Source of the DNA: Siphonodentalium dalli
Taxonomy: Eukaryota; Mollusca; Scaphopoda; Gadilida; Siphonodentaliidae
Assembly (NCBI GenBank): GCA_032622095.1
Contig: CP136062.1
Location: 16,681,739-16,745,738, forward strand
Direction: 5' to 3'
DNA length: 64,000 bases
Below the pieces are notes generated by a model that saw only the letters and a program-made list of their open reading frames with translations, was not told the DNA's origin and did not search any database. Made by a program: the position numbers and the translations under genes. This document shows positions 1 through 64,000 of this stretch, piece after piece (within the stretch, counting starts at the first letter, position 1; every line of letters starts with the position of its first letter).

Positions 1-304
1 ATCTGGGATACATGCATCGATTCTGCCATGTGTGCCCCGACCCTTGATATACATTTTGATTGAAACTTCTTACTTTGTAGTTTTTAAGGACAGTCAGATT
101 TTATACAGATACCGGTATCATGTCCTGCACCCATATTTTGTTAGAGCCTGTCAAGATAAAGTTCTAATGACAATTTTCAGCAATATAATATCAGGTTTAT
201 TATTAAAAAAAAATTCAAATATTTACCTACCGGTACCTACTAGTACCTGCACACTTCCAAAATCTAGGGTCGGTAGTGGACAAACACATATTTTTAATAG
301 TGGC
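1..304. other. AT-rich stretch, no gene seen
   Basis: Short open frames only, none resembling a known family. No repeat recognised until the MITE that follows. Confidence 0.5.
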
Positions 305-514
305 CTAATTTTTCAGGTCTGAGGATTTAGTCGAAAATATGGCTTGATGCCATTTATCGGAAAGCTCTCGCCGAGAGCTTTCCGTAAGTTTCCGATGAAT
401 GGCAACAGGCCATATTTCCGACTAAATTCTAAAAAATTACCCATAAATCTGCATAAATGGCATAATTCTGCTGTGGCTACTAGTAAGTGGTCAATTACTT
501 CGGGCATTACTGTA
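305..514. mobile_element. MITE family A, diverged copy
   Basis: Two inverted arms meet near 370-380 around a GCTCTCG/CGAGAGC centre. The right arm ends in GGGCATTACTGTA, the family-A terminus. The left arm is truncated. Family A is used below for palindromic elements that begin CAGTAATGCCCTAAATAATC and target TA (Tc1/mariner-like in style). No coding capacity. Confidence 0.7.
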
Positions 515-577
515 TAAGTTATAATTGTGTTTGCAGCTTTGTTGTCTACTAGTATAGTATTATTATGTTGATTAATT

Positions 578-1096
578 ACTCTTGAGTGCCTAATAAAAGT
601 ACAGGGTGGAATAATAGTACAGGTTGGAAAATTTCGCATAACTGAATAATAGTACAGGGCTGAATAAACGTACAGACTGGAAATATTAGTACCATACATC
701 CCAACAAAATGCACCATCTGACTGGTTTACTGATGCCATGTAGCCCTCTTAATTCAGATTGTTTGGCTTTGGCAATCCGCTACGGCAACAGTATGCCGTG
801 CCCCAGTTTGCTTCAGCAAATTGCTTCGCCAATGCTGATTGCCGTAGCCAATTATGAAGGCTGTGCCATGTGACAGAAATAGTTTCGATTGATAGCCAGG
901 TCTGTGAATCTACAGTGTGCTGATCACTGTCAACAATCAGAGTTCATTTATCTATGAATAACACAATTTAAGATTGGTGAATTATTTCTTTTGGTTAATT
1001 TAATAAACGTACAGGACCAAATAACAATCGTACAGGTGGGAATTTTACCTCGATTTTAATAATCGTAACATGTATGTTTATTAGGCACTCAAGAGT
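578..1096. mobile_element. Unclassified TIR element (about 0.5 kb)
   Basis: ACTCTTGAGTGCCTAATA at 578 is repeated as its reverse complement at 1079-1096. The interior carries several copies of a short GTACAGG-containing motif (600-690 and 1008-1035) and no coding sequence. The superfamily cannot be assigned from these ends. Confidence 0.6.
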
Positions 1097-1121
1097 AGGC
1101 TAATGTCACCTCACAGTAACG

Positions 1122-1477
1122 CCGAAGAGGTCACTCTCACCAAAAAAAGTGCTGACTGGTACACAGGATTTGAAAATGTGCTGAAGGGTATACAGGGTTT
1201 GTGATCGCCACTAACATCGTTACTTAAACTGTGTTTCTGACAGTCTGGTGCCCATTTAAATAGCATTGATCAGTTTGTTTTCAGTTCATTTTAATGTTCA
1301 TTGCCATTGGAACGTAAACAATTATTCTCTATAGACTAACAGCAATCATGGCAGATACGAAAACTAAACGTCATTTAGAACGACATTTCAAACCCAGTGT
1401 ACATGTACCCTTCAGCACATTTTCAAATCCTATGTACCCTTCAGAACTCTTTTTGGTGAGAGTGAACCCTTCAGCCA
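1122..1477. mobile_element. TIR element (about 0.36 kb) with long arms
   Basis: Roughly 80 bases at 1122-1200 (core TCACTCTCACCAAAAA, then GATTTGAAAATGTGCTGAAG) recur inverted at 1386-1477. The open frame starting at 1348 lies inside the right arm and is not a gene. Confidence 0.65.
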
Positions 1478-4113
1478 CAGTAACTCAGCAAGTAAGAAGT
1501 TGTATTGTAGAGTGTATAACTTTTTTGATATTCTCTGAACATGCAGTTTTATTTATCATTCATGACATCAGTGAAGCTGCTGTGGGATATGTTTAGCACT
1601 GAGACTGAGAGAAATTTGCAAACGTTGGCATGACCGATTATTTTTTTTTCGCCAAAAATTGAAAAAAAGCAGTCAATGTCAGCTGGTCAGGTGTGTCACT
1701 TTATTCTTCTTCTGCATCTGAATTCTGATGTCACATTGTCACCGAGATCCAAATTCCAATGTGCTCTGAGTCTGTGTGCCCAGTAGTTCAGTCATAAACG
1801 TAGTGCGTATCCTTCTACGATAATCATTGAAAGCAGCAATCTGCGAAAGCAGTCATGTTGACCTATGTGCCCACTGCCCAGTCTATCCCTCCGCCAAAAT
1901 TAGTTTTGTCCCGTAGCACAAGCATTTGGACAAGTGTCACAAGACATCAACTTCAAGATGATTTAAATTGGATCCGCTAGACGACAGCCATCACTCTCCG
2001 ATTGAGAATTATCACTTGTAAATAAATGTAAGTTTTGTCTAAATTTAACGCACGTTTCCATTGGTTATTGTTGTTGTTTTTTTGGCATTGTTATTTGGAT
2101 TCATTTAATTATGAAACACCAGTATGCATGCATGGAAAATGTCATATTCCGACTATTCGTAACCGTAGCCCGCAGCAGTGCAGCCTGCAGGATTTGGAAC
2201 AAACTTCGCCCATTTGCCGAATTCAGCCTCCTACCACCTGTTTTTCTACCTCTAGTGTAGTTCCTGTCTTCTTTTCGCCAATTGTTTTTGCTTTTCTGAG
2301 GTTTTCTCGCCATCATTTTCGTGAAATGAAAGACGTTGTCAAATAAAAACAGATGAATTTAAATTCGAAAAATAACCGGAATGCGGTCTGCGCATGCGCA
2401 TATAGTGACATGGGTCACACTAAAAATTGTAGTCCGAGTCCGACGAGCCCAGTGAAAAAGTGCGATTTTCAATTTCGTTTAATGTCGTTATAAATATAAT
2501 TCCAATAATGATGAATTTTGGTTTGTGGTAAGCTATGCCAATTACAAATAATTTGTAAGTCTTATATTTCAACTTTTATCGACATTTTTCGTTCTTCAGC
2601 ACACTAAAAGTTGTACACGGTAGTTGGGATCAGCCGAGCCAGCCGCCGAGTCGCTAATTAGGTGTTAATTGCTATTGTTGGCGGCTAATTGGATTAAGTC
2701 AGTGGTGGGTCACATGAAGATCAAAGGGCAAGTAGTGGGAATAAAAACAAACAATGACTTATGTTTATTAAGCACAATATGAAGGTTTAGCAATTTTAAA
2801 GATTACTCTTACATGAACACGTATAGCGTATATATTTTGAGCCTGTTAGAAGGTATAAACGGAACCTCCTTTTGGCAGTTTTTGTGGCACTGTCGATGTT
2901 TTGTCTACGTCGGCATACGTGTAAACACTCCGTGATAAGTATAATTCAGTTAGGCCTATAAGTGTTCACCTTAAATACTGATTGTATATGCCATACTATG
3001 GCATATACAATCAGCTGCGACATCTTTAAAAAAAAAACACATTCCTGTATCGTATTCTCAGTTCTAGGCTATCACCTGATTTAGATATGGATTTCCCAAT
3101 AAAATGATGACATCAGATAACAATGTTTACGCTTAGCGAGAATGGTGCATCGTGGGATATAAATTCCCCAAACAAACACGTGGGCAGCATGCATTTACTT
3201 TGGGAGATTTACAGTGGGTCGACAATCACGCGTGCGTGCGTATATATAAAGTTAAACTTTGTTATTTTTGATAGATTTTGCGTTAGATTTAAAACAGATA
3301 GCAAGTACATATATTTCTCCGAGAATGTTAAACACAATTTGTAACTGTTCATCGTTATTTTATTGATTTTATGCGACAAAATAGTCGAACAGGTCACGAA
3401 ATTACGCGCACGTCCATATACGAGTTTTGATAACAATCTATAATGCATCATGAATGAGCGTGTTGATCGACGATATATCAGCGGCGTTTACTAAAATATC
3501 TATAAATGACCATTACTTGAATTCCTTTGCCCCATCATTTTAAAGATTTAATTGATACAGTGAATATGAAAAGAGTCCCCGGGTAAATAGTTTTGTTTGT
3601 GTGTGTGTGTGTGTGTTTTTTTTTTTTCGCTCGTCTTTTTCTCGACAAGGCACGGATCAATTCCGAAATCGACGTTACCATTCGGAGCCACATATCCCCA
3701 TGCAGAACAAAAATTTACCCCAACCCCAAATTGGGGTGGGGTAAACAAAAAGTCTGGGGACCTGTGTTTAGAGTTCAATTATTATATTTAGAGTATTGCA
3801 TGTCAAAATTACTGGTTTAGACAGCTGGTTTAGAAACGATTTTATTATACTTCTGATCTGCGCTGTCAAACTACCAGGTATCATGCAAAATTTCTATATT
3901 GGAATGGCCATTTTTTGACTGCAGGTGTGTTTAGAAACACAATCATTGAAGCTTTCCGCCAATTTCCATATACATGATGGCAACCAATTCTCATTGTTTC
4001 TATGACAAATATTTTGCAGTTAATGAATCATATATCTTTATATTAGCACACAAGATTCATAAAATTTATTACTATCAGAATATAAATAACAGAAAAACAA
4101 AATAATTTCAAAT
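1478..4113. other. Non-coding stretch, no gene seen
   Basis: No exon recognised. It holds a short perfect palindrome at 2979-3015 (arms CTGATTGTATATGCCATA), a (TG)n/T-run at 3597-3627, and a direct repeat of CACACTAAAA near 2416 and 2600. Overlapping short open frames have no recognisable domains. Confidence 0.5.
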
Positions 4114-4975
4114 TTGAAAAAGTTCATATTTAATTTAAGATGGCATATATAGCACAAAACGTGCGAGGCTGTGAGCAGTATTCCTGAACATACCCATATC
4201 AAAGTTCGATTTTAAGGTGTCACATGGTATAAGTGTTGACAATATTTTCCAATATTCCATAAGTGTACCTATAAGTGTGGGCTGTGTTCCCAAACATTTT
4301 AAAAGTAAAAGTTTCATAAGTGTGTAGATAGAACTTTTCAAAGTACCATAAGTGTAGCTGTAAGTGTGGGCAGCATGCCCAAAGATTTTCAAAGTCTCAA
4401 AAGTGTACAGCAAGTGTACACTTTTTACAATACTTATACTACACTTCCAAAATAAGTGCACAGTTCGAAAAAAGTGAGTATGGTACAAGTGTACTGAATT
4501 AAAAAAAACAAAAGCTACAATTATACTATAAGTGTATACCTGAACTACACTTACAATGAAAGTGTACACTCAGAAAATTTAATGTAAGGGTTGTTCATGC
4601 CAATATGGAAAAAATCCTTCTCATCCAGTCATTCACTACATATTTCTATTATTCAACAAGATGTCTCACAAGTCCCAGCAGTGTAGTTGCAGTGTAGTCT
4701 TTCTGTGTGCGCATTCGAACAAGTCCCAGCAGTGTAGTTGCAGTGTAGCCTTTTCGTGCTGTCATTTAAACAAGTCCCTGCAGTGTAGTTTTGTTCATGG
4801 TCTCTTTAAATGGAGTCCATGCAGTGTGATTGCAGTGTACACTGCAACTACACCTTGGATTTGAAGTGTGGTTACAGTGTACACTGCAAATACACTCCAG
4901 TTAAAGTGTAGCTGCAGTGTACACTGTAACTACACTGCAACCACACTCCAGAGTGGAGTGTACACTGCAGAATTG
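4114..4975. repeat. Region dense in AAGTGTA / CAGTGTA motifs
   Basis: From about 4215 to 4570 the word AAGTGTA and its complement TACACTT recur many times. From about 4670 to 4975 the related words CAGTGTAGTTGCAGTGTA and TACACTGCAACTACACT take over in both orientations. TGTAAGGG follows both blocks (4583 and 4974). This looks like clustered subterminal repeats of a DNA transposon. The superfamily is unknown and no gene is present; the 144-residue minus-strand open frame is a product of the repeat. Confidence 0.5.
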
Positions 4976-5792
4976 TAAGGGAAGTCAGTAGACAACAAGA
5001 CAGACAAAACAGTATCAAATAAAACAATGAAATAATATATAATCACATCGTGAACAGTCTTGTTATGAATATTTTCATTTTATTCAACAGGCTGCAAATT
5101 ATCGAAACTACGAAACCATTCGACACTTACTTTTGCCAATTACTGTATCTTGAGGCATAACTATATCATATATTGCAACTAATCAAATCACGGATAGTTT
5201 CAGTGGGTCAAACACGAATGTTAAACTTCATATATAGTTGCGCACGATTGCCAATAAGTGGTTATTACAATCAACGTTTGAGCATAACACGAAATTCTCC
5301 ATTGGGTTAAGTGTTAAATTTTGATCGCAACTGTAGCCACAAGAATCATCTGATCACATCCATTCTTTTTAAAACTACGTCTGTGTTTCATACTTAGTGC
5401 TTTTTATGAATATCAGTACGCCGATAGCACCATACGCAAAATGGCTCCATTTATCCAAAGTACTAGAATCTCCATAGGCCTCAGTGTTAATTTTTGATCA
5501 CAACTGTAGCCAACAAGAATGAACCGATCACATCAAATTTTTCAAAAATACATGTAATTGTCATATCTAGTAGAGTGGAGAAGTTTCTAATCGCACCGAT
5601 CACCATAGGCCAGATGTTTTTTGTAAATACGAAACGCTCTCTAAATGATGTTGACCCCGATTTAGGCTGACCCGCCAAAATTCAAGAATGGAAACAAGTC
5701 AATCCTGAAAACACACCTACTAGGCATACATAATCCGTTTTCAGATAGCTTTTAACAAACCAAAAATGCTAAATGACATAAGGAATCCGACT
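4976..5792. other. Non-coding; about 180-bp tandem duplication
   Basis: A segment at about 5300-5380 (GTGTTAAATTTTGATCGCAA and onward) recurs diverged at 5480-5555. No exon recognised. Confidence 0.45.
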
Positions 5793-6545
5793 ATATCCCC
5801 AAATTGGCAGACGACACATTGCATAATAGCTAGAGGTTCCCAATGGGTGTACATCACAATATTCACCATTTGGGAACAATCATCTGAGTCTTATGTCTGC
5901 CATAGCAGATGAGGCCAAGCAGAATGAGGTCCCCAGAGGGTGAATTTGGTGATCCCACTATGCTATGCCCCATGGCACCAGATGCAGGAACATCTTCACA
6001 TAAATTCTATATTTTTTAGTTTAGATTATATCTCTATATCCCCAAATTGGCAGAGGACACATTGCATAATAAAGGTTCCCAATGGGTGCACATCACAATA
6101 TTCACCATTTGGGAACTTCAATCTGAGTCTATGTCTCCCATAGCAGATGAGGCCAAGCAGAATGAGGTCCCCAGAGGGTGAATTTGGTGATGCTACCCTG
6201 CTATGCCCCATGGCACCTGATGCAGGCATACTAAGCAGTTTCACAACTCTGTGGCTTCCAGGACATATTCAGATAGATTCTATTTCTTTTTAGTTTAGTT
6301 TCTCTCTATATCCTCAAATTGGCAGACGACACATTGCATAATCGAGGTTCCCAATGGGTGTACATCAGAATATTCACCATTATGGGAACTTCAATCTGAG
6401 TCTATGTCTCCCACAGCAGATGAGGCCATGCAGAATGAGGTCCCCAGAGGGTGAATTTGGTGACGCTAATCTGCTATGTGGGATAGCGTCACTAAATTCA
6501 CCCTCTGGGGACCTCATTCTGCAAATGACAGGCACACTAAACTCA
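5793..6545. mobile_element. MITE family B, three linked copies
   Basis: Three successive copies begin TATCCCCAAATTGGCAGA (about 5793, 6038, 6308), run through TTCACCATT.TGGGAAC and reach CAGAATGAGGTCCCCAGAGG. The last copy contains the palindromic core at 6431-6523, where the AATGAGGTCCCC/GGGGACCTCATT arms face each other. Family B recurs at 28.6, 31.4-32.2, 34.9-35.2, 51.8 and 55.7 kb. The open frames here are in the repeat. Confidence 0.7.
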
Positions 6546-7849
6546 GGCTTGGGCATGAAACAAAAGGGGACCACACTTAATAAAAGCCCCTGGGCTTGTT
6601 GTTTAAAGGGACGCTTTGATTATTGCGACATAACGAAGATGCGGGCCCCGTTGGTTCAGAGTGCCCGGATGAAGATAATTAATCGAGTGTGTTTATCACA
6701 GTACGCGCTAACTGCTCGCCTTCCTATCACATGGTACCGGAGTACGCTGTAAAAAGCAGTCTCTTTGAAAAGCAGACGAGATTCATAAACGATGTACATC
6801 TGTTAGGAATTTCGTCGGCTTTTCAAAGAGACAGGCTATTTGGCCATGCGTTTGTCACAACAGACCTGTTTCTTGCGTGCATGTATAATTCGTGTTTTAT
6901 TGATAGTAATGATGAAAAGAGTAACGACTTGTATTAATCAAATAATAAAAATGAAGTTAGTTTGCCGTATCGTAATCAGGATGGACTTTATTTTACCTAC
7001 GGATTGTTCATTCCCCTTTCCAATTCACCTATCTATTCTATATTGTCAAAACTTTTGTTAAATGTTCATATATGTTACAATACAATGTACTTAAATCAAC
7101 AAATGGCCCAGAAAACTAACATCTGCTTTTCTGAGGCCTGCGATGACATTTCGCGTAACTATGCATTGTTTGCCTGCATAAAGAAATAGTCCCAGATAAA
7201 TAATGACTCGTTGACATATTTAATGGCGTATATTTAATGAAATAACTGTTCAATCTCTTCATTCATTAGAGTTTGTTAGAAGAAATATTAGAAGCCACAG
7301 TATTTTGAGACGGTGCGTACGGAATGTAAACAGATGACAAACCGGAAGTCAAAGATCACCCGTCACTATTTCCTGTCACACAACGAACGTTGCATATATC
7401 ACAATTTATAGAATGGGTTTATTGAATGGAATAAGGGTAGGATCATGTAATAAATATTATTATCCATCCCTTAACTAACACGGTTTACAATTGGGCAAAA
7501 GCCGCCACTTGATAATCCGGGAAAAAGTCATATTGGACTCCCGAATGTCATATTGGACTCCTAAGTGTGCAATATGACTTTTTTATCGGTACTCTGTGAC
7601 GTCACAAATTAACTATTGCGAAATGAATCAGTGAAATTGTAATGCGCTTTCAACACTGGTGAATTTAGCAGATGTTTCACTTCCGCATTGAGTTTTTTTT
7701 TCATTTCCATGTTTACTGTTCCAAATCATGCTTTCTGATGATCAAATACAGGCTTTTATAGAGAATTAAGTGCCGACAAATACCAAAAATAACCACAAAA
7801 GTTTTATTCCCAAATTTGTATAAACATAGATGGATAATAAAAATGTCAT
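6546..7849. other. Non-coding stretch, no gene seen
   Basis: No exon recognised. Two close copies of GTCATATTGGACTCC near 7528 and 7546 match the arm of the palindromic MITE that follows. Confidence 0.45.
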
Positions 7850-8015
7850 TATACAATGTTGTGTACAGTACTGTACAGTATGAGTTTTTCTTGTACTCGT
7901 CCAGGTTGTGGTGAAAAGTCATATTGGACTCAACACTGCGTGTCTCATCCAATATGACCTTTCACCACAACCTGGACTCGTACAAGAAAAACACATACTG
8001 TACACAACATTGTAT
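7850..8015. mobile_element. Palindromic MITE abutting the splice acceptor of the first lectin exon
   Basis: Left arm 7850-7928 and right arm 7947-8015 are near-perfect inverted copies (ATACAATGTTGTGTACAGTA at the outer end). The right end lies only 36 bases before the exon start, so branch point and pyrimidine tract must fall in the short gap or in the MITE itself. Confidence 0.8.
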
Positions 8016-8051
8016 AATAACAATATATTTCATTATTGTTCTTCTGACCAG

Positions 8052-8293
8052 GTCTTTGATTAATGGTAACCCAGTTCCGGGAGTCGTGTGGATAAGTCTA
8101 AATGACCTTGACACAGAGGAAGAGTTCACTATATGGAACGGTGGCAGGATGACGTGGACAGTATGGTCCTCTGAGCATAAAGGGAAGCCGTGGGGCGGAA
8201 CCACCCTGAACTGTGCTGTAATCAACCAAACTTCCAGTCAAGTATATTCACACAATTGTAATTGGACAAGGCCAAGTTTATGTGAATCTGAAG
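8052..8293 (+). CDS. CTLD exon, second half (exon 1 of the recognised set)
   Basis: Encodes the C-terminal half of a C-type lectin-like domain: VVWISLNDLDTEEEF (the WIGL-type core), a Trp-rich stretch, LNCAVI with the penultimate Cys pattern, HNCNW and a final SLCES. Acceptor TTCTGACCAG at 8051 gives phase 2; donor GAAG|GTAGAT at 8294 gives phase 1, as in the other second-half CTLD exons of this locus. NQT and NWT are possible N-glycosylation sites. No EPN/QPD motif and no WND, so classical calcium-dependent sugar binding is not predicted. The matching first-half exon was not found upstream. The exon end is the seed of the 51-bp array that follows. Confidence 0.85.
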
Positions 8294-9135
8294 GTAGATA
8301 TATTAATATATTTGTTGTGAGGCCGAGTTTATGTGAATCTGAAGGTAGATATATTAATATATTTGTTGCGAGGTCGAGTTTATGTGAATCTGAAGGTAGA
8401 TATATTAATATATTTGTTGTGAGGTCGAGTTTATGTGAATCTGAAGGTAGATATATTAATATATTTGTTGCGAGGCCAAGTTTATGTGAATCTGAAGGTA
8501 GATATATTAATATATTTGTTGTGAGGCCGAGTTTATGTGAATCTGAAGGTAGATATATTAATATATTTGTTGCGAGGTCGAGTTTATGTGAATCTGAAGG
8601 TAGTTATATTAATATATTTGTTGCGAGGCCAAGTTTATGTGAATCGGAAGGTAGATATATTAATATCTTTGTTGTGAGGTCGAGTTTATGTGAATCGGAA
8701 GGTAGATATATTAATATATTTGTTGCGAGGTCGAGTTTATGTGAATCTGAAGGTAGATATATTAATATATTTGTTGTGAGGTCGAGTTTATGTGAATCTG
8801 AAGGTAGACACTAGACATATTAATATATTTGTTGTGATGCCGAGTTTATGTGAATCTGAAGGTAGATATATTAATATATTTGTTGTGAGGCCAAGTTTAT
8901 GTGAATCTGAAGGTAGATATATTAATATATTTGTTGTGAGGTCGAGTTTATGTGAATCTGAAGGTAGATATATTAATATATTTGTTGCGAGGTCGAGTTT
9001 ATGTGAATCTGAAGATAGATATATTAATATATTTGTTGCGAGGTCGAGTTTATGTGAATCTGAAGGTAGATATATTAATATATTTGTTGTGAGGCCAAGT
9101 TTATGTGAATCTGAAGGTAGATATATTAATTTATT
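8276..9135 (+). repeat. 51-bp minisatellite made of the lectin exon end plus its 5' splice site, part 1
   Basis: About 17 copies of a 51-base unit (GTTTATGTGAATCTGAAGGT, then AGATATATTAATATATTTGT, then TG.GAGG.CGA). Each unit repeats the last codons of the preceding exon (SLCES) and the donor GAAG|GTAGAT. As 51 is a multiple of three and the unit has no stop, the exon frame stays open for about ten units to 8814, where an extra ACTAGACA-type insertion introduces a stop. Minus-strand frames are also open, so openness alone does not show translation. The array resumes at 10917. Confidence 0.95.
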
Positions 9136-9233
9136 ATATGCTTCCCTATCAAATTCTATTGATTTCATGTTCGAGTAAAAAGCTATATTTCGCTAGTCGA
9201 GCGCCCAACTGTGCGCCAACGTTATATTCCACA

Positions 9234-9300
9234 GTAGATTCCTTATATTACATGGTAGCTTCCTTATATTACACGCTAGCTTCCTTATATTAAACGCTAG
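9234..9300. repeat. 21-bp tandem repeat, three copies
   Basis: AGCTTCCTTATATTACACGC and close variants repeat about three times. The flanks belong to the sequence carrying the Crypton-like remnant. Confidence 0.7.
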
Positions 9301-9469
9301 CTCCAATCGGGGCGAATCACTTGTAATGCCGTTAAATTTTGAATTGATATTCATGCGCCTGAAGCGATACGGACTATTTGCACTTTTGCGCGTGAGATTT
9401 AGAGTATTTCCCCCTTAACTGCATTACAGACGCCTGTTTACATTAGCAATGTCATTCGTAAAGTAAAAT

Positions 9470-10358
9470 ATGGAAGACGGATTTGAAATAGACGTAGAAG
9501 GCGATGTGTTTTGGGACTCTTTACTGGAAAAATTAGCTAAATATAATGATAAAGATCCACAAGATTGTGTTCAGAATAGTGACTCAGAATAGTGACAACC
9601 CAGAGAGAGACCCGGTTAAATTATATCGTTTGTTCAGCGAGAAGCGACCAGAAGAGGAAAAAGCTCCAGACAGCCCATTCTTCCTCGCCGTCAATTACCA
9701 GGGCTGGAATAAAGGCAAGCCTTGGTATAAGCTCAATGCATTCGGCATTAATTCTTTAAATAGAATTGTGCAGGGCATGTGTGTAGACTCAGGCCTCACA
9801 ACGGATAAGCGACTTACCAACTATAGTGTTCGAAAACTGCTGGTCCAGTCACTTAACGATGAAAATGTACCACCGCATCAGATAATCCAAGTGTCAGGAC
9901 TCAAGAATGTGAACAGTTTGTTGAACTACTCCAAAATGAATGCTGTCCAAACAAAACATATTTCTTCAATTTTATCAAATACTGCTGGAAATAACAGAGT
10001 CAGAGTCACAGAGTCAGTACTCCCAGCTGCACAGCCTGTAGTCGAGCTTTCACCAGTATTGGAAACTGCACCTGCACCTGTACCAAGTCCTGACACTATT
10101 TCAACATCATCACCGACAAATGTAACTGTTTCCAAATCGACAGTTAGTGTATCGAACAGTGGTACACCTGGAGTTGAGAGTTCATCAAGTGCGATGCGAA
10201 GTTTGAAATCAATTTTCTCAAACGCAACTTTCAGTGGATCGGTGTACATGCACTTTCACAGCTGCTCACCGAAGTCTCACCACACAGAAGACACCGAGTC
10301 TTGTCCTATCGTGAAATACCGGCGAATCAGGAGAATAGTTGACAGTGACAGCGAGTGA
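9470..10358 (+). pseudogene. Crypton-like tyrosine recombinase remnant (internally deleted)
   Basis: A 40-codon acidic start at 9470-9592 (MEDGFEIDVEGDVFWDSLLE) runs into a stop. A second frame, open from 9546 to 10358, encodes the C-terminal part of a Crypton-type recombinase of the kind also domesticated in animal genes (KIAA1958/ZMYM-like): KLYRLFSEKRPEE, FFLAVNYQGWNKGKPWYK, RLTNYSVRKLLVQSL, SGLKNVNSLLNYSK. In this family the box is usually NHSxRK and GHKN; here the His positions are Tyr and Leu, so the active site looks lost, though the NYSK Tyr remains. The Ser/Thr/Pro-rich tail after residue 150 is typical linker-like sequence. CAGAATAGTGACTCAGAATAGTGAC at the join marks the deletion point. 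Sits inside the 51-bp array. Domestication is unlikely but not excluded. Confidence 0.7.
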
Positions 10359-10758
10359 AATTGAAGAGAAATTGTGTTGATTTTAATATTCCAAACTGCG
10401 AAGCGGAAGTATTGAATCAGTAATTAGGATTTTGGTATTTCTAAATGGAACGAACCTTTTGACAGTTTTTTGTTGTTATTTGTTCATTATGCTTGATAAA
10501 AATCAAATCATTTATTGAAGATAGGCAATTCTATTTCTTTGTTCGAGGTAATTTTTCATAAATTGATGAATATTTCGAATGGTTTCACTTCATTCTGGTG
10601 GGGTCATCGGGGACTATTTTTTGTGTGTGCACGCTTATTTTACAGAAGATCTAGTGAACTGGTCACAGAACAGCTGATTGATCAAAACAAGTCATTCGAT
10701 TTCTAATTTGTTGTATTGATTAAGCGCAGCTAATTTGTTTAGCATTTAATAAACAGAA

Positions 10759-10916
10759 TACCTGCAGTTCTCGAGTGAATACCAGAATTACCTCATTCGT
10801 GGCTACATTGGAATATAACTATTCCCACTCGCGGCCAAGGCCGCTCGTGGGAATAGTTATATTCCACTGTAGCCACTCATGAGGTAATTATGGTATTCAC
10901 TCGAGAACCGCAGGTA
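10759..10916. mobile_element. Palindromic MITE
   Basis: Terminal ATACCTGCAGTTCTCGAG is mirrored at 10899-10916; the arms meet at GCGGCCAAGGCCGC near 10831. No coding capacity. It separates the Crypton remnant from the second half of the 51-bp array. Confidence 0.85.
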
Positions 10917-11955
10917 TCCTCTATATATTTGTTGCGAGGCCAAGTTTATGTGAATCTGAAGGTAGATATATTAATATATTTGTTGCGAGGTCGAGTTTAT
11001 GTGAATCTGAAGGTAGACATATTAATATGTTTGTTGCGGGGACGAGTTTATGTGAATCTGAAGGTAGATATATTAACATATTTGTTGCGAGGTCGAGTTT
11101 ATGTGAATCTGAAGGTAGATATATTAATATATTTGTTGCGAGGTTGAGTTTATGTGAATCTCAAGGTAGATATATTATATATATTTGTTGCGAGGTCGAG
11201 TTTATGTGAATCTGAAGGTAGATATATTAATATATTTGTTGTGAGGCCAAGTTTATGTGAATCTGAAGGTAGATATATTAACATATTTGTTGCGAGGCCA
11301 AGTTTATGTGAATCTGAAGGTAGATATATTAATATATTTGTTGTGAGGCCAAGTTTATGTGAATCTGAAGGTAGTTATATTAATATATTTGTTGTGAGGC
11401 CAAGTTTATGTGAATCTGAAGGTAGATATATTAATATATTTGTTGCGAGGTCGAGTTTATGTGAATCTGAAGGTAGATATATTAATATATTTGTTGCGAG
11501 GTCGAGTTTATGTGAATCTGAAGGTAGTTATATTAATATATTTGTTGCGAGGTCGAGTTTATGTGAATCTGAAGGTAGATATATTAATATATTTGTTGCG
11601 AGGTCGAGTTTATGTGAATCTGAAGGTAGATATATTAATATATTTGTTGTGAGGCCAAGTTTATGTGAATCTGAAGGTAGATATATTAATATATTTGTTG
11701 CGAGGTCGAGTTTATGTGAATCTGAAGGTAGATATATTAATATATTTGTTGTGAGGCCAAGTTTATGTGAATCTGAAGGTAGATATATTAACATATTTGT
11801 TGCGAGGCCAAGTTTATGTGAATCTGAAGGTAGATATATTAATATATTTGTTGTGAGGCCGAGTTTATGCGAATCTGAAGGTAGTTACATTAATATATTT
11901 GTTGTGAGGCCGAGTTTATGTGAATCTGAAGGTAGATATATTAATATATCACATG
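10917..11955 (+). repeat. 51-bp minisatellite, part 2
   Basis: About 20 more copies of the same unit as at 8276-9135, again with the GAAG|GTAGAT donor in nearly every unit. A few units carry AGTTAT for AGATAT or indels (11168-11190). The plus-strand frame is open from 11154 to 12017. The two parts were probably one array interrupted by the 9.14-10.92 kb insert. Confidence 0.95.
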
Positions 11956-12135
11956 AAACCCCTATAATATCATTGAAAAATCCATTACATATTTTCTTAT
12001 CTGTCACTAGTGGCTAATAGCTAATAGTCCAAGCGGTAATCACTTTCATTGTATACCTCGGCCCTTGACGTAATTTTGATTTCGTACCAAAATTGGCTGT
12101 GAATTACTATTGAAAACTGATTATTTTGACTCATT

Positions 12136-12254
12136 TATGTTGGGATATAAGATTTTATGAAACTCGTTTGATAAATATGATTCACAACTCGTCTACGACT
12201 CATTGTGAATCAAATTTATCAAACTCGTTTCATAAAATCTTATATCCCAACATA
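12136..12254. mobile_element. Palindromic MITE
   Basis: TATGTTGGGATATAAGATTT and its reverse complement form the ends; inner arms repeat AACTCGTTTGATAAAT. No coding content. Confidence 0.75.
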
Positions 12255-12392
12255 ACTCGTTGGAGATCCTCTATATATAGGGGAGATCACTCTATATATA
12301 TGTTGTTTCTGTAACGATTGAATGTTGGTTGAAGTCTCTTGTGCAGTTTACACGGTTTCTTAGAAATTTTCTGGATCAACAGGCTGTGGTTT

Positions 12393-12541
12393 ACAGTAAT
12401 GCTCTAATTAATCGACTCCATAACCACAGCAGAATTATGGGTAACTTCTCAGGATTTAGTCGAAAATTTGGCTTGTTGTAATTCATCGGAAAGCTCTCCC
12501 CGAGTGCTTTCCGATGAATGGCAACAAGCCATATTTCCGAG
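12393..12541. mobile_element. MITE family A, right-truncated copy
   Basis: Starts ACAGTAATGCTCTAATTAAT, passes the GGAAAGCTCTC centre and stops after ATTTCCGAG, so the distal right arm is lost. Confidence 0.8.
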
Positions 12542-12921
12542 TTCTTGAGTTTGTCCATTTTTAGCGATTCTCTGTAGGGCTGTGCGATATTTCAATTTAT
12601 TATATGACTACCACTAATCCCTTAAAAATACCACTATTGTTTGGCGATAAATTCCGAGCAGTCGGAAAACGCTTGTCTGGTCGTGAGCCGTATCGGTATT
12701 CTATGAATTCCGTATCAGTATCCTTTGAATTCCGTATCAGTATCCCGTGAAATTAGGTCACCGGAAGTTGGGAACTATTTATTTATTGGGAGTTTCGGGT
12801 GATGACTGGGAATGTTCAATGGAGTACTTTTGCCCGGGTGATGACATGGGATGGTGTAACGAAGTAGTTTTGCCCTTTGTGACATGGGATGAACCAAAAA
12901 TGTGTCATATAATAAACGCTT

Positions 12922-13082
12922 TATCGGTATAGTGAAGTGATATGGGCTGCAGTATCACGTCTCGTTGACGATGTCAGATCGCCGCATCAAACTCGCTGCC
13001 TGCGGCAGCTCGTTTGATACGGCGATCTGACATCGTCAACTCGGCGTGATACTGCAGCCCATATCACTTCACTGTACTGATA
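12922..13082. mobile_element. Palindromic MITE
   Basis: TATCGGTATAGTGAAGTGAT at the left is mirrored at 13063-13082. The arms continue almost to the centre at CGCTGCCTGCGGCAGC. Confidence 0.85.
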
Positions 13083-14731
13083 ATGTGTATATATTGACTA
13101 TAACAGTCGGTTTGGAAAAGAAAAACAGTATTGAAACCGTGTGTTAAATAAAAAATCAATATATCACAACTGCAATTTCATCACCTGGTAAGACGGTTTC
13201 AAATTACAATCCAATACTGAGTTGAATACTTCAGCCTTTATCGGTCGCTCCCCAGTCTTCATTGTCTTATCTTGTCGCAACCATTGATGACAGACACATT
13301 GACAGCGACAGTTGTATTTTGGGCAGAATTAGAGCAACGGAGTATCTTCCAAATCAAACCAAGAGCGAAACTTCATCCATACTTTTGCATTCGTGTGACA
13401 AGTTGTGCTTCTGAGTGGGTCGATCTTCAGCACTGCGGGACATGTTGTTTCTTAGAAATGAACATGTCTCAATCTGTCTACACTGGAGCTGTTAGTGTTC
13501 CTTGCCAAGAAATTGGACAAATAAACTCACGAACTGAAATATTGTATTAGGCCAAAAATAAAAAGTGTTTTGGTTCTCGGGCAATTTTTTTGGCAAATAA
13601 ATGAGGGAGGGAGGGTTTTATTTTTATTTTTTATTTTTTTCTGCGCATAGTAAGCATGGACAACGATACCTTCCTCTGTCTAGTAATAACCAGACAGGTA
13701 GAGGGAACTGTTATGCATATAAACTCATTTAGTCTTATATAAAATTGACATTGTACTACCAGTGTATGACTGGGATTACCTAACAATATATAATGCCCCT
13801 GACATTAACTACTGTTATTGTTGTCTAAAAACTGATACCTCGATCCCCATTCTAATATGTGATCCTGAATTTAGTCCTGTGCCTTTCAATTGTATATTAA
13901 AGTTACAATTAGTGTAAGTTGTTCACAATGACTAATTGTAAGAAGAGCATGAGGATCAGCTAATCATTTTCTTAATTGTAGTCATCTACTTCATGTTGTA
14001 AACCTGCAAGTCACTTTTTAACACATTACACGTTAGAGCTCAATGCACACTATTCAACACATATCTGCTATGGACATGTTGATAAAATAAAAATAAAAAA
14101 AATAAAAAATTTCGTAAGTTTTTTTGTCATAACATCAGGCATTGCAATAAAAAGGCCTAATGCGGCCCTTTTTATTCAATGCGGTGGGGCCTAAGAACCT
14201 TACTGGCCTTACCGTTCAATGATTAATTATGATTTATCCTGTTCCCGTGTTCAATAGTTATTTAAAAATTTGTTGCCCAAGATGAACCATCTCGGTCCAA
14301 TTCTATAGGTCCTCTATCAAAAATGACATCGTGAGCCTCTAATTTACGATAGACTGGTAGACAGGTACTTTATAGAATGGGCACATGTAATTCTGAGAAT
14401 AGTTTATCATTTACTGCCTGGTGATAATGTTTACAATGTTAAATCCCTGATAACGAACACTTGTAGTGTTATATCTCTCGTTTAAAATGTGATTTCACAT
14501 GCTGTTTCTTTCAGTAGTAAAATAATATTCAATAAAACTGTTTATTACATGCTTGTTCGTAGAGGTACAGTGTTATTGCTGTTCCATATTTACAAATCCG
14601 CATCTCGTTGACGTAAAATGACGTACATGACGTTCTCCTCAACCATGAAACTGGAACTATTTAAATAAAATAATCATGACAAACACGCCCTGTATGAGTC
14701 TAAATAAACCTTATAATCCTGTATTTTTAAT
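13083..14731. other. Intronic stretch, no exon seen
   Basis: Includes a T-rich tract near 13615-13640 and an A-rich tract near 14085-14110. The 92-codon open frame at 13272-13550 matches no domain I recognise and has no convincing splice sites. Confidence 0.45.
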
Positions 14732-14827
14732 GCACGGATTCTAGGACTCGTGCTGTTGTGGAAGGATAGAACTCGAGGCGCAAGCGCCTCTCGTTATATC
14801 CTTCCGCGACAGCACTCGTGTTCTGCG
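14732..14827. repeat. Short palindrome (MITE remnant)
   Basis: Left arm 14732-14781 and right arm 14784-14827 are inverted copies, with GAGGCGCAAGCGCCTC at the centre. Confidence 0.75.
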
Positions 14828-15785
14828 TATATATCGCGGTGTTATTTTGGAAAAATCGCGGTTTAAAAAAAAAGCAATACCACCCAACCCTAAATCTCAG
14901 TCAAACAGATTCATGGGCAAAAAAACTGGAGCAGCTAGAGCCATCTTTGATGTGAAACCCGTAATCGGCTGTATTTGTGTACAAATAAAGTAATTCCGCA
15001 GTGCAGGTTCAAAAAGGTCACCCGTAAGGCTCGATAACTCTTTTTATCGGGTGTCGCTTGTTTATTAAATACTCATGAATGCGTGAATAGTAATCAACAC
15101 CGATTTGATTGGCAACCAATTAGTTAGCACGTCAAATTTCCATTATGGGTCACTTTTGACTTGTTCAGCCTGCGAAGCGGCAGATATTGACTCTTGAAGA
15201 AAAATTGTCCTCACCCACCCATCCAGAAAATGTGCTAGTCAATATGATAGGATATGCTAGCTTGCACTTAATATTTTCCGATTTGTGTAATGAATTAGCA
15301 CACTGACAGCAGGAATATTATTGCAGCGAGCGGTTTTTATTAAAGCTTTCATAGAGCTAATCTAGTCAATACTTCAACCTATTAGCATATAGCTTGGTTA
15401 CGATAGTCATTAAGGGGCTAGAAACGGAATTTGCATGCTAATTAAACTATTCCATTATATTCATAAACAGTTGGAGGCTTGGCCACTCATTGGCCTCCCT
15501 ACTAATTAAACAGTCATTTAATCTTCCATCGTTTGAGCAGAAGTATAAATTTACACTTGAGTCTGCATGGATCAAATTATTTGTTTGATTTGTTTATAAA
15601 TGTTGTCTGCGTGTATCCATGTGCTTGTTTACATGTGTCTTCGTAATGTGTTCTATCTTATTGTGTTTGTAAGTGTTTTATGTCATGCTAGTCTTATGTT
15701 TGCATGTTTGTCGCTTCGCGTGCTTACAAGTCAACCCGCAATAAATCATTAAGTCTCATTTGTGTTTCTCTGAACCCAAATTCTG
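14828..15785. other. Intronic stretch, no exon seen
   Basis: No open frame or recognisable domain. A phrase CTTATTTTGGGTCAGTCAATG near 15792 recurs at 17713 and marks a local duplication (see the 35-bp array). Confidence 0.45.
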
Positions 15786-15831
15786 GAATTTACTTATTTT
15801 GGGTCAGTCAATGATGCTAATGATGTTAATG

Positions 15832-17252
15832 ACAAAAGAGGCCTAAACCACTCCAATAATCTCTGTTAAAAAGAGGCCTAAACCACTCCATTAATCTCTG
15901 TTAAATAGAGGCCTAAACCACTGCATTAATCTCTGTTAAAAAGAGGCCTAAACCATTCCATTAATCTCTGTTAAAAAGAGGCCTAAACCACTCCATTAAT
16001 CTCTGTTAAAAAGAGGCCTAAACCACTCCATTAATCTCTGTTAAAAAGAGGCCTAAACCACTCCAATCTCTGTTAAAAAGAGGCCTAAACCACTCCATTA
16101 ATCTATGTTAAAAAGAGGCCTAAACCACTCCATTAATCTCTGTTAAAAAGAGGCCTAAACCACTCCATTAATCTCTGTTAAAACGAGGCCTAAACCACTC
16201 CAATCTCTGTTAAAAAGAGGCCTAAACCATTCCATTAATCTCTGTTAAAAAGAGGCCTAAACCATTCCATTAATCTCTGTTAAAAAGAGGCCTAAACCAT
16301 TCCATTAATCTCTGTTAAAAAGAGGCCTAAACCATTCCATTAATCTCTGTTGAAAAGAGGCCTAAACCATTCCATTAATCTCTGTTGAAAAGAGGACTAA
16401 ACCACTCCAATAATCTCTGTTAAAAAGAGGCCTAAACCATTCCATTAATCTCTGTTAAAAAGAGGCCTAAACCACTCCATTAATCTCTGTTAAAAGAGGC
16501 CTAAAACACTCCAATCTCTGTTAAAAAGAGGCCTAAACCATTCCATTAATATCTGTTAAAAAGAGGCCTAAACCACTCCATTAATCTGTTAAAAAGAGGC
16601 CTAAACCATTCCATTAATCTCTGTTAAAAAGAGGCCTAAACCACTCCATTAATCTCTGTTAAAAAGAGACCTAAACCACTCCATTAATCTCTGTTAAAAG
16701 AGACCTAAACCACTCCATTAATCTCTGTTAAAAAGAGGCCTAAACCATTCCATTAATCTATGTTAAAAAGAGACCTAAACCACTCCATTAATCTCTGTTA
16801 AAAAGAGACCTAAACCACTCCATTAATCTCTGTTAAAAAGAGACCTAAACCACTCCATTAATCTCTGTTAAAAAGAGGCCTAAACCACTCCATTAATCTC
16901 TGTTAAAAAGAGACCTAAACCACTCCATTAATCTCTGTTAAAAAGAGACCTAAACCACTCCAATCTCTGTTAAAAAGAGGCCTAAACCACTCCATTAATC
17001 TCTGTTAAAAAGAGACCTAAACCACTCCAATAATCTCTGTTAAAAAGAGGCCTAAACCACTCCAATCTCTGTTAAAAAGAGGCCTAAACCACTCCATTAA
17101 TCTCTGTTAAAAAGAGGCCTAAACCACTCCATTAATCTCTGCTCAAAAGAGGCCTGAACCACTCCATTAATCTCTGTTAAAAAGAGACCTAAACCACTCC
17201 ATTAATCTCTGTTAAAAAGAGGCATGAACCACTCCAATCTCTGTTAAAAATG
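15832..17252. repeat. 35-bp minisatellite, about 40 copies
   Basis: Unit GTTAAAAAGAGGCCTAAACC + ACTCCATTAATCTCT (35 bases) with variants lacking ATTA or with GGCC changed to GACC. Flanked on the left by TTTTGGGTCA...TGACAAAA and on the right by AAAAATGCAGCTTAGAAAAC. Both flanks recur together, with about one unit between them, at 17713-17815. Confidence 0.95.
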
Positions 17253-17330
17253 CAGCTTAGAAAACTTATTATTAACACCTTATTTCTATTGCAGCCTCGA
17301 CAGTGACATGTACGTTCAAAATTATTTTCC
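17235..17330 (+). pseudogene. Duplicate of a lectin-exon acceptor and exon start
   Basis: AAAAATGCAGCTTAGAAAAC...TTGCAG|CCTCGACAGTGACATGT closely matches 17785-17870, the acceptor and first codons of the real exon at 17848. Downstream of about 17312 the similarity is lost and the frame soon stops. It is a partial copy and a potential decoy acceptor. Confidence 0.7.
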
Positions 17331-17847
17331 ATATTTAGTAAAACTGCTCCGGGCCACTGCTCTCCGTCCTAAATTTATGACAAGTGAACGTGGAATCAGG
17401 TATCTGCACAAAATTGGGTCACTGTTCCCTTATTTTTTCCCCCTATTTTCGTATATGCTTTGCAGATTCTCTCTTCTTTCTCTTGTCATCTATACATTTG
17501 GTACCAACTTCACTTTGTGATTAAATGTATATGACTAATTGGTTTCAGGCCATTTTTCTTTCAGCTTATCCTAATTTGACATATAAAAAAGCCTTCCGGC
17601 CGTCAGCCAGCGTTTCATTTTGACTTTTTACTGTCATCCCGGGATGCATGCTAGGTGTGATTTTCGCTAACCCTACCTGGTCAGACACTCGCTTACCACT
17701 TATTGGTTACAACCCTAAATCTACTTATTTTGGGTCAATGATGTTATTGACAAAAAAACCACTCTAATCTCTGTTAAAAATATCTCTGTTAAAAATGCAG
17801 CTTAGAAAACTTTTTGTTAACACATGAACACTATATTTCTGTTGCAG

Positions 17848-18025
17848 CTTCGACAGCGACATGTGCCCACCCACTTGCGTCCATGAACCTTGAACTACAA
17901 CGATGTTACTGGGTGATCAAAAAGCTGGTCGACCACCAAGAAGCAGAGGCTGCATGTCAGATATTCAATGGACATTTGGCAAACATATACAGCCCAGATA
18001 TCCACACCTTTGTCAAAGATCAGAT
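17848..18025 (+). CDS. CTLD exon, first half
   Basis: Acceptor CTGTTGCAG at 17847 (phase 1) and donor CAGAT|GTATGT at 18026 (phase 2). Encodes the N-terminal half of a long-form CTLD: ATCAHP and QRCYWV supply the extra Cys pair, then HQEAEAACQIFNGHLANIYS is the helix-2 region with the conserved Cys and GHLA, ending HTFVKDQM. Its phase-2 end fits the exon at 28235. The last 60 or so bases with the donor are duplicated about 207 bases downstream. Confidence 0.85.
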
Positions 18026-18162
18026 GTATGTTAATTACCCCAGCCCCTAGCCTCTAAGTTTCCTTATGTAAACCGACTAGTGAAATTGATATACACATAC
18101 TGTGAGTGGCTTGTGTTTATATATTATCGATATTAGATCGTTGTTATCACTGGGAATTTATT

Positions 18163-18234
18163 GAAAATGGCACATTTGGCGAACATATACAGCCCAGATA
18201 TCAACACATTTGTCAAGGATCAGATGTATGTTAA
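18163..18234 (+). pseudogene. Duplicate of the lectin exon 3' end and donor
   Basis: GCACATTTGGCGAACATATA through GATCAGAT|GTATGTTAA repeats 17963-18033 with a few substitutions. The donor is intact but there is no acceptor in front of it, so it is not a full exon. Confidence 0.75.
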
Positions 18235-19150
18235 CCCTTTACCCAACAGTAATATGACTATCATCATTACCTCCACCAAATACTGATAGGAGAGAACGTC
18301 ACCACCCCAGCCAACAGAACTTTCTGGTGATGTCAATGTTATTGGAATGAAATTGTATTATTACTAAATCTCCTTGGATAAGAGTAATTATTTTTTTTCA
18401 GAGTTGTGTATCACCCTCCCCTAGTATGAGTATGGTGAATATTTATTAGGTTTTCTATTTATATTTTACTAGCGTTGCGCAGGTTAAAATGATCTGAAAC
18501 CCTCTGCTGTGGACATTTGGTGGGAATAGAGATTACTCTTGTTCAAAGTGTTACACGTATTCTCAAAATGGCATCACAAAACGTCATTCTTATTCATGGA
18601 TTATAAGTAGCGGCTCACCTTGTCGGGGCGATTGTCATTTTGTTTATCACAACTAATTCGTCCCACAAGTAAAGAAGAATTATTTATCGACAACTAAGCA
18701 AACGTCAGACGATATAACTTTTTACATCGTACAGTCGATGTGTTTGCAATTGTTGTTTTTTTGTGTGATTGGTTTCAAATATATGTTTTACATACAGATG
18801 TATAAATAAATCTAGTGGATTAGACAAATATTTTGAGGACACCTGCATGGTTATCATATCGCCATGAAGAAACAGATGTTTTTTTTTTAAATGTCCAGGT
18901 TCGCCTCTGTAAATAGTGCTATACTTATTATAATTTTCTCAGCTTAAAATAAATGTTGCTATATATCAGCTACATGTGCCCGACACTGATCGATATTTTA
19001 AGTGGTTCTAAAAAATGTAAGAAATCCTCTGTATCAGGCAGATGTTAGATGCTGGTATTGGAGAATCATGTAAAGTCATGTGCTACTGACTGTGTTTTCT
19101 TTCATCTGAGAAGAAACTAAATGTGACTGCACACTGTGACCACTATTTTT
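18235..19150. other. Intronic stretch, no exon seen
   Basis: Begins with GTTAACCCTTTACCCAACAG, a solo terminus of the TTAA-targeting family seen at 20380 and 32488. No coding similarity. Confidence 0.5.
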
Positions 19151-20330
19151 GAACAGGCCTATACATTTCCATCTCTCCTGATATCGGTGGTAGTCGGCGA
19201 CTAAACAAATTCTTATCATATTTAATAACCCCCCCCCCCATCTCTCTCCCAAAATGACACGAATTTGGCATCATTAAATCACACGATTAGATCCTTTTAT
19301 CGTGCGGAAGGTGTGTCAATTTGGTAGAAATCGGTGCTAAAAATATTTTATCAGTTTTGGTGCTCCTTTCCCCTTTCGTACACCACTGACTCGAACGGCG
19401 CCACTTTTGACATCTTTAAGCCACACCATTCGACTCCTGATATAATGGAGATGATTAGGTATAAGTTTGGCGGTAATCGGCGACTAAATTCTTGTTTATC
19501 AAAGTTAGTGCCCCCACCCCAACGGCACTAATTGGCATAATTAAATCACACGATTAGATTCCTTGTATCGTGGGGAAGAATGTGTATCAATTTGGTGGAA
19601 AATATTATATCAGTTGTTGTATCCCTCTCCCCTTCCGTGCTCACCTAACTCAAACTGCGCTACTTTTGACATCTTTAACCCTTTCAGTGCCAGGGGCTGA
19701 TCTCATCGGCTCTAATTTACGGTCTGTAAAATCGGCCTTTTTTTTTGAGTATGCTTAAGCATGCTATAGCGAATTTAAAAACAAACTGGATAATACCTTA
19801 GGGGCATGTTATAACTCAAAACTATCACCAAGTATTCATAGTAATAATTTTGATGCCCATGAAAAACGTAAGATTCCCTGGCACTAAACCTACAAAATAA
19901 GTCTGTTAAAGGATATAAGAAAAAATTATTAAAATTGTAAAAAATAATAACAAATGATGAAAAATTGTTAGGCCAATGCATTCTCTTATATAAGCGAGGT
20001 GACCTATGGTCGACTCGCATATATAAGAGAATGCATTGGCACAGGGTATATGGGTTGATACAAAAATCGGACATGGCACTCAAAGGGTTAAACCACACCA
20101 TTAGATTCGTTTTATCATGGAGATCAGTATGTATAAGTTTGGTGGATATTGCAATAAAAAGTTTTTCTGCCCCTCCCTGACAACAACAGCGTCACTTTAG
20201 AAAATTCTAACCCACACCATTATCTTTCTTGGAAAATGTTACCCCTGTTATACCCCTTTGGTGCCATCTACATTGTCCCATGTGAATTTCTATAGAAAAC
20301 AGACAGACATTCGCAGATAGAGATATAGAT
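19151..20330. repeat. Repeat family C, degenerate tandem copies (interrupted)
   Basis: Successive 160-200-base copies share AATCACACGATTAGAT, TTTGGTGGAAATCGG and a C-rich CCCCTCCCTGA-like tract; a C10 run lies near 19230. The series is interrupted by the element at 19679-20087. The same family occurs at 24.74-25.13 and 25.70-26.52 kb. Confidence 0.6.
19679..20087. mobile_element. TTAA-flanked piggyBac-like MITE (CAGTGCCA type)
   Basis: TTAA|CCCTTTCAGTGCCAGG on the left and its diverged reverse complement GGCACTCAAAGGG|TTAA on the right, within a family-C copy whose uninterrupted relatives read ATCTTTAAACC or ATCTTTAAGCC. Contains the 69-base hairpin module at 19972-20040. CCC-starting ends and TTAA target fit piggyBac. 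No transposase. Confidence 0.8.
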
Positions 20331-20365
20331 GTACTAGCCTCACAACAAAACAGTGGACAAACATG

Positions 20366-20930
20366 TATATAAGGATTAACCCTTTACCCAACAAACCGGC
20401 CAAAACCGGCCAAATAAAGCTTCAACAGCCTAAAATATCTTCGGTCTGTCTCAATAGAACCATACAAATATGGATATCATTGGAACCGGCTCCTTGACCA
20501 CATTGTGATAGTTACAGTTAGCCCTGTGCCAATGCATTCTCTTATATATGCGAGTCGACCATAGGTCGCCTCGCATATATAAGAGAATGCATTGGCTTAA
20601 AAAAAATCTTTTTTTAACACTTTTTACCATTTTTTCTTACATTCTTTAACAATTTTATAATTTTTAATGTGTTAAGCCAATGCATTCTCTTATATATGCG
20701 AGGCGACCTATGGTCGACTCGCATATATAAGAGAATGCATTGGCACAGGGCCGTTCTGTTGGGTAAAGGGTTAACTGTCATGTGGACTGTTTTTATGGAG
20801 ATGTAACCGCGAGGTGAGTGGTCATAACTTGTGTAAAATCCAAAGGGTTTTAAATACAAGTTATGACCACTCACCTTGCGGTTACATCTCCATAAAAACA
20901 GTCCACATGACAGTTAATCCTTATATTCAT
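20366..20930. mobile_element. Palindromic MITE interrupted by a TTAA insertion
   Basis: ATAAGGATTAA before 20380 and TTAACTGTCATGTGGACTG after 20770 join into one arm whose inverted copy ends ACAGTTAATCCTTAT at about 20927. The insertion therefore hit a TTAA inside a pre-existing palindrome. Confidence 0.8.
20380..20770 (-). mobile_element. TTAA-flanked piggyBac-like MITE with two hairpins (ACCCAACA type)
   Basis: TTAA|CCCTTTACCCAACA ... TGTTGGGTAAAGGG|TTAA, 391 bases. Holds two copies of the hairpin module (20528-20596 and 20676-20744) separated by an A/T-rich spacer. The element at 32488-32870 is the same in opposite orientation. Confidence 0.85.
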
Positions 20931-21701
20931 ATACATTTAGCGAATAAGCCACTTTTGTAAATGTATTTAAATTGAAAAGTGTATCGTGACAAAACCAGCC
21001 CAAAATATCCCATAGCACCCAATCAGAAACCAGCTGAGAACACGAACACGAACAATTTCACCTGATGATTTATTAAGTCAATCCTGCGCGAGTGCAAATG
21101 CGCTCAAAACATTACGTGTTCTTCTTCTCCAAAATATATGACGCGTCGATGTAATTATGGTTGCAATTATGACCCTCTTATGCGTTCACCGAGAAATAAA
21201 TGCAACAATAGTCACATGGGCGCCGACCAATCGGAATGCTGGATTTAATGATAATCACACTCAGTATGTAAATATATATGATTGTAATTCAATTGAGTAT
21301 TTGTCACTAAAAACAAGCATTCTGATTGGCCGAGAGCGGTTAACTTTAGTTTTCGATTCACCGACATCGGCCGCTTCAAATCTGAATGTAGCATGAATTT
21401 CATCGGCGCAGAACGAGTAGCGAAACGAGCACACCCGCGCGTTGTTGTCTATAGATACCGTTCATCGGCCGCTTCAGCGTTCATCAAATCTGAATGTGGC
21501 ACGGTACGGTACGGAGTAGCGAAACGAGCAAACCCGCCCCCATAGGAAATGTTATGGAGCAGTGTTCCGAGTAATGCAATGAACAAACCCCAACGATTTG
21601 TGCACAGTGACAACGGCAAAATGAAAGTCTCGATTCATGTCATGAAAATGACTAAATGATACTTTTTATACAGTTTTTTTGCAAATTCCTTGCTAGATTG
21701 A
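20931..21701. other. Intronic stretch with a small palindrome
   Basis: About 21223-21335 has inverted ends (CGACCAATCGGAATGCT and AGCATTCTGATTGGCCG). A segment ending AGTAGCGAAACGAGCA is present twice (near 21415 and 21512). No exon recognised. Confidence 0.5.
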
Positions 21702-21862
21702 ATTACAATGGAGATAAACGTACCATGTTTCGTTGTACATTCTGGGATTCGAGCATGAAAACAGTTTGTGAACTCGCCGGCAAGCCGGCTTGTTCACAAA
21801 ATGTTTTCATGCTCGAATCCCAGAATGTACAACTCAACAGTGTATGTTTATCTCCTAATTAT
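21702..21862. mobile_element. Palindromic MITE
   Basis: Arms of about 75 bases meet at GCCGGCAAGCCGGC near 21780 (GTACATTCTGGGATTCGAGC and its reverse complement). The 109-codon open frame across it is a by-product. Confidence 0.8.
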
Positions 21863-22028
21863 AATATAAGCATCGCAACATCAGTGAAATGTAAGAAAGG
21901 TTATATTGATATCGCTGTCAATGAAATGAGTACCAACACTATGAGAGATTGGAGTTTCTATGAGAGCGCTTGTGGCAGGTCTTGACTGTCATCGATTACC
22001 AACAGTAACAGAATCTCACTTGACTATA

Positions 22029-22559
<531 letters not shown>

Positions 22560-22659
22560 GAATTTGGAATCAATGACCACTTGTAATATGCTAACGGTAT
22601 ATACACACTTCACATTGAGTAGGACCAAGGCCACATACTGTCAGTTCCCATATACACAC

Positions 22660-24592
22660 TAGTGTTGAAACGATTAGTGGTTTTGAGGAATCGACTAGTC
22701 GCCAGAGGGAATCGACTACTAGTCGACTAGTCGGACCCCTTCCGAAACTTACCGTTTTGTGCTCATATACGTATATAATTTGCCGTTTGTTTTGAGTACC
22801 AGTAACCAACTTTGCATTTTCGAACGCAAAGCAAGACGTGATTTAACACTATTTGCCATGATTATTTGGCTTAATATCACTGAAGGTTAATAGGTTATTA
22901 ATTTGTCCCAGGTATATGTTTTATGACAAACAAATTACCATCCAGTTGATGTATGTATCTGAACGGTGGTGACAACACCTGATCGATCGCGGAAACGCTA
23001 CGGATTACGGAGTGGAAGCGCGTGCAACAATCGGAAACCGGTGCATTATTCTATATGTTTTGTGTAAAAATGTTCCTTTAAAATTGATATGGTATCATTT
23101 GTATGGTCTACCGGGCCGTACCGGTTCTTACATACAATCGAACATCGTTGTTTTCGAACTTGCCCAGTGTGCGTGTCACCGATTGACTTCACAAACGGGC
23201 GTACATGAAGAAATGGAAGATATTTTGAGAAACGAACTTCATCTCCGACAGTCAAACAAAAGTTACAAAATAAATGTTATAACAGCTGTAGTGCGTACAA
23301 GCCTTTTATGCTCGCAGATGTCATGAACATATATCGGACACGGAATGTGGTAAAGTTCCCTGTATATATAGAGTCCGCATATATTAAAAATGGGCCATGC
23401 ATTGCGTACATAATGTTGTTCCTTGTATTCATTGCAAGGTCACGATATGACATAGCTTAATCACGGACAGTCATTTTCCCGCCAAAACGCACGTGTTTTC
23501 ACTGTTTGATTTGATCGCGTACATAATTGTCTCTCGTGCATGGTACATTGTAAATATATATACAATATATACAATTTTACTCGCGAGTCCCCGAATACAC
23601 AATCGATCGTGTCAGTTTCAGAAATAAAACTGCGCAGACCGGCGATGTTAATATAATTATAGTACATTTCAATGCGATGTCGTAAGTTCTATATTTAGCC
23701 CGATTCCAGGAATTTGCGTCATCCAGATTACGTTTCTGGGAACAGCTTTGTCACCGCCCAATTCCGCGAAGGATTTAAGTTTGAGGTGCTAAAATACATT
23801 GTAATTTTTCACAAAGACAGCCCATAATAAACGACGTGGGATTTCCGAAGTGACTCGCCAGTTTAGTTTGAAATACGCGACGCTATTCGATGCATAGCAT
23901 GGCCGACCGCGGGTTGGCTTTATATTTATATCTATAATACAATATATCTAGAACGTGCGATCGTATACGCTCACCCATGCGTCAGTTGATGCATGGGGTG
24001 GTTGTAAAAAATATCACACAATTTTACAAATAAACTTTAAAGGTATACTGACATAGTGCTTCAATAAACTATAATATATTGGACTTGTTATTAAACTTAA
24101 AACTTATTAATGTCACCTCGCAACTAACTTGATTGAAGTTGAGTCCTGCACACCTGCAAACACGTTGACCAGTTATCACTCATATCAATTCCGTCACGCC
24201 GAAATAGACAAGGTTGCGATAGGCGCTGATTCTTTGAAGTTGTTTATCAAAGCCAGTCGTCTCAACTTCAAAGAATAAGCCGCCGCGGCGCCGACAAATA
24301 CATTGAGTTGAGGTCATTGGGTTTCGCGCTCGTGCATGACCACCAAGTACTGAAAGCAGTTATCGCATCAAAGGGACAACAAAGAAGGCTTTAACAAGCT
24401 AATTGTGAGTGTGTATTTCGATAGCCTGATTGTTTAAATTGTCCAGTAATTCGGCAACGACAGCAACGGCACTGCTTTCGCGATGGCATAATGGTGGTGG
24501 GTGTGTTCCGACTAGTCAACTAGCCGATTTCGGAATCGACTAATTTAATAATCGCGTCGATTTCGATTAGTCGACTAATCGTTTCAACACTA
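22660..24592. mobile_element. hAT-type DNA transposon, non-autonomous or decayed (1.9 kb)
   Basis: TAGTGTTGAAACGATTAGT at 22660 is the exact reverse complement of 24574-24592. The 8-base target duplication ATACACAC lies at 22652-22659 and 24593-24600, as expected for hAT. Subterminal GACTAGTCGACTAGTCGG repeats are also typical. No transposase domain is recognised inside; a minus-strand frame at 23046-23255 ends ILKEHFYTKH, faintly like the end of a BED finger, which I would not call on its own. Confidence 0.85.
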
Positions 24593-24600
24593 ATACACAC

Positions 24601-25239
24601 TTGAATAGCCAGACCTTATATCTGGTCCATGTACAATACCCAAAACCCAATATATTGACATGTACTGTATGATACAACAAGTTCTTTGACAACTGAATAA
24701 AATTAATGTGTCCTTGTCATTTGGTGAATACAATGACCGCTCAGCACTTCTACGTTCGTGGTTTCCGTCAATATCTACCAGGGTTGTCTATCTTATCTGC
24801 CCCTGACAACAAAAGCCTCACTATAGAAAACTATAACCAGCACCATTATCTTTCTCGGAAAAAATTACCCCTGTCAGACCCATTTGGTGCCATCTAGATA
24901 GTCCCCCGTGAAGTTCTTTAGAACACCGGACAGACATTCGCAAATGTATAGTCTTTAACCCACACGATTTGATTCCTCGTATCATTAATTGGAGAAGAGC
25001 GTGTGTGGATTTGGTGGAAATTGGGGCTACACATATCTTAACTTTTATCAGTTTTCGTAACCATCCCCTCCCTATCCCTGAATCAAGCGACGCCACTTTT
25101 GTCATCTTTAAACCGCACAATTAGACTCATTAGGCCAATATAAAAATATTGCTTGAATTACATCCCCTCTCGACCCTATTTTTAGTCCCCTCAATTTTGT
25201 TTATTTGAATATCTTTTATGCAAATTTTTTTCTCATGCC
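24601..25239. repeat. Family C repeats
   Basis: Copies near 24780-24930 and 24955-25130 share CACCATTATCTTTCT and TTTGGTGGAAATTGGGGCTA with the 19.2-20.3 kb series. No exon. Confidence 0.55.
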
Positions 25240-25243
25240 TTAA

Positions 25244-25501
25244 CTCTTTCATGATGGGAGCTGTGCTGGTTCAGCATTAAAGACCCTGTCCCAGTGCATT
25301 CTCTTATATATGCAAGTCTCCCAAAGGGAGCCTCGCATATATAAGAGAATGCACTGGCTTACAAGATCAAGGTAGATATTGTTAGGCCAATGCATTCTCT
25401 TATATATGCGAGGCGCCCTATGGGCGACTCGCATATATAAGAGAATGCATAATTGGCACAGGGTTTTCAAAAAAATCAGGAAGGCTCCTGTCATGGAAGG
25501 G
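25244..25501. mobile_element. TTAA-flanked piggyBac-like MITE (CATGA..GGAGC type)
   Basis: TTAA|CTCTTTCATGATGGGAGC at the left and CTCCTGTCATGGAAGG|G TTAA at the right. Two hairpin modules at 25290-25358 and 25386-25457; in both the outer arms match the family while the loop bases differ. Confidence 0.8.
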
Positions 25502-25765
25502 TTAATTATCAAATTACATTTCAATGATCCATTAATCAGTCTATTTTGTCAAATAGGGACAATCTAAATCACCTTGTATTATATAAGATACTGCTTCAAT
25601 ATCTATAACTCTCCATGACCATTTATGTTAGGAAGAATAAAATATAAAAAATAAAATTCGCCCTCCCGCCCCAGTTTTCTGAAAAAGTTGGATGTAAATC
25701 TAGCAATTTATTTTTATTGGCCTTATGAAGATGACTATATATAACATTGGTGGAAATCGGCAACT

Positions 25766-26346
25766 ACCTTACTCGTATTTAAATTCGCGCAGTACTATTT
25801 TTCGCTCAGTTTTGAATTCGCGCACTTTAAATTCGAGCACTTAGTTGCGCGAATTCATAACTGACAAAAATATTTTCGTAACATTTCCGTGATATTTTCG
25901 TATATCTTGGAGCTGATGACAGTTTCTGTTCTTAGTCATTGCTGGAGATTGTATATGTGTATATTAAGCACCATCGCGGCGGATTTGCATCTTGTTGACA
26001 GTAAACTGACTAATTTCATACGTCATCATTTTGTGGCGACCTGGAATATTAGTATTTCTTATACAAGTTCAAAAATGTCTATGTTACCATGACTTGTCGC
26101 TTGGCATTGTGGGCAATGGTCTTGATAGCGGTTGGCCGAATGTAAATATATGCATACATATATAGGCATAATTGTCTATTCAACCGTTCATAATATATGT
26201 AAACTCAGCAACATAGCCCTCTTGTATTAGCTATGGCCTGGTTCAGATTAAACTTGGGAGTCCTACTATTTTTCGCTCAGTTATAAATTCGCACACCGAT
26301 GGGTGCGCGAAAAATAGTACTTCGCTAATTTAAATACGAGTAAGGT
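25766..26346. mobile_element. TIR element with 4-bp target duplication
   Basis: ACCTTACTCGTATTTAAATT at the left is mirrored at the right end. AACT flanks both ends (25762-25765, 26347-26350), and family-C paralogues lacking the insert read CGGCGACTAAATTC at this point. Inner repeats of AAATTCGCGCA and TACTATTTTTCGC. Superfamily not assigned. Confidence 0.7.
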
Positions 26347-26515
26347 AACTAAATTCGTATCAAATTTAGTGCTCCCATTTCTCACCCAAACGGCACCAAT
26401 TTGGCGTTTTAAACCAAACGATTAGATTCCTCGTATCACGAAGATGAATAGGTAACAATTTGGTGGAAATCGGCACTAAAATAGTTTTGGTGCCTTCCCT
26501 CCATGAACCCTGACC

Positions 26516-27115
26516 CTATAGACCTCATCCCTCATCCGATCGTTACCAAACTTCATATGAATCTTTGGGACAACCTCTAGATGGGAGTTGAATTTTTGTC
26601 AGGAATTCATTCAAAAATATATCCCCTGGCAGCTATCATGAATTTCAAATTTGAATCCATCGCCGCACCCTGTAGCCCACATTTATTGGAGAAATGTTTT
26701 GAAAATTTAGAGCCATGTTTTGGATCACCTCTAGATATAAGCTATCAAATTTGAACGATTTTCGATGAAAAACATGGCTGCCAAGCAGCCATGTTGGATT
26801 TTACTCTTTGCATGACTAAATCCATTGGTACACCCTACCATCCACATCCCTCATTCAATCGTTACCAATCTTCATATGAATCTTCAGGGTGACCTCTAGA
26901 TGGGAGCCAGCAATTTTTTCCAAAATTCGTTAAAAAAACATGGCAGCTGCCAGCCAACTTGGAATTTAAATTTGAATCTATCAGCACAGTCTGCAGCTCG
27001 CATTTATTGGAGAATTGTTTTGAAAATTTACAGGCATGTTTTTGATCACCTCTGGATAGAAGCTATCAAATTTGAATGATTTACGATGAAAAACATGGCT
27101 GCTGGCAGCCATCTT
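26516..27115. repeat. Tandem duplication, two copies of about 0.31 kb
   Basis: TCGTTACCAAACTTCATATGAATC...GACCTCTAGATGGGAG...CATTTATTGGAGAA in the first copy is repeated about 310-320 bases on with substitutions. Not coding. Confidence 0.7.
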
Positions 27116-27233
27116 GGTATATGATGTGTGTCAAAAAAGTTCAAAATGCTTCAGTAACATACCAGCAGTTTATGATAAAGATGGGACCATGGTACATAGT
27201 TGGGTTTTAACAATTTTGAAACGTATGCCGTGA

Positions 27234-27652
27234 TGTATCTGTATCTGTATCTGTATCTGTAGATATTTTACAGTGCAGGAACCAATTCTGGTTGTAGACG
27301 CACTGGTCCAGATGCTACCATGGCCGAGTAACTTTATAAACCTGTGGTGACTCCAGTAGCATTCTTTAACGTGCACACACCGAGGCGTGTACACGGTCAG
27401 CCATTAATGTCTTCTCCTGATCGGACAGCGTACTGCACCCACTACAACATATCTGGACGAGTGTTGTAATGGGGGGAAGTCGGCATTTTGCATTCGGATC
27501 TTTATTCAGTGATCTCGAATGAGACTTTTCAGCCTGGCAAACTTAGTATCTGACCGAGTTCTGATTTTTGTCAGAATACCCTGACCAGGTTGCGATCCCC
27601 GGTCCACTAGCACGAGAGACCAGTTCGCTACCTCTCGGCTACCGACTTCCCT
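27234..27652 (-). mobile_element. tRNA-derived SINE, minus orientation
   Basis: Read on the minus strand it opens with TAGCCGAGAGGTAGC (pol III A-box-like) and GACCGGGGATCGCAACC (B-box-like). It has a body of about 300 bases and ends in (ATACAG)n, seen on the plus strand as the GTATCT repeat at 27236-27265. A second copy lies inverted at 51171-51535. Confidence 0.7.
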
Positions 27653-28015
27653 ATCAAAAGGGTTAATTTTGAAATTTAGAGTAACGTACATGCGTAAGCA
27701 GGTGTATATATGTGAGTAGTAGTGTAGGTCTGTAGTCATAAATACAAAATATCACTGGAATCCACTGGCTCAGTGTGATTTACATGTTGTAGATATAGAG
27801 ATCCAGGGGGGGGGGGCTGGTAACACTGCAGAATACATGGCTAAACCTGTCTTCGGTAACATGGACAAAGGCCTATAATAATTCATGGTACACATTCCGA
27901 AGCGCCACATGGACAACTATTCACTGGAATAGTGTAGGTCTGTAGTAATAAATACAAAATTTCACTGGAATCGTCGTCAGTTTTGTACTTTGTGATTGAG
28001 CTTCTAAGCAATGTA

Positions 28016-28191
28016 CAGTAATGTCCTAAATAATCGACTCCTTAACAACAGCAGAAGTATGGGTAATTTTTCAGGATTTAGTCAGTGAGAGCTTTCCGAT
28101 GAATGGCAACAAGTCATATTTCCGACTAAATCCTGAACAATTACCCATAATTCTGCTGTGGTTAAGGAGTTGATTATTTAGGGCATTACTG
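28016..28191. mobile_element. MITE family A with TA target duplication
   Basis: CAGTAATGTCCTAAATAATC at the left and GGGCATTACTG at the right, flanked by TA on both sides. It sits 43 bases upstream of the exon at 28235. Confidence 0.85.
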
Positions 28192-28234
28192 TACCATCGC
28201 TTTTCAGCATTTTTAATGTTATGTGATTTTTCAG

Positions 28235-28449
28235 ATACCATGGCTCATTCGACTTCGATTCGTGGCTCGGTGTGAATTACCTGGATGGTAGGTGGGGAAC
28301 GTGGAGTGGATACGAGTTATCGTGGGAGAATTGGAAGTCGTATCTGGCTGACTCAAGTGACGGGACATGTGCTACACTACAGAGTCCAGACGGTCAGTGG
28401 GTCCAGAAGAGATGTAATGACTCAAGTCATATTCTCTGTGAATCTGCAG
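28235..28449 (+). CDS. CTLD exon, second half
   Basis: Acceptor GATTTTTCAG at 28234 (phase 2); donor GCAG|GTGAGT at 28450 (phase 1); 215 bases, the same length as the exon at 34299. Encodes WLGVNYLDGRW, ELSWENWKSY, DGTCATLQSPDGQWVQKRC and HILCES: the WIGL core, and the three Cys of the C-terminal half. QWVQKRC stands where WND..C is expected, and no EPN/QPD is present. Pairs with the first-half exon at 17848. Skipping the donor meets a stop at once (GGT GAG TAA). Confidence 0.9.
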
Positions 28450-28519
28450 GTGAGTAAGATTGGTTTGGTCGTTATCCCATGTGCAGGTGAGTAAGATTGG
28501 TTTGGTCGTTATCCCATGA
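28446..28519 (+). repeat. 37-bp tandem duplication of the exon donor
   Basis: GCAGGTGAGTAAGATTGGTT and the next 17 bases occur twice head to tail (28446, 28483). This gives a second GCAG|GTGAGT at 28487. The true donor is probably the first; use of the second would add a stop-containing segment. Confidence 0.9.
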
Positions 28520-28547
28520 TGCCGATGGTTTTGATTACCACATTATC

Positions 28548-28925
28548 CAGGTTCACCATTTGGGAACTTCAATCTGAGTCGATGTCTCCCATAGCAGATG
28601 AGGCCATGCAGAATGAGGTTCCCAGAGGGTGAATTTGGTTGTGGGACTTCTAGAAAACAGTGGGAGATTGTTATGAACATTGTGTGCAACTTTAACTGTG
28701 TGATCATGTGACTGACATCATGTGACAGACAGACATGTGACTGACATCATGTGAGCTGTGGTGTGAGGAAGGAGGTGGACAAAATGGTGGTTGCCACATA
28801 TGCACCTGAGGTGACCCCGACTACTTTATTATTGGTGATGCTAGCCCACTGTGTGGGATAACGTCACTAAATTCACCCTCTGTGGACCTCATTCTGCAAA
28901 TGACAGGCATACTAAACTCAGGCTT
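28548..28925. mobile_element. MITE family B, interrupted by a 0.2-kb insert
   Basis: Family-B text (CACCATTTGGGAACTTCAAT ... AGAGGGTGAATTTGGT) stops at about 28637 and resumes TTGGTGATGCTAGC at about 28836. The intervening sequence contains CATGTGACTGACATCATGTG repeats. Confidence 0.65.
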
Positions 28926-28972
28926 GGTCAGTAATTAAGGCATCCACCTTAAACCTCAATGATAAAATTTAA

Positions 28973-30155
28973 AGGTACTCAATCCGATTAGACGCTCCTA
29001 AATTACTATTTCTTTGGCTTTGGAGGTAAAAAATATCTGATTCGAGTCGAGGAACCCACCCATCAAAGCTCAGAGTGATCAGATCAAACGGACAAATTGC
29101 AGTTGTAAGACGGATAACTCGAAAATCAAGTGGTTACTAATATGATCATACGCAAGCGTAGTTAACGAACCAAAGCTAAAACAATCACATAGGCCGGGTG
29201 TTCTGCATGTAGCGTTTAAAACAATTCTTGTCAAAATCACTTTACAGATTCCCACCAAATAATATTCACATGCAGACTTAAGTTTGGTGGGGTAATTATA
29301 AATAGTTATATATGTTGTCGAGAGTGCATGGAACTGAAACTAATATTAGGCCTATATTACTTGGTGTGCTGGGGGAGGATGTTCATTTCCAATCAGAACA
29401 TGTCGTCATGTTAATTTCTACCATAGTCGACAAACGTCATATAGTGTAACTTTCACCATTGACCGAATTCGCGTGGAACTGAACGTGTCTTCTGTTTTGT
29501 TCATAAGTATGTGTTTTCATTCTATTCAAGAAAATAGGATATATATGGATTATCAGATGCATGTAAGTATGCAGACTTATGATCACAATCAAATCCAAAT
29601 TAAATATTATCTTATTTCCTTTCGCACGGTCTAGTCTCTACAGAACCATGGATTATTGATCCACTGCTGTGTACCAGTTTGAAAATAAATCTTTGAGATA
29701 CAGGTATATAGCGTTGTGTTGTGGTTCTTTTAGTTTATTTATGATTTGATCCAGTAGAGTACCGGAGTATACCCGTTAGAAATGCATTATGGACCTACTT
29801 TCCCTTATAAATAAAAACAAATAAATGAATTTATGACGTTTATATAAATAGGATAATGTTATACATCGACTGATTTGTGTTGGCCTCTTGCCAGCCGAAT
29901 ACGACAATAATGCTTTTGGCCCACCGATCCTATGTGCGACATTCGTGCTTTCCAAAAATCTAAATTCCAGCATCGTATTACTTAATAATTGGTGACGTCA
30001 CAAAATCAGATATAGCCTATAAACGTCATAAATTCATTTATTTGTTTTTATTTATAACAATAATAATGGGTGGGTTTCTTGACTTGAATCAAATATTGTT
30101 ACCACCGAAGCCAAAGAAATAGTAATTTTGGGCTGCTTAATCGGATTGAGTACCT
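28973..30155. mobile_element. Element D: 1.18-kb DNA element with about 95-bp TIRs
   Basis: TTAA|AGGTACTCAATCCGATTA at the left; TAATCGGATTGAGTACCT|TTAA at the right. Arms extend about 95 bases through CTATTTCTTTGGCTT to AACCCACCC. A repeat paralogue near 30950 reads GTTTAATGTTTAACCCACAG, giving the empty site. No coding sequence recognised. This terminus is related to the 24-bp satellite monomer (CAGTAATT.AGGGCGCTTAAT). Confidence 0.75.
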
Positions 30156-30159
30156 TTAA

Positions 30160-31065
30160 TGTTTAAACCACAGGGAGCCTCCCCCCAGATGGAAGCATGC
30201 ACTACAGAGTGTCATCTGCTCAATTTGGGGCTCTCCATGGGTTATACACACTATTTGCAGGCTTGGTCAGTAATGTAAGACATCCATCTCAAACCTCACC
30301 GATAAAGTTTAACCCTTTCAGTGCCAGGGGTCGATCTCATCAGCCCTAATTTACGGTCTGTAAAATCGGCCCTAAAAAATAAAAAAATAATTTTTTTGTT
30401 TTGTTTTTTGGGTTGAATTGTTTTTGGGTATGCTTAAGCATGCTATAGCGAATTTAAAAACAAACTGGATAAAACCTTAGGGGCATGTTATAACTAAAAA
30501 CTATCACCAAGTATTCATAGTAATAATTTTGATGCCCATGAAAAACGTAAGATTCCCTGGCACTAAACCTACAAAATAAGACTGTTAAAGAATATAAGAA
30601 AAAATTATTAAAATTATTATATTATAAAAATTGTAAAAAATAATAACAAATGATTAAAAATTGTTATGCAAATGCATTCTCTTATATATGCGAGTCGATC
30701 TGTCGACTCGCATATATAAGAGAATGCATTGGCACAGGGTATATGGGTAAAAAATGATACAAAAAAAGGACCTGGCACTGAAAGGGTTAATGTTTAACCC
30801 ACAGGGAGCCTCACACAGATGGAAGTATTCACTACAGAGTGTCCTCTGCTCCAGTCTATATGGGGCTCTATATGGGTTATACACACTAAACTCAGACTTG
30901 GTCAATAAAGTAAGACATCCATCTCAAACCTCACTGATAAAGTTTAATGTTTAACCCACAGGGACCCTCCCCAGATGAAAGCATGCACTACGGAGTGATG
31001 TCTGCTCTAGTCGATATGGGGCTCTCTATGGGTTATACACACTAAACTCAGACTTGGTCACATAT
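30160..31065. repeat. Family E, tandem copies of about 165 bp
   Basis: Copies beginning AATGTTTAACCCACAGGGAG and containing GGGCTCTCTATGGGTTATAC and CAGACTTGGTCA occur at about 30157-30308, 30789-30950 and 30950-31065. A partial copy lies near 33880-33960. Interrupted by the element at 30313. Confidence 0.65.
30313..30786. mobile_element. TTAA-flanked piggyBac-like MITE (CAGTGCCA type)
   Basis: TTAA|CCCTTTCAGTGCCAGGGG ... CCTGGCACTGAAAGGG|TTAA, 474 bases, in a family-E copy. The uninterrupted neighbour reads AAGTTTAATG. Same family as 19679-20087; one hairpin module at 30668-30733. Confidence 0.85.
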
Positions 31066-31439
31066 GTTTTCTATTTATTGCTGGTTTTGAGGATTGATTA
31101 TATGTTTTTAACCTCTTCACTGCTAAACGGCGTTATGACGTTGTGTGCTGGGCTGTTTACGATATTGCCATTTTCCAGTGGAAAAATATAATGAGAATAT
31201 CACAAGAACCATAAAACTGACTCAGTTGAAAGGCTATTTATATATCGTTCACAATCATGGAACATCATACAATGTTTGAATCTTCGAGACAGTTATTCCG
31301 TTCTCTGAGTTCCAGTTATGAATAATGGCCAACTGCTAGTGTGCTGAAGTAGGTACTATGGACCATATATCACACGACGTGCACGTTACATTCGTAATAG
31401 ATATGGACATCATAGCAGCGAAGAGGTTAGGTATCAAGT

Positions 31440-32215
31440 CTGAGTTTAGTGTGTCTGTCATTTGCAGAATGAAGTCCCCAGAGGGTGAATTTAGTGATGA
31501 TATCCCGCACAGTGGGCTAACATCACTAAATTCATCTTCTGTGGACCTCATTCTGCATGACCTCACCTGATATGGGAGACATTGATTCAGATTGAAGTAC
31601 CAAAATGGTGAATATTGTGATGTACACCCATTGGGACCTCGATTATGCAATGTGTCATCTGCCACTTAAATAGGGGATATAGTCTCAGAAACTAAACTAA
31701 AAAATAAATGGAATCTATATTGTGAAGAAGTTTCTAAAGAAATTTGATAATACAGAAACTTTCCAGAGAAGATGAGGCCTAAGCAGAATGAGGTCCCCAG
31801 AGGGTGAATTTAGTGATGCTAGCCTGCACATCACAAAATTCACCCTCTGGGAACCTCATTCTGCATGACCTCACCTGATATGGGAGACACAGACTCAGAT
31901 TGAAGTCCAAAATGGTGAATATTGTGATGTACACCCATTGGGACCTCGATTATGCAATGTGTCATCTGCCACTTAAATAGGGGATAAAGATCGAGAAACT
32001 AAACTAAAAAAGAAATGGATTCTATGTGAAGAAGTTTCTATAGAAATTTTATAATACAGAAACTTTCTAGAGAATATGAGTTCTTAGCAGAAATGAGGTC
32101 CCCAGAGGGTGAATTTAGTGATGCTAGCCTGCTACGCGGGATGGATAGCATCACTAAATTCACCCTCAGGGGACCTCATTCTGCAAATGACAGAATCACT
32201 AAACTCAGACTTGTT
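31440..32215. mobile_element. MITE family B, three linked copies
   Basis: Palindromic cores (CCCCAGAGGGTGAATTTAGT facing its complement) lie at about 31477-31557, 31793-31865 and 32098-32188. Between them is the GTACACCCATTGGGACCTCG arm in reverse orientation. Period about 320 bases. Open frames here are repeat-derived. Confidence 0.7.
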
Positions 32216-32345
32216 ATGTACAGTAATGCCCTAAGTAATCGACTCCTTAACCACAGCAGAATTATGGGTAACTTTTCAGGATTGAGTCGGAAATATGGCT
32301 TGTTGCCATTCATCGGAAAGCTCTCAGTGAGATATTTAGGGCATT
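32216..32345. mobile_element. MITE family A, right-truncated copy
   Basis: GTACAGTAATGCCCTAAGTA to GGAAAGCTCTCAGTGAGATA, then TTTAGGGCATTA from the opposite end, indicating an internal deletion. Confidence 0.7.
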
Positions 32346-32380
32346 ATAAGGAAATATAAGCAGAAGACAGATAAGAGAAG

Positions 32381-32905
32381 TGCACTGTAATGCCCTAAAT
32401 AACTCGCTGAGAGCTTTCCGATGAATGCCAACAAGCCACATTTCCGACTAAATCCGGAAAAGTTACCCATAATTCTGCAGTGGTTAACCCTTTACCCAAC
32501 AGAACGGCCCTGTGCCAATGCATTCTCTTATATATGCGAGTCGACCATAGGTCGCCTCGCATATATAAGAGAATGCATTGGCTTAACACATTAAAAATTA
32601 TAAAATTGTTAAAGAATGTAAGAAAAAATGGTAAAAAGTGTTAAAAAAAGATTTTTTTTTAGGCCAATGCATTCTCTTATATATGCGAGGCGACCTATGG
32701 TCGACTCGCATATATAAGAGAATGCATTGGCACAGGGCATAACTGTAACCATCACAATGTGGTCAAGGAGCCGGTTCCAATGATATCCATATTTCTATGG
32801 TTCTATTGAGACAGACCGAAGATATTTTAGGCTGTTGAAGCTTTATTTGGCCGGTTTGTTGGGTAAAGGGTTAAGAAGTCGATTATTTAGAGCATTAATG
32901 TAGAT
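32381..32905. mobile_element. MITE family A interrupted by a TTAA insertion
   Basis: Arm text CATAATTCTGCAGTGG|TTAA precedes the insert and TTAA|GAAGTCGATTATTTAGAGCA follows it. Other family-A copies read straight through as GTGGTTAAGGAGTCG. Confidence 0.8.
32488..32870 (+). mobile_element. TTAA-flanked piggyBac-like MITE with two hairpins (ACCCAACA type)
   Basis: 383 bases, opposite orientation to 20380-20770 and very similar throughout. Hairpin modules at 32514-32582 and 32663-32731. Inserted into a family-A MITE. Confidence 0.85.
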
Positions 32906-33395
32906 GTATATTGTTGAAAAGAAAGTAATGAATGAGTAATTTTTGATGTTTTTATGTGTAACCAATCAGGTAAGTGGGTGTCAGACCAGGTAACACGAGT
33001 TCCAGGGTAAGCAACACCAAACCTAGCACACCAGAATGACAGAAAACAAGTCAAAGTGAAGCACTGGCAGGTAGACCATAAATGGCCTATTTGTTAGTCA
33101 ACATAGGTTTTAGTAAGAAAGAAAAACGCCTCAAACATATTCGTCATTTTACCCACATAATATTGGCGGAGCAAAAATGTAATGGATGTCAAGAACAAGA
33201 GGAGAGTGTCTGCAAAGTATATGAAAGAAAGGGGATATATTAGGGTCAGGGTCCCAATCACATGCAGATTTTCCACTACCGACGTCCAAGACAGGGGTAC
33301 CTCTACTGTAGGCCCTGGATACGAGCATCCCCCTGCTCATATATTATGGGTATTATAAAACAAAGAAAGTAATGAATGAGTAATTTTGTATGCAG
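32906..33395. other. Intronic stretch before a lectin exon
   Basis: No repeat family recognised apart from two copies of GAAAGTAATGAATGAGTAAT (32920 and 33364), the second directly before the acceptor. Confidence 0.5.
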
Positions 33396-33579
33396 CTCTA
33401 CAAACCGGAGAGAATACTAACTATCCATCATATGCTGAGTTCTACGCCGGATTAGGGTCTTACATCTGGTACGAGGACGTCTCGGAGGACGCCGATACAG
33501 GCTCTACAAGATGTGCATCATACGAAGCAAACTTACTCATACTGTCGAACACCACTGGCAGTTTCATCAACCAAAAGAT
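33396..33579 (+). CDS. CTLD exon, first half (short form)
   Basis: Acceptor TTTTGTATGCAG at 33395 (phase 1); donor AAAGAT|GTGAGT at 33580 (phase 2). Encodes GLGSYIWYEDVSEDA, then STRCASYEANLLILSNTTGS and FINQKM, matching the helix-2/beta region of CTLDs. Only one Cys is present, so the N-terminal disulfide seen in the other first-half exons is missing. NTT is a possible glycosylation site. Splices in phase to 34299. Confidence 0.8.
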
Positions 33580-33628
33580 GTGAGTTTTATGTGAAAACAG
33601 TCATATTAGACCGAAAATTTATATTTTA

Positions 33629-33975
33629 CAGTAATGCCCTAAATAATCGACTCCTTAACCACAGCAGAATTATTGGTAATTTTTCAGGATTTAGTCGGGA
33701 ATATGGCTTGTTGCCATTCATACCTTGACCTTGTAAGCCAGTGCATTCTCTTCTATATGCGAGTCTCCCAATGGGAGACTCGCATATATAAGAAAATGCA
33801 CTGGCACAGGTCTTTATTGCTGAACCAGTGCAGGTCCTGTCATGAAAGGGATGACAATCCGAGGCGATGTATAAAGTTTAATGTTTAACCCACAGGGATC
33901 CTCACACAGATGGAAGCATGCACGACAAAGTGTTGTCTGCTGCAGTATGTGTGGGGATCTCTTGGTAGTATGAAA
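33629..33975. repeat. Intronic repeat cluster: family A fragment, hairpin module, family E fragment
   Basis: Family A left half at 33629-33722; hairpin module at 33737-33805 (loop CTCCCAATGGGAG); then TCCTGTCATGAAAGGG and a family-E piece to about 33960 ending GAAAGGGTTAA. Confidence 0.65.
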
Positions 33976-34298
33976 GGGTTAATAGCTGATTAAGCAAAAA
34001 CAAATTGTTTCACATAATTCAGTGAATTGACAGTTTACCAATAAATTATTTATTACACTCCTATGTGCGATTTCCATTGAAAACGCCGTTAATTAAAAAT
34101 GGCGAACAAAATTGATGCAGAAGTGTAATAAATAGAGTAATCAATTAGTTCCGATAATTACGATAAATAATCACTCCAGGCGAGAGACATTTAGGTAATA
34201 AACTTGTGTGTTAACGTGTACTCATTTCACCAACATCTCTCTCTCCTCTCGAGAATTATATAACGTAATTCTCGAAACAAATTGATTATATTTTTCAG

Positions 34299-34513
34299 TT
34301 TTAACTTCACTTTCCATGAGAACATCTGGATAAACGCTAAATTAAACGGTACAGAATGGATGAGTTGGAATGGTGAGAACCTCTCATATGTAAACTGGGC
34401 ACCAGGACAACCAACATCTTCAGGAGATTGTGTTAAAGTCCAGAACAGTGCATCATGGGAATGGGAAGCTACAGACTGCGGAGACGGTCACGCAGTTCTC
34501 TGTCAGTCAAGTT
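34299..34513 (+). CDS. CTLD exon, second half
   Basis: Acceptor ATATTTTTCAG at 34298 (phase 2); donor AAGTT|GTGAGT at 34514 (phase 1). Encodes ENIWINAKLNGTEWMSWNG, LSYVNWAPGQPTSSGDC, SWEWEATDCGDGHAVLCQS, the best-preserved C-terminal CTLD half here. GQPT replaces EPN/QPD and WEWEATDC replaces WND, so two calcium-site motifs are altered. NFT, NGT and NLS are possible glycosylation sites. The intron to the first-half exon is only 719 bases. Confidence 0.9.
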
Positions 34514-34555
34514 GTGAGTATGCTCTTCTCTACTGAATGGATTCTTCAAATACAA

Positions 34556-34815
34556 GTACAGTAATGCCCTAAATAATCGACTCCTTAACCATAGCAGAAT
34601 TATGGTAATTTTTCAGGATTTAGTCGGAAATATGGCTTGTTGCCATTCATCGGAAAGCTCTCAGTGAGGTTCCTTGAGTGTGAATTTGGTGTGCTACAGT
34701 AATGCCCTAAATAATCGACTCCTTAACCACAGCAGAATTATGGGTAATTTTTCAGGATTTAGTCGGAAATATGGCTTGTTGCCATTCATCGGAAAGCTCT
34801 CAGTGAGGTTCCTTA
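34556..34815. mobile_element. Two family-A half copies in tandem
   Basis: Left halves at 34559-34671 and 34696-34808, each ending GGAAAGCTCTCAGTGAGGTT. The second copy is nearly identical to the first, which suggests local duplication. Confidence 0.7.
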
Positions 34816-34839
34816 AGGCACTATATGATCGAAGTAAGC

Positions 34840-35240
34840 CTGAGTTTAGTGTGCCTGTCATTTGCAGAATGAGGTCCCCAGAGGGTGAAAATAGTGATGC
34901 TATTCCGCATAGCAGGCTAGCATCACTAAAATCAGCCTCTGGGGACCTCATTCTGCTTAGGCCTCATCTTCTCTGGAAAGTTTCTTTATTAACAAATTTC
35001 CATAGCAACTAGATTCTATTTCTTTTTTAGTTTAGTTTCTCTATATCCCCAAATTGGCAGATAGGTGTACATCACAATATATAATATTCACCATTTGGGA
35101 ACTATGTCTCCTATAGCAGATGAGGCCATGCAGAATGAGGTTCCCCAGAGTGTGTGTTTGGTGATGATAGCCTGCAATGCGGGATAGCGTCACTAAATTC
35201 ACCCTCTGAGGACCTCATTCTGCAAAGGAGAGACAGACAC
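34840..35240. mobile_element. MITE family B, two copies
   Basis: Palindromic core at 34867-34952, then the TATCCCCAAATTGGCAGA arm at 35045 and a second core at 35130-35226. Confidence 0.65.
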
Positions 35241-35330
35241 ACTATATCCAGGCTGGATATAATATGCCCTATTACTGTGTAAATAGCAGGAGTTTTAGAA
35301 ATCAGACAGCTTCGAACACTTTGACTTTAA

Positions 35331-35702
35331 AGGTACTCAATCCTATTTAATGATCCCCATATAATCCAACAACAACAATATTTTTCAAAATTCCGCTTCA
35401 GTTGTCAGAATCGATTAATTGCCCAAAAATAATGCTAACCACTGTCAAATATAGTATAAAATTGCCCGAAATGTGTTATTTATCAACATGCTGTTCGGTG
35501 AAAAGCATTTATCAACAAAAAGCCTCTTGATTTTAGAGTTATCCATCCTCATCCGCAATTTGGTCTGAGACCTCGGCTCATCGACTTTTTACTGGGCCAC
35601 TAAAAGTCTCAATGGTGAAAAATAATAGATTTCAGAAATTGATATCTAATAACTCTGAGCTTTGATAGGTGGGTTCCTCGACTCGAATCAATTATTTTTT
35701 AC
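35331..35702. mobile_element. Element D, left part of a copy that runs into the satellite
   Basis: TTAA|AGGTACTCAATCC starts at 35331. At 35660-35705 GGTGGGTTCCTCGACTCGAATC and CCGAAACCAAATAAACAGTAATTG correspond to the inner side of the right TIR. In an ordinary copy GGATTGAGTACCT would soon follow; here the 24-bp array begins instead. Confidence 0.7.
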
Positions 35703-38700
35703 CCCCGAAACCAAATAAACAGTAATTGAGGGCGCTTAATAAATAGTAATTGAGGGGCGCTTAATAAATAGTAATCGAGGGCGCTTAATAAATAGTAATT
35801 GAGGGAGCTTAATAAATAGTAACTGAGGGCGCTTAATAAATAGTAATTGAGGGCGCTTAATAAATAGTAATTAAGGGCGCTTAATAAATAGTAATTGAGG
35901 GCGCTTAATAAATAGTAATTAAGGGCGCTTAATAAACAGTAATTGAGGGAGCTTAATAAATAGTAATTAAAGGAGCTTAATAAACAGTAATTGAGGGGAG
36001 CTTAATAAATAGTAATTGAGGGCGCTTAATAAATAGTAATCGAGGGCGCTTAATAAATAGTAATTGAGGGGAGCTTAATAAATAGTAATTGAGGGTGCTT
36101 AATAAATAGTAATTGAGGGGCGCTTAATAAATAGTAATTGAGGGCACTTAATAAATAGTAATTGAGGGCGCTTAATAAATAGTAATTAAAGGAGCTTAAT
36201 AAATAGTAATTGAGGGCGCTTAATAAACAGTAATTGAGGGAGCTTAATAAATAGTAATTGAGGGAGCTTAATAAATAGTAATTGAGGGCGGTTAATAAAC
36301 AGTAATTGAGGGCGCTTAATAAACAGTAATTGAGGGAGCTTAATAAATAGTAATTGAGGGCGCTTAATAAATAGTAATTGAGGGCGCTTAATAAATAGTA
36401 ATTGAGGGCGCTTAATAAATAGTATTTGAGGGAGCTTAATAAATAGTAATTGAGGGGCGCTTAATAAATAGTAATTGGGGGCACTTAATAAATAGTATTT
36501 GAGGGCGCTTAATAAATAGTATTTGAGGGTGCTTAATAAATAGTAATTGAGGGCGCTTAATAAATAGTAATTAAACGAGCTTAATAAATAGTAATTGAGG
36601 GCGCTTAATAAACAGTAATTGAGGGCGCTTAATAAATAGTAATTGAGGGTGCTTAATAAATAGTAATTAAGGGCGCTTAATAAATAGTAATTGAGGGCGC
36701 TTAATAAATAGTAATTGAGGGTGCTTAATAAATAGTAATTAAGGGCGCTTAATAAATAGTAATTGAGGGTGCTTAATAAATAGTAATTGGGGGGCGTTAA
36801 TAAATAGTAATTAAGGGCGCTTAATAAATAGTAATTGAGGGCGCTTAATAAATAGTAATTAAACGAGCTTAATAAATAGTAATTGAGGGCGCTTAATAAA
36901 CAGTAATTGAGGGCGCTTAATAAATAGTAATTGAGGGTGCTTAATAAATAGTAATTAAGGGCGCTTAATAAATAGTAATTGAGGGCGCTTAATAAATAGT
37001 AATTGAGGGTGCTTAATAAACAGTAATTGAGGGGCGTTAATAAATAGTAATTGAGGGCGCTTAATAAATAGTAATTGAGGGCGCTTAATAAATAGTAATT
37101 GAGGGTGCTTAATAAATAGTAATTAAGGGCGCTTAATAAATAGTAATTGAGGGGCGCTTAATAAATAGTAATTGGGGGCACTTAATAAATAGTATTTGAG
37201 GGCGCTTAATAAATAGTAATTGAGGGGGCTTAATAAATAGTAATTGAGGGCGCTTAATAAATAGTAATTAAACGAGCTTAATAAATAGTAATTGAGGGCG
37301 CTTAATAAACAGTAATTGAGGGCGCTTAATAAATAGTAATTGAGGGCGCTTAATAAATAGTAATTGAGGGCGCTTAATAAATAGTATTTGAGGGAGCTTA
37401 ATAAATAGTAATTGAGGGGCGCTTAATAAATAGTAATTGGGGGCACTTAATAAATAGTATTTGAGGGCGCTTAATAAATAGTATTTGAGGGTGCTTAATA
37501 AATAGTAATTGAGGGCGCTTAATAAATAGTAATTAAACGAGCTTAATAAATAGTAATTGAGGGCGCTTAATAAACAGTAATTGAGGGCGCTTAATAAATA
37601 GTAATTGAGGGAGCTTAATAAATAGTAATTAAGGGCGCTTAATAAACAGTAATTGAGGGCGCTTAATAAATAGTAATTGAGGGAGCTTAATAAATAGTAA
37701 TTAAGGGAGCTTAATAAATAGTAATTGAGGGCGCTTAATAAATAGTAATTGAGGGCGCTTAATAAATAGTAATTGAGGGAGCTTAATAAATAGTAATTGA
37801 GGGAGCTTAATAAATAGTAATTAAGGGCGCTTAATAAATAGTAATTGAGGGTGCTTAATAAATAGTAATTGAGGGTGCTTAATAAATAGTAATTAAGGGC
37901 GCTTAATAAATAGTAATTGAGGGCGCTTAATAAATAGTAATTGAGGGCGCTTAATAAATAGTAATTGAGGGCGCTTCATAAATAGTATTTGAGGGAGCTT
38001 AATAAATAGTAATTGAGGGGCGCTTAATAAATAGTAATTGGGGGCACTTAATAAATAGTATTTGAGGGCGCTTAATAAATAGTATTTGAGGGTGCTTAAT
38101 AAATAGTAATTGTGGGCGCTTAATAAATAGTAATTAAACGAGCTTAATAAATAGTAATTGAGGGCGCTTAATAAACAGTAATTGAGGGCGCTTAATAAAT
38201 AGTAATTGAGGGAGCTTAATAAATAGTAATTAAGGGAGCTTAATAAATAGTAATTGAGGGCGCTTAATAAATAGTAATCGAGGGCGCTTAATAAATAGTA
38301 ATTGAGGGGCGCTTAATAAATAGTAATTGAGGGCGCTTAATAAATAGTAATTGAGGGCGCTTAATAAATAGTAACTGAGGGCGCTTAATAAATAGTAATT
38401 GAGGGGCGCTTAATAAATAGTAATTGAGGGTGCTTAATAAATAGTAATTGGGGGGCGTTAATAAATAGTATTTAAGGGCGCTTAATAAATAGTAATTGAG
38501 GGCGCTTAATAAATAGTAATTAAACGAGCTTAATAAATAGTAATTGAGGGCGCTTAATAAACAGTAATTGAGGGCGCTTAATAAATAGTAATTGAGGGTG
38601 CTTAATAAATAGTAATTAAGGGCGCTTAATAAATAGTAATTGAGGGCGCTTAATAAATAGTAATTGAGGGTGCTTAATAAACAGTAATTGAGGGGCGTTA

Positions 38701-41700
38701 ATAAATAGTAATTGAGGGCGCTTAATAAATAGTAATTGAGGGCGCTTAATAAATAGTAATTGAGGGTGCTTAATAAATAGTAATTAAGGGCGCTTAATAA
38801 ATAGTAATTGAGGGGCGCTTAATAAATAGTAATTGGGGGCACTTAATAAATAGTATTTGAGGGCGCTTAATAAATAGTAATTGAGGGGGCTTAATAAATA
38901 GTAATTGAGGGCGCTTAATAAATAGTAATTAAACGAGCTTAATAAATAGTAATTGAGGGCGCTTAATAAACAGTAATTGAGGGCGCTTAATAAATAGTAA
39001 TTGAGGGCGCTTAATAAATAGTAATTGAGGGCGCTTAATAAATAGTATTTGAGGGAGCTTAATAAATAGTAATTGAGGGGCGCTTAATAAATAGTAATTG
39101 GGGGCACTTAATAAATAGTATTTGAGGGCGCTTAATAAATAGTATTTGAGGGTGCTTAATAAATAGTAATTGAGGGCGCTTAATAAATAGTAATTAAACG
39201 AGCTTAATAAATAGTAATTGAGGGCGCTTAATAAACAGTAATTGAGGGCGCTTAATAAATAGTAATTGAGGGAGCTTAATAAATAGTAATTAAGGGCACT
39301 TAATAAACAGTAATTGAGGGCGCTTAATAAATAGTAATTGAGGGAGCTTAATAAATAGTAATTAAGGGAGCTTAATAAATAGTAATTGAGGGCGCTTAAT
39401 AAACAGTAATTGAGGGCGCTTAATAAATAGTAATTGAGGGAGCTTAATAAATAGTAATTGAGGGAGCTTAATAAATAGTAATTAAGGGCGCTTAATAAAT
39501 AGTAATTGAGGGTGCTTAATAAATAGTAATTGAGGGTGCTTAATAAATAGTAATTAAGGGCGCTTAATAAATAGTAATTGAGGGCGCTTAATAAATAGTA
39601 ATTGAGGGCGCTTAATAAATAGTAATTGAGGGCGCTTCATAAATAGTATTTGAGGGAGCTTAATAAATAGTAATTGAGGGGCGCTTAATAAATAGTAATT
39701 GGGGGCACTTAATAAATAGTATTTGAGGGCGCTTAATAAATAGTATTTGAGGGTGCTTAATAAATAGTAATTGTGGGCGCTTAATAAATAGTAATTAAAC
39801 GAGCTTAATAAATAGTAATTGAGGGCGCTTAATAAACAGTAATTGAGGGCGCTTAATAAATAGTAATTGAGGGAGCTTAATAAATAGTAATTAAGGGAGC
39901 TTAATAAATAGTAATTGAGGGCGCTTAATAAATAGTAATCGAGGGCGCTTAATAAATAGTAATTGAGGGGCGCTTAATAAATAGTAATTGAGGGAGCTTA
40001 ATAAATAGTAATTGAGGGCGCTTAATAAATAGTAACTGAGGGCGCTTAATAAATAGTAATTGAGGGGCGCTTAATAAATAGTAATTGAGGGCGCTTAATA
40101 AATAGTAATTGAGGGCGCTTAATAAATAGTAATTGAGGGAGCTTAATAAATAGTAATTAAGGGAGCTTAATAAACAGTAATTGAGGGGCGCTTAATAAAT
40201 AGTAATTGAGGGTGCTTAATAAATAGTAATTGAGGGCGCTTAATAAATAGTAATTGAGGGCGCTTAATAAATAGTAATTGAGGGTGCTTAATAAATAGTA
40301 ATTGAGGGTGCTTAATAAATAGTAATTAAGGGCGCTTAATAAATAGTAATTGAGGGTGCTTAATAAATAGTAATTAAGGGCGCTTAATAAATAGTAATTG
40401 AGGGTGCTTAATAAATAGTAATTAAGGGGCGCTTAATAAATAGTAATTGAGGGCGCTTAATAAATAGTAATTAAAGGAGCTTAATAAATAGTAATTGAGG
40501 GAGCTTAATAAATAGTAATTGAGGGAGCTTAATAAATAGTAATTGAGGGAGCTTAATAAATAGTAATTGAGGGCGCTTAATAAATAGTAATTGAGGGTGC
40601 TTAATAAATAGTAATTGAGGGTGCTTAATAAATAGTAATTGAGGGGCGCTTAATAAATAGTAATTGAGGGCGCTTAATAAATAGTAATTAAGGGTGCTTA
40701 ATAAATAGTAATTGAGGGCGCTTAATAAATAGTAATTGAGGGGCGCTTAATAAATAGTAATTGAGGGTGCTTAATAAATAGTAATTGAGGGCGCTTAATA
40801 AATAGTAATTGAGGGCGCTTAATAAATAGTAATTGAGGGTGCTTAATAAATAGTAATTGAGGGTGCTTAATAAATAGTAATTAAGGGCGCTTAATAAATA
40901 GTAATTGAGGGTGCTTAATAAATAGTAATTAAGGGCGCTTAATAAATAGTAATTGAGGGTGCTTAATAAATAGTAATTGAGGGCGCTTAATAAATAGTAA
41001 TTGAGGACGCTTAATAAATAGTAATTGAGGGCGCTTAATAAATAGTAATTGAGGGCGCTTAATAAATAGTAATTGAGGGCGCTTAATAAATAGTAATTGA
41101 GGGTGCTTAATAAATAGTAATTAAGGGCGCTTAATACATAGTAATTGAGGGCGCTTAATAAACAGTAATTGAGGGCGCTTAATAAATAGTAATTGAGGGT
41201 GCTTAATAAATAGTAATTGAGGGTGCTTAATAAATAGTAATTAAGGGCGCTTAATAAATAGTAATTGAGGGTGCTTAATAAATAGTAATTGAGGGTGCTT
41301 AATAAATAGTAATCGAGGGCGCTTAATAAATAGTAATTGAGGGTGCTTAATAAATAGTAATTAAGGGAGCTTAATAAATAGTAATTGAGGGCGCTTTATA
41401 AATAGTAATTGAGGGCGCTTAATAAATAGTAATTGAGGGTGCTTAATAAATAGTAATTGAGGGCGCTTAATAAATAGTAATTAAAGGAGCTTAATAAATA
41501 GTAATTGAGGGCGCTTAATAAATAGTAATTGAGGGCGCTTAATAAATAGTAATTAAGGGCGCTTATTAAATAGTAATTGAGGGGCGCTTAATAAATAGTA
41601 ATTGAGGGCGCTTAATAAATAGTAATTGAGGGCGCTTAATAAATAGTAATTGAGGGCGCTTAATAAATAGTAATTGAGGGTGCTTAATAAATAGTAATTG

Positions 41701-44312
41701 AGGGCACTTAATAAATAGTAATTGAGGGGCGCTTAATAAATAGTAATTGAGGGGCGCTTAATAAATAGTAATTGAGGGGCGCTTAATAAATAGTAATTGA
41801 GGGGAGTTTAATAAATAGTAATTGAGGGGCGTTTAATAAATAGTAATTGAGGGGCGCTTAATAAATAGTAATTGAGGGCGCTTAATAAATATTAATTAAA
41901 GGAGCTTAATAAATAGTAATTGAGGGTGCTTAATAAATAGTAATTGAGGGGCGCTTAATAAATAGTAATTGAGGGCGCTTAATAAATAGTAATTGAAGGA
42001 GCTTAATAAATAGTAATTGAGGGAGCTTAATAAATAGTAATTGAGGGCGCTTAATAAATAGTAATTGAGGGGCGTTAATAAATAGTAATTGAGGCCGCTT
42101 AATAAATAGTAATTGAGGCCGCTTAATAAATAGTAATTGAGGGCGCTTAATAAATAGTAATTGAGGGCGCTTAATAAATAGTAATTGAGTGAGCTTAATA
42201 AATAGTAATTAAGGGCGCTTAATAAATAGTAATTGAGGGCGCTTAATAAATAGTAATTGAGGGCGCTTAATAAATAGTAATTGAGGGCGCTTAATAAATT
42301 GTAATTGAGGGCGCTTGATAAATTGTAATTGAGGGTGCTTGATAAATAGTAATTGAGGGCGCTTAATAAATAGTATTTGAGGGCGCTTAATAAATAGTAA
42401 TTGAGGGTGCTTAATAAATAGTAATTGAGGGCGCTTAATAAATAGTAATTGAGGGCGCTTAATAAATAGTAATTGAGGGTGCTTAATAAATAGTAATTGA
42501 GGGTGCTTAATAAATAGTAATTGAGGGCGCTTAATAAATAGTAATTGAGGACGCTTAATAAATAGTAATTGAGGGCGCTTAATAAATAGTAATTGAGGAC
42601 GCTTAATAAATAGTAATTGAGGGCGCTTAATAAATAGTAATTGAGGGCGCTTAATAAATAGTAATTGAGGGTGCTTAATAAATAGTAATTGAGGACGCTT
42701 AATAAATAGTAATTGAGGGAGCTTAATAAATAGTAATTGAGGGTGCTTAATAAATAGTAATTGAGGGTGCTTAATAAATAGTAATTGAGGGTGCTTAATA
42801 AATAGTAATTGAGGGAGCTTAATAAATAGTAATTGAGGGCGCTTAATAAATAGTAATTGAGGGCGCTTAATAAATAGTAATTGAGGACGCTTAATAAATA
42901 GTAATTAAGGGTGCTTAATAAATAGTAATTGAGGGTGCTTAATAAATAGTAATTGAGGGAGCTTAATAAATAGTAATTGAGGGAGCTTAATAAATAGTAA
43001 TTAAGGGTGCTTAATAAATAATAATTGAGGGAGCTTAATAAATAGTAATTGAGGGAGCTTAATAAATAGTAATTGAGGGAGCTTAATAAATAGTAATTGA
43101 GGGTGCTTAATAAATAGTAATTGAGGACGCTTAATAAATAGTAATTGAGGGAGCTTAATAAATAGTAATTGAGGGCGCTTAATAAATAGTAATTGAGGGA
43201 GCTTAATAAATAGTAATTGAGGGCGCTTAATAAATAGTAATTGAGGGAGCTTAATAAATAGTAATTGAGGGAGCTTAATAAATAGTAATTGAGGGCGCTT
43301 AATAAATAGTAATTAAGGGTGCTTAATAAACAGTAATTGAGGGCGCTTAATAAATAGTAATTGAGGGTGCTTAATAAATAGTAATTGAGGGTGCTTAATA
43401 AACAGTAATTGAGGACGCTTAATAAATAGTAATTAAGGGTGCTTAATAAATAGTAATTGAGGGAGCTTAATAAACAGTAATTGAGGGCGCTTAATAAATA
43501 GTAATTGAGGGCGCTTAATAAATAGTAATTGAGGGCGCTTAATAAATAGTAATTGAGGGTGCTTAATAAATAGTAATTGAGGACGCTTAATAAATAGTAA
43601 TTGAGGGAGCTTAATAAATAGTAATTGAGGGCGCTTAATAAATAGTAATTGAGGGCGCTTAATAAATAGTAATTGAGGGCGCTTAATAAATAGTAATTTA
43701 GGGGCGCTTAATAAATAGTAATTGAGGGAGCTTAATAAATAGTAATTGAGGGCGCTTAATAAACAGTAATTGAGGGCGCTTAATAAATAGTAATTGAGGG
43801 TGCTTAATAAATAGTAATTAAGGGGCGCTTAATAAATAGTAATTGAGGGCGCTTAATAAATAGTAATTGAGGGCGCTTAATAAATAGTAATTGAGGGCGC
43901 TTAATAAATAGTAATTGAGGGCGCTTAATAAATAGTATTTGAGGGCGCTTAATAAATAGTAATTGAGGGCGCTTAATAAATAGTAATTGAGGGCGCTTAA
44001 TAAATAGTATTTGAGGGCGCTTAATAAATAGTAATTGAGGGCGCTTAATAAATAGTATTTGAGGGCGCTTAATAAATAGTAATTGAGGGCGCTTAATAAA
44101 TAGTAATTGAGGGGCGCTTAATAAATAGTATTTGAGGTCGCTTAATAAATAGTATTTGAGGGGCACTTAATAAATAGTATTTGAGGGCGCTTAATAAATA
44201 GTATTTGAGGGGCGCTTAATAAATAGTATTTGAGGGCGCTTAATAAATAGTAATTGAGGGCGCTTAATAAATAGTAATTGAGGGGCGCTTAATAAATAGT
44301 AATTGAGGGATG
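35703..44312. repeat. 24-bp satellite array, about 8.6 kb
   Basis: Roughly 350 copies of CTTAATAAATAGTAATTGAG+GGCG (24 bases; 25 where an extra G is present). Common variants are GGAGC, GGTGC, TATTTG, AATTAAACGAGC and AATAAACAG. Ordered variant blocks repeat with a period of 1661 bases: the rare CTTCAT variant at 37974 and 39635, and ATTGTGGG at 38109 and 39770. Read on the minus strand one frame gives a repeating LLFIKRPQ, open only in places (43804-44166); not considered coding. The array fills most of the intron between 34513 and 50898. Confidence 0.97.
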
Positions 44313-45687
44313 CTTTTGGAAATGTTTTGTGTAAATATCATTTATGCAAGACAATTAGCAAGGTACAGTAGTAGTTAATTTTTAAACTTAAATGGAAGTA
44401 GTATTGTAATACAATATTGAAGTATTATCTTCTAGATTGTAACTTGGTAGACACGTTTGTGCAGTCTGAATCATGATGCATGTAACTTTGTAAGTTTAAT
44501 TTGGTCATGGCTGTAATGTGGGTGTCCGCTTAAATAAACAATAAGGACTAACTAACAAAGGAGTGGAAAAAGCTTTTAGTTTTTTTTCTAATGCTTTTAT
44601 TAATTAATAGCCTCCCTTAATTAATGCCCATGTCACTGGTATAATCGGATTAAAGCAATAAACTTAATTGACAAGTGGGCGCGGCCATTTATTTATGGAA
44701 GCGGTCGCTCCAAAAAGTGCGATGCGTTACCAAAATGAACTTCCGAAGTGCCTGGTACATACTCTGATAATGTCATAATTGTTTTATATCTGAAAAGCGG
44801 GTCGGTGGTCTTGTACTAATTTATAACATGTAATTCGAATAGTCTAATTATTTCTGATACTAGCGATAATGACTTTCGATGGTTAGATATGTAATCCCCC
44901 GATAATCCCGGCAAATTTCTTCGATCAGAAAGGGATATTTTAAGGAAATGTTTCGCCAAATGGTTCAGAGAGATATGACAACAACATTATGACATGTATA
45001 TATTAATATATTTTTTGGCAAAACAAGTCAAATTTCCACCGGTAAATCTCAGTTTGGTCAAATTTGGAAGGCGACTTCGTTTTCGCCTCGCGGACGTCCG
45101 AGGGCGAAGTCGCCGTCCCGAAGGCGAGAACTTCACCTGAGTCGCCCCCTAGCTTGGGGCCTGTAAGGCCGCCAAAGGAAATTGGCATCGAATGTGTAGC
45201 AAGTGATTCGCAGACTGACACAGAGTGTAGTTGTTGGTTTCATGTCTAGAAAAGCCGCCGGTGATCAAACGGGCATGTGTGGTATATGAATACACAATCA
45301 ACTGTCCAAATCGCTTCTTATTACTTATTCTCGTTACTTAAACTTCCGTAAATGATTTCGGCAACATTTACACGGAGTACTATGATGATAGTACGATCGT
45401 TATCAATAGTACCGTTATCCGGTTGTGGTCTCCTCCAACCGATTGACACGCGTAACCGAATCGTAACCGGATATCCGGACAACCGCCCCAGCACTATACT
45501 CACTGCTATTTTTGCGAGAAACTGAACAACACTCGACCTGTATTTTCTGACACAAAGCATGTTTTGTAAATAATATTCTATTTCATATCATCATTATGCT
45601 ATACTATTAGTATATTCTTGATGAAATTACCATAATTTGATAAATTTTATTTATAAATTATAACCTACAACAAAGGTTCCCATCCCT
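44313..45687. other. Intronic stretch, no exon seen
   Basis: A GC-richer patch at 45068-45160 contains an imperfect hairpin (GGCGACTTCG...CGAAGTCGCC). Overlapping open frames on both strands there have no recognisable domain. Confidence 0.45.
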
Positions 45688-45737
45688 TTAACCCTTTCAT
45701 GAAGGGAGCTGCACTGGAGCAACATTAAAGATCCTGT

Positions 45738-45806
45738 GCTAATGCATTCTCTTAGAAGTGCAAGTCAACCATAAGTCACCTTGCATATATAAGAGAATGC
45801 ATTGGC
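45738..45806. repeat. 69-bp hairpin module, diverged copy
   Basis: One of eleven copies of a near-perfect palindrome: arm GCCAATGCATTCTCTTATAT + ATGCGAG, centre GCGACCTATGGTCGAC. The others lie at 19972-20040, 20528-20596, 20676-20744, 25290-25358, 25386-25457, 30668-30733, 32514-32582, 32663-32731, 33737-33805 and 50240-50304. Found just inside ends of three different TTAA families. Confidence 0.85.
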
Positions 45807-47019
45807 CATTTTTTAATTAATTTTTCTTGCATTTCTTAACAATTTTCATTATTTTTTCTTACTAGTACATTCTTTAACAAGTTTTATAATTTTTTCATAC
45901 ATTATATAATTTTTCCTTACATTCTATAAAATTTTTATAATTTTTTATAATTTTTTCTTACATTCTTTATCAATTTTTATCATTTTTCTTACATTCTTTA
46001 ACAATTTTTTCATTTTTTATTACATTCCTTTAAAAAAATTTTTTATCATTTTTGGTCATTTTTTCTTACATCTTTTATCAATTTTTTTCAATTTTCTTAC
46101 ATTCTTATCAAATTTTTTCATTATTCTTACATTATTTAACATTTTTCACTCACTGACCAACGCGCGAAGCGCGTTCAGTGGGTGTACTATTATCGTAGGA
46201 CTCATGCGTTTCTGCTGAATTGAAATAGTGCCTATGCGTTTCTGCTGTGCTGCACTGACGTTTGATCACAAAATAAAATTATAATCATTATCAAAGCACA
46301 CGTTTGGATAACATCGCCATAAACAGTGACATATTATGATGTTGAGCTCGTATCGTGAATAAAATTAGAGTTATAACTTATAAAACTAAGAATTACTGAT
46401 AAAGTATTTCTACCAATTGAGTAACTAGATTCAGGTTGAGCTGAAACTTGAGAACTTTTTAATTTCAACCAATTGAAATGTCGTTGGGAGTGGAAAGGGT
46501 TAAGGTTGGGAAGCAACGCAAACATGACGTCATCGTAAACAAGCTTAGCGCCTCAAAATAAATTGTACACATACATGTCTCGCATCGTCTCGGAAGCTGA
46601 TTTAAATTCATTCATTTTGACTGTTTCTGTGTCCTAAGATATTAAAAACTTGCGGGATATCTTTGAATGTGCTTAGGAAGGATTGTATTGATATCTAATT
46701 TATTGGATTTACCTCCCAAAAAAGTGAGTTTAAAGCCTGCATTTGTTCAATGTGTTGTCTTGTCAATATGATTCTGACAGTGACAGCGCTCGTCTGCAAC
46801 TGTATTAAATTGGCTGAATTCGCGTGTTTGAAGCAAACGTTTTCTCCACTCTTTTATCTCAAAATGCACCATAATCTGTCAAATTCTCTCAATAATTCTA
46901 TCTAAGTACATCTTAGCTATTGTTCGGATCAGATCTCCCCGTCGAGAGAGCGATATTTTTTACCAAAACGAAACTTGAGAAAATGATTGTTAAATTTGTT
47001 TACGCTGGTTTACGCTGGA

Positions 47020-47590
47020 TTTTTATCATCGAAACAAATCAATTTCTTCCATCTAAAAAATAATTACGTACTGGACCCTGCCGTTTTAGGAATATATAAG
47101 TATTCCACTCAGAAACACCGAGTCTCAGCTTAAAATTTTGAAAAATAACAGTTTTATCGACATAAATCAATTTGAATGGGACAATTCCATGTTAAAATTT
47201 ATCATCGAAAAAAATTCATTTCTTCCATCTAAAACATAATTACGCGATGGACCCTGTCATTTTAGGAATAGATAATTATTCCACGCAGACATACCAAGTC
47301 TCAGCTTAAAATTTTGAAAAATAAGAGTTTTATGGACATAAATCGTTTTGAATGGCAAATCCTATAAAGTATAACTATAAGCTATATTAAAAATTAATAA
47401 AATTTATCATCAAAAAAAAATTCTTTCTGCCATCTAAAACATAATTACGTGCTGGAACCTGTCATTTTAGGAATATATAAGACTTTTACACAGACACACC
47501 AAGTCTCAGCTTAAAATTTTGAAAAATAAGAGTTTTATCGACATAAATCGATTTGAATGGGAAATCCTGTGTTAAATAAATTTTAGGGCC
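47020..47590. repeat. Three diverged tandem copies, about 180-200 bp
   Basis: Each has ATAATTACG.....GGACCCTG, TTTTAGGAATA, CAAGTCTCAGCTTAAAATTT and GTTTTAT.GACATAAATC. Not coding. Confidence 0.7.
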
Positions 47591-47659
47591 CTGCGAATGT
47601 TTTCTGAGGTGCTCCATATTGGACACCAGGGTACATATTTGACAATTTCTACCTGATAA

Positions 47660-48430
47660 TTGTGCGACAGTACAGTCGCATTACTTTATAAGTCAACATT
47701 GGTCACTATCACTCGACAAATTTATTTTGGTCTATCGTATCAACCCCTATTTTCCCCGCATATAGGCTGACTAAGTGTCAACATTGGTCTTTATCGCTCT
47801 ACTAAATTATATTGTTTCATCAGTATTAACCGCATATCCAATTATCCACATGTAACCAACCCAACTCTAATCCCGGTCCAATTTATTATTTTTTTCATCG
47901 GTATAGTCGAGTTATGTACATATTTTTATCATGTGATCAATACTTATGTCTATGCTATTACGTGTACTATGCCGTATACGTATATCAATTGCTATTCCTA
48001 TCTATGTAATTCTGGTGCCATATTTTGAGATAGAGATAATTTCAGACCCCCCCCCCCCCAATTTTATACAATTGTCGCAACAGTACAGTCGCGATGCATT
48101 ACATGGCAACATTGATCACTCTAGCTCTACTAGTTTATGTCAGTTCATCGTATGTACTCCTTTTACTCCATATAACCAACCCAACATCTAATCCCGGCCC
48201 AAATTATTATTTTTCTTTTCATCGGTATAGTTGTGTTATATACATATTTTATAATTTGATTCCAATTTCATTGTAACACTATAGAAGTCGATAAATAACT
48301 ATTCTGGCACTATATAGAGATAACTAAGTTTCTGACCCCCCCCCCTATTTTATAGCCTTGTCGCAACAATAGAGTTGAGATGCATAATATATCAACATTG
48401 GTCATTATCGCTCTTCAAATCTATATCGGT
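47660..48430. repeat. Diverged copies of a repeat with about 0.29-kb spacing
   Basis: GTCGCAACAGTACAGTCGC-like text followed by CAACATTGGTCA occurs near 47665, 48074 and 48360, with a shorter copy near 47778. C-runs lie at 48048 and 48338. Confidence 0.55.
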
Positions 48431-48710
48431 ATCAACCCATATTTCTCCCCGTATCGCCCACCCTCCCCAATTTTTTCATTTGTATTATAGACTCGTTACA
48501 TATACATTTTATCATTTGATACTGATTTGTATTCTGTATTTCTCCTCTGTTCAACAATGCCAAAATCATAACGGTGCAATGCCTTGTAACATTTGCTTCA
48601 ACATGCCGAGTTCTGCTGCAGACGATACAAAACTGACAACATTTTGAAATGTAAACAGGCTTCAAACTCACCAAAACCAAAGGTCCCAAGTCAAGGTCCA
48701 AAATCCCCAA

Positions 48711-48972
48711 CACACTGATGTGAGGTATAATGATAACCATCTAAATAACCAATATAAGGATGTGAGGTATAATGATAACTCCATCTAAATAACCAATACA
48801 ATGATGCGAGGTTTAATTATAACTCCCATCTACATAACCTGCAATACAAGGATGTGAGGTTTAATGATAACCCCATCTACATAACCAATATAAGGATGTG
48901 AGGTTTAATGATAACCCCATCCGCATAACCAATATAAGGATGTGAGGTTAATGATAACTACATCCACATAAC
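48711..48972. repeat. 44-bp minisatellite, about six copies
   Basis: Unit AATATAAGGATGTGAGGTTT+AATGATAACCCCATCTACATAACC with small indels. Confidence 0.85.
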
Positions 48973-49299
48973 TACTAAATATGTCTCAAAATTAAACAAA
49001 AAAAATTAAATTCCATGATGGCGTCCAATATGGACTACCTAATTCTGCTCCAAAAACATGTATTTTGAATATATGGATGTTTATGGGGAGAAACCGATTA
49101 TTTCAATGACATTTTAATTCACTTGGGGCCAAAAGCCGACCTACATGTACGGGAGTGCGTTTTGAGCGCGACTGTATCTTCAGCATAGGTGCATCTTTAA
49201 TAAGCCAACAATTGGAATCCCAACAGAGAAGATTGGCGTCGGTCACTTGCGCATAGACATCATTGGTGATCTCTATGGGAAACAAAATTGACATTTAAT

Positions 49300-49745
49300 A
49301 GACAATTTCGATTAACCGCAATAACTTAAGGAATTTCTAATTGCGCTTAAGTCCAATGAGAATGCAATAAGACATTCCTTATTATGCTTAACCGCAATTA
49401 CTTCCCATTGCACTTAAATACAATTAGTATCTCTATCATTAGATCACCCTTCTGCAAATAGTAGAATAATCCTATATTTGTTCCACCCATTGTACCATGG
49501 AGATGGACTACACCACCTGAATTATAAGGAGTTTAAGTACTATATATAATATATTATTCCTTATTAAGAGATTCATTATTGGGCTTTATCAGGGCAATTT
49601 GAATATTCTTCATTGCGCTTAAGCGCAATTAAGTATTCCCTTATTGCACTTAAGCACAATAGAGATTCCCTTATTGAGCTTATAAGCGTAATAAGGAACA
49701 TCCCTTATTGTGCTTAAGCACAATTAGCTCTTCTTGCGCTTAATT
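49300..49745. repeat. Degenerate repeats of CTTATTGCGCTTAAGCGCAA
   Basis: Many copies of this self-complementary word and its variants occur at irregular spacing. The word is palindromic around CTTAAG. Confidence 0.6.
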
Positions 49746-50565
49746 AAAAAAAAAGCTATAATTGTATTGTAACTATTGGTTTGTCCTTTAATATTTCCAT
49801 ACATCATGCCCACATATAGTATAATAGAATAGTACTATTATTATTAATAGTGCTCGTAGTAGTTAATACCACCTTACCGTTAATATTCTAGCATGGTTAG
49901 TTTCAAAATCATAACGTTAATTGTTATTACTATTTGTGTGTACTGTATATGTACATCAGTCATCAATTGAGAAGCTGCCTGGTTGAATACCTACCATAAA
50001 TGGTGGGTTACTCCCACATTCAAGCTGTTGCCCCCCCCCTGATAGCTTATCAATACCACTCAGGACAGTGGGTGTTTTTCCTCAATTAATTGAATTTCTT
50101 GTTTCTTATGTTCTTTCATAATTTTTTATCTTTATCAATTTTTATAATTTTTCTTACATTATTTAACAATTTGTTTTATCATATTTTTCATTTTATTTAC
50201 TTTCTTTAACAATTATAAATAATAATATAATTTTTTTAGGCCAATGCATTCTCTTACATATGCGAGGCGACCTGTGGTCGACTCATATATAAGAGAATGC
50301 ATTTCAGGAAGCTCCAGTCATGAAAGGGTTAATAAAGTTTTATTGACCCAAAACATGAATACAATGTATGGAATACCAATTGGTGGTATTACAAAAATGA
50401 TATATAAATTACATAGTTATAGATTGAGCCGCATAACAAAATAAATAGTGTGATAGTGGAATACGTTCCTATTGTTCCTATCATTCATATTGATTATTTT
50501 TAGAAAGCTATTTTGTTATCCACTAGTAGTGAATGGTCCATGTATTGAGGGACCGTATATTATAA

Positions 50566-50753
50566 CAATTAATAAATAATAGCTCAATGTCCATAGCTTT
50601 CGGGCCACATTTTGCAGCAGCAGCCATTGACTATGATTCTGTCGATCAGTGACTGCTGCTGCAAAATGTAATTTTCATATATACTATGATTCCACTGAAG
50701 AAGGGCGTGGCCCGAAAGCTATGGACATTGAGCTATTATTTATTAATTGTTAT
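50566..50753. mobile_element. Nested palindromic MITE
   Basis: Outer arms (AACAATTAATAAATAATAGC to CTTTCGGGCCA) at 50566-50611 and 50707-50753. A second inverted pair, CATTTTGCAGCAGCAG and CTGCTGCTGCAAAATG, lies inside. Confidence 0.8.
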
Positions 50754-50897
50754 TTTGTTATCTTTTGGTGGACTGTTGTTTGTAAAAAAATCTCCTTTTT
50801 TTTTTTGCCAAAGATGGATGAATTTCTCTCGGTATCTTTGTTTATTTTTTGTTTTGGTTATTTGGCTGTTTGAATTTCTGATATATTTCCATTACAG

Positions 50898-51011
50898 ATG
50901 ATGACGCTTGTGATTCGAGCCCTTGTCTGAATGGTGGTTCATGTGATGATGGCCTGGGCACATACACATGTCGTTGTAAAGGTCGTTACCATGGCAACAA
51001 TTGTGAATTAA
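50898..51011 (+). CDS. EGF-like domain exon
   Basis: Acceptor TTCCATTACAG at 50897 (phase 1); donor TTAA|GTGAGA at 51012 (phase 1). The symmetric 1-1 exon encodes one EGF module with six Cys in order: ACDSSPCLNGGSCDDG, TYTCRCKGRYHGNNCE. CLNGGSC and the final CxC...GxxC spacing are diagnostic. The N-terminal DDAC lacks the usual Glu/Gln of strongly calcium-binding EGFs, so calcium binding is uncertain. In mosaic lectins such modules act as spacers or protein contacts. Confidence 0.9.
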
Positions 51012-51170
51012 GTGAGATTATAGTTTTTGGCACTAAAAAAACTTGCACCCCATGAGCTTAAATGTGGTTCTATTCGGTATGAAAACTACGAAAATTAAAG
51101 TTGATTCATAAATTTTGAAATCATTGCATGCATCTGAGGAAGACTTTAGCATGGTGATTCATACGGAAGT

Positions 51171-51535
51171 CTGTAGCCGAGAAGTAGCTTACTGGTCTCT
51201 CATGATGTTAACGGACCGGGGATGGCAACCTTGCCAGGTATTCTGACAAAAATCAGAACTTGCTCAGATACCAAGTTTGTCCGATGCTGAAAAGTCTCAT
51301 TCGAGATCGTGAATAAAGATCCAAATGCAAAATGCCGACTTCCCCCCACATAACAACATTTGTCCAGGTATGTTGTCGTGGAGGCAGTACGCCATCCGAT
51401 CGGCCACGGACATTAATGGCTGACCCATGTACACGCCTCAGTGTGTGCACATTAAAGAACCAGTGCGTCTATAACCAGAATTGGTTCCTGCACTGAAATA
51501 TCTACAGATACAGATATATCTACCCTTTCGATACC
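51171..51535 (+). mobile_element. tRNA-derived SINE, plus orientation
   Basis: CTGTAGCCGAGAAGTAGC (A-box-like), GACCGGGGATGGCAACC (B-box-like), then the same body as the copy at 27234-27652, ending in CAGATACAGATATATC. The shared body includes AAAAGTCTCATTCGAGATCG and ATTAATGGCTGACC. Confidence 0.7.
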
Positions 51536-51734
51536 CAGACAGAACGAAGAATTCAAAAATATTAACGCAATTTATACGTCCGGAGACAGAAGGTTAAAAT
51601 CAAAGAAGCAGATTGATTGGTGTTCTCCGGGTTGAGTATTCAAGCATTCAGGATTACCTAGAATCAAGCCTGCAAATAGCGTGTCTCTCAACTGCTATGG
51701 CAGATCTAGGATCAGATTGAAGATCCCCAGATGA

Positions 51735-52010
51735 AGTTGGTGATCGATGTTCACCCATTAGGCACCTCAATTATGAATTTTATCTTCTGCAAATTAGGGG
51801 ATATAGAAACTTCCTAGAAGGGAAATGTAACTAAAAACAATGTTAATTTGATACTATAGATACTTCCCAGAAGATGAGGTCTAAGCAGAATGAGGTCTCC
51901 AGAGGGTGAATTTGGTGATGCTAGCCCACTGTGCGGGATAGCATCACTAAATTCACCCTCTGGGGACTTCATTCTGCAAATGACAGACACGCTATTTGCA
52001 GGCTTGCCTA
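51735..52010. mobile_element. MITE family B
   Basis: Left part ATGTTCACCCATTAGGCACC with TCTGCAAATTAGGGGATATA, then palindromic core 51888-51975 (CAGAGGGTGAATTTGGTGAT facing its complement). Confidence 0.7.
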
Positions 52011-52548
52011 GAATGATATATATATTGATATGATTTTAATATCGGCACAATAATTTTTGACGCACAGAACTATAAAAATACTGAAGGTAAATACAGTCGA
52101 AACGAAGATAAAGTGATCTTCCAATCATTGGAAGTCTTGATTCACTTATTCTGCTGACTAATTAAAGACTATATGTACCGCAATGGATTAATTATAGACA
52201 ATAAAACTTCAAATAACCATCATAAACATGGCCAATATACATACATGTTCACTGCTTGTCAAACTGCGCGGTTTTCGTAGCAAAGGGAAAAACTCAATCT
52301 TGCAGGGTTACTTACTTACTCTGCAAAGGTCGCCAAGGTCAGGTACGTCTGGTCTCATTCAATATCCAACTTTCTGCTTTTGTCGACCAATAAACTTGTG
52401 GGTTTGAACATCTTGTGGTGACAATTAATATACATCATAGTTATCGTTGCCTATGGTCTTTTGTTGAATAACCACACATACACCGTTGTATTTAGCTCCT
52501 ATTCAATATTTGAAACATAACTAATATCCATGTGACAGTTTCCTATAA

Positions 52549-53621
52549 GATAAGAATATATATAGATAAGAATATATATAAATAAGAATATATATAGATA
52601 AGAATATATATAGATAAGAATATATATAGATAAGAATATATATAGATAAGAATATATATAGATAAGGATATATATAGATAAGGATATATATAGATAAGAA
52701 TATATATAGATAAGAATATATATAGATAAGAATATATATAGATAAGATATATATAGATAAGATACATATAGATAAGAATATATATAGATAAGATATATAT
52801 AGATAAGAATATATATAGATAAGAATATATATATAAGAATATATATAGATAAGAATATATATAGTTAAGAATATATATATAAGAATATATATAGATAAGA
52901 ATATATATAGATAAGAATATATATAGATAAGAATATATATAGATAAGAATATAGATAGATAAGAATATATATATATAAGAATATATATAGATAAGAATAT
53001 ATATAGATAAGAATATATATATAAGAATATATATATAAGAATATATATATAAGAATATATATATATAAGAATATATATATAAGAATATATATAGATAAGA
53101 ATATATATAGATAAGAATATATATAGATAAGAATATATATATATAAGAATATATATATATAAAAATATATATAGATAAGAATATATATAAATAAGAATAT
53201 ATATAGATAAGAATATATATATATAAGAATATATATATAAGAATATATATAGATAAGAATATATATAGATAAGAATATATATAGATAAGATATATATAGA
53301 TAAGAATATATATAGATAAGATATATATAGATAAGAATATATATAGATAAGAATATATAAGAATATATATATATAAGAATATATATAGATAAGAATATAT
53401 ATAGATAAGAATATATATAGATAAGAATATATATAGATAAGATATATATAGATAAGAATATATATAGATAAGAATATATATATAAGAATATATATAGATA
53501 AGAATATATATAGATAAGAATATATATAGATAAGAATATAGATAAGATATATATAGATAAGATATATATAGATAAGAATATATATAGATAAGAATATATA
53601 TAGATAAGAATATATATAGAT
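52549..53621. repeat. 16-bp AT-rich tandem array
   Basis: AGATAAGAATATATAT repeated with shorter ATATATAAGA variants, about 1.07 kb. The minus-strand open frame over it is a by-product. Confidence 0.95.
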
Positions 53622-53746
53622 GCGGGCTGGGAATTTATTTGTATAGCATGGTGTTTGCTATGTCCTCGACTTATTTATAGGTTGGCACTTCGTGAACATG
53701 CCGATATTTAAATTTCACAAATGTACCAGATATTTTACAATTTCAG

Positions 53747-53921
53747 AGTCGCCTACTTGTAACAATCCAGCTGCTCAGTATTACTCCGCTTCCCAATCCT
53801 GTTTTTGGTTGGAGACAGAGCTCAAATCAGCTTACGAGGGAAATGATGTCTGCACGTTCTATGGTGGAAACTTGGGTACTTTGTATGACAACAAAACAGT
53901 TGATTTCTTGAGAGATTACAT
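53747..53921 (+). CDS. CTLD exon, first half
   Basis: Acceptor ACAATTTCAG at 53746 (phase 1); donor TACAT|GTGAGT at 53922 (phase 2). Encodes ESPTCNNPAAQYYSASQSCF with the N-terminal Cys pair, then NDVCTFYGGNLGTLYDN and FLRDYM, the helix-2 Cys and GGNLxTL of CTLDs. Splices in phase to 56800. The 3' end with donor is copied at about 54008 and again at 55551. Confidence 0.85.
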
Positions 53922-53943
53922 GTGAGTCGATCATATCTCGATT

Positions 53944-54403
53944 TAACCCTTCCATGACTAGAGTTACTTCCCTTATTAACCATTCCATGACTGGAGTTAC
54001 CTCCCTTGAGAGATTACATGTGAGTCTATCATATCTCAATTTAACCCTTCTATGAGTGGAGTTACCTCCCTTGTTAACCCTTCCATGACTGGAGTTACCT
54101 CCCTTATTAACCCTTCCATGACTGGAGTTACCTCCCTTATTAACCCTTCCATGAGTGGAGTTACCTCCCTTGTTAACCCTTCCATGACTGGAGTTACCTC
54201 CCTTATTAACCCTTCCATGACTGGAGTTACCTCCCTTATTAACCCTTCCATGGCTGGAGTTACCTCCCTTATTAACCCTTCCATGGCTGGAATTACCTCC
54301 CTTATTAACCCTTCCATGGCTGGAGTTACCTCCCTTATTAACCCTTCCATGACTGGAGTTATCTCCCTTATTAACCCTTCCATGACTGGAGTTACCTCCC
54401 TTA
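53944..54403. repeat. 33-bp minisatellite resembling a transposon end
   Basis: About 13 copies of TTAACCCTTCCATGACTGGA+GTTACCTCCCTTA. The unit start resembles TTAACCCTTTCATGACTGGAG, the terminus of the 45692-50328 family. The array begins about 22 bases after the exon donor, and a copy of the exon end with donor (ATTACAT|GTGAGT) interrupts it near 54010. Open frames on both strands arise because 33 is a multiple of three. Confidence 0.9.
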
Positions 54404-55503
54404 TAGGGTCCTGCGAATATTCGATATTCGATTCGAGATTCGATTCGAAAGTCAAATTCGATCCGAATTCGATTCGAAATTGTCAACTCGAAATTTCGAA
54501 TATACACTGATGGAAAAGTAGGCTGTTTACGGGCAGGTGTACACGTCGATCTTAGCTGTTTTGTGACATTTAATTACAGAAAATGATGTATATATGTACC
54601 TTATAATTCTCATTGTACATCGTGATTATATATATTAAATATGTATAGACAGCAATTAGCCACTATAGGACAACTAAATACGTCTGATTTCTATCTTTGA
54701 ACATGGTAGCCAAAAGCTCGGAGATCGCCGATGGACCGACGACGCGCGTAAATTATAATAGCTATGAGACTGATCAACCGCTAGCGTTATCAGCAGTCTA
54801 TCCGTTTCAGATTCCGCGTTATGTAATATAGCTCAGAATTTAAACAACACGTGTTCCCGGCATCGAAAACTGCATTTTGGCGGTGTTTTCTTTTGAAGTT
54901 TACTTTCAAATTCGGAGCGTTCTTTGACACTTGACAAAACATCATCCGTTATTCATGTTTATTTTAAACATGATAAAGCTGCAGACTTACACATGTGATG
55001 AATGCAACATGGTGTATTAATCGCAAGCATCTGGGACACGACCCACCTATGGAATCATCTGTCCAAGAAGCATCCAGCACTACATAAACAGGCTACACTG
55101 CGACTATTGTTGCATCTTCAAGTTTATAACAACGGGTGATTCCGAATGTTGATTTGCAATTTTGCATGCACATGCAATCTGTACAAATTTTGCATGATTT
55201 TAGTTCCAATAATCCGTTTAGTGGTTATATATTAATTGTTGTGACGGCCGCTTGGACATTTTAATCAATTATCAATTGAAGTATTGCAAATGACGGTTCA
55301 TCGCCACATAAGTTATGATTTAACTTCGTGCATGTAGTTCATGGAACGTTTCACAAATCGCCTAATCGTTGACAAAACATGCCCAATTGAGAATACAACA
55401 TACAGATGTGATTCGAATCGATATTCGATTCGATATTCGATTCGATTTCCTGAATTCGATTCGATATTCGATTCGATCAAAATCTCCAATTCGCAGGACC
55501 CTA
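54404..55503. mobile_element. hAT-type non-autonomous element (1.1 kb)
   Basis: TAGGGTCCTGCGAAT at the left and its reverse complement ATTCGCAGGACCCTA at the right; 8-base target duplication CTCCCTTA at 54396-54403 and 55504-55511. Subterminal ATTCGATTCGA repeats at both ends. No transposase seen. It interrupts the 33-bp array. Confidence 0.85.
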
Positions 55504-55625
55504 CTCCCTTATTAACCCTTTCATGACTGGAGCTTCCTGATCATTTTTTAAGGTGGAAACTTGGGTACCTTGTGTGACAAAAAACAGTTGATTTTTGAGA
55601 GATTATATGTGAGTCTATCATACCT
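55504..55625 (+). pseudogene. End of the 33-bp array and duplicate of the lectin exon 3' end
   Basis: CTCCCTTATTAACCCTTTCATGACTGGAGC resumes the array. From about 55551 GTGGAAACTTGGGTACCTTG to GAGATTATAT|GTGAGTCT repeats 53864-53930, with a lost base in the ACAAAA(C)AG stretch and intact donor. Confidence 0.75.
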
Positions 55626-55635
55626 CGATTTAACC

Positions 55636-55965
55636 TTATTCTGCTTAGGCCTCATCTTCTTGGAAATATCTATACTCTCAAATTAACATTGTTTTTAGTT
55701 CTTTTCCCTTTTGGGAAGTTTCTATATCCCCTAATTTGCAGAAGATTAATTGCATAATCGAGGTGACTAAATCAGTGAACATCACCAACTTCAACTGGGG
55801 AACTTCAATATGTTCCTAGGTCACCCATAGCAGTTGAGGCCTAATCAGAATTAGGTCCCCAGAGGGTGAATTTGGTGATGTTAGCCTGCGGGATAGCATC
55901 ACTAAATTCACCCTCTGTGGACCTCATTCTGCAAATGACAGACGCAATAAACTCAGACATGGACA
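55636..55965. mobile_element. MITE family B
   Basis: TTCTGCTTAGGCCTCATCTTC arm, AATTTGCAGAAGATTAATTG arm, and palindromic core about 55845-55930. Confidence 0.7.
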
Positions 55966-55984
55966 GGTTACATTGAGAGCCTGA

Positions 55985-56098
55985 TACAGTAATGCCCTAA
56001 TTAATCGACTCCCTAACCACAGCAGAATTATGGGTAACTTTACAGGATTTAGTCGGAAATATGGCTTGTTGCCATTCATCGGAAAGCTCTCGGGAAAA
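55985..56098. mobile_element. MITE family A, left half
   Basis: TACAGTAATGCCCTAATTAA to GGAAAGCTCTCGGG; truncated where the next fragment begins. Confidence 0.8.
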
Positions 56099-56099
56099 A

Positions 56100-56389
56100 T
56101 TTATATTCTTTAACAGACTTATTTTGTCGGTTTAGTTCCAGGGAATCTTACGTTTTTCATGGGCATCAAAATTATTACTATGAATACTTGGTGATAATTT
56201 TGAGTTATAACATGCCCCTAAGGTTTTATCCAGTTTGTTTATAAATTTGCTCTAGCATGCTTAAGCATACCCAAAAAAAATTAAACCCAAAAAAATCTAA
56301 AAAAAACAAATATTTTTTAATTTTATTTAGGGCCGATTTTACAGACGATAAATTAGGGCCCATGAGATCGGCCCCTGGCACTGGAAGGG
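56100..56389 (-). mobile_element. Partial piggyBac-like MITE (CAGTGCCA type)
   Basis: Reverse complement of 30313-30786: GGGAATCTTACGTTTTTCAT, CATGCTTAAGCATACCC and the terminus GGCACTGGAAGGG|TTAA. The other end and the hairpin module are missing. Confidence 0.75.
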
Positions 56390-56617
56390 TTAAGCATATC
56401 TCCTTGGTAATTGCAGCTTGTCTTAATTCTCCTTATTGTACACATTGGACTGCTAAATATCTATAAACATGTAGGTTTGCTGCTGTAAAATCACTGGGCT
56501 CTGGCCATGCACATCTCCATAGCAATACCATAGTAATATGTTTCAAGTTACACATGTGTGGCTAAATCTTGCTGTTATCCAAAAATGTCCTCACATTTTC
56601 GGATTGTTTTGTTCCAG

Positions 56618-56799
56618 AACTGGGTTATAGCCAGAAGTACAGTAATGCACTAAGTAATTGACCCCTTAACCACAGCGCTTTCCGATGAATGGCAACAAGT
56701 CATATTTCCGACTAAATCCTGAAAAGTTACCCATAATTCTGCTGTGGTTAAGGGGTCAATTACTTAGGGCATTACAGTATAGCTATGTCTTTTTAACAG
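56618..56799 (+). pseudogene. Duplicate of a lectin exon start, interrupted by a MITE
   Basis: TTCCAG|AACTGGGTTATAGCCAGAAGTA ... TAGCTATGTCTTTT matches the first 36 or so bases of the exon at 56800 (AACTGGGTTATGGACACAGA, then GTATAGCTTTGTCTTT), split at TA by the MITE. It carries its own acceptor. Confidence 0.75.
56640..56777. mobile_element. MITE family A, complete, with TA target duplication
   Basis: CAGTAATGCACTAAGTAATT ... GCATTACAG, flanked by TA at 56638-56639 and 56778-56779. The homologous exon start at 56800 has single TATA at this point and so serves as the empty site. Confidence 0.85.
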
Positions 56800-57035
56800 A
56801 ACTGGGTTATGGACACAGAGTATAGCTTTGTCTTTCCGGATTGGAGTGACTGAGCGTAGGCTGACAGATTTTTGGCTAAAGTGGAATGGAGATTTCCTGA
56901 CTTGGGCTAACTGGAGTGACCCTAATGCTAAGGCCGAAAACCCACAAGTGCCATACATAGCTACCGTGATAGACACCTTCGCATGGAAAACTGACCGATT
57001 CAACAGAGAGCGAGCCTCATTGTGTGAATCTAAAA
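56800..57035 (+). CDS. CTLD exon, second half
   Basis: Acceptor CTTTTTAACAG at 56799 (phase 2); donor CTAAAA|GTAAGT at 57036 (phase 1). Encodes ALSFRIGVTERRLTDF, LKWNGDFLTWANWSDPN, FAWKTDRFNRERASLCES. FRIGV stands for WIGL. WNGD..TWANW is the conserved Trp stretch, and LCES closes the domain. The usual Cys pair in the long-loop region is absent (no Cys before SLCES), so the domain is structurally reduced. NWS is a possible glycosylation site. Pairs with 53747. Confidence 0.8.
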
Positions 57036-57107
57036 GTAAGTTATGAGTAATAGTTCAACCAGGGTCTTTGGGTATTTCTGAAATGTTTTGACCACGTGTT
57101 TCTGGGC

Positions 57108-58250
57108 CACATTTAATTGCCCATCTCAAGAAATAACAAACTTCAAAATCTATATCTGATCACTCTGAGCTTTAACCCTTTGAACCCGGCTGGCCGGTAT
57201 TCCGGCCAGAACGTAATTGCATATATACGCGACTGGCCGGTTTTCCGGCCATGACGTAATCTTGTTCTACCGTCAGCGTCGCAGTGCTGCACTTTAGTTT
57301 TCATATTTCGATAAATACTCAATGGTAAGAAAAATAAAATAGTGTTTCATAAAATTCATATTATAACTGTTTTAGCTGTCAAACAATTATCGAGGTTGTG
57401 TTTGGCACAACGAAGTATCAGCCGATTAAACACCGGATGCAGTCTCCATTTTATCACATTTCTGCAATTACGGCGCCGCCACATTGCTTCTCACGACCTC
57501 TCGCTTCGTGTTAGGTCATATCATCTTATATGGCTCATAAGTTATATAAAAATATATTTATAGGTGAAACTTTAGTGACGTATTCTTGTGGTATTTATAA
57601 CTCCCAATGTGTGCGAAGATATTCCCGCTAAATTACGTAATTCGCGCTAACGATGGTTGGATGTAAACACATGTCATACGAGTTTTGTTCAAGAATATAC
57701 AAACTTCTGAGTTCATTAAAACTATTTTGCGCAAATGTACATGCTATATAGATTTACACGAGAATAAAGTTCAGAATCTTGACTTTAAGCTGGCATAAGC
57801 CAGTAGACCGCACAATGCCGCGCGTTTTAGATATTGGTGGGGTATTTAGAGAACACCCAGAGTTTGTTTTGGCTAAAGCCCATATAACGTCCTGTATTTA
57901 CGTTGGAATTGTGACGTTACGTAACATTTTTTTGACAGTTTGTATAATAAATCCCGTTAAGTTTTCAATTTTTTATAACTTTTTCTGGATTTAAGGTATT
58001 GAAATAGATTGTGATGTGCTGAATTCAGAATTTATAATCTTTCCAACGGTGTAAACAATATGGTAGAAGAAAATGCATACAATACAGCGCCATGCATTTG
58101 AACACAGCTCTACAATAAGTCAAAATACCCCTGGGAGCCCAGGGTCAGGGTATCGATCGTTGTGGGGAGCCAGGGTTCAAAGGGTTAATGGGTGGGTTCC
58201 TCGACTTGAATAAAATATTTTTTACCCCGAAGCCAACAGCATGATTACAG
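57108..58250. mobile_element. Element D, truncated copy containing a nested element
   Basis: ATATCTGATCACTCTGAGCT before 57172 and TGGGTGGGTTCCTCGACTTG after 58188 are adjacent in other D copies (near 35655 and inverted near 29050). Confidence 0.65.
57176..58184. mobile_element. TTAA-flanked piggyBac-like element (GAACCC type), 1.0 kb
   Basis: TTAA|CCCTTTGAACCCGGCTGGCC at the left, GAGCCAGGGTTCAAAGGG|TTAA at the right, TTAA at 57172-57175 and 58185-58188. CCGGTTTTCCGGCC-like repeats lie just inside the left end. Short open frames only; no transposase recognised. Confidence 0.8.
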
Positions 58251-58763
58251 TATATTTATTGATTGTAATGCATTGTATTCATACTAATTATAATTGTATT
58301 ATAAATGGGCTCTGGTGTTGCATGGTATTTATTGGATCACAGAACGTTGATGTTGGTGTGTAAATTAAACTTCAAACATTGTTACTTCTCCCTGATAACC
58401 AAACGGAGAAGTGATTTCTCCCAATTTAAGACCTCTAGACTGGTCCCTGGATTGTTAGCGGGCAGCGTCAAGGCATCTATAATCTTAATCCTCTATAACT
58501 TAGCCAATTATGGATGGATTTTGGTAATTTTGCTGTGTAAGTTTATTACCTTCTTTGACATCTACTAGTGCTGCCACTCTTGTTGTAAATTATTGGTTAG
58601 TGCTGTCAATTATGTTTTTAATCGATAGACCAAAGTCATGGTATAGTCACAGTTTGTGTGAATATTTTGAAAATAAACCCTAAAAACCAAAATATAGGAT
58701 CATCATCATCATTGAGAAAAATCGAAGCTAAAAATGAAAAGAATGTATTTATATCCCCCAGCA
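58251..58763. other. Non-coding stretch before the retrotransposon
   Basis: No domain recognised in the 87-codon plus-strand frame at 58305-58568. Confidence 0.45.
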
Positions 58764-58861
58764 GCGATAAGGACTACCTATATTTTGGAAAATAGTTCTC
58801 ATAAAGTTTACAAAAAATAGGTAGCCAAAAATAACATAATTACAGTGGGTCCGAAAACGCC
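58764..58861 (-). repeat. Distal 98-bp direct repeat (B2)
   Basis: Identical over 98 bases to 59511-59608 (plus strand from GCGATAAGGACTACCTATAT to GGGTCCGAAAACGCC), same orientation. Confidence 0.9.
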
Positions 58862-59510
58862 TCCAACAATAGGCAGGGACCCATAACAATATGTAAAATG
58901 TAAGAAAAATATAAAACATATGTAAAATATCTGAAACAAAAATCTGAGCACTAACACCGTGCGAAGACCTTAAAACAGATATCACAGTATTAAAGATTCT
59001 CAGATCAAGCAAGGAGAGGAGGAGACAGGGGAGGATGGCGGGATAAAACTTTTCTAGAGAAATCAAATCGTGCGACGCACCTCAAGGGAAATTAATCTGA
59101 GAATGAAGTACTCACAAGTTATTGTTTTCGTGCGCGATCAAAAATATAGTTCCAATTTAATACCTTGAGCTCTTGTGGAAAAACCGAGAACAGGAGCAAG
59201 GTATCTAAATTAAAATCATCGCGATTATAGTTAGAAAGTAGATTTGATATTAATTTCTGATAAGAGAAAAGTGCCAACTGTATTGCACAACAATGAGAAA
59301 TTCTTACCGCGCATTTAGCGCAAAACGGTAGTGCACCGGCTTAAAATCTCGCCGCTTCTCGTGAGACTTGAGCGAGCCTTAGAAAGACGCACGAGATTTG
59401 AAAACGGTAAAAGCAGGGATGTTGCTGTCGATATAAAGCCCTTGGATCTCGTAGACCCAATGGTAATTTATATCCCCAGCAACAAGGGAGAGATGAAGGA
59501 ACAAAGTATT

Positions 59511-59608
59511 GCGATAAGGACTACCTATATTTTGGAAAATAGTTCTCATAAAGTTTACAAAAAATAGGTAGCCAAAAATAACATAATTACAGTGGGTCCG
59601 AAAACGCC
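59511..59608 (-). repeat. Proximal 98-bp direct repeat (B1)
   Basis: Identical to 58764-58861. The 649 bases between the pair would contain the A2 repeat. A C15 run follows at 59664-59678. Confidence 0.9.
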
Positions 59609-60228
59609 AAGAGATGAGGACAAGAAGCACCACTGATTGTCCGAGACTCACCCACTGTAAAGACCCCCCCCCCCCCCCTCTTTGCTTGATCATACAACGA
59701 AACGAATGAGAAATGAAAGGAATGATGTGACATTTGTAGCCTTATGCAAAATTGGCAATGATCTGACTAGGGTGTCATCTGAAAATCGAATCACCTGGTG
59801 ATAAAGTATGACACTTGGAAAATATCCAATGGTAGGAAATGGTGATAACCGACAAGCGTCCTCGACTCAATGCCTGTAATAATTAGAAATATCGACGAAT
59901 CAGATAATCGGGCTGTTATTGAGTATTATTATTTATTTTATTTATTTAACGATGTATAAAAGGACTGGAATAATAATAGCCAATTAATTCCGGTGATACG
60001 ATGACCAGATGACATGAGCGGCAATGGTTCGGATGTGAAAATTTGTACCATCAAACAATGATTTGTAAAAATAAAGAAATATAAAAACATGTAAGCACTC
60101 CATTAGTCCCCTAAGGGGGAGACCATGGCAATAACTGTACAAATGTACTAGCACCATAAAATGCACCTTGAGATCTCTTGATGAATGATGTGAAGGGCAC
60201 AGGCATCCCAGATCCGAGGAAATATGTG

Positions 60229-61095
60229 TCAAACTATTGGAGAGGGCCTAACATAACGGTGAAATGCATTAGACTTCCATCTACCCATTCGACGAATCTG
60301 AGCATCAGAGAAACCCGAGTCTGCGGCGAATGAAGCCGCACCTATCCGGAAGCTGTGAGTCATAAATAAATCTGTACTAAGATTGCAAAATTTGAGACAT
60401 TGTTTAAAAACAACCTCAAACTGACTCCGGAGAAGTGGCTTCCCATCTGGGAAGGAGAAGAGAGGACCCGGGACAGGACCGCGTAACTGGTAATATATAC
60501 GCAAATTCTGGACCGGGCAAATCTGATGCTCAGCTCTACGAGATAGGCAAATTTGATGTGGCTGACCACCAATGTTGTGCTTAAAATTCCGGAAGGTAAT
60601 GGTTGCATCGGAATCTGATATGTGACAATCTATCAGTTGTAAAACGCTATTGGTGTTTGCCCGGGAAACGGGGCAAAGTTCGCCAATTCGAGCCATAGCG
60701 AAGAAGGCTGTTGTGAAAATAGTGGCCATGAGTTGTTGCTTATAAAATGTTAGACCAAGCGATGGAAGTCCTCGAACCATGCTCTGGAGAATAGGTAGCG
60801 TTATGGGTAAACGCACATCTGTGACCGGGTGTAAACGCCGTACTGCACACAATATTTTCTTAACAAGGAAACTTTTTGTCGGATCTGGGATACCCTTGAC
60901 CTTATGAATGAAGGAAACTGCTGATAGAGCACTCGTTATGGAACTGGCCGCTAAGCCTTTCCTATATAAATAAGAAATAAACAAGCAAATTGTATTAACT
61001 GGTAAAGGCAATACACATGGAATGTTAGTACCAGTACAGAAAGTTATGAGATGATTGCAGTATGTCCTGTACTGTCTTTTTGACGATGTGGACAA
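60229..61095 (-). CDS. Tyrosine recombinase of the Ngaro-like element
   Basis: 288 codons, intact. The N-terminal SAM-like region (RQYRTYCNHLITFC) is followed by the catalytic fold. ARIGEL (about residue 135) carries the first Arg, MTHSFRIGAASFA (about 245) is the HxxR box, RRMGRWKSNAF supplies the Trp, and HRYVR the nucleophile Tyr. It would join the cDNA circle to the target site in the nucleus. It begins 20 bases after the RT frame stops and probably shares its transcript. Confidence 0.9.
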   Translation of the reverse strand: MSTSSKRQYRTYCNHLITFCTGTNIPCVLPLPVNTICLFISYLYRKGLAASSITSALSAVSFIHKVKGIPDPTKSFLVKKILCAVRRLHPVTDVRLPITLPILQSMVRGLPSLGLTFYKQQLMATIFTTAFFAMARIGELCPVSRANTNSVLQLIDCHISDSDATITFRNFKHNIGGQPHQICLSRRAEHQICPVQNLRIYYQLRGPVPGPLFSFPDGKPLLRSQFEVVFKQCLKFCNLSTDLFMTHSFRIGAASFAADSGFSDAQIRRMGRWKSNAFHRYVRPSPIV

Positions 61096-61115
61096 TGATT
61101 CAGAGAAAAGGTAAT

Positions 61116-63065
61116 CTAGAGTTCCAGTAAGTTCTCTAATTTGAGGTGAGACGGCTGAATGAAAGCAGATTCCTGAAAGGTAGGGTAAATAAGTTTGAAT
61201 TGATTAAATTTAAAGCGACTGAGCATATCAGCTCCAGTATTCATAATGCCTTTAATATGCTTAGCTTTGAAGAGAATGTTGCTTGACAAGCATATAAGAA
61301 CCAACTGCCTAATAAGAATCATCATGTGTTTGTCTTTTGCCGTTTGTTTATTTATTACAGCCACGACAGCCATGTTGTCTGAAAAGAATAGAACAGAACG
61401 GTTTTGCAGACGATTGGCCCAAGTATGCAACCCCAAAACGATAGGGTATAATTCTAAAACTGAAATATTCAATTTACTTTCGCGGGGTGTCCATTCCCCT
61501 ACTATATATTCCGGACAGAACATTGCAGCAAAACCGGCAGAAGCTGCCGCGTCTGAAAAGAATTGCAAGGTGCCGGACGTTAAAAATTGGCGATCAAGGA
61601 AAAATGAGGTGCCATTGAAATGTTCCAGAAATAACAGCCAAATGTGTAGATCTAGTTTCACCTCGCGAGTGATTCTGATACGATGATGTAATTTTGAAAT
61701 TCCGATAGTTTTATTTATAAGTCGCCGGAGAAACACTCTACCTGGTTGTATAACGGAGCAAGTAAAATTAAGCAAACCGATTATAGATAAAAATTCGCGA
61801 AGAGTGGCTTTGTTTTTCAATAGAAGAGAATTAATGCGCTGAACACATTCTAACAATTTTGCTTGAGGAAGTGAGGCACACATTCTGATTGTATCCAAAT
61901 GGATACCCAAAAAAGTAATCGATGTTGAAGGCAAAATAGTTTTGTCGTGTGCAATCGGCAAGCGTAAATGTTCACACATACGGAGAAAAGATTTCAAATA
62001 AGCGTCACACAGTGATTCCGAAGAAGCGATGAGACAGAAATCGTCCAGATAGTGTACACAGTTCAGGATAGCGAGTTTATTTATTGCAATCCATTCGAGT
62101 GCCGTGCTGAAAGCCTCGAAATTGTGACAACTTGACGAAGCCCCCATGGGCATGCATTTATCGAAGTAATAGAAATTATCAAATTTAATGCCTAACAGAT
62201 GATAATCATCTGGATGACAAGCGAGGACCCTAAAGGCAGAAAGTACGTCGATTCTCGTACAGTAAGAACCAACCGGAAGGTTTTGAATGATGTTGATTGC
62301 ATCCTGGACAGATGCATAACATACTGATTTAAAGTCGGCTTGGATGTGATCATTTACAGATTCGCCTTTGGGATATGAAAGGTGGTGTATCAAACGATAC
62401 TCACCAGGCTGTTTCTTAGGAACTATCCCAATTGGGGAAATTACAAAAAGTGGAAGAGGGGGGCCCTTAAAAGGCCCCGCTATTCTCCCCATTGAAATCT
62501 CTTTCGCTATCTTTTTTCTGACTATGTCAGGCATCTCCAAAGCCGATTTCAGGTTAGGAGACTCGCGAGCAGACACCGTCCCCTCAAAGCCTAATCGAAA
62601 ACCGTGTGTGAAGCCATTAATTAAGAAATCTCGGTTGTGTTGATCATAACCGGATAACATTTCATTTAATAATGGGACCAGGATTGGTGTTGGCAGTTTT
62701 TGTTGGTGCATTTTGTCTAAATGATGAGGTTTTAGAACCTCTTGCATTTGGCGGCTGATAAGGCCGGTTTCTGTTGCGACGTGAGCATTTGACGAAACTG
62801 TGGGGTTGCTTACATAAGAAACAGTTATGGGAGAAGTTGCAACCGGTGCAAGTTTTTCCCTTGTGAAAATCCCAACAGTATCCATTTGGTATGGAGGTCT
62901 TTGAATTTTGAAAATGGTTCTGTGTTTTAGGATGGTATCCACGTTCTGGTTGAGAAGGTGTAAACACAGGCACTCGTGGAGCTGCCTGCATGTACAACTC
63001 CCACTGAATGTGGTTCCATGACAAATTTGGATTGAACTGACGCAATTGTCGGAACTGCCGATCAT
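61116..63065 (-). CDS. Reverse transcriptase / RNase H of the Ngaro-like element
   Basis: 649 codons open. The first 120 or so overlap the gag-like frame in another phase, so translation may start later or by frameshift. The conserved part starts near LINGFTHGFRLGFEG. RT motifs: RIDVLSAFRVL (first Asp), MPMGASSSCHNFEAF, HYLDDFCLI (YxDD). RNase H follows: QFFSDAAASAGF, LELYPIVLGL, LFFSDNMAVV and NTGADMLSRF contain the four acidic residues. No stop or frameshift. Together they copy the element's RNA to DNA. Confidence 0.92.
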   Translation of the reverse strand: MIGSSDNCVSSIQICHGTTFSGSCTCRQLHECLCLHLLNQNVDTILKHRTIFKIQRPPYQMDTVGIFTREKLAPVATSPITVSYVSNPTVSSNAHVATETGLISRQMQEVLKPHHLDKMHQQKLPTPILVPLLNEMLSGYDQHNRDFLINGFTHGFRLGFEGTVSARESPNLKSALEMPDIVRKKIAKEISMGRIAGPFKGPPLPLFVISPIGIVPKKQPGEYRLIHHLSYPKGESVNDHIQADFKSVCYASVQDAINIIQNLPVGSYCTRIDVLSAFRVLACHPDDYHLLGIKFDNFYYFDKCMPMGASSSCHNFEAFSTALEWIAINKLAILNCVHYLDDFCLIASSESLCDAYLKSFLRMCEHLRLPIAHDKTILPSTSITFLGIHLDTIRMCASLPQAKLLECVQRINSLLLKNKATLREFLSIIGLLNFTCSVIQPGRVFLRRLINKTIGISKLHHRIRITREVKLDLHIWLLFLEHFNGTSFFLDRQFLTSGTLQFFSDAAASAGFAAMFCPEYIVGEWTPRESKLNISVLELYPIVLGLHTWANRLQNRSVLFFSDNMAVVAVINKQTAKDKHMMILIRQLVLICLSSNILFKAKHIKGIMNTGADMLSRFKFNQFKLIYPTFQESAFIQPSHLKLENLLEL

Positions 63066-63999
63066 AATATGACCAACTGTAACCAGCTCGCGCCATCTTG
63101 CGGATACGCATCATATAGCTCATGAGACTGGGCATGTGCGACGGGAATTTGGCAGAGTAAATAATTATAAAAATTATGAAAGCATCGAGCCATTGGTTAA
63201 TGTCAGTAATAACCTTAGTAGGTTTAGGTTGTACAAAAAAAGCCTGAGCACCAATATTGATCCCCGTGTTAACTGGCGCTGAAAAATTTACATTATGATC
63301 ATGATCCGGCAATAATGAGGCCAGAGGTATAAACTCATTGGCCCATATTTGAGCCCGGACTTTGGCAGGAACGTGAGCGTCCAAAGGTGTAGCTAGTGAA
63401 ACGAAGTCGATCTGAGGCATACCAGATGAAGCAGCATCTTGAAGGGAGGTCGAGACCGGAAGTCCTAAAACAGGAGGAGGCTGAACACCTGGAACCGGAA
63501 ACGATTGTAACGGCACCGAGGGTGCAGGACCAGCAACCGGAATGTCCCAAGAGGCCGGATGGCCGGAGAAGTGCGCGGAAGCATGACTAAAGTCTGGTAC
63601 CGACATCGATGCAGGCAGGTCCCAAGAGGCCGGATGGCCGAAGGATGAAGCTGATGTGGGCTGAATGTCAGTCAATGAGACGCAGGCAGCTGAAGGACCG
63701 AGCGGAACAGTACCTGTCGATGAATAAGCTGGCTGAGAGGTGGTGACAGATGACACCGAGCACGGAAGTGCGAAAGTGCATGAAACTCCCGAAGAACTGG
63801 AATGTCCCAATGACAGCACCATGGAAGTGGGAGCTGTCGGAAATGAGCATGTCCCCGCCGGAAAGTGAACACTTGAGACGGGAGCCGGAAAATAATGAGG
63901 CAAGTGTACATTGGATACCTGACACTGAGGTTGATGTTGATGAGGCGGCACCGGCCAAGCTGATGTGATCCCCAATCCAGGCGCAGTAGGATGATGCAA
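62662..63999 (-). CDS. Gag-like protein of the Ngaro-like element (5' partial)
   Basis: 445 codons, open at the window edge, so the start is unknown. The first half is rich in Pro, Ser, His and Ala. WLDAFIIFIIIYSAKFP through YYDRQFRQLRQFNPNLSWNH is a conserved block seen in gag-like proteins of DIRS-type elements. A Cys/His cluster near the end (YCWDFHKGKTCTGCNFSHNC, then CKQPHSFVKC) is a probable nucleic-acid-binding zinc motif. Likely packages the element's RNA. Its stop overlaps the RT frame. Confidence 0.8.
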   Translation of the reverse strand: MHHPTAPGLGITSAWPVPPHQHQPQCQVSNVHLPHYFPAPVSSVHFPAGTCSFPTAPTSMVLSLGHSSSSGVSCTFALPCSVSSVTTSQPAYSSTGTVPLGPSAACVSLTDIQPTSASSFGHPASWDLPASMSVPDFSHASAHFSGHPASWDIPVAGPAPSVPLQSFPVPGVQPPPVLGLPVSTSLQDAASSGMPQIDFVSLATPLDAHVPAKVRAQIWANEFIPLASLLPDHDHNVNFSAPVNTGINIGAQAFFVQPKPTKVITDINQWLDAFIIFIIIYSAKFPSHMPSLMSYMMRIRKMARAGYSWSYYDRQFRQLRQFNPNLSWNHIQWELYMQAAPRVPVFTPSQPERGYHPKTQNHFQNSKTSIPNGYCWDFHKGKTCTGCNFSHNCFLCKQPHSFVKCSRRNRNRPYQPPNARGSKTSSFRQNAPTKTANTNPGPIIK

Positions 64000-64000
64000 G

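What the first reader, a model, noticed from the sequence alone, without database searches (positions are those of the whole stretch)
8052..11955. Exon end and 5' splice site of a lectin gene amplified into an in-frame 51-bp array
The last 17 or so bases of the CTLD exon (encoding SLCES) and its donor GAAG|GTAGAT are the core of a 51-base unit repeated about 37 times. The unit length is a multiple of three and each unit keeps the donor. Use of any one of the first ten or so donors would therefore lengthen the CTLD tail by multiples of 17 residues and still join the next exon in phase 1. Seen: repeats, donors, open frame to 8814. Inference: possible length-variable lectin isoforms, or splicing noise. 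Caution: a stop-free unit divisible by three stays open automatically, and other frames and the minus strand are open too.
Basis: partly seen in the sequence, partly recalled or inferred. Interest (0 to 1): 0.85.

Follow-up and report, generated by a model that had tools for sequence, protein, structure and literature searches.

The report
Minisatellite overrunning lectin exon's splice donor
A short DNA repeat has copied the end of a lectin exon and its splicing signal 37 times; this looks like a tolerated "mirage" repeat, a kind already described in lancelets, and not a built-in generator of protein variants, but it leaves dozens of near-identical splice signals side by side.

Summary
The end of a C-type lectin exon (8052-8293) and its 5' splice site are copied into a 51-bp array of 37 cores, 36 of 37 with GT. 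The frame is open across 11 donors, up to a TAG at 8812-8814. The isoform reading is not supported. Unit variants show no codon bias (6 synonymous, 11 not). Sister exons carry copied donors at spacings mostly not divisible by three (3 of 17; 4 of 18 with one single copy left out there). In this multi-CTLD receptor family 15 of 63 inferred donors are copied, against 6 of 63 acceptors, 1 of 18 donors of other lectin exons and 0 of 33 of Sushi exons. Arrays run through donors into exons undiminished but thin out before acceptors. Best explanation: a "mirage"-type minisatellite, known from lancelet genes, tolerated because the exon-proximal donor still works. That last step is inferred; no RNA could be examined.

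The parts
8052..8293 (+). CTLD second-half exon (ends ...RPSLCESE, phase 1)
   Evidence: Lectin_C E=1.2e-6; 66% aa identity to the paralogous exon at C2:28.738 Mb; dN/dS 0.251/1.014
8294..8295 (+). exon-proximal 5' splice site AAG|GTAGAT
   Evidence: position expected from family exon ends; fifth lowest of 63 by a family-made matrix; inferred, no RNA
8275..9130 (+). 51-bp array, left part, 17 cores; 11 donors in open frame before TAG 8812-8814
9131..10924 (.). insert inside the array, with an ORF (9537-10358) matching DUF3504 and a palindrome near 10780-10920; boundaries approximate
   Evidence: DUF3504 E=7.3e-8
10925..11949 (+). 51-bp array, right part, 20 cores
17848..18025 (+). next exon (first half of the next CTLD, begins in phase 1); its end and donor are copied once, 200 bp downstream (about 18173-18232)
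28445..28518 (+). 37-bp x2 repeat over the donor of the exon ending at 28449 (TGCAG|GTGAGTAAG twice); too little exon in the copy to pass the census threshold
   Evidence: TRF
53943..54404 (+). 33-bp array just after the exon 53747-53921; exon end and donor TTGAGAGATTACAT|GTGAGTC copied at +98
20376..20775 (.). foldback-type element without the array; relatives at C4 and C6 carry 4 and 3 array cores inside

Best explanation
It is a minisatellite that spans an exon-intron boundary, of the kind called a 'mirage' in lancelet genes. A tandem duplication that included about 23-25 nt of exon end, the donor and about 26 nt of intron arose in a multi-CTLD receptor gene and expanded, presumably by unequal exchange or slippage. 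The copies lie downstream of the exon, so splicing from the exon-proximal donor leaves the protein unchanged and the other copies go out with the intron. Shown: anatomy, recurrence at sister exons, absence of repeats inside the exons examined, no detectable selection on frame or donor, array coverage undiminished through donors but falling towards acceptors. Inferred: that the first donor is the one used, and that the array is close to neutral.
For: Exon A is homologous through SLCES to a paralog without the array, so the gene is the source. Donor copies at 15 of 63 family exons, every one downstream; 6 of 63 acceptors, every copy upstream (first counts). Of 10918 exon-interior positions 502 have a copy nearby: 489 downstream, 13 upstream, 0 inside the exon. 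Coverage is 22-30% from +600 to -20 at the donor, then 15% and 5%; at the acceptor it falls from 17-22% beyond 80 bp to 6-9% within 40 bp, 7.5% in the first 8 nt of exon, 2.4% at 8-20 nt and 0 deeper. Spacings mostly not multiples of three: 3 of 17. No codon bias. Lancelet mirages are reported not to disturb splicing (PMC3087553, PMC3902484, passages).
Against: No transcript was seen. The exon-proximal donor lacks G at +5, present in 57 of 63 family donors, so leakage to later copies is plausible. Core columns are slightly less variable than the rest (3 of 627 against 14 of 957, p=0.08). A human gene (6-16/IFI6) is reported to use two downstream repeat units as donors. The junction counts alone do not prove the asymmetry: 15/63 against 6/63, p=0.054, and less once paralogous pairs are collapsed (11/59 against 5/59, p=0.18, with the earlier acceptor count). 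The exon-copy asymmetry survives (17/63 against 2/63, p=0.0003; collapsed 13/59 against 2/59, p=0.004).
Confidence: 0.8

Rival explanations
1. Regulated or stochastic use of donors 1-11 makes lectin isoforms that differ by 17-residue steps (GRYINIFVVRPSLCESE).
For: 11 donors in one open frame, all phase 1, near-identical; human 6-16 precedent for donors in repeat units; a weak first donor may leak.
Against: No synonymous bias; frame broken by +7 and +1 indels; sister copies mostly at spacings not divisible by three; lancelet mirages reported not to disturb splicing.
Confidence: 0.1
2. Splicing noise: downstream donors are used at a few percent without function, giving mixed low-level products. 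This can be true together with the best explanation.
For: Many near-identical weak donors; no selection seen.
Against: RT-PCR in lancelet globins and the Adh3 data are reported as regular; no RNA here.
Confidence: 0.3
3. The array is a mobile-element satellite that inserted next to the exon and happens to resemble it.
For: Cores occur inside a foldback-type element at C4 (4 cores) and C6 (3 cores).
Against: The unit holds 23-25 nt of CTLD coding sequence homologous to the paralog; the element copy in this window has no array. The lectin looks like the source and the element like the borrower.
Confidence: 0.03
4. Assembly artefact: collapsed or inflated repeat.
For: Tandem arrays are error-prone; reads were not available.
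Against: Units differ from each other (13 variable columns in 33 full units); an insert and indels anchor it; cores also exist at C4 and C6.
Confidence: 0.03

Closest known systems
'Mirage' minisatellites of lancelets (Adh3, globins BflGb6 and BflGb9, troponin C, PGBD5)
   Same: [quoted passage not shown] many units with splice signals; unit lengths vary (10-160 bp there; copy spacings 23-200 bp here, one single copy at 414); 5' and 3' boundaries both affected (PMC3087553 and PMC3902484, passages).
   Different: 37 copies here (6 and 3 units in the two globin haplotypes described); recurs at 15 of 63 exons of one receptor family; donor-side bias; splicing and length instability not tested; animal not named.
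Human IFI6 / 6-16 (G1P3) minisatellite with multiple splice donor sites (Turri et al. 1995; paper not held; title and one citing sentence seen)
   Same: A repeat that duplicates the donor at an exon end; downstream units could extend the exon.
   Different: There two downstream units are reported as used donors, giving three mRNAs; a 12-bp unit (recalled). Here a 51-bp unit, use unknown, sister copies mostly not in frame.
Internal tandem repeats that alter gene structure in human segmental duplications (PMC2812944, passages)
   Same: Minisatellites at exon-intron boundaries can change gene structure.
   Different: There about half change coding sequence and boundary repeats may form novel introns; here no repeat was seen inside an exon (0 of 10918 positions).

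Membership tests
mirage minisatellite | tandem repeat spans an exon-intron boundary | tested here: met
   cores hold exon end, donor and intron start; paralog confirms exon homology; boundary inferred from homology, not RNA
mirage minisatellite | many units keep splice signals | tested here: met
   36 of 37 GT
mirage minisatellite | regular mRNA splicing undisturbed | not testable with these tools
   no RNA data
mirage minisatellite | length instability between haplotypes | not testable with these tools
   one assembly only
mirage minisatellite | concerted evolution among units | tested here: inconclusive
   shared dimorphic columns 44, 49, 51; no clear trend of distance with lag
mirage minisatellite | occurs in a cephalochordate (the reported cases seen) | tested here: inconclusive
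   animal unnamed; GFP (PF01353) and hemocyanin (PF14830) searches empty, which does not show absence
6-16 type multi-donor minisatellite | downstream repeat donors used in transcripts | not testable with these tools
   no RNA data
6-16 type multi-donor minisatellite | unit length keeps the frame | tested here: met
   51 = 3 x 17 for this array; not a family trait: 3 of 17 spacings, 4 of 18 if the single +414 copy of L025 is added
multi-CTLD (mannose-receptor-like) gene | serial CTLD exons | tested here: met
   half-CTLD matches in the window near 8052, 17848, 28254, 34327, 53755 and 56882, the last three weak in some searches (e.g. E=0.15 for 34327); that they form one gene is inferred and the name mannose-receptor-like is recalled

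The most novel reading that the evidence does not exclude
The receptor family is a hot spot of hypermutable donor arrays that act as a splicing diversifier. Leaky choice among near-identical donors would give in-frame ladders (here 17-residue steps) and, at sister exons with other spacings, frame-shifted, truncated and perhaps soluble receptor forms. Array length would set the mix in each individual.
Probability: 0.08. Interest if true: 0.85.

Novelty: new member of a known kind. Interest (0 to 1): 0.45.

Why it matters
A natural locus with 36 near-identical 5' splice sites in a row, beside sister exons with arrays of stronger donors (GTAAGT, GTGAGT) at other spacings, is a ready-made test of how the spliceosome picks one donor among many. 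The sequence pattern (arrays free to cross donors, thinned out at acceptors) predicts that the exon-proximal, first-transcribed donor wins. It also shows how exon-derived minisatellites can accumulate without visible damage to the coding sequence and be carried elsewhere by a mobile element.

Tried and rejected
Frame conservation as a selected trait: rejected on the unit variants and on spacings (3 of 17; that list left out the single +414 copy of L025, a multiple of three, so 4 of 18 with it; it includes one control array, 36 bp, two below the census threshold, 37 and 23 bp, and two single-copy distances, 98 and 200 bp; the spacing in L021 is irregular and was entered as 139).

Selection to keep the donor: not shown. 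36 of 37 keep GT, but the core is only slightly less variable than the rest (p=0.08 by sites, p=0.10 by columns).

Donor-specific targeting: not shown. Donors are covered at about the rate of the surrounding intron (15 of 63 against 6872 of 31608 positions, 22%); what differs is the acceptor side.

Genome-wide habit: not supported. Sushi exons: 0 of 33 donors and 0 of 33 acceptors (40 fetched with 600-bp flanks, 7 dropped because no donor was found), family against Sushi p=0.002. Other CTLD exons: donor 1 of 18, acceptor 0 of 16 (20 picked by hand from the second-half-type hits, 2 dropped for no donor, acceptor not found in 2 more). Why this family is so rich in arrays is unexplained.

A mistake mended: searches took the match start as the acceptor for the 22 second-half exons, and chose some doubtful acceptors. 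redid this with inferred acceptors: acceptor copies rose from 5 to 6 of 63 (L061 added), the junction p-value went from 0.026 to 0.054, the profile and the exon-copy counts kept their shape. A few acceptors (L063, L064, L069, the exon at 56882) remain doubtful.

Donor strength: by a matrix made from the 63 family donors (dominated by first-half exons) the donor is fifth lowest; by a recalled general matrix it is only low to middling, with 5 of the 22 second-half donors below it.

C7 core: a single two-mismatch match without an array, set aside.

Literature: one search listed 8 papers, of which two had been opened for passages and six were not opened; two searches were empty.

Full report
OBSERVATION. 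The window lies at C2:16681739-16745738 of a 2.23-Gb, nine-contig genome. At 8275-11949 there are 37 cores AGTTTATGTGAATCTGAAG|GTAG, 36 of 37 with GT. TRF reports 16.7 and 20.1 copies of a 51-bp unit at 93-94% match. The frame stays open from 7915 to 8814, so 11 donors lie before the TAG at 8812-8814, which comes with a 7-bp insertion. A 1-bp insertion breaks the frame again in the unit at 11147.

THE GENE. The exon 8052-8293 is the second half of a C-type lectin domain. Its closest relative is at C2:28.738 Mb, 66% identical in protein, and the next exon also has a close relative there (79%). Further related exons lie at C2:16.5-16.9, 28.7-28.9 and 224.0-225.2 Mb. Three exons compared between the two closest genes give dN/dS of 0.251/1.014, 0.134/0.509 and 0.100/0.593 (NG86), so the gene looks maintained. 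The paralogous exon has no 51-bp array; it matches through SLCES and then differs. The repeat core therefore comes from the lectin exon, not the reverse.

Among 17 unit variants 6 are synonymous and 11 are not in the exon frame; chance gives 21-29% synonymous, P=0.13-0.36; the other two frames show no excess either. Core columns 1-19 have 3 changes in 627 sites, the others 14 in 957 once three dimorphic columns are left out, p=0.08. The donor AAG|GTAGAT scores fifth lowest of 63 by a matrix made from the family (57 of 63 have G at +5, this one does not); by a recalled general matrix it is low to middling, with 5 of 22 second-half donors lower. None of this suggests a frame or donor kept for isoforms.

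THE SAME THING ELSEWHERE. The census used a 22-nt window centred on each junction, with at least 19 matches elsewhere in the fetched stretch (up to about 900 bp). First-half exons: 41 of the 42 matches (one partial copy left out). Second-half exons: 22, namely 17 of the 27 matches (those in or near the family's stretches of C2, many with weak E-values), 2 of the 5 and 3. Donors are copied in 10 of 41 and 5 of 22. Acceptors are copied in 5 of 41 and, after a correction, 1 of 22. All donor copies lie downstream and all acceptor copies upstream. Exon ends are inferred from homology and a recalled donor matrix, not from RNA. Examples: a 55-bp unit with GTAAGT, 15 and 16 further donor copies in the stretch (L017, L019), 31 bp (L029), 109 bp (L050, L053), 53 bp (L067, L068). 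Two further short duplications fall below the threshold: 37 bp at 28445 and 23 bp in L007. Of 17 spacings 3 are multiples of three; that list omitted the single +414 copy of L025, and with it the count is 4 of 18.

ASYMMETRY. Of 10918 exon-interior positions 502 have a copy nearby: 489 downstream, 13 upstream, none inside the exon; 17 of 63 exons are copied downstream and 2 of 63 upstream (p=0.0003, or 13/59 against 2/59, p=0.004, with paralogous pairs collapsed). Coverage on the donor side is 22-30% from 600 bp in the intron to 20 nt inside the exon; on the acceptor side it falls from 17-22% beyond 80 bp to 6-9% within 40 bp, 7.5% in the first 8 nt of exon, 2.4% at 8-20 nt and 0 deeper (which corrects for the second-half exons). 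Junction counts alone are weaker: 15/63 against 6/63, p=0.054; with pairs collapsed and the earlier acceptor count, 11/59 against 5/59, p=0.18. Neighbouring positions and sister exons are not independent, so the profile is descriptive. My reading, an inference: extra donors downstream are harmless because the exon-proximal, first-transcribed donor is taken, whereas an extra acceptor upstream would be met first and taken.

HOW WIDESPREAD. Other lectin exons, 20 picked by hand: donor copies in 1 of 18 (L084, a 36-bp unit, 21 further donor copies), acceptors 0 of 16, intron background 9.6%. Sushi exons, taken in list order by a fixed rule (full domain, open frame at most 130 residues, no stop), with 600-bp flanks: 0 of 33 for both, background about 1-4% beyond 40 bp (40 fetched, 7 dropped for lack of a donor; several come from the same gene clusters). 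The family background is 24% and 18%; family against Sushi donors p=0.002. The family is a hot spot in this comparison; I cannot say why.

THE ARRAY TRAVELS. Four cores at C4 and three at C6 sit inside a foldback-type element, within blocks 97.8% identical over 3788 bp. The window has a related element at 20376-20775 without the array. A mobile element seems to have picked up a piece of the lectin array.

LITERATURE. Tandem repeats across exon-intron boundaries are known from lancelets as 'mirages', with reports that they do not disturb splicing, are length-unstable and could seed new introns (PMC3087553, passages including part of the abstract; PMC3902484, one passage). Human 6-16 is the precedent for used repeat donors (a citing sentence and the title only). 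I saw no report of such arrays in a lectin receptor family in the listings, most of whose papers I did not open; most subscription papers are not held.

VERDICT. Confirmed observation, known kind, unusual scale. Isoform function is possible but unsupported.

Noticed in passing
L017, L019 (C2:225.007 and 224.345 Mb): 55-bp donor arrays with strong donor GTAAGT; most units also carry ATCTACAG before a 33-nt stretch ending at the donor, so units could in principle act as tiny exons.
   Followed up: partly
L084 (C5:70.834 Mb): Another lectin exon end with a 36-bp donor array (21 further donor copies), unit divisible by three, donor GTGAGT; a better candidate than the window for in-frame isoforms.
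   Followed up: no
L005, L006 (C4:28.296 Mb, C6:192.262 Mb): Foldback-type element carrying pieces of the lectin exon array, in blocks 97.8% identical over 3.8 kb.
   Followed up: partly
window 35714-44309: 24-bp tandem array of about 357 copies, between exons of the same gene region.
   Followed up: no
window 15834-17250 and about 17240-17310: 35-bp array upstream of exon 17848; the acceptor region of that exon is duplicated about 553 bp upstream.
   Followed up: partly
C3:206394530-206402929: A single open frame of 2818 residues with dozens of Sushi matches.
   Followed up: no
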